In this document: one piece after another, positions 1-19,278 of the stretch | How the letters are laid out: each line of letters starts with the position of its first letter | How positions within the stretch are numbered: position 1 is the first letter of the stretch | Assembly: GCA_027858795.1 (NCBI GenBank) | Contig: JAQICF010000257.1 | Coordinates: 1 to 19,278 of the forward strand | Source of the DNA: Candidatus Delongbacteria bacterium | GTDB taxonomy: Bacteria; Delongbacteria; UBA4055 | Reading direction: 5' to 3' | DNA: 19,278 nt | Notes under the pieces: model-generated | Database searches by the model: none | Told to the model about the DNA's origin: nothing | The model's input: the letters and a program-made list of their open reading frames with translations, nothing else | Made by a program: the position numbers and the translations under genes

Positions 1-1
1 T

Positions 2-73
2 AAATGGTGGGAAGAGAACATGTTGAAGTACTATCCACTTGGTGATCTTAAAACTGAAGGAGGGCTTAAATAA
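2..73 (+). CDS. C-terminal tail of an upstream 2-oxoacid oxidoreductase subunit (partial)
   Basis: A frame open from the left edge encodes about 23 residues ending in YPLGDLKTEGGLK and stops with TAA at 71-73. The stop overlaps the ATG of the next gene as TAATG, and a Shine-Dalgarno sequence GAAGGAGGG (56-64) lies inside this tail. The overlap and shared strand show that it is the preceding gene of the same operon. Because the next gene is a gamma subunit of a ferredoxin-dependent 2-oxoacid oxidoreductase, the likely identity is the thiamine-pyrophosphate-binding beta subunit. The visible tail is too short to prove this. Confidence 0.6.
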   Translation, partial: KWWEENMLKYYPLGDLKTEGGLK

Positions 74-624
74 TGTTACAAGAAGTTATGTTTTCAGGAT
101 TTGGTGGACAAGGTGTTCTTACTATTGCAAAGAATTTATCTTATACAGCTATGCTAGAAGGTAAGGAAACCTGCTGGATGCCGACATACGGACCTGAGAT
201 GAGAGGTGGAACTTGTGGTTGTACTGTTTCTGTTAGTGACAAACCTGTTAGTTCTCCAATTTTAGAAAAATACACAACCGTAGTAGCTTTGAATCAACCT
301 TCACTTGATAAGTATGAATCTAAAGTGAAAGAGGGTGGTCTTTTGATTTGGGAATCTACTAATATTCATAAAGCTCCAACCAGAACAGACATTAATATCG
401 TTCCTATTCCTGCTTATGAAGAATCAAATAAGATGGGTAATGTTCTTATGATGGGTATGATCCTTCTTGGAGCTTACATTCAGAAGACTGAAGCTATCAC
501 TATTCAAGGTGTTATTGATGCACTTAAAAAGACTTTGCCAGAAAGAAGGCATAATCTTATTCCTCTGAACGAGCAAGCGCTCAAGAGAGGATTTGAACTG
601 GCTGAAGCGATTAAATGCTGCTAA
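73..624 (+). CDS. 2-oxoacid:ferredoxin oxidoreductase, gamma subunit
   Basis: This 183-residue protein matches the gamma subunit/domain of pyruvate, 2-oxoglutarate or branched-chain 2-oxoacid:ferredoxin oxidoreductases. These enzymes decarboxylate a 2-oxoacid to its acyl-CoA in the cytoplasm and reduce ferredoxin. Near the N-terminus is the hallmark GFGGQGV (residues 9-15), followed by the conserved PTYGPEMRGGTCGCTVSVSD stretch (about 37-56) and a hydrophobic GNVLMMGMILLG segment near 122-133. The length is normal for a stand-alone gamma subunit. The start at 73 overlaps the previous stop and sits behind a strong Shine-Dalgarno, so translational coupling is likely. It is the last gene of its operon and is followed by an intrinsic terminator. 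The exact substrate (2-oxoglutarate, as in KorC, or another 2-oxoacid) cannot be decided from this subunit alone. Confidence 0.92.
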   Translation: MLQEVMFSGFGGQGVLTIAKNLSYTAMLEGKETCWMPTYGPEMRGGTCGCTVSVSDKPVSSPILEKYTTVVALNQPSLDKYESKVKEGGLLIWESTNIHKAPTRTDINIVPIPAYEESNKMGNVLMMGMILLGAYIQKTEAITIQGVIDALKKTLPERRHNLIPLNEQALKRGFELAEAIKCC

Positions 625-652
625 ATATGCAAGGAGTTGAAACCCCTTGTTC

Positions 653-680
653 AAACGGGACTGAATGTCCCGTTTTTTTT
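653..680 (+). terminator. Rho-independent terminator of the oxidoreductase operon
   Basis: The 9-bp arms AAACGGGAC (653-661) and GTCCCGTTT (667-675) pair perfectly around the loop TGAAT and run into an uninterrupted T tract (673-680). It lies 29 bp past the gamma-subunit stop codon, a textbook intrinsic terminator. Confidence 0.93.
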
Positions 681-763
681 ATTTATATACATTAGACAAA
701 TCACTAATTTTTTATTACTTTACAAAATATTGATTATAAATTTAATTTGATGAGAGTTGCTCT

Positions 764-1522
764 ATGGAAAGAAAACTAGCAGATATTCATGAATTTTTGA
801 AAGAGGTACATGAAGAAAAGCAAAAACTTAAACTTGGTGAAGTTCTATTATTTAGGGGGCATAATGGAAAGGGTGATTTACTTCCAAAGCTCCTACGAGA
901 AGAATTACTTGACCCTAATGAAAAGCCATTTGATATTGAAGATAAGCTGTACGATGAATTTAAAATTAGAGCAACACCTTACTTAGATATGAATAAAGAC
1001 TTTCAAAATGAATGGAATTTACTAGTTCTAGCACAACATTATGGTCTAAAAACAAGATTATTAGATTGGACTGAGAATCCATTAGTTGCTTTGTTTTTCA
1101 CAGTTTATGGTAGCAATTTTATTGAAAATGGTGAAGAGCGTGAAATTTGGATGTTAAAAGCTACTGATGATAACATCATCAATATAAACAACAATAAAAA
1201 TACAGAAGTATTTAGATCCTATACAAATAAATTTGTTTTCAAGCCATCTGCAATATCTCAGAGAGTGGTCACACAATCTTCGTGGTTTACACACCACTCC
1301 AAAAAACTTCAAAAATTAAATGATAGCAAAAGTATTAAAAATGAACTTATATGTTTTTCGATACCTGACAGGTTAAAAAAAGAGGATATCGAAAAATATT
1401 TAACTCTTATGGAAATTAATACTCATACATTATTTCCTGATTTAGAAAGCTTATGTAAAATGCTAAATGAAAAAAAATACAAACCCAAGCCGCCACTTGT
1501 CATAACTAGTAGAATTCTTTGA
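764..1522 (+). CDS. FRG-domain protein
   Basis: The 252-residue protein carries an FRG domain over its first half, recognised by the eponymous F30-R31-G32 and by QHYG (91-94), TRLLDWT (97-103) and NPLVALFF (105-112). The biochemical activity of this domain is not established to my knowledge. It occurs in accessory and phage-defence contexts and is often found alone or fused to other modules. There is no signal peptide or membrane segment, so it is probably cytoplasmic. The C-terminal half (about 120-252) is Lys/Asn-rich and shows no motif I recognise. The ATG is preceded only by a weak GAGAG. The gene stands alone, converging with the toxin-antitoxin pair at 1545-2955 with a 22-bp gap. It may be an independent defence effector or a third component of that locus. 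Confidence 0.85.
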   Translation: MERKLADIHEFLKEVHEEKQKLKLGEVLLFRGHNGKGDLLPKLLREELLDPNEKPFDIEDKLYDEFKIRATPYLDMNKDFQNEWNLLVLAQHYGLKTRLLDWTENPLVALFFTVYGSNFIENGEEREIWMLKATDDNIININNNKNTEVFRSYTNKFVFKPSAISQRVVTQSSWFTHHSKKLQKLNDSKSIKNELICFSIPDRLKKEDIEKYLTLMEINTHTLFPDLESLCKMLNEKKYKPKPPLVITSRIL

Positions 1523-1544
1523 GAGAATATAGTTTTGTATCCCG

Positions 1545-2606
1545 TTAAAACTTCACTCTCAATTCACTATATTGCCCCCAATCAAGAACCTTATCATGCA
1601 TTAGTCGTCCTACAATGATCCCAACCGGTAAGCCATGCTTCTTTGCAAATTCAACAATATCACTTTTTGAAATCTCCGACTTATTCGCTAAAAGAGAAAA
1701 CTCTTTAGGATATAAGAATTTTACTGCAAAAATATCAGCTTGTTTTTCAATTACCTCTGAACCTGTGCTTTCATTAGAAAGATCTAAAATCACTTCTTTT
1801 TTTGAATGTTCATAATAAACATGCCCAAGTTCATGAAATAAAGTAAACCAAAATATATCAGCATATTTACCCTTTAAACTCATCTGGATTAAAGGTCTTT
1901 TATTTATCCAAGTAACAGCACCATTTATGCTTGCTTTGCTAATATTGGTAGTGATTGTGAAATAGATTCCTGCTTTTTTTAAAATACCTGATAGTAATTT
2001 ATTGATTCTAAAAATATCCGTTTCATTGATTACACTTCTCTTTATTTCAGGAATTACTTCAGTTAGAATTTTATATTTGTCAAATTCAGGATAATCAATT
2101 TTCTCTCTGGCATCTATTTGTCCCTTTCTTAACCAAGCTGCAATCGCATAACTTGAGCTCTCACATTTCGATGAAATTCGAAAAGCGACATTTTCAATCA
2201 GTTGAATTTTAGATAATTTAGCTACACCGAAAAATAACTTCAAATTCCTTATTTGTTCGATTTTTTTTCTAGTAGCCTGAACCCACCCTTGATTTGCAAA
2301 ATCTTTATAGGATATTTTACCCAGAACTTCCTCTTCCTCTTCAAGTTTATCCTCTTCCTCTTTTTTCTTAAGCGAAAGTCTATAATTCTGCTCTAAACCT
2401 AACCAAAAATCAGCTGGAATTCCTAAAACACTTTCAAGCCTATTCGCAATTTCTACTGTAATCTCAGATTTACCTTTTAGAATGTCTATCATATGCTTTT
2501 CAGAATAATCCATTCTCAATGCAAATTCTTTTCTTGAGATACCCCATGTATCTAACTGCTCTATTATTGTTATTCCCGGTGCTACCGGTAATCCTAAAAT
2601 CTTCAT
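1545..2606 (-). CDS. HigA-like antitoxin fused to an ImmA/IrrE-type metallopeptidase domain
   Basis: This 353-residue protein has two recognisable modules. Residues about 7-80 are a HigA-type helix-turn-helix: an APGITIIEQLDTWGISRKEFA helix followed by the KGKSEIT and LGIPADFWLGLEQNY signatures typical of HigA antitoxins. A very acidic/basic linker (79-95, runs of K and E) follows. Residues about 200-310 form an ImmA/IrrE-like zinc peptidase domain with the metal motif HELGH (258-262) and a downstream EKQADIFAVKFLYP (287-300) that should supply the third ligand. In this family the DNA-binding half represses the operon and the peptidase is thought to act in regulated cleavage. The start has a GGAGTG ribosome site 5 bp upstream. 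It lies 25 bp downstream of the toxin gene, giving the toxin-first order of HigBA systems. Confidence 0.88.
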   Translation of the reverse strand: MKILGLPVAPGITIIEQLDTWGISRKEFALRMDYSEKHMIDILKGKSEITVEIANRLESVLGIPADFWLGLEQNYRLSLKKKEEEDKLEEEEEVLGKISYKDFANQGWVQATRKKIEQIRNLKLFFGVAKLSKIQLIENVAFRISSKCESSSYAIAAWLRKGQIDAREKIDYPEFDKYKILTEVIPEIKRSVINETDIFRINKLLSGILKKAGIYFTITTNISKASINGAVTWINKRPLIQMSLKGKYADIFWFTLFHELGHVYYEHSKKEVILDLSNESTGSEVIEKQADIFAVKFLYPKEFSLLANKSEISKSDIVEFAKKHGLPVGIIVGRLMHDKVLDWGQYSELRVKF

Positions 2607-2631
2607 TTTTCACTCCACTGATTATAGTCTT

Positions 2632-2955
2632 TTAATGATAGTCGACTATTTCTTCTATTGAAACTATTGTTACTGATATTAATTCTTTTTCATCTTTTGT
2701 AAATTTGGGTTTTATAATCATTCGGTATGGATGATCTAAGTTTAATCCATAACATCCTTTATAGTTACCTGATAATGAATGACACATTCCAACTTTTTTC
2801 GAAAGTAACAAGTGAAAATTTTCAATATTTACCAATTCATTATACCTTTGATAAATCTTCTCTGCTCTTAGCTTACCATATAATCGTATCGCATTTTTTG
2901 TGTCTTCATTATCAATAATTTTTTTTAGCTTTTTATCTTTGATTATTATTTCCAC
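2632..2955 (-). CDS. HigB/RelE-family toxin
   Basis: A 107-residue protein of the RelE/HigB fold, a family of ribosome-dependent mRNA endonucleases. The diagnostic stretch is LSGNYKGCYGLNLDHPYRMII (about 61-81), matching the L..G..YGL.LDHPYR pattern of HigB toxins, followed by the C-terminal beta strand VTIVSIEEIVDYH. The start is GTG (2953-2955), chosen because the Shine-Dalgarno GAAGG lies 6 bp upstream. It is the first gene of a two-gene operon whose second gene is the HigA/ImmA-like antitoxin. The pair has its own promoter at 2974-3002. The presence of the cognate antitoxin supports a functional toxin-antitoxin module rather than a stray nuclease. Confidence 0.85.
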   Translation of the reverse strand: MEIIIKDKKLKKIIDNEDTKNAIRLYGKLRAEKIYQRYNELVNIENFHLLLSKKVGMCHSLSGNYKGCYGLNLDHPYRMIIKPKFTKDEKELISVTIVSIEEIVDYH

Positions 2956-2973
2956 AGACTACCTTCAAAAGTT

Positions 2974-3002
2974 AATTTAAGCATTAAAAGACGATTTGTC
3001 AA
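2974..3002 (-). promoter_or_regulatory. Promoter of the HigBA-like operon
   Basis: On the minus strand, TTGACA (2997-3002) is followed after exactly 17 bp by TAAATT (2974-2979), 18 bp before the GTG start. This is a sigma-70-type promoter. No clear operator palindrome was seen inside it. Confidence 0.7.
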
Positions 3003-3153
3003 CATTTTTATTTACCCAATAGGTTAATGATTTTCTACTTTGTATCTAGTTTATATTTTAACAACACAAATAAATATATACACTTCACTAGGTCAAATAG
3101 TGACCTTTTGAAAAAAACCTTTAAAAATATTTTTTTATTTTATCTTTTGTACT
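3003..3153. other. Gene-free AT-rich intergenic stretch
   Basis: No coding frame is visible. The only structure is a short hairpin, AGGTCA (3090-3095) with TGACCT (3101-3106), followed by TTTT. It has no plus-strand gene upstream to terminate. Confidence 0.4.
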
Positions 3154-3207
3154 GAACGCAGGAATGCGTTCCGTTTTTTGCACTACAGGGACGCATTCCT
3201 GCGTCCC
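3154..3207. repeat. Pair of related small palindromes (REP-like)
   Basis: Two near-identical hairpins lie 16 bp apart. The first has arms GAACGCA (3154-3160) and TGCGTTC (3165-3171) with loop GGAA. The second has arms GGGACGCA (3188-3195) and TGCGTCCC (3200-3207) with loop TTCC. The second is essentially the first in the opposite orientation, so the two can also pair with each other into a larger cruciform. GC content is much higher than in the surroundings. This is the design of REP/BIME-type intergenic repeats. The following bases (about 3212-3240, CACTAACCACTAATCC) look like low-complexity repeat tail. Confidence 0.7.
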
Positions 3208-3246
3208 CTACAAACTGACCACTAACCACTAATCCCTGCCCACTTG

Positions 3247-3269
3247 AAATAATTCTAGTAGAATTATTT
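3247..3269 (-). terminator. Hairpin at the end of the cyclophilin gene
   Basis: Perfect 11-bp arms, AAATAATTCTA (3247-3257) and TAGAATTATTT (3259-3269), flank a single base and overlap the minus-strand stop codon of the cyclophilin gene. The stem is AT-rich and the T tract after it is short, so it is a weak or bidirectional terminator at best. Confidence 0.45.
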
Positions 3270-4796
3270 TACCAATAACATTTTATTGGTCTCAGAAAAA
3301 CCTTCACATTCCAGAGTATAAAAATATATCCCGCTATTCAGGTCTAAAGCATTGAAGTTGATCTTATGAAGACCTTTATCCATTTTCCTGTTAACAAGAT
3401 CAGATACCAGCTGACCGAAAAGGTTATATACAGACAGCTTAACTTCTTGTGATCTATCTATTGAAAATGATATCTCCGTACTAGGATTGAACGGATTAGG
3501 ATAATTTTGATGTAATTCTGAATTCTGGATTATAATTTCTGAATTATCTATAGAAGTAGGAATTCCACCTTCAAAGGTTATTTTATCCACCCAAGCACAA
3601 TCATCAGCAGCATATCCAGAGATGTCTTTTTTGTATCGCCATTTAAAAGTATGAGTCCCTGCCGAAACAGGAAAAGTAGATTCTCTCCAAGTTCTAACAC
3701 CACTAAATTTTTCCATCTCATTTCTATCTATCCAAAATTCAAGAAAATCAGAATTTTCCTGAGAAGATATTTTATGTAAGAAAGTTACCAAACCATCAGA
3801 TTCATAATTCATTTCAATTAGTATTACCGTGGATTGATTGTTACTAATATATCCTGATTGAATACAATAAGTACCTTCTCGTGGAGATTCACTATTTATG
3901 AGCCAGTCTCCGTCTCCACTAAGTTCCCAGGGGTATTTTGTAAAATCACCACTTTCAAAATCTTCGACCTTATATGTTGCAGGATCATAAACCGATACAG
4001 TGAATTCATCGATATCAAAGAATTCTCCAGAAGTACCTTTTAAAGTAACTGTAGACATACCTGGAGTTGTATTGCCTGCTGTTATGGTTAAAATGCTTCC
4101 ATCTATTATAGCCGAAAGCACGTCCGTATCACTATTGCTTTCTATGGTCACTGTGACTATATTGCCATCAACATCAGCAAAAGTATCTAAAATATCTATA
4201 TCCATATCTTCATCATACAGAAATATTTTATCATCAATTGAATTTTGAACATATACGCCTTCTTCAGGGAACGGGCTTACCACTCTAATACTATCAATAT
4301 TCACCGGAGTTATTGGTGCATCATTAAATGTTGTTACACGGCTGATATCATACACAATATCCATTCCATCTATAATTTTTCCAAAAACTGAATAATGATC
4401 ATTAAGATGAGGGAAAGAATCTACGGTAATAAAATATTGAGATCCGCCAGTATCTGGTCCTGCATTTGCCATTGAGAGCATACCAGGTGCATTGTGATCT
4501 AAATCAGGATGAAATTCATCAGGAATAGTATATCCAGGTCCACCAGTTCCAGTTCCAAGTGGGCAACCATCCTGAATCATAAAACCTTCAATAACTCTAT
4601 GAAAAATTAAATTATCATAAAAATTAGCATTTGTTAGATCAATAAAGTTGTTTGCTGTAATCGGAACAAGATCCTCCCTCAATTCAGCTTTAAAATTTCC
4701 CATTGATGTGTACCATTGAACTACTGTTTGAGATGAAACTATGGTACTGGTCAGTAATAGTACTACTATTAGCATTTTGATTTTTGAAAATAACAT
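3264..4796 (-). CDS. Secreted cyclophilin-type peptidyl-prolyl isomerase with type IX sorting domain
   Basis: The 510-residue protein starts with a signal peptide (about 1-22; basic start, hydrophobic VVLLLTSTIV, cleavage near VSS). Residues about 27-172 are a cyclophilin domain with FHRVIEGFMIQDG (65-77), GTGTGGPGY (81-89), GGSQYFI (117-123) and HYSVFGKIIDGMDIV. It should catalyse cis-trans isomerisation of Xaa-Pro bonds outside the cytoplasm. Residues about 180-270 look like a beta-rich domain, and about 276-410 a jelly-roll-like region (VEDFESGDF, WVDKITFEGG). The C-terminus (430-510) is a Por/type IX sorting domain: NYPNPFNPSTEISFSI, then YNLFGQLV and SGIYFYTL. An AGGAGG site (4801-4807) fixes the start. 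The gene is monocistronic. The catalytic Arg is R67; the usual Trp of eukaryotic cyclophilins is replaced by His, which is common in bacteria. Confidence 0.93.
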   Translation of the reverse strand: MLFSKIKMLIVVLLLTSTIVSSQTVVQWYTSMGNFKAELREDLVPITANNFIDLTNANFYDNLIFHRVIEGFMIQDGCPLGTGTGGPGYTIPDEFHPDLDHNAPGMLSMANAGPDTGGSQYFITVDSFPHLNDHYSVFGKIIDGMDIVYDISRVTTFNDAPITPVNIDSIRVVSPFPEEGVYVQNSIDDKIFLYDEDMDIDILDTFADVDGNIVTVTIESNSDTDVLSAIIDGSILTITAGNTTPGMSTVTLKGTSGEFFDIDEFTVSVYDPATYKVEDFESGDFTKYPWELSGDGDWLINSESPREGTYCIQSGYISNNQSTVILIEMNYESDGLVTFLHKISSQENSDFLEFWIDRNEMEKFSGVRTWRESTFPVSAGTHTFKWRYKKDISGYAADDCAWVDKITFEGGIPTSIDNSEIIIQNSELHQNYPNPFNPSTEISFSIDRSQEVKLSVYNLFGQLVSDLVNRKMDKGLHKINFNALDLNSGIYFYTLECEGFSETNKMLLVK

Positions 4797-4875
4797 TATT
4801 CCTCCTTAATTAGAATACAGGCAATATTTTAAGTAATAATATGCAACATTACAAGTAATAAAAATTTAACTTATC

Positions 4876-4904
4876 TTGAAATTCATTCTGAATTCACCTA
4901 TAAT
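4876..4904 (+). promoter_or_regulatory. Promoter of the GNAT gene, apparently leaderless
   Basis: TTGAAA (4876-4881), a 17-bp spacer and a perfect TATAAT (4899-4904) precede the ATG at 4911. Transcription starting 7 bp after the -10 box would begin on the A of the start codon. No Shine-Dalgarno sequence is present. Confidence 0.75.
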
Positions 4905-4910
4905 TAAAGC

Positions 4911-5519
4911 ATGAAAAACATTACTATAAAAAGAGCTCCTCTTACCTTCCTTAAGGAATATCATAAAGTTCCTATTCAGTTTTCAGCAGATATAATTTAT
5001 CCTGAAGAATTATTTGTAGGAAAAGCTGAGGATATCAACTTGGTAGAAACACCTGTTCCTCGATTTACAAAAGACTATGATGAATATGAGCTACCTTACA
5101 AATGGGTTGAAAAATGGGATATCTCAAACTGGTGCATTTTAAAAGCTGAGATAGATGACCAATATGTCGCCGGAGCAGTCATTGCGTATAATACAAATGG
5201 TGTAAATATGCTTGAAGGCAGAGATGATATTGCAGTTTTGTGGGATATCAGAGTTTCTCCTGATCATAGAGGAAAAGGAATAGGTGAAAAGCTTTTCAAA
5301 GAAGCCGTAAAATTCGCAGAAGAGAAAAATTGTAATTTTTTAAAGATAGAAACTCAGAATATCAATGTAAATGCCTGTAAATTCTACAAAAAAATGGGAT
5401 GCTATCTTGGTAAATATTCAATTCGTGAATACAAAGATCTATCAGATGAAATTATGATGATGTGGTATTACAGAATCAAAGATGAATCTCTCACAAAGCC
5501 ACAGAGGCACGGAGAGTAA
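4911..5519 (+). CDS. GNAT-family N-acetyltransferase, streptothricin-acetyltransferase-like
   Basis: This 202-residue protein has a C-terminal GNAT domain that transfers acetyl groups from acetyl-CoA. The acetyl-CoA-binding motif is VSPDHRGKGIGEKLF (115-129) with the RGKGIG loop at 120-125. The later IETQNINVNACKFYKKMG (146-163) closely resembles the ETQ.IN..AC.FY segment of streptothricin acetyltransferases, and YYRI near 186-189 fits their C-terminal beta strand. The family relationship is clear; antibiotic substrate use is inference. Residues 1-75 are an N-terminal region with few family landmarks. The last 11 residues (from about 192) are encoded by a dispersed DNA repeat and are probably not ancestral. 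It is a single gene converging on acr3 with a 5-bp gap. Confidence 0.85.
   Translation: MKNITIKRAPLTFLKEYHKVPIQFSADIIYPEELFVGKAEDINLVETPVPRFTKDYDEYELPYKWVEKWDISNWCILKAEIDDQYVAGAVIAYNTNGVNMLEGRDDIAVLWDIRVSPDHRGKGIGEKLFKEAVKFAEEKNCNFLKIETQNINVNACKFYKKMGCYLGKYSIREYKDLSDEIMMMWYYRIKDESLTKPQRHGE
5487..5518. repeat. Dispersed repeat of the CTCCGTGCCTCTGTGGC type overlapping the GNAT 3' end
   Basis: On the minus strand this reads CTCTCCGTGCCTCTGTGGCT followed by TTGTGAGAG. I recognise it as a sequence recurrent in intergenic DNA of many bacterial genomes. Here it supplies the last codons and stop of the acetyltransferase gene. Recognition is from memory of similar genomic repeats; a second copy does not occur in this window. 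Confidence 0.55.
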
Positions 5520-5524
5520 TTCTT

Positions 5525-6622
5525 TTAAAACCACTTTTTTGTTTTAATACAAATTTTAACAAGCAACAACATTAAAGGAACTTCGATCAATACACCCACC
5601 ACAGTAGCTAAGGAAGCTCCGGAAGATAATCCAAATAACATAGTAGAAGTAGCGATAGCGACTTCAAAATGATTAGAAGCTCCTATCATTGCAGCTGGTG
5701 CTGCATCTTCATAAGTTAATTTCATAATTTTAGCTGCAATATAGCCAATAGTAAAAATCAATACTGTTTGAATTGTAAGTGGTATCGCAATCCACAATAT
5801 TGTCAACGGATGTTGGATTATAATATCACCTTTAAAAGAAAATAGAAGTACAAGAGTCAACAGAAGAGCAATAATTGAAACTGTGCCAAGATGAGGTAAG
5901 AATTTTTCCTGAAAATACTCCATTCCTTTGTTTTTTATAATCCACTTTCTTGAAAAATATCCTGCTACTAAAGGTAGAGCGACATATATCAATACCGATA
6001 GAATTATTGTCTGCCATGGAATAGGCATTTCGTTCTCTCCTAGAAGAAATCCACCAAGTGGCGCATACAGTACAAGCATTGCAAGTGAGTTTATGGCAAC
6101 CATAACCAAAGTATGCCCCATATTTCCTTTTGATAACCAACTCCAAACCATAACCATTGCAGTACATGGTGCTATACCGAGTAAAATAGCTCCTGAAATG
6201 TAACTTTTATATAATTCTACTTCTTGTCCAGTTTTTACAACTTCTGTTCCCTCAAGTAATCCCATTTTAAAGAACCAGGTCAGAAAAAACGAAGCTATTA
6301 TGAACATAGTGAATGGTTTTATAAGCCAATTTATAACAAGTGTTAATATTACTGGTTTTGGAGTTTTACCGGCTTTTATAACTTCAGAGAAATCAATTTT
6401 CACCATTATAGGATACATCATGAAGAAAAGTGCTATTGCGATCGGTATAGAAACTTGATACACAGATAGACTATCAAGAGTCACAGCAACTTCAGGTGCT
6501 ATTCTTCCTAAAACTATTCCACCTGCAATACAAACCAGGACCCACAAAGTTAGATACTTTTCAAATATATTGAGATTTCTTCCAGCAGCTTTTTTTTGAG
6601 AAGTTTCACATATCTGACTCAT
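5525..6622 (-). CDS. acr3: Arsenite efflux permease, ACR3 family
   Basis: A 365-residue polytopic inner-membrane protein of the ACR3 family, which extrudes arsenite using the proton-motive force. About ten hydrophobic segments are visible between residue 25 and the end. The two signature elements are intact: [11 protein letters not shown] with the conserved cysteine C153, and [11 protein letters not shown] with the conserved glutamate E320. The Shine-Dalgarno AAGGAG lies within the last codons of the upstream arsenate reductase gene, and the gap between the genes is 3 bp, so the two are cotranscribed. ArsC produces the arsenite that this permease exports. No arsR lies adjacent, which is unusual for an ars operon. 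Confidence 0.95.
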
Positions 6623-6625
6623 CTT

Positions 6626-7057
6626 TTACTCCTTTTCCAGTTTTTTTACAAATTCGTTCATCTTGATTTCTATCTGATCTCTAACATTTCGAGTGAAATC
6701 TAATTTTTCTTCATAAGTACCCTGAAATGCTGATGGATCTTCAAATTCAATGTGTAATCTTTTATAAGCATCTCCTGGGAAAATTGGACATCTTTCACCT
6801 GATGCCTGATCACAGACAGTGATCACATAGTCAAAGTAAATTCCAGAATCTATCTTTTCCTGAACAGTGTTGGTTTTATTCTGAGAAATATCAATGCCTA
6901 TCTCTTTCATTGCATCAACAACAATAGGATTAAGCTTCCCTTTCTCTATTCCAGCACTCTCAGCTTTTAGATTTTCAAGACCTGCATTATTAACAAATGC
7001 TTCGGCCATCTGACTTCTCGCTGAATTATGTATACATACTAATAATATTTTAATCAT
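6626..7057 (-). CDS. arsC: Arsenate reductase, low-molecular-weight phosphatase type (thioredoxin-linked)
   Basis: A 143-residue cytoplasmic enzyme reducing arsenate to arsenite. It has the P-loop C8-x5-R14 (CIHNSAR), the resolving cysteines C82 and C90 in VCDQASGERCP, and the DPS acid loop at 107-109. This three-cysteine layout is that of the thioredoxin-coupled S. aureus pI258 type. The ATG at 7055-7057 was chosen because GAGG lies 5 bp upstream and the protein then begins MIKILLVC as in the family. A frame extension to a TTG at 7090 has no ribosome site and would enter the promoter. It is the first gene of the arsC-acr3 operon, transcribed from the promoter at 7103-7130. Confidence 0.94.
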   Translation of the reverse strand: MIKILLVCIHNSARSQMAEAFVNNAGLENLKAESAGIEKGKLNPIVVDAMKEIGIDISQNKTNTVQEKIDSGIYFDYVITVCDQASGERCPIFPGDAYKRLHIEFEDPSAFQGTYEEKLDFTRNVRDQIEIKMNEFVKKLEKE

Positions 7058-7099
7058 TTTAACCTCGTTCAATTTTTGAATACACTTCAAATATAATAA

Positions 7100-7130
7100 A
7101 TAATATTACAATAATATTATATTATTTCAA
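7100..7130 (-). promoter_or_regulatory. Promoter and candidate operator of the arsC-acr3 operon
   Basis: On the minus strand, TTGAAA (7125-7130) and TAATAT (7103-7108) lie 16 bp apart. The -10 box sits inside a perfect inverted repeat with 9-bp arms, ATAATATTA (7100-7108) and TAATATTAT (7112-7120), separated by 3 bp. Its overlap with the core promoter suits a repressor such as ArsR. The AT-richness means chance cannot be excluded. Confidence 0.5.
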
Positions 7131-7162
7131 AAACATCTTAGACTTTTCAGTTGTAAGTGGTC

Positions 7163-7195
7163 GGTCATTACGAGCATATAGTACGTGGCAATCTC
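7163..7195. repeat. Degenerate GTCATTGCGAG...GGCAATCTC dispersed repeat
   Basis: The ends GGTCATTACGAG and GTGGCAATCTC match a short intergenic palindromic repeat widespread in bacterial genomes, with a degenerate centre. It lies in a 398-bp gap between arsC and the first toxin-antitoxin module. The rest of that gap up to 7330 shows no gene; the only other structure is a small palindrome with 7-bp arms, TCATTAC (7266-7272) and GTAATGA (7276-7282). Confidence 0.45.
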
Positions 7196-7330
7196 AAAAT
7201 GTTTCTCCTATCATCATTTCGTTTAAATAATTATTACTTGCAGAATCTAATAATTTTTGCTTAATTCATTACAAGGTAATGATCAAGTATTACACTTACA
7301 TTAAGAATTTGGTAGAGATACAGGAGCAAA

Positions 7331-7350
7331 AAAACGCCATATGGCGTTTT
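7331..7350. repeat. Perfect 20-bp palindrome at the left edge of the cassette array
   Basis: AAAACGCCAT is followed directly by its reverse complement ATGGCGTTTT. It ends 7 bp before the GTT that begins the first cassette, where an integron would have attI or a preceding attC. It could equally be a bidirectional terminator; no gene runs into it from the left. Confidence 0.5.
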
Positions 7351-7400
7351 CCCACACGTTGTAGGGTAATGTGTTTTCCCAAGAAGAATGATCTAAACTC

Positions 7401-7439
7401 TTGACAAATACGTATTGTTGCATTACATTACATACGTAT
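7401..7439 (+). promoter_or_regulatory. Promoter and twin-palindrome operator of the DUF6364/PIN module
   Basis: TTGACA (7401-7406) and TACATT (7424-7429) are 17 bp apart. Two identical palindromes ATACGTAT (7408-7415 and 7432-7439) flank the -10 box with centres 24 bp apart. Repeated palindromes over the core promoter are typical operators for an antitoxin repressor controlling its own operon. Confidence 0.7.
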
Positions 7440-7455
7440 GCTAAAGGAGGTTACA

Positions 7456-7698
7456 ATGAACACTAAATTAACTCTTTTACTTGATGACGATGTTATCAAA
7501 AAAGCAAAAGGATATTCAAAATCTCATGCTACAAGCCTTTCAAAGTTGGTAGAAGAATATTTTAAAGCTTTATCTGAAATACAGAAGCATAAAGCAATTA
7601 AAACATCAACAATCGTAAGTGAAATTGCAGGCGTGCTAAAAGGATCTGATGTTTCCAAAGACGATTATACAGACTATTTAATCGAGAAATACAAATGA
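7456..7698 (+). CDS. Antitoxin, DUF6364 (ribbon-helix-helix-like) family
   Basis: This 80-residue protein begins MNTKLTLLLDDDVIKKAKGYSK, the beta-strand-plus-helix pattern of ribbon-helix-helix DNA-binding proteins, and continues with TSLSKLVEEYFKAL, characteristic of DUF6364 antitoxins. The C-terminal half (about 50-80) is the probable toxin-binding tail. The ATG at 7456 was chosen over an in-frame ATG at 7438: the Shine-Dalgarno AAAGGAGG (7443-7450) lies between the two and can only serve 7456. Its stop overlaps the start of the PIN toxin as ATGA, so the two are coupled. It should neutralise the toxin and repress the operon through the ATACGTAT sites just upstream. Confidence 0.8.
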   Translation: MNTKLTLLLDDDVIKKAKGYSKSHATSLSKLVEEYFKALSEIQKHKAIKTSTIVSEIAGVLKGSDVSKDDYTDYLIEKYK

Positions 7699-8117
7699 AG
7701 AATATATTTGTAGACAGTGATATCATATTAGATTTAATGCTTGAACGGGGTCATTTTTTCACTCCCGCAGCAGAGTTGTTCAATCTAATTGAAAATAAAA
7801 AGGTTAAAGCATCTGTATCAGCACTACATTTCTCAAACCTGCATTATATAATCAGGAAAGTAAAAAGTAGTGAGCTAGCCAAATCAGTTTTACGGAAACT
7901 AGCAATCATTGTTAAAATCCTTACTGTAGATGAAAAGGCTATTGAATTAGCTTTAGAATCTGATTTCCCAGATTTTGAGGATGCAATTCAGTATTACGCT
8001 TGTCTTGATAATGATATTGATGTCATTGTAACCAGAAATAAGAAAGATTACAAAACTGGAAAACTACCGGTCATGTCAGCTGAAGAATATCTCGCTGCTT
8101 TTAAATCTGAGCATTAA
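7695..8117 (+). CDS. PIN-domain toxin (VapC-like ribonuclease)
   Basis: A 140-residue PIN-domain protein of the PIN_3 type. These are Mg2+-dependent RNases that act as toxins on tRNA, rRNA or mRNA. The acidic residues expected at the active site are visible: D7 and D9 in FVDSDIILDLMLER, D93/D96 in FPDFEDAIQYYA, and D118 after VTRNKKDY. The ATG overlaps the antitoxin stop by 4 bp (ATGA), giving strict co-translation. The length and motif order are complete, so the toxin looks intact. The gene is followed within 40 bp by the attC-like repeat, with no terminator between. Confidence 0.88.
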   Translation: MKNIFVDSDIILDLMLERGHFFTPAAELFNLIENKKVKASVSALHFSNLHYIIRKVKSSELAKSVLRKLAIIVKILTVDEKAIELALESDFPDFEDAIQYYACLDNDIDVIVTRNKKDYKTGKLPVMSAEEYLAAFKSEH

Positions 8118-8147
8118 TTCTCTTCTCGGTTGGGAACACACACATAC

Positions 8148-8228
8148 CCACAACATTGGCAAAACATCAATGGTTACTTGGAGAGTTTTCTTCGCTTATC
8201 ACCACTGGTTTTGCAATGACCGTTAGAA
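8148..8228. repeat. attC-like recombination site, copy 1
   Basis: This 81-bp element starts with CCACAAC and ends at GTTAGAA. Internally, CATTG-CAAAAC (8154-8165, with extrahelical G8159) pairs perfectly with GTTTTGCAATG (8208-8218), and TGGT (8171-8174) with ACCA (8201-8204), leaving a central loop. A very similar copy lies at 8963-9044. An imperfect hairpin with an extrahelical base, bounded by AAC and GTT, is the hallmark of integron attC sites. The outer boxes only partly fit RYYYAAC/GTTRRRY, so I call it attC-like. Confidence 0.6.
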
Positions 8229-8298
8229 GCCAATTTGTTTATATAACCTTTTAAAATATAATCTTTACGTAGCTATGCTAAAAATGATTCTGAATTGT

Positions 8299-8341
8299 TT
8301 TACAAAATTTCTATTGCATTATATACCAATTATTGGTATAT
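8299..8341 (+). promoter_or_regulatory. Promoter and palindromic operator of the ParDE-like module
   Basis: TTTACA (8299-8304) is followed after 17 bp by TATACC (8322-8327). The -10 box is part of a perfect 21-bp palindrome centred on 8331, with arms ATATACCAAT (8321-8330) and ATTGGTATAT (8332-8341). This should be the site where the ParD-like antitoxin represses its own operon. Confidence 0.7.
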
Positions 8342-8368
8342 TGTTATCAACAATGCAAGGAGGAAAGC

Positions 8369-8614
8369 ATGGGTAAAAATACTTCCTTATATATCGGGGA
8401 TCATTTTGAAGAATTCATGTCAAAAGAAATTAGAACAGGTAGGTATAAGTCTGTAAGTGAGATCGTAAGGGCGGGTCTTAGACTTTTAGAAAATGAGGAA
8501 CAAAAACTAGAAGCATTAAGAAATGCTCTAGCTGAAGGTGAAAATAGTGGAATTATTGATAATTTCACCTCGAAAAAACATTTAAAAGAACTTCATAAAA
8601 AATACAAAGCCTAA
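8369..8614 (+). CDS. ParD-family antitoxin
   Basis: The 81-residue protein starts MGKNTSLYIGDHFEEFMSKEI, continues with GRYKSVSEIVRAGLRLLENEE (the ribbon-helix-helix of ParD antitoxins), and ends in a charged tail that should bind the toxin (IDNFTSKKHLKELHKKYKA). A strong AAGGAGGAA (about 8357-8365) directly precedes the ATG at 8369. An in-frame start at 8333 would lie inside the operator and has no ribosome site. The stop codon overlaps the toxin ATG (TAATG). It probably neutralises ParE and autorepresses through the palindrome at 8321-8341. Confidence 0.88.
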   Translation: MGKNTSLYIGDHFEEFMSKEIRTGRYKSVSEIVRAGLRLLENEEQKLEALRNALAEGENSGIIDNFTSKKHLKELHKKYKA

Positions 8615-8913
8615 TGAAATTATTCAAAATAACCGAAAAAGCAGGTTCCGACCTAGAAAATATCTGGTTATATACTTTTCAGAACTGGTCTCTCGAGCAG
8701 GCTGATAGATACTATGAGCTAATAATGAATGAGATATTTTTTCTTTCAGAATATCCTACAGCAGGCAGTATTGCTGATCACATTTTAAAAGGCTATAGAG
8801 TTTCTAGAGTAAAATCTCATCTAGTATTTTATAAATATAATTCAGATGGCTTCATTGTTGTTATTAGAATTCTTCATACCAGCATGGATGTAGAAAACAA
8901 GTTTGAAGCTTAG
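8614..8913 (+). CDS. ParE-family toxin
   Basis: A 99-residue RelE/ParE-superfamily toxin. The ParE pattern is clear: ITEKAGSDLENIWLYTFQNWSLEQADRYY (about 6-34), then GYRVSRVKSHLVFYKY (81-96 region) and VVIRILHTSMDVENKF at the C-terminus. ParE toxins act on DNA gyrase, although targets differ across the family. The ATG overlaps the antitoxin stop by one base, so synthesis is coupled. Length and terminal motif are complete. It is followed after about 50 bp by the second attC-like site. Confidence 0.9.
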   Translation: MKLFKITEKAGSDLENIWLYTFQNWSLEQADRYYELIMNEIFFLSEYPTAGSIADHILKGYRVSRVKSHLVFYKYNSDGFIVVIRILHTSMDVENKFEA

Positions 8914-8962
8914 ATATAATCGAAATAATTTGTAAAATATTCACGATATATAAACAAACAGG

Positions 8963-9044
8963 CTCTAACATTGGCAAAATATCAATGGTTACTTGGAGAG
9001 TTTTATTCGCTTATCAACACTGGTTTTTACCATGACGGTTGTAG
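8963..9044. repeat. attC-like recombination site, copy 2
   Basis: This is nearly the same sequence as copy 1: the shared core ATCAATGGTTACTTGGAGAG (8981-9000) is identical to 8166-8185. The outer stem has diverged but still pairs: CAT(T)GG with CCATG (9030-9034), and AAAA with TTTT. Changes on both sides that keep pairing suggest the structure is selected. It starts at CTCTAAC and ends at GTTGTAG, closing cassette B. The distance from AAC to GTT is 71 bp, against 70 in copy 1. Confidence 0.6.
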
Positions 9045-9244
9045 TTCATTTTTCATCTCTATTTTTGCTTAACATATAGCAGTTTAACCCATATTTTATA
9101 TTATGGTTCAATTGTAGAAAGTTTCATATTATCTATTTCTTGAAATAATCTTTTTATAACATTAGTTAAATGACTTGTCCTGTGTTATATTGTCTTATAC
9201 GCTTTTTGCAAAGACAAACAACAAATTTCTTAATGAAGGTTAAA
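9045..9244. other. Gene-free leader of the histidine kinase
   Basis: No gene is visible between the attC-like site and the kinase. An open frame extends upstream of the kinase start to 9170, but it has no ribosome site there and its codons (MTCPVLYCLIRFLQR) do not continue the coiled coil. No promoter stands out. Confidence 0.35.
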
Positions 9245-10402
9245 ATGGAGAGAAAAAAACGCGCAGCAGAATTGGTTACTGCCAACAAAGAACTCGATTT
9301 TCAAAATGAGGAGAAGGAAAAACGCGCAGCAGAATTAGTCATTGCTAATCAGGAACTTGTTTTTCAAAACAGAGAGAAAGAAAAACGAGCAGATGAGTTA
9401 GTTATGGCCAACAAAGAACTCGCCTTCCAAAACGAGGAGAAAGAAAAACGAGCTGCCGAATTAGACATTGCAAATAAAGAACTCGCCTATCAAAACGAAC
9501 AGAAAGAAAAACGGGCGGAAGAATTAGTTACTGCTAACCAGGAACTTGTTTTACAAAACAGAGAGAAAGAAAAACGAACAGATGAGTTAGCTATGGTTAA
9601 CAAAGAACTCGCCTTCCAAAACGAACAGAAAGAAAAACGGGCAGCAGAATTAGTCATTGCAAATAAAGAACTCGCTTATCAAAACGAACAAAAAGAAAAA
9701 CGGGCGGAAGAATTAATTTTTGCAAATAAAGAGCTTGAGCAGTTTGCATATATAGCTTCACACGATCTTCAGGAACCACTTCGTACAATATCAAATTACA
9801 TGCAAGTTTTCGAAGAGGATTATTTAATGCTGTTAGATGATAATGCCAAAAAATATCTTCTGGCTGTAAAAAACGCATCAAAAAGAATGAGCATTTTAAT
9901 TAAATCTCTCTTGAGCTTTTCACGAATAGGACGTAATCTCGACATTAGTGAGGTCGATTGTAATCAACTTATTTCTGATGTAATTGCTGACCTTAAAACG
10001 ATAATTCAAACTTCAAATACGGTAATTGATGTAGGAGAAATGCCTAAACTTAATCTTTACGAATCCGAGATCCGACAACTTTTCCAGAATCTCATCTTAA
10101 ACGCAATTAAATTCCAAAAAAAAGATAACCAACCAAAAGTTCAAATCCGATCAGAGAAAATAAATGAGAATTGGGAATTTTCTGTTACGGATAATGGAAT
10201 TGGGATCGCACCTGCTCATTTCGAAAAAATATTTAATATTTTTCAGCGTATTCACAACAATGAAGATGTTTATAAAGGAAAAGGTATCGGGCTCTCAAAT
10301 TGCAAAAAAATAGTTCAAATGCATCACGGAGAAATCTGGGTTGAATCTGAATTAGGAAAAGGAACTACATTTTATTTCACAATACCATGGAGTACATTAT
10401 GA
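9245..10402 (+). CDS. Soluble histidine kinase with a tandem-repeat coiled coil
   Basis: From the ATG at 9245 (AAGG 5 bp upstream) the protein has 385 residues. Residues 4-166 are eight 21-residue repeats of the type EKRAAELVIANKELAFQNEEK, exactly three heptads each, forming a long coiled coil. A HisKA domain follows with phosphoacceptor H173 in ASHDLQEPLRTI. The ATPase domain has the N box QNLILNAIKF (N286), DNGIGIAP (316-323) and GKGIGLSNCKKIV (345-357). There is no membrane segment and no PAS, GAF or other recognisable sensor domain, so it is cytoplasmic and probably senses through the coil or through a partner. The H-box resembles phytochrome-type kinases. Its stop overlaps the next gene as ATGA, and that gene encodes its probable receiver partner. 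Confidence 0.9.
   Translation: MERKKRAAELVTANKELDFQNEEKEKRAAELVIANQELVFQNREKEKRADELVMANKELAFQNEEKEKRAAELDIANKELAYQNEQKEKRAEELVTANQELVLQNREKEKRTDELAMVNKELAFQNEQKEKRAAELVIANKELAYQNEQKEKRAEELIFANKELEQFAYIASHDLQEPLRTISNYMQVFEEDYLMLLDDNAKKYLLAVKNASKRMSILIKSLLSFSRIGRNLDISEVDCNQLISDVIADLKTIIQTSNTVIDVGEMPKLNLYESEIRQLFQNLILNAIKFQKKDNQPKVQIRSEKINENWEFSVTDNGIGIAPAHFEKIFNIFQRIHNNEDVYKGKGIGLSNCKKIVQMHHGEIWVESELGKGTTFYFTIPWSTL
9254..9742 (+). repeat. 63-bp tandem repeats inside the histidine kinase gene
   Basis: There are eight in-frame 63-bp units (the last partial), each encoding 21 residues. Units 2-4 and 5-7 resemble each other more than their neighbours: NREK ends units 2 and 5, and the D-E-L/N-K-E-L-A-F pattern occurs in units 3 and 6. 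This implies duplication of a 189-bp block of three units. Confidence 0.85.
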
Positions 10403-10809
10403 AAAAAGAAGCAATGTGTATCATGCTTGTTGATGACAACAAGGATGATAATTTCTTTCATGAAAGAGAAATTAAAAAAGCTAATTTAGAAACGGCTGTT
10501 ATAGTTAAGGAATCAGGGACTGATGCGTTAGAATATCTACATTCAATGATCGAGACAAGTAATACAAAGCCAACCCTGATATTTTTGGATATTAACATGC
10601 CTGGAATGAATGGATGGGAATTTCTTGATGAATACAGTAAACTAGACAAAATTATTCAAAGCGGAATGATCATTGTTATGCTAACTACTTCCGATAATCC
10701 CGAAACTCAAGCCAGAGCAATGTCATGGAGTTCAGTCTCCGAATATATAACAAAACCTTTGACCAAAGAGAGAATGAAAGACGTTAATGACAAATATTTC
10801 AAATCTTGA
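10399..10809 (+). CDS. Single-domain response regulator (Rcp1/CheY-like)
   Basis: A 136-residue receiver with no output domain. The acidic pocket D12-D13 (LVDDNKDD), phosphoacceptor D64 (LIFLDINMPGMNG), T96 (LTTSDN) and K119 (YITKP) are all present. The sequence, especially the FLDINMPGMNGWEFL stretch and the long loop before it, fits the Rcp1 type that partners with phytochrome-like kinases. The ATG at 10399 was chosen because it forms an ATGA overlap with the kinase stop and has GGAG upstream; an in-frame ATG at 10387 is 12 bp earlier. It presumably receives phosphate from the adjacent kinase and acts by protein-protein contact. The target is not visible here. Confidence 0.9.
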   Translation: MKKEAMCIMLVDDNKDDNFFHEREIKKANLETAVIVKESGTDALEYLHSMIETSNTKPTLIFLDINMPGMNGWEFLDEYSKLDKIIQSGMIIVMLTTSDNPETQARAMSWSSVSEYITKPLTKERMKDVNDKYFKS

Positions 10810-10824
10810 AGGAACAAAGCCCGC

Positions 10825-10882
10825 CTGTAACACTGTCTAAATAACACTAACTGGTAAGCACTTTTAGCCATGTCCGTTATCA
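10825..10882. repeat. Possible third, shorter attC-like site
   Basis: It begins CTGTAAC and ends CCATGTCCGTTATC, whose GxCCGTTA end matches copy 1 (CAATGACCGTTAG). Internally, CACTG-CTAAA (10831-10841) pairs with TTTAGCCATG (10863-10872), with one bulge and one mismatch. It lies 16 bp after the response regulator. The pairing of its left box with the start of the presumed kinase cassette (GTTGTAG, 9038-9044) needs two G-T pairs and does not extend, so this site is less certain. Confidence 0.35.
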
Positions 10883-11181
10883 AACAAGTAAGGATGGAGA
10901 TTTAGATTTGTTAGGATTTCTGTATTAATATGTACAAAACAAACAATAAAAGTGAATGTATTGGTAAAATTTGATGAAATCAAAATTTCGAACACAAGTA
11001 TTAAGGCATTTTTTGAAGATATAGTTTATGTGCTCAGAAATTATAAACATTTGGGACATATTAGTCTCATGATCCGCGATCCTTTCCAAATATGCTTTCA
11101 CAATGTTACTAAAATATTACACGATTGTTAGAAATGTGTTAAAATTATAAGTTTTGTTATATATTTTCAATTTCATATCAC
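10883..11181. other. Gene-poor stretch with one doubtful short frame
   Basis: A frame from a GTG at 10952 to a TAG at 11129-11131 could encode 59 residues (…FFEDIVYVLRNYKHLGHISL…). It has no ribosome site, no recognised motif, and the frame is open back to 10892 without an ATG. It may be the remnant of a gene. Nothing else is visible here. Confidence 0.3.
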
Positions 11182-11210
11182 TTGATAATAAAATTATTTT
11201 TCTTTATAAT
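11182..11210 (+). promoter_or_regulatory. Promoter of the phosphotransferase operon, apparently leaderless
   Basis: TTGATA (11182-11187), a 17-bp spacer and a perfect TATAAT (11205-11210) precede the ATG at 11218 by 7 bp. Transcription would begin at or next to the start codon. No Shine-Dalgarno is present. Confidence 0.75.
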
Positions 11211-11217
11211 TACTCCC

Positions 11218-12081
11218 ATGAATAAAAGAAAATTTACAAAAATGATAAGAGATGAATTCCCGAATGCTGATCTTCAGAGTTCCAGATTTATAACTCACGG
11301 CTGGGATCATTTCGTATTGATAACCAACGATAAGATCATCTTCAGAACTCCTAAAGATGAAAGATATTCCCTTAAATTTAATAATGAGATCAAACTGCTA
11401 AACTGCTTAAGTCCTAGATTGAACTTAGGTGTTCCACAGTATAAATACATCTCTCAATCGGGAAAATTTGCAGGTTATGATCTATTGGAAGGAAAAGAAA
11501 TCTCTCAAAATACTTTTAAGGGGTTATCAAAAAAAAATAAATCTTTAATTGTTGATGAACTTGCAGGATTTTTAACCCAGTTACATAATATCCCAACAGA
11601 CAAACTATATGATCTTTGTGTGGAAACAATTGACAATGATACTGAATTCAAGAATCTTAACAAGAAGATCAAGAAAATTCTGTTTCCACTTTTAAAACCT
11701 GAAGAGCAGAAACTTATAAGAATATATTTGAGTAAACTTAAAGATATTTTTGAACATAACTATGAAAAAGTATTGATCCATAACGATCTTTCCGGAGAGC
11801 ATATTCTCTGGGATAAGAAGAATAATAAAGTGAATGTTATAGACTTTAGTGACAGAGGGATCGGAGATCCTGCTCAGGATTTTACAGGATTCTTTGAATT
11901 CGGAGATGAATTTCCACAGATGGTCTACGATAAATACAAAGGCAAAAAAGACATTTCATTTCTATATAGAGCTAAATTATATTTCCAAAGAATTCCATTG
12001 TATATCATGATGGATTCTCAACAAGGTTATCCTTGTACTTTTGAGGAAGGGTATGAAATGTTCGGAAAATTATATAAATAA
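11218..12081 (+). CDS. Aminoglycoside-phosphotransferase-fold kinase
   Basis: This 287-residue protein of the APH/choline-kinase superfamily transfers phosphate from ATP to a small molecule. The catalytic loop is VLIHNDLSGEHILWD (185-199, with H188, N189 and D190), and the metal-binding segment VIDFSDRGIGDPAQDF (207-222) carries D209 and D217. The N-lobe has the expected FRTPKDERYSLKFNNEIKLL pattern, with K57-like and E58-like positions around the nucleotide pocket. The ATG at 11218 was chosen because a perfect promoter ends 7 bp upstream; an in-frame TTG at 11182 is the -35 box itself. Substrate is unknown, and aminoglycoside resistance should not be assumed. It heads an operon with DUF3147 and MtfA-like genes. 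Confidence 0.87.
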   Translation: MNKRKFTKMIRDEFPNADLQSSRFITHGWDHFVLITNDKIIFRTPKDERYSLKFNNEIKLLNCLSPRLNLGVPQYKYISQSGKFAGYDLLEGKEISQNTFKGLSKKNKSLIVDELAGFLTQLHNIPTDKLYDLCVETIDNDTEFKNLNKKIKKILFPLLKPEEQKLIRIYLSKLKDIFEHNYEKVLIHNDLSGEHILWDKKNNKVNVIDFSDRGIGDPAQDFTGFFEFGDEFPQMVYDKYKGKKDISFLYRAKLYFQRIPLYIMMDSQQGYPCTFEEGYEMFGKLYK

Positions 12082-12093
12082 GAGATCAAATTA

Positions 12094-12435
12094 ATGTACT
12101 ACGCTTTAAAAGTAATAATCTCAGCAGCATTGATCGTAATAATATCAGAGATATCGAAAAAGTATCAGCTTATCGGAGCTATTCTTGCATCTATTCCATT
12201 GATATCGGTGATGGCAATTATCTGGATGTATTTTGAAACAAAAGATATTGAAAGCATTCAAACTTTCTCTAAAAGTGTATTTTGGCTTGTCTTACCGTCG
12301 TTATCTTTTTTCATTATATTTCCACTAATGTTGAAATACAACCTAAATTTCTGGGTATCATTCTTATCATCAACTGCAATAATGGTAGTTTTATATTATC
12401 TATTAACCTTGGTTTTGAAGAAATTTGGAGCTTGA
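12094..12435 (+). CDS. DUF3147-family inner-membrane protein
   Basis: A 113-residue, almost entirely hydrophobic protein with four predicted membrane segments (about 4-22, 25-46, 61-80 and 86-108). The start MYYALKVIISAALIVIISEISKK, the ASIPLISVMAIIWMYFETKD stretch and the FWLVLPSLSFFIIFPLML segment match DUF3147, a small membrane family of unknown function. It lies 12 bp after the phosphotransferase with a modest AAGAGA ribosome site, and its stop is 3 bp from the next start, so it is in the middle of an operon. It has no charged catalytic motif and could be a transporter-like or assembly protein. Confidence 0.8.
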   Translation: MYYALKVIISAALIVIISEISKKYQLIGAILASIPLISVMAIIWMYFETKDIESIQTFSKSVFWLVLPSLSFFIIFPLMLKYNLNFWVSFLSSTAIMVVLYYLLTLVLKKFGA

Positions 12436-12438
12436 TTG

Positions 12439-13329
12439 ATGCAAAATACAGCAGTTATAATATTTTTGATCTTATTTCCCGGTTTTTTATACCTGTTTTA
12501 TAAATTTCTTGGCAAATCAGGAAAATGGAAAGATCCGACAGAGCCTTTTCCGGTTAAATGGAGAAATATCCTGTCCGATAAAGTTGATTTCTATTTAGAT
12601 CTATCTGCTGAGGAAAAAGTACTTTTCGAATTCAAAGTCCAGCAGTTTCTTCTGAACACAAGGATAACAGGCATTGAAACAGATGTTGAAGATACAGACA
12701 GAGTTCTCGTAGCTGCAAGTGCTGTGATACCAATATTTCAATTCCCTCAATGGATTTATTCCAATCTTTACGAAGTGCTTCTATATTCCGATTCTTTCAA
12801 TGATGATTTCAAGACCGAAGGTAATGACAGGAATATACTTGGAATGGTCGGTACAGGTTATATGGAAGGAAAGATGATACTTTCCAAAAGTTCTCTTCAT
12901 CATAGTTTTGCTAATGAAAATGATAAGAGAAATACTGCTATTCACGAATTCGTTCATCTTATCGATAAAGCTGACGGAGTGGTCGACGGAATTCCTTCTC
13001 TGTTGCTTGATAGGCAATACTCCATACCATGGATAGAATTGATGAGAAAGAATATTGATGAGATCTATGATGGAATGTCTGATATCAATCCTTACGGGGC
13101 TACGAATAAAGGTGAATTTTTCTCTGTGATCAGTGAATATTTCTTTGAGCAGCCAAAACTTCTGGAGAGGAAACACCCTGAGCTTTATGGTTATCTGGAA
13201 AAGATATTTCATGTTGACATGGCTGAAAGAATGAAAGATCATAAGAAGAAATCTATTTCGAGAAATGATCCCTGCCCATGCGGAAGCGGAAAGAAATTCA
13301 AAAAATGCTGCGGGAAGGAGCATTTTTAA
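12439..13329 (+). CDS. MtfA-like zinc peptidase with C-terminal SEC-C motif
   Basis: The 296-residue protein has an N-terminal hydrophobic anchor (about 4-21), then an MtfA-type (DgsA anti-repressor) peptidase domain. The zinc motif is HEFVH (169-173) in NTAIHEFVHLIDKADG, with the third ligand E226 in GEFFSVISEYFFEQP. In E. coli, MtfA is a zinc aminopeptidase that inactivates the glucose regulator Mlc. The last 20 residues form a SEC-C motif, DPCPCGSGKKFKKCC (277-291), the zinc ribbon of SecA tails. That tail is not part of E. coli MtfA. The ATG at 12439 has GGAG 8 bp upstream; a TTG just before it was rejected. It is the last gene of a three-gene operon, followed directly by a terminator hairpin. 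Confidence 0.9.
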   Translation: MQNTAVIIFLILFPGFLYLFYKFLGKSGKWKDPTEPFPVKWRNILSDKVDFYLDLSAEEKVLFEFKVQQFLLNTRITGIETDVEDTDRVLVAASAVIPIFQFPQWIYSNLYEVLLYSDSFNDDFKTEGNDRNILGMVGTGYMEGKMILSKSSLHHSFANENDKRNTAIHEFVHLIDKADGVVDGIPSLLLDRQYSIPWIELMRKNIDEIYDGMSDINPYGATNKGEFFSVISEYFFEQPKLLERKHPELYGYLEKIFHVDMAERMKDHKKKSISRNDPCPCGSGKKFKKCCGKEHF

Positions 13330-13350
13330 AATCCTAATTGGATTTTAAAA
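13324..13350 (+). terminator. Terminator of the phosphotransferase-DUF3147-MtfA operon
   Basis: Perfect 11-bp arms, TTTTAAAATCC (13324-13334) and GGATTTTAAAA (13340-13350), flank the loop TAATT and overlap the stop codon. The symmetrical A/T ends make it able to act in both directions. Confidence 0.65.
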
Positions 13351-13390
13351 AATTGACAGTGGACAATGAACAATTGACAATTAATAGTAG

Positions 13391-13411
13391 GGGTCGATTC
13401 CCATTCGACCC
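13391..13411. repeat. Small palindromic repeat GGGTCGA...TCGACCC
   Basis: Arms GGGTCGA (13391-13397) and TCGACCC (13405-13411) enclose a 7-bp loop, preceded by AGTAG. The same arms occur at 18465-18483, so this is a dispersed repeat family. The AT-rich lead-in 13351-13385 (GACAGTGGACAATGAACAAT and similar) resembles repeat-associated low-complexity DNA. Confidence 0.65.
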
Positions 13412-13431
13412 ACATACAAAACAATCCGTAA

Positions 13432-13451
13432 AGACGCGATTTATCGAGTCT
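13432..13451. repeat. Small palindromic repeat AGACGCGAT...ATCGAGTCT
   Basis: Arms AGACGCGAT (13432-13440) and ATCGAGTCT (13443-13451) pair with one mismatch, GC-rich against AT-rich surroundings. It resembles the GTAGAGACGCGAT...ATCGCGTCTC intergenic repeat known from many genomes. It ends 16 bp before the start codon of the next gene and could shape its leader. Confidence 0.5.
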
Positions 13452-13467
13452 CAGATAAGGAGGTAAA

Positions 13468-14016
13468 ATGAATATATATTTCGTTATCCTATTCATAGCT
13501 ATGACATTCTTTGCTATTTATCTTGTCGTAAAATATTCTTTCCGAAAATTAATAAATACAAGTTTATTTAAAAATCATCAAAATATATTTATACTATATT
13601 TTCCAATTGCATTCATTCTTAGCTTATTTTCATTCTTAGCCTACCACAATATTGATACTCCAAAATCTAATTACTTACTTTATTTTGATACTCCTATTTC
13701 AAAAATCTCAAATTTAGATGGGATGGGACAGACTTTATTACACGGTAAATTTTTTATTATATTTAATTGTAAAGATAGTGTAGTTTTAGAAGATATTGAT
13801 GAATATACATTGCAACATGAAGACGCATTCATGGATATTGTTACAAAATATATTAAACCAGATTTAATAAAAATTGATGAAAGAATTGATTTTTCAAAAG
13901 AAGCTTTAGAGCATTATGACTTATATGTCAAAATGAAGGAAAATACAAAGCCAAATTCTTGGTTTCTGACAAACAAGACAAATGGATGGTATTTCTTTAA
14001 AAAAGTCTACGATTAA
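13468..14016 (+). CDS. Unknown two-pass membrane protein
   Basis: I do not recognise this 182-residue protein. It has two hydrophobic segments (about 4-21 and 41-59) separated by a basic loop (KYSFRKLINTSLFKNHQN), then a roughly 120-residue tail. The tail has beta-rich and acidic segments, including SNLDGMGQTLLHGKFFIIFNCKDSVV and LEDIDEYTLQHEDAFMDIVTKYI, and ends WYFFKKVYD. A short N-terminus-out/C-terminus-out or in/in topology is possible. A strong AAGGAGG (13457-13463) precedes the ATG. The gene stands alone between repeat elements and the AbiE operon, in AT-rich DNA, and looks accessory. Expression is supported only by the good ribosome site. Confidence 0.7.
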   Translation: MNIYFVILFIAMTFFAIYLVVKYSFRKLINTSLFKNHQNIFILYFPIAFILSLFSFLAYHNIDTPKSNYLLYFDTPISKISNLDGMGQTLLHGKFFIIFNCKDSVVLEDIDEYTLQHEDAFMDIVTKYIKPDLIKIDERIDFSKEALEHYDLYVKMKENTKPNSWFLTNKTNGWYFFKKVYD

Positions 14017-14041
14017 TTTAAAATATAGTATCGAATACCCC

Positions 14042-14070
14042 CTGGATTCCCGGATCTAGTCCGAGAATGA
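14042..14070. repeat. Degenerate CTGGATTCCCG...GAGAATGA dispersed repeat
   Basis: CTGGATTCCCGG and CCGAGAATGA are imperfect inverted copies of each other, matching the common intergenic repeat CTGGATTCCCGC...GCGGGAATGA with mutations in both arms. It lies between the unknown membrane gene and the AbiE promoter. Confidence 0.5.
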
Positions 14071-14100
14071 AAGAACACCCATAAAAAAATATTTTACTTC

Positions 14101-14129
14101 TTGACATTTAATCAATATTTTAGTATCTA
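14101..14129 (+). promoter_or_regulatory. Promoter of the AbiE operon
   Basis: TTGACA (14101-14106) and TATCTA (14124-14129) are 17 bp apart, about 50 bp upstream of the abiEi-like start. AbiEi antitoxins usually bind inverted repeats in such a leader; no convincing one was seen. Confidence 0.6.
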
Positions 14130-14178
14130 TGAGAGATAACCACCGAATGACAGTGTTTAACTAAGGAGAATACTAATA

Positions 14179-14970
14179 TTGTCTATTTCGATTTACATAA
14201 AGAAACTTTTATCCTATGAAGAATATTCTTTTTCATGGAATGAACTGATTGCCAATATCAACAAATCAGAAATTTCATTAAGAAGAAAACTTGAAAGACT
14301 TGTTGAAAAAAGGGAAATAGTTAACCTTAGAAGAGGATTTTATTTAATTATTCCTCCCCGATATTCAAAAACAGGATATGTTCCTATTCAGCTATATGTA
14401 GATAAGTTATTTAAATTTTTGGACAGAGAATATTATTTGGGATTTTATAGTGCAGCAAAAATTCATGGAGCATCACATCAACAGACACAAAGAGATTATA
14501 TAGTCACTTCGCCACCCTCGCTTTTAGACATAAAAAAAGGAAATTTTGATTTAAGATTTTCTACTTCTTCTGATTGCTCTAATATCAATATTTTAACGAA
14601 AAAATCAGATGCCGGTTATTATAAAATTTCAAGTCCTGCTCTAACAGCAATAGACCTTATCCATTATCAGAAAAAAATTGGTGGATTGAACAGGATATTA
14701 TCAACTCTCGAAGAATTAATTGAAGAAATCACAATTGAGGATGTACAAAACCTACTAACATGGTATCCGAATAAAGCTTCACTTCAACGATTTGGTTTTT
14801 TCCTTGAAATGTATCAAGCTGATAAAAAAATATTAAATTTAATCTATAAACATATCAGTATTTCAAAATTCTTTCCTGTTCTTCTTAATTCAGATACAAA
14901 TCAAAAAGCAGGTAAAGTAAATAATAAATGGAAAGTTGATGTAAATATAAAATTGGAAAGTGACCTATGA
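14179..14970 (+). CDS. AbiEi-family antitoxin (type IV toxin-antitoxin, phage abortive infection)
   Basis: A 263-residue AbiEi-like protein. The N-terminal winged helix is visible at about 15-55 (WNELIANINKSEISLRRKLERLVEKREIVNLRRGFYLI), followed by the antitoxin core PPRYSKTGYVPIQLYVDKLFKFLDREYYLGFYSAAKIHGASHQQTQRDYIVTS (about 59-111). AbiEi represses the operon and counteracts AbiEii without stable binding. The start is a TTG at 14179, chosen because AAGGAG (14163-14168) lies upstream and no ATG occurs in the early frame. The stop overlaps the toxin start by 4 bp (ATGA). Together the two genes form a phage-defence module. Confidence 0.87.
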   Translation: MSISIYIKKLLSYEEYSFSWNELIANINKSEISLRRKLERLVEKREIVNLRRGFYLIIPPRYSKTGYVPIQLYVDKLFKFLDREYYLGFYSAAKIHGASHQQTQRDYIVTSPPSLLDIKKGNFDLRFSTSSDCSNINILTKKSDAGYYKISSPALTAIDLIHYQKKIGGLNRILSTLEELIEEITIEDVQNLLTWYPNKASLQRFGFFLEMYQADKKILNLIYKHISISKFFPVLLNSDTNQKAGKVNNKWKVDVNIKLESDL

Positions 14971-15755
14971 TCCCTAAACCTTACATAGCGAAATGGCAAA
15001 ACAATGCACCTTGGAAAGAGTTCACACAAATTGAACAGGATCTGGTTATCAGTCGTGCTTTAGTAGAAATATTTTCTGATCCTTTTTTGAATGAAAATTT
15101 AGCTTTCAGAGGTGGAACTGCACTTCATAAACTTTATCTCACTCCTGCTGTAAGATATTCTGAAGATATTGATCTTGTTCAGATAAAACCCGGACCAATT
15201 AAACCGATAATGCAAAGATTAGATGAAGTCATTACTTTCTTTGAGGAAAAAAGAAATACAAAGATCGGTGAACATGGTGCAAAAGCATTATATCGATTTA
15301 CTTCTGAGTATGAAGAAATTAGATTAAGATTGAAGCTGGAAATTAACTGTAAAGAACATTTTAATGTATTGGATTGGGTCGAATTTCCTTTTGAAGTAGA
15401 AAGTGATTGGTTTTCAGGCAAAACTACTCTGAGAACATATAATATAAATGAATTATTAGGAACAAAACTCAGAGCTTTATATCAAAGAAGTAAAGGTAGA
15501 GATCTTTTTGACCTTTATTATTCATTTTTGAATGTAGAACTTGATTACAATAAGATCATTGAATGTTTTCATAAATATATGACATTTTCTGTTGGCAAAT
15601 CTCCTAGTAGTAAAGAATTTCTCTTAAACTTGGAAGCAAAGGAGGATGATCTGAATTTCACAGGTGACATGGAAGCATTATTAAGACCAGAAATTGAATA
15701 TGATCAAAATAAAGCTTTCGAATGGGTGAAGGAGGAGTTGATTAAGAGGATCTGA
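14967..15755 (+). CDS. AbiEii/AbiGii-family nucleotidyltransferase toxin
   Basis: This 262-residue protein of the DNA-polymerase-beta-like nucleotidyltransferase family is the toxin half of AbiE. Related toxins (MenT type) add nucleotides to tRNA acceptor ends. The family motifs are in order: FRGGTALHKLY (47-57), YSEDIDLV (64-71, catalytic D67 and D69), a KLEINCKEHF strand (about 121-130), and LLGTKLRALYQRSKGRDLFDLYY (about 156-178). The protein looks complete and active. The start overlaps the AbiEi stop as ATGA. The gene ends 6 bp from the convergent ABC permease gene, with no terminator between them. Confidence 0.9.
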   Translation: MIPKPYIAKWQNNAPWKEFTQIEQDLVISRALVEIFSDPFLNENLAFRGGTALHKLYLTPAVRYSEDIDLVQIKPGPIKPIMQRLDEVITFFEEKRNTKIGEHGAKALYRFTSEYEEIRLRLKLEINCKEHFNVLDWVEFPFEVESDWFSGKTTLRTYNINELLGTKLRALYQRSKGRDLFDLYYSFLNVELDYNKIIECFHKYMTFSVGKSPSSKEFLLNLEAKEDDLNFTGDMEALLRPEIEYDQNKAFEWVKEELIKRI

Positions 15756-15761
15756 AAAAAA

Positions 15762-16526
15762 TTAATATACCCCCAGTTTATTCATTCTTCGTGCTTTCTG
15801 GTCATAGATCTTAAACAAATACAACCCAACAAAAAGATAAACTAACGAAGTAATAAAAATAAAACCATACCACCACAACGGATAAGTCTGTCCATGAACA
15901 ATAGACCCAATCAAAGTCTTCGCGCCAGGAACATATGGCAAAAAAGACCAAACATTCATTGGATAAGTCGTTAAAGCCATCAACCCGATGATCCCGAAGG
16001 AAAATATCGAGAAGATTGAAGTAACTCTCTTATGAATAATAGCGATTCCACCACCTGCAAAACCAATACCCACCAGAGAGATCACAGAAATAATGATCAT
16101 AAAAATGAAAAACGGATAATTGATGTTTAACCATCTTCCTGTTATCAGCATTGCAAGGAACAAAATAACCACATTGAAAAAAATAGTAAAAAGAATACTC
16201 GCAAAAACCTTAGCTAAAAATATCTTCTCGATTCCCAAATGAGAAAGATAAAGTTTCTCAAGTGTCCCTTTCTGAGATTCATCCCATATCATACTAGACA
16301 CCGACTGAAAAGACTGCATAGCAATGCCCCAAAGAATATAACCGACGATCAAAGAATCCAATGAAGTTGCTTCTATACTGTCCCCAGCAAAATTCTTTAG
16401 ACCGAAAAATAAGGCAAGAAATATCCCGAACATTATTATCGTACCTGAAATAAACTCAAAATAGTACCTTTTGATCTCTTTACCCAACTTTTTCAATTCA
16501 TTAATTATAAGAATTATATACGACAT
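15762..16526 (-). CDS. ABC-2-type transporter permease
   Basis: A 254-residue polytopic protein with about six membrane segments: near 27-45, 60-78, 105-128, 139-165, 170-190 and 222-243. The YFEFISGTIIMFGIFLALFFG entry helix and the SSMIWDESQKGTLEKLYLSHLG loop after the second helix are typical of ABC-2 permeases, where E..GTLE..Y.S forms the coupling region. The start overlaps the stop of the ATPase gene by one base (TAATG on the minus strand), so the two are coupled and form one exporter. The substrate cannot be read from sequence; drug, lipid or polysaccharide export are all possible. Confidence 0.88.
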   Translation of the reverse strand: MSYIILIINELKKLGKEIKRYYFEFISGTIIMFGIFLALFFGLKNFAGDSIEATSLDSLIVGYILWGIAMQSFQSVSSMIWDESQKGTLEKLYLSHLGIEKIFLAKVFASILFTIFFNVVILFLAMLITGRWLNINYPFFIFMIIISVISLVGIGFAGGGIAIIHKRVTSIFSIFSFGIIGLMALTTYPMNVWSFLPYVPGAKTLIGSIVHGQTYPLWWYGFIFITSLVYLFVGLYLFKIYDQKARRMNKLGVY

Positions 16527-17467
16527 TATTTCACCTCATCAGTGGTTAATTCGGTAAAAATATCCTCTAAAGTTCTTTCAGATATATTTATATCCAAGAT
16601 TTCCTTATTCTGTAGTTTTAGGATATCGAAAATATTGTATATTTCTTTTGAATTCTTCAAGGATACTTCAAGAGTGGATGAAAGATCATCTCCGGTTATC
16701 TTATACTCCCCGATTTCTTTAAAATTTTCTTTATCTGCATCAGAGAAATTACCTTCAATGGTTATTGTGTATTTTTTGTTCGCAAATTCCTCTTTAAGTT
16801 CGGACATAGAATTATTTGATAGTAACTTCCCTTTCTTAATAATCAGTATCCTTTCACATATACTTTCAATAAATGACATATCATGGGAAGTAATGAGAAT
16901 TGTTTTATTTTCATCTCTGGACATAGATATTATCCACTCCCGGATATCATTCTTGGTCTCTACGTCAAGTCCCAGGGTAGGTTCGTCCAGTAGAAGAATA
17001 GTCGGTTTATGTATAATTGAAGCTGCAATCGCTGTTTTCTGCTGCATTCCCTTAGAAAATTCACGAACCTGCTTATCTTTCACATCCCAAAGTTTTAATT
17101 TTTTCAATAAATATTCTTTCTCTTCCTTTATCTTTTTAGGGCTTAAGCCCATTATCCCTGCAAAATAATTGATATTCTCATCCGGGCTCAAATGCCAGTA
17201 AATATTCCTTGCACCCTCTAAGACAGCTCCTATATCCAATAATATTTTCTTCCGTTCTCTTTTCGCATCAAATCCGTTTACAGTTATTTTTCCTTCTTCA
17301 TATTCAAGCAGTGAAAGAATAGATTTGATAGTTGTGGTCTTACCCGCTCCGTTCGGGCCTAAAAAACCTAAAATTTCTCCTTTATTAACGGAAAAGGAAA
17401 TATCATCGAGAGCATAAAATTCTTTATACTTCTTAACAAGATTGTCTACCGTTATAACTTTAGTCAT
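16526..17467 (-). CDS. ABC-2-type transporter ATP-binding protein
   Basis: A 313-residue ATPase with Walker A GPNGAGKTT (37-45), signature FSKGMQQK (137-144), Walker B ILLLDEPT (157-164), D-loop LGLD and H195 of the switch loop. The Q-loop position carries glutamate (GAVLEGARNIYWHLSPDENI, E84). This substitution is, as far as I recall, normal in one ABC-2 subfamily rather than damage. Residues about 215-313 form the extra C-terminal domain of DrrA-like exporters. GGAG lies 6 bp before the ATG at 17467. The promoter at 17487-17514 drives this gene and the permease together. Confidence 0.93.
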   Translation of the reverse strand: MTKVITVDNLVKKYKEFYALDDISFSVNKGEILGFLGPNGAGKTTTIKSILSLLEYEEGKITVNGFDAKRERKKILLDIGAVLEGARNIYWHLSPDENINYFAGIMGLSPKKIKEEKEYLLKKLKLWDVKDKQVREFSKGMQQKTAIAASIIHKPTILLLDEPTLGLDVETKNDIREWIISMSRDENKTILITSHDMSFIESICERILIIKKGKLLSNNSMSELKEEFANKKYTITIEGNFSDADKENFKEIGEYKITGDDLSSTLEVSLKNSKEIYNIFDILKLQNKEILDINISERTLEDIFTELTTDEVK

Positions 17468-17486
17468 CTATGCTCCAATTATATTT

Positions 17487-17514
17487 TTTATAATGAGTGT
17501 TTTATATTAACCAA
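17487..17514 (-). promoter_or_regulatory. Promoter of the ABC exporter operon
   Basis: On the minus strand, TTGGTT (17509-17514) and TATAAA (17487-17492) lie 16 bp apart, 19 bp before the ATG of the ATPase gene. Confidence 0.5.
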
Positions 17515-17546
17515 TTCCAGAGAGGATATCAATACAAATAATTTTC

Positions 17547-17639
17547 TTATTTTTTCTTAGGGATCTCAATCTTCAAAACACCTTTCTTGTAAGCAGCATT
17601 GATATTTTCATTATCAATTCTGTAAAATACTGTCACAAT
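17547..17639 (-). pseudogene. C-terminal remnant of an Hsp20 (small heat-shock protein) gene
   Basis: The minus strand reads VTVFYRIDNENINAAYKKGVLKIEIPKKK and then a stop (17547-17549). This is the end of the alpha-crystallin domain of Hsp20: the [FY]xLPxxVDxxKIxAxYKxGVLxIxxPK pattern, including the invariant GVL. The frame stays open only a few codons further (to a TAG near 17667), and no start or first two-thirds of the domain is present. It is therefore a truncated relic, left between the ABC operon and the sulfur-relay cluster. Nothing suggests that it is expressed. Confidence 0.65.
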
Positions 17640-17699
17640 TAAAAGACTATTCTTTTCAATGTAGCATATACACTACTTTATTTTATCTTAAATAACTTC

Positions 17700-17740
17700 T
17701 TGACATTTCTCAATATAAAAAATATTTTTCTAAAGAATAT
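17700..17740 (+). promoter_or_regulatory. Promoter and possible operator of the first DsrE-like gene
   Basis: TTGACA (17700-17705) and TATTTT (17723-17728) are 17 bp apart. An imperfect inverted repeat, AATATT...AATAT (17721-17740), covers the -10 box and start point. It resembles in part the AATATTCA...TGAATATT palindrome upstream of the ArsR-type gene (18598-18619). Confidence 0.55.
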
Positions 17741-17767
17741 AAATCTATAATAAAAAAGGATATGATC

Positions 17768-18127
17768 ATGTCAAAAATGTCGATCACACTAAACGGAGCT
17801 GAAGTTAAAAACATCAACTCAACAATGACAATTGCAGTTTCAGCTTTATCTATGGGAGATGAAGTAATTTTATTCGTCCTTCCTTCAGGTATGCCTGTAT
17901 TTGTAAAAGGTAGAATGCACGAACTTAATATCGCAGCTCCAAAATCACCTGATCTTGAAGAAATGTTCAGTAGTTATATTGCGCTTGGTGGAAGAGTGCT
18001 GATGTGTGAATTAGGTTTTGATGTTAATGGCTTAAAAGAAGAAGACCTTATCGATGAGATCGAAATAGTTGGTGCTACAACATTTGTTGCAGCAGCACAA
18101 GGATCAGAGTTAACTTTTTCTTTTTAA
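17768..18127 (+). CDS. DsrE-family sulfur-relay protein
   Basis: This 119-residue protein of the DsrE/TusD-like superfamily is a probable cytoplasmic sulfur carrier that would hold sulfur as a persulfide. It has the alternating beta-alpha pattern MSKMSITLNGAEVKNINSTMTIAVSALSMGDEVILFVLP, and its single cysteine, C80 in GGRVLMCELGFDVNGL, occupies the position of the active cysteine of TusD/DsrE (about residue 78). The C-terminal EIVGATTFVAAA strand-helix is also typical. The start at 17768 was preferred to an in-frame ATG at 17762 because AAAGGA is 7 bp from it and the paralogue at 19136 aligns from there (M-A-K-V). It belongs with TusA (18221), and a near-identical paralogue begins at 19136. 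Confidence 0.85.
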   Translation: MSKMSITLNGAEVKNINSTMTIAVSALSMGDEVILFVLPSGMPVFVKGRMHELNIAAPKSPDLEEMFSSYIALGGRVLMCELGFDVNGLKEEDLIDEIEIVGATTFVAAAQGSELTFSF

Positions 18128-18144
18128 ACTAAATAAATAACTAC

Positions 18145-18173
18145 TTGACATTGAACTTTTATAAAAATAACTT
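18145..18173 (+). promoter_or_regulatory. Promoter of tusA
   Basis: TTGACA (18145-18150) with TAACTT (18168-18173) after 17 bp; a more TA-rich TATTAT follows slightly downstream. It lies 47 bp before the tusA start, so the gene is not solely dependent on the DsrE-like gene. Confidence 0.5.
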
Positions 18174-18220
18174 ATTATACATATAATTAATAAACAAATA
18201 AATAGGTAAAGGAGATCAAA

Positions 18221-18445
18221 ATGGCTGTAAAAGAATTAGATTGTCTAGGATTAAAATGTCCACAACCAATACTTAAAGTAGTTGCTCTTGTACCAACAAT
18301 GGCTGAAGGTGACATGTTAGAAATAAAGGCTGACTGCCCATCTTTCCCAACTGATATTTCTGCTTGGTGTGATAGAACAGGTAAAACTTTATTGTTCTGT
18401 ATGGATGATGGTAACGGAGTACATTCTGCACAGATCCAATTTTAA
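18221..18445 (+). CDS. tusA: TusA-family sulfur carrier
   Basis: A 74-residue SirA/TusA-family protein. The N-terminus LDCLGLKCPQPILKV carries the CPxP motif with the sulfur-binding cysteine C13. The C-terminal DCPSFPTDISAWCDRTGKTLL matches the family's D-C-P-s-f-p-x-D-I-x-x-W-C pattern. TusA receives sulfur from a desulfurase or rhodanese as a persulfide and passes it on, classically to TusD/DsrE-type proteins. Both kinds of partner are encoded here. AAAGGAG (18208-18214) precedes the ATG. The gene has its own promoter, lies 93 bp after the first DsrE-like gene and is followed by a palindromic hairpin. The naming is by family; the physiological pathway (tRNA thiolation or sulfur energy metabolism) is not shown. 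Confidence 0.9.
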   Translation: MAVKELDCLGLKCPQPILKVVALVPTMAEGDMLEIKADCPSFPTDISAWCDRTGKTLLFCMDDGNGVHSAQIQF

Positions 18446-18463
18446 CAACCTCTTATCAATTAT

Positions 18464-18487
18464 AGGGTCGATTGTTTCGACCCTTTA
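18464..18487 (+). terminator. Palindromic hairpin after tusA
   Basis: AGGGTCGA (18464-18471) pairs with TCGACCCT (18477-18484) around a TTGTT loop, followed by a short T run. It may serve as a terminator, but it is also a second copy of the repeat at 13391-13411. Confidence 0.5.
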
Positions 18488-18597
18488 TCTTACTTAAATA
18501 TACTATTCGTTAAAATATTTCATCACATACGACTTTTCCAGAGTTATCTATATCACAATATCAATTATCCGTAGCCATACATAGCCTATTTTCTACC

Positions 18598-18619
18598 AAT
18601 ATTCAATTATCTGAATATT
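18598..18619. promoter_or_regulatory. Candidate ArsR-type operator (ATTC-N8-GAAT)
   Basis: A perfect inverted repeat, AATATTCA (18598-18605) and TGAATATT (18612-18619), with a 6-bp spacer contains ATTC-N8-GAAT. It lies 18 bp upstream of the -35 box of the ArsR-type gene. SqrR, a sulfide-responsive ArsR-family repressor, is reported to bind ATTC-N8-GAAT, so self-regulation by the gene product is plausible. Confidence 0.55.
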
Positions 18620-18636
18620 TAAATTAAAGAAATAAC

Positions 18637-18665
18637 TTGACAAACACTAATACAAGCAATAATTT
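18637..18665 (+). promoter_or_regulatory. Promoter of the ArsR-type regulator
   Basis: TTGACA (18637-18642) and TAATTT (18660-18665), 17 bp apart, about 40 bp before the ATG at 18706. Confidence 0.65.
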
Positions 18666-18705
18666 GATACTGTGAATTAAATAACACAATATAAGCGGGA
18701 ATACA

Positions 18706-19002
18706 ATGCCTACAAAAAAGAGATTAACACAAAAAGAAATCGATTACGAAAAACTGAGCAATATTCTTAAACCTTTATCACATCCTCACAGACTAGAAAT
18801 GATCGTCGGATTATTTCACAATGAGTGTAATGTGACACAATGCCAGGAAAGAATGGGACTTCCTCAATCAACTATCTCTCAGCACTTAAGAGTATTGAAA
18901 GATGCCGGTATTATTAAGGGGCACAGAAAAGGAACGGAAGTCTGCTATAAGGTAATCGATGATTTTGCGTTGAAAATTATTGATCTGATGGAAACACATT
19001 GA
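18706..19002 (+). CDS. ArsR/SmtB-family transcriptional repressor
   Basis: A 98-residue winged-helix dimer of the ArsR/SmtB family. Motifs: LKPLSHPHRLEMIVGLF (21-37), the recognition helix MGLPQSTISQHLRVLKDAGII (50-70), and the wing GHRKGTEVCYKV. Cysteines C41 and C46 (NECNVTQCQ) and C80 in the wing could sense a ligand or form a disulfide/persulfide. C41 is also the position of one of the two sensing cysteines of SqrR, but the second SqrR cysteine (107) lies beyond this shorter protein. Its place between tusA and a DsrE-like gene suggests that it controls the sulfur cluster, while arsC-acr3 is 11 kb away and has no local regulator. An arsenic role is not excluded. The ribosome site is weak. 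Confidence 0.85.
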   Translation: MPTKKRLTQKEIDYEKLSNILKPLSHPHRLEMIVGLFHNECNVTQCQERMGLPQSTISQHLRVLKDAGIIKGHRKGTEVCYKVIDDFALKIIDLMETH

Positions 19003-19033
19003 TTTTTTTTACGCATAAACATCGTATTATTTG

Positions 19034-19049
19034 AATAGGTAAATAGGTA
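19034..19049. repeat. Tandem AATAGGTA octamer in the leader of the second DsrE-like gene
   Basis: AATAGGTA occurs twice in direct succession (19034-19041, 19042-19049), and once more just before the tusA ribosome site (18201-18208). It may be a regulatory motif shared by the two genes or AT-rich chance. Confidence 0.35.
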
Positions 19050-19135
19050 AATAACTGAATAAATCAATAGTTGAATAAGTATACTAATAGATTGTGTAAT
19101 ATTATGCGCTAAAAACAATAAAAAAGGAGAAAATC

Positions 19136-19278
19136 ATGGCAAAGGTAGCATTAACATTAAACGGGTCAGAAGTAAAAAATGTTTATCCCGCAATAATTCT
19201 TTCAGTTTCAGCACTTGCAAGTGGTGACGAGGTAATACTGTACGTAAATCCAGCTGGACTTCCTGCTTTTAAAAAAGG
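19136..19278 (+). CDS. Second DsrE-family protein, partial (runs off the window)
   Basis: The visible 47 residues (MAKVALTLNGSEVKN..., ...ASGDEVILYVNPAGLPAFKK) align with the first DsrE-like protein over their whole length. Identities include LTLNG, EVKN, VSAL and GDEVIL. It is a tandem paralogue whose catalytic cysteine would lie beyond the window edge. AGGAGA (19125-19130) fixes the ATG. The gene follows the ArsR-type regulator by 133 bp and has no clear promoter box, although TTGAAT followed by TA-rich DNA lies upstream. A pair of DsrE-like proteins might form the hetero-oligomer usual for TusBCD/DsrEFH. Confidence 0.8.
   Translation, partial: MAKVALTLNGSEVKNVYPAIILSVSALASGDEVILYVNPAGLPAFKK

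Follow-up and report, generated by a model that had tools for sequence, protein, structure and literature searches.

An orphan integron-like array of toxin–antitoxin cassettes in a Delongbacterium, probably moved by a sister of IntI that lacks the I2 helix

Introduction

Two toxin–antitoxin operons lie side by side in the 19,278-nt stretch of Candidatus Delongbacteria DNA analysed here (hereafter 'the window'), each with GTT at its left and an AAC-starting imperfect hairpin at its right, and the question they raise is whether they are integron cassettes and, if so, what might move cassettes where no integrase is visible. In the accepted account, cassette capture needs the I2 helix of the integron integrase IntI, which also confers single-strand recombination and occurs in no other protein, its gain being held to have paved the way to integrons and intermediates being lamented as lacking (PMC7790495, in excerpt). 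Our reading is that the window is very probably an orphan, integrase-less integron-like array of a Delongbacterium, its cassettes moved by a recombinase from an I2-less sister clade of IntI.

The array and its orphan attI

Both operons were recovered as first annotated (GTT boundaries at 7358, 8222 and 9038; Table 1), Pfam assigning their products to DUF6364/PIN_3 and ParD/ParE, and the AAC-to-GTT spacings of 70 (site 1) and 71 (site 2) were likewise as read. The two sites are 95% identical over 61 nt; the identical 20-base core that the initial annotation had placed at 8166–8185 and 8981–9000 is present, but its extent was understated, the identical run covering 24 nt (8166–8189 and 8981–9004). 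By covariance model R1 (see below) the window has two strong sites and one weak site, with no integrase; after the weak one, candidate site 3, the next match in the window falls to 14 bits (E 0.29). Candidate site 3 and the start of its cassette do not match well. Read from left to right, the array would thus consist of an orphan attI, cassette 1, an attC-like hairpin, the ParDE cassette 2, a further attC-like hairpin and possibly a two-component cassette 3.

Table 1. Coordinates of the array features in the window.
Feature	Position	Strand	Assignment and remarks
Low-molecular-weight phosphatase/arsenate-reductase-like gene	6626–7057	-	Pfam LMWPc; flanks attI, kept at the orthologous locus of MAG G001
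attI-like palindrome (AAACGCCATATGGCGTTT) merged with degraded 3'-end scrap of an integrase gene	7313–7360	+	blastn
Cassette 1	7358–8221	+	GTT boundaries 7358 and 8222
DUF6364 antitoxin-like gene, cassette 1	7438–7698	+	Pfam
PIN_3 toxin-like gene, cassette 1	7695–8117	+	Pfam
attC-like site 1	8152–8224 (8147–8229 with flanks)	+	AAC 8152–8154, GTT 8222–8224; model R1, 78.2 bits
Cassette 2	8222–9037	+	ParD 8369–8614, ParE 8614–8913 (Pfam)
attC-like site 2	8967–9040 (8962–9045 with flanks)	+	AAC 8967–8969, GTT 9038–9040; model R1, 79.0 bits
Candidate cassette 3	9038–10878	+	Between site 2 and candidate site 3
Candidate cassette 3 genes	Histidine kinase 9170–10402; response regulator 10387–10809	+	Pfam
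Candidate degenerate attC-like site 3	10824–10883	+	Model R1, 25.8 bits, E 7e-4, filters off

No intact integrase gene is found in the window, in agreement with the initial annotation; there is only the gene scrap merged with the attI-like palindrome, a remnant that is short and not open. In blastn comparisons this attI and scrap match the 3' end of an intact integrase gene, with the palindromic site behind it, in a related contig (L075; 88% over 42 nt, E 5e-9) as well as a second orphan attI, in MAG G002 (L034; 89% over 46 nt, E 4e-12). The initial annotation had recorded neither the orphan attI nor the third candidate site, nor that the integrase of the relatives is not an IntI.

A window gene outside the array (73–621) is 98, 96 and 95% identical to its counterparts in the three Delongbacteria MAGs that carry the site core described below, and we therefore place the window in the same lineage. 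The ACR3 flank of the window has no match in MAGs G001–G003 and is therefore uninformative on synteny. Rfam and tRNA scans of the window gave no matches, a distant DNA search of both cassettes in plasmids returned only two short RelE/ParE matches, and CATCTATNNGTCCGAA, which is present behind other arrays, is absent from the window.

A family of attC-like sites

An exact 19-base core of these sites was found at eight loci in a scan of a species-genome collection, all of them in three Candidatus Delongbacteria MAGs, where DNA matches number 41, 20 and 12 (E ≤ 10, the weakest being chance). An iterated profile search across 40 contig stretches and the window found 60 matches (E ≤ 0.01), among them both window sites and one partial match, and at all 13 loci with more than one site the sites lie on one strand. 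Their ends are constant (YAACATTGGCAAAA...TTTTTGCCATGACCGTTR) and their middle is variable. The attC-like features first proposed from two copies extend to the family: an imperfect hairpin, AAC...GTT ends and an extrahelical base occur across 55 aligned sites, with AAC, GTT and one unpaired T invariant in 55/55, and the folding energy of the window sites is not significant, minimum-free-energy folding of both sites on either strand being no better than that of shuffles (z -0.49 to -0.74). The bases flanking AAC and GTT, examined as the full RYYYAAC/GTTRRRY R box, vary by cassette over the 55 rows.

Across 17 named pairs in the 55 sites, 98.3% of 864 cells are paired as against 34–46% in slid controls, a figure that leans towards the structure because the structure was drawn from the same 55 sites; the two-sided changes seen at six of the 17 pairs are better evidence for the stem. 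Paired cells, two-sided changes and the covariation score were each reached by none of 500 shuffles, and the count of further pair types by 12 of 500. In the model alignments each window copy deviates from the family stem at one or two pairs.

Model R1 was built on the 55 copies, both window copies among them. With 150 candidates scored per genome, it has matches at E ≤ 0.01 in all but one (G004) of the 13 genomes of the phylum to which G001 belongs, their numbers being 43, 18, 11, 11, 9, 7, 6, 4, 4, 3, 3 and 2. The further copies for which the initial annotation had called thus exist, and its description of a divergent attC class in a little-studied lineage holds. On 12 plasmid and Escherichia coli loci (144 kb) R1 gave one match at E ≤ 1, a site in Rufibacter; false positives are therefore rare, and the model hardly transfers across phyla.

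Cassette ends and mobility

In the logic of attC sites, circularisation brings the first bases of a cassette up to the right-hand end of its own site, and they should complement the bases left of AAC in that site. Among 24 Delongbacteria cassettes, defined by consecutive sites less than 6 kb apart plus two cassettes adjoining an attI (three of the 60 sites, where the rule found no AAC or GTT, were skipped), the prefix that matches after GTT averages 4.71 of 8 bases as against 1.36 in shuffles, and 0 of 20,000 shuffles reach the observed value. Complementarity of cassette starts to their own 3' site is what circularisation of cassettes would predict. The window's own two cassettes have ungapped matches of 2 and 3 bases, and about ten matching bases, by eye, if one-base indels are allowed; such a weak self-match fits decay in an orphan array.

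Comparison among relatives yields further signatures of mobility. One cassette start recurs in seven places in three MAGs, after sites that differ in sequence, and a second in six places in two MAGs, again after differing sites and in one case at an attI behind a broken integrase gene; two of these six (L060 and L065) have the same site and could represent a single place divided between contigs. A stretch of the window's ParDE cassette (8269–8980) is 92% identical to positions 3596–4308 of contig L067 of MAG G001, where it follows a different attC-like site: that copy starts a few bases at most from the GTT of the divergent site and runs into the left arm of the next one, lacks the first 47 bases of the window cassette, and has a start and end without mutual match.

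The surroundings of the attI likewise show that gene order is not conserved, as the initial annotation had anticipated for an array. Over 705 alignment columns window 6651–7353 has 77.6% identity to L056 (9958–9300), and the orthologous G001 locus (contig C64) retains the phosphatase gene and the attI region. Everything behind the GTT is different there: other genes, one of 1697 residues encoded on the opposite strand among them, along with four different sites; G001 has two palindromes at this attI and the window one. In G003, the positions that match window 5480 and 11162 meet with an overlap of 16 bases, so that the intervening region is missing from that place.

Integrases in relatives

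The integrase that the window lacks is present in relatives, next to the attI-like site of which the window holds a copy, which bears out the earlier expectation that one should exist somewhere. In six of the 13 genomes of the phylum, integrase genes reach 66% identity or more with the L075 protein over at least 200 residues; fragments of 54–59% occur in G005, G007 and G011 and one of 36 residues in G010, and G010, G012 and G013 have R1 matches with no close integrase found beyond that 36-residue fragment. The integrases lie directly upstream of attI-like sites and are transcribed towards the array. Twelve genes were examined, 11 at 66% or above (one of them broken) and one at 55%: seven have a palindrome, more or less perfect, and then CGTT behind them, and five run off the contig first, the gene at 55% having 60 downstream bases, without palindrome and CGTT, before the contig ends. 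In L075, alone among the Delongbacteria contigs fetched, integrase, attI, cassette and attC-like site follow in a row on one strand.

The IntI model TIGR02249 has no match above its cut-off in any of the three genomes searched; the L075 protein scores 217.7 with the XerA/integron NCBIfam model (cut-off 220) and 214.4 with the IntI model (cut-off 265), and the best model for four clade proteins is XerA-type in two and IntI in two. Foldseek gives 26–34% identity to XerA, IntI4 and XerD structures, archaeal XerA and IntI4 (2a3v) coming top together with no separation between them. A block of about 43 residues, which we take to be the region holding the I2 helix, is present in 7/7 aligned IntI and absent in 16/16 clade integrases, and an AlphaFold model of a clade integrase lacks any helix from residue 183 to residue 200. 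Its confidence is low at residues 251–259 and 278–290, and the tyrosine helix is therefore left uninterpreted. R134, K159, H223, R226, H249 and Y258, presumably the catalytic residues, are invariant in 38 homologs.

In a tree of 47 rows, rooted on 12 Xer rows and with columns less than 30% filled dropped, the clade (28 rows, support 100/99) is sister to IntI (7 rows, 100/100) with support of 95/86 and stands apart from Xer; the sampling is small and the branches long, and this sister placement is provisional. In the wider homolog search 7,999 candidates were scored, of which at least 7,995 proteins passed E ≤ 1e-20, a set that may include Xer and other relatives.

Related arrays on Bacteroidota plasmids

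The same coupling of integrase and hairpin sites reappears on plasmids of Bacteroidota. A Rufibacter tibetensis plasmid carries an integrase of 51.6% identity, behind which small genes with hairpin sites lie in the same orientation, and plasmids of Pontibacter and Chryseobacterium have the same layout. The arrays on Parabacteroides and Bacteroides ovatus plasmids hold genes annotated as immunity-type or hypothetical, with CATTA-box hairpins in the gaps, and their recombinases fall in the same I2-less clade. Among nine plasmid loci around related integrases, chosen among the matches listed and thus no measure of array frequency in the clade, five hold site arrays (L119, L120, L121, L128, L129); of the others, L124 has one candidate site, L125 one gene plus an insertion sequence, and L127 (Bradyrhizobium) no array.

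Self-complementarity extends to these plasmids: for 29 genes of four arrays (Parabacteroides, B. ovatus, Rufibacter and Pontibacter), every candidate site per gap being used, the mean prefix is 5.34 as against 2.45 in shuffles (0 of 5,000), with at least 5 bases in 23 genes and fewer in 6. The set leaves out L121, L122, L124, L125, L127 and the last listed gene of L119. An automatic high-threshold stem finder had missed most Bacteroidota sites, and a rule based on intergenic gaps was used in its stead; this rule gave wrong or no pairs in many gaps, chiefly at rAID loci with the CATTA box.

Alternative explanations and proposed mechanism

Toxin–antitoxin pairs are common and the folding energy of the window sites is unexceptional, as one would expect if these were ordinary, immobile chromosomal genes with a REP-like or terminator-like repeat behind them. 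We give this reading very little credence, and it is largely contradicted by the self-complementarity of cassettes, by shared cassette starts after differing sites and by different contents behind the same attI. Known attC sites, too, have AAC...GTT ends, an unpaired base and a variable top, and the array could in principle be a classical IntI integron or a CALIN whose IntI is unassembled or unfound, the I2-less recombinases being bystanders. CALINs are common in surveys (PMC9024848, in excerpt). Against such an origin, which we consider improbable, stand the lack of an IntI-model match in the three genomes searched, the attI at the 3' end of the I2-less integrase gene with the first cassette directly behind, and the recurrence of this integrase–attI–cassette coupling in Bacteroidota plasmids.

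A more serious contender, though still an unlikely one, is double-stranded exchange between Xer-like sites with the hairpin incidental, an explanation partly compatible with our main reading, which leaves the strand open. Double-strand exchange has been proposed for Xer-flanked resistance modules in Acinetobacter (PMC7399989, in excerpt), and it would suit both an integrase without the helix said to confer single-strand recombination (PMC7790495, in excerpt) and the XerA-type best model of two of the four proteins. It sits less well with stem pairing that is conserved through compensatory changes around a variable inner part, and with sites that are hairpins of 66–79 bp with one GTT box.

Under the preferred reading, an orphan array served by an I2-less recombinase, a tyrosine recombinase encoded elsewhere in such genomes would recombine two attC-like sites at GTT and so release cassettes in circular form, and the circles would be inserted at an attI or at another attC-like site. 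The enzyme would come from the clade sister to IntI without the I2 insert, with its own attI at the 3' end of its gene and cassettes downstream, and we infer both its recombination activity and its action in trans on orphan arrays such as that of the window, whose own integrase has presumably been lost.

Relation to known systems and significance

Like IntI integrons and CALINs, the system has co-oriented cassettes, a 3' hairpin site with AAC/GTT ends and an unpaired base, an attI at the platform, circularisable cassettes and orphan arrays. It differs in that the clade integrases of the relatives lack the IntI-specific insert, that the attI sits at the integrase gene's 3' end with cassettes reading in the same direction, and that beyond AAC/GTT the sites may depart somewhat from RYYYAAC/GTTRRRY. 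Adjacency of integrase and attI is seen in the relatives; the window keeps the attI and the gene scrap only. To judge from sequence, the array behaves as an integron would; we do not count it as one of the IntI type, because the insert is absent from the relatives' integrases and the window has no integrase.

Archaeal integrons also have an attI directly downstream of the integrase gene, most of the arrays found being CALINs in MAGs, whereas the archaeal IntI has the IntI-specific additional domain (PMC9668308, in excerpt). In the excerpted description of the integron-like subgroup of simple tyrosine recombinases, insert-less members are not linked to cassette arrays (PMC8138268). A search of titles and abstract openings, with subscription papers mostly outside it, turned up no named class of I2-less integrons among the matches listed, and in the open-access literature no paper was found that joins 'integron' and 'Delongbacteria'. 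The intI survey of PMC2426708 (in excerpt) retained only hits with the additional domain or patch, which may be why I2-less arrays have been missed so far.

The Parabacteroides and B. ovatus loci look, by their features, like published rAID clusters, sharing with our system an I2-less recombinase, hairpin motifs and self-complementary cassette ends and differing from it in their cargo of orphan T6SS immunity genes and in the CATTA box. The window, by contrast, has toxin–antitoxin pairs, two-component genes, a CGTTR box and no recombinase, and does not qualify as a rAID cluster. A 2019 rAID paper in Nature is said to have perhaps remarked on integron-like features. The excerpted text of a 2025 preprint describes rAID clusters as a predicted tyrosine recombinase with co-oriented short genes and conserved intergenic motifs and calls the way they gain genes not yet clear, the word 'integron' being absent from the preprint (PMC12247911); hairpin-cassette recombination is a mechanism that we offer for this gene gain.

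The array is a real set of apparently mobile toxin–antitoxin cassettes in a little-studied phylum. Beyond it, we lean, with some reserve, towards a second, widespread integron class in at least Delongbacteria and Bacteroidota, with integrases that form a sister clade of IntI in which I2 was never present. An I2-less sister clade that sits with hairpin cassette arrays makes the I2 account directly testable, and a recombinase of this kind serving the relatives of the array could change the view of integron origins: if the second class is real, hairpin-cassette capture predates I2 or does not need it. The rAID defence arrays and the xerD–tet(X) region would then be members or relics of the I2-less class; among the plasmid loci, L122 is a truncated integrase with tet(X3).

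Recurrent elements in Delongbacteria and Chryseobacterium arrays

A conserved stretch lying 3′ of a site is common to 13 loci from Delongbacteria genomes (L049, L052, L054, L059, L061, L062, L066, L070, L073, L077, L081, L082 and L084), and in most of these it consists of an ORF-less mini cassette, GTTGTAAACTTTTACAAC, followed by a half-site whose end falls near ATCATCTATCAGTCCGAA. The stretch looks like an array-end element, although L084 carries a further right half-site downstream of it. A cassette that opens with GTTAGCCCTAATTAATTTTTC likewise recurs in six loci (L050, L055, L056, L063, L078 and L082); its length, readable in L050, L055 and L056, is 5–6 kb, which is large by cassette standards, and the copy in L056, the orthologous locus, includes, on the opposite strand, a gene of 1697 residues. 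ORF-less mini cassettes also occur in the Chryseobacterium array, where three near-identical copies each consist of GTTGGGAAAAATCGCCC... and a 140-bp site.

Related integrases and their surroundings

The integrase of the Delongbacteria locus L074 has an N-terminal extension of ~90 residues; no attI was seen in the 60 bases between its gene and the contig end. A truncated ‘xerD’ adjoining tet(X3) is related, by pairwise identity, to the I2-less integrase clade, with 51.7% to the Rufibacter integrase over query residues 46–274. Between this gene and tet(X3) lies a palindrome resembling the Delongbacteria attI. Given this kinship and the position of the palindrome, tet(X) is possibly a former cassette from an array of this type. 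The Parabacteroides / Bacteroides ovatus plasmid loci L128 and L129 match, by description, the rAID immunity clusters of Bacteroidales; both contain hairpin sites, and in both the cassette ends are self-complementary, as in integron cassettes.

Features of the loci discussed
Feature	Location	Strand	Remarks
372-residue integrase, I2-less clade	L074 14319–15437		55% identity to L075 protein (Delongbacteria)
Array with ORF-less mini cassettes	L121 7890–12541		Chryseobacterium plasmid locus
Truncated ‘xerD’ beside tet(X3)	L122 5028–7049 (NZ_CP041297.1)		Identity to Rufibacter integrase
AbiEi/AbiEii type IV toxin–antitoxin pair	Window 14179–15755		3′ of array
FRG-domain gene; HTH/M78-peptidase gene with small gene	Window 764–2955	HTH/M78 gene opposite to FRG gene	Pfam
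Inverted repeat, 27 nt	Window 3146–3214		85% complementary, arms 15 nt apart

Other features of the window

The covariance model of attC-like sites found no family site adjoining the AbiEi/AbiEii pair in the window at E ≤ 0.1. The small gene upstream of the HTH/M78-peptidase gene is without a Pfam match, and the layout of the two is reminiscent of a HigBA-type pair. The inverted repeat is perhaps a terminator or a repeat element. The histidine kinase gene starts with a 63-bp (21-residue) unit repeated in tandem at least six times (window 9249–9798).
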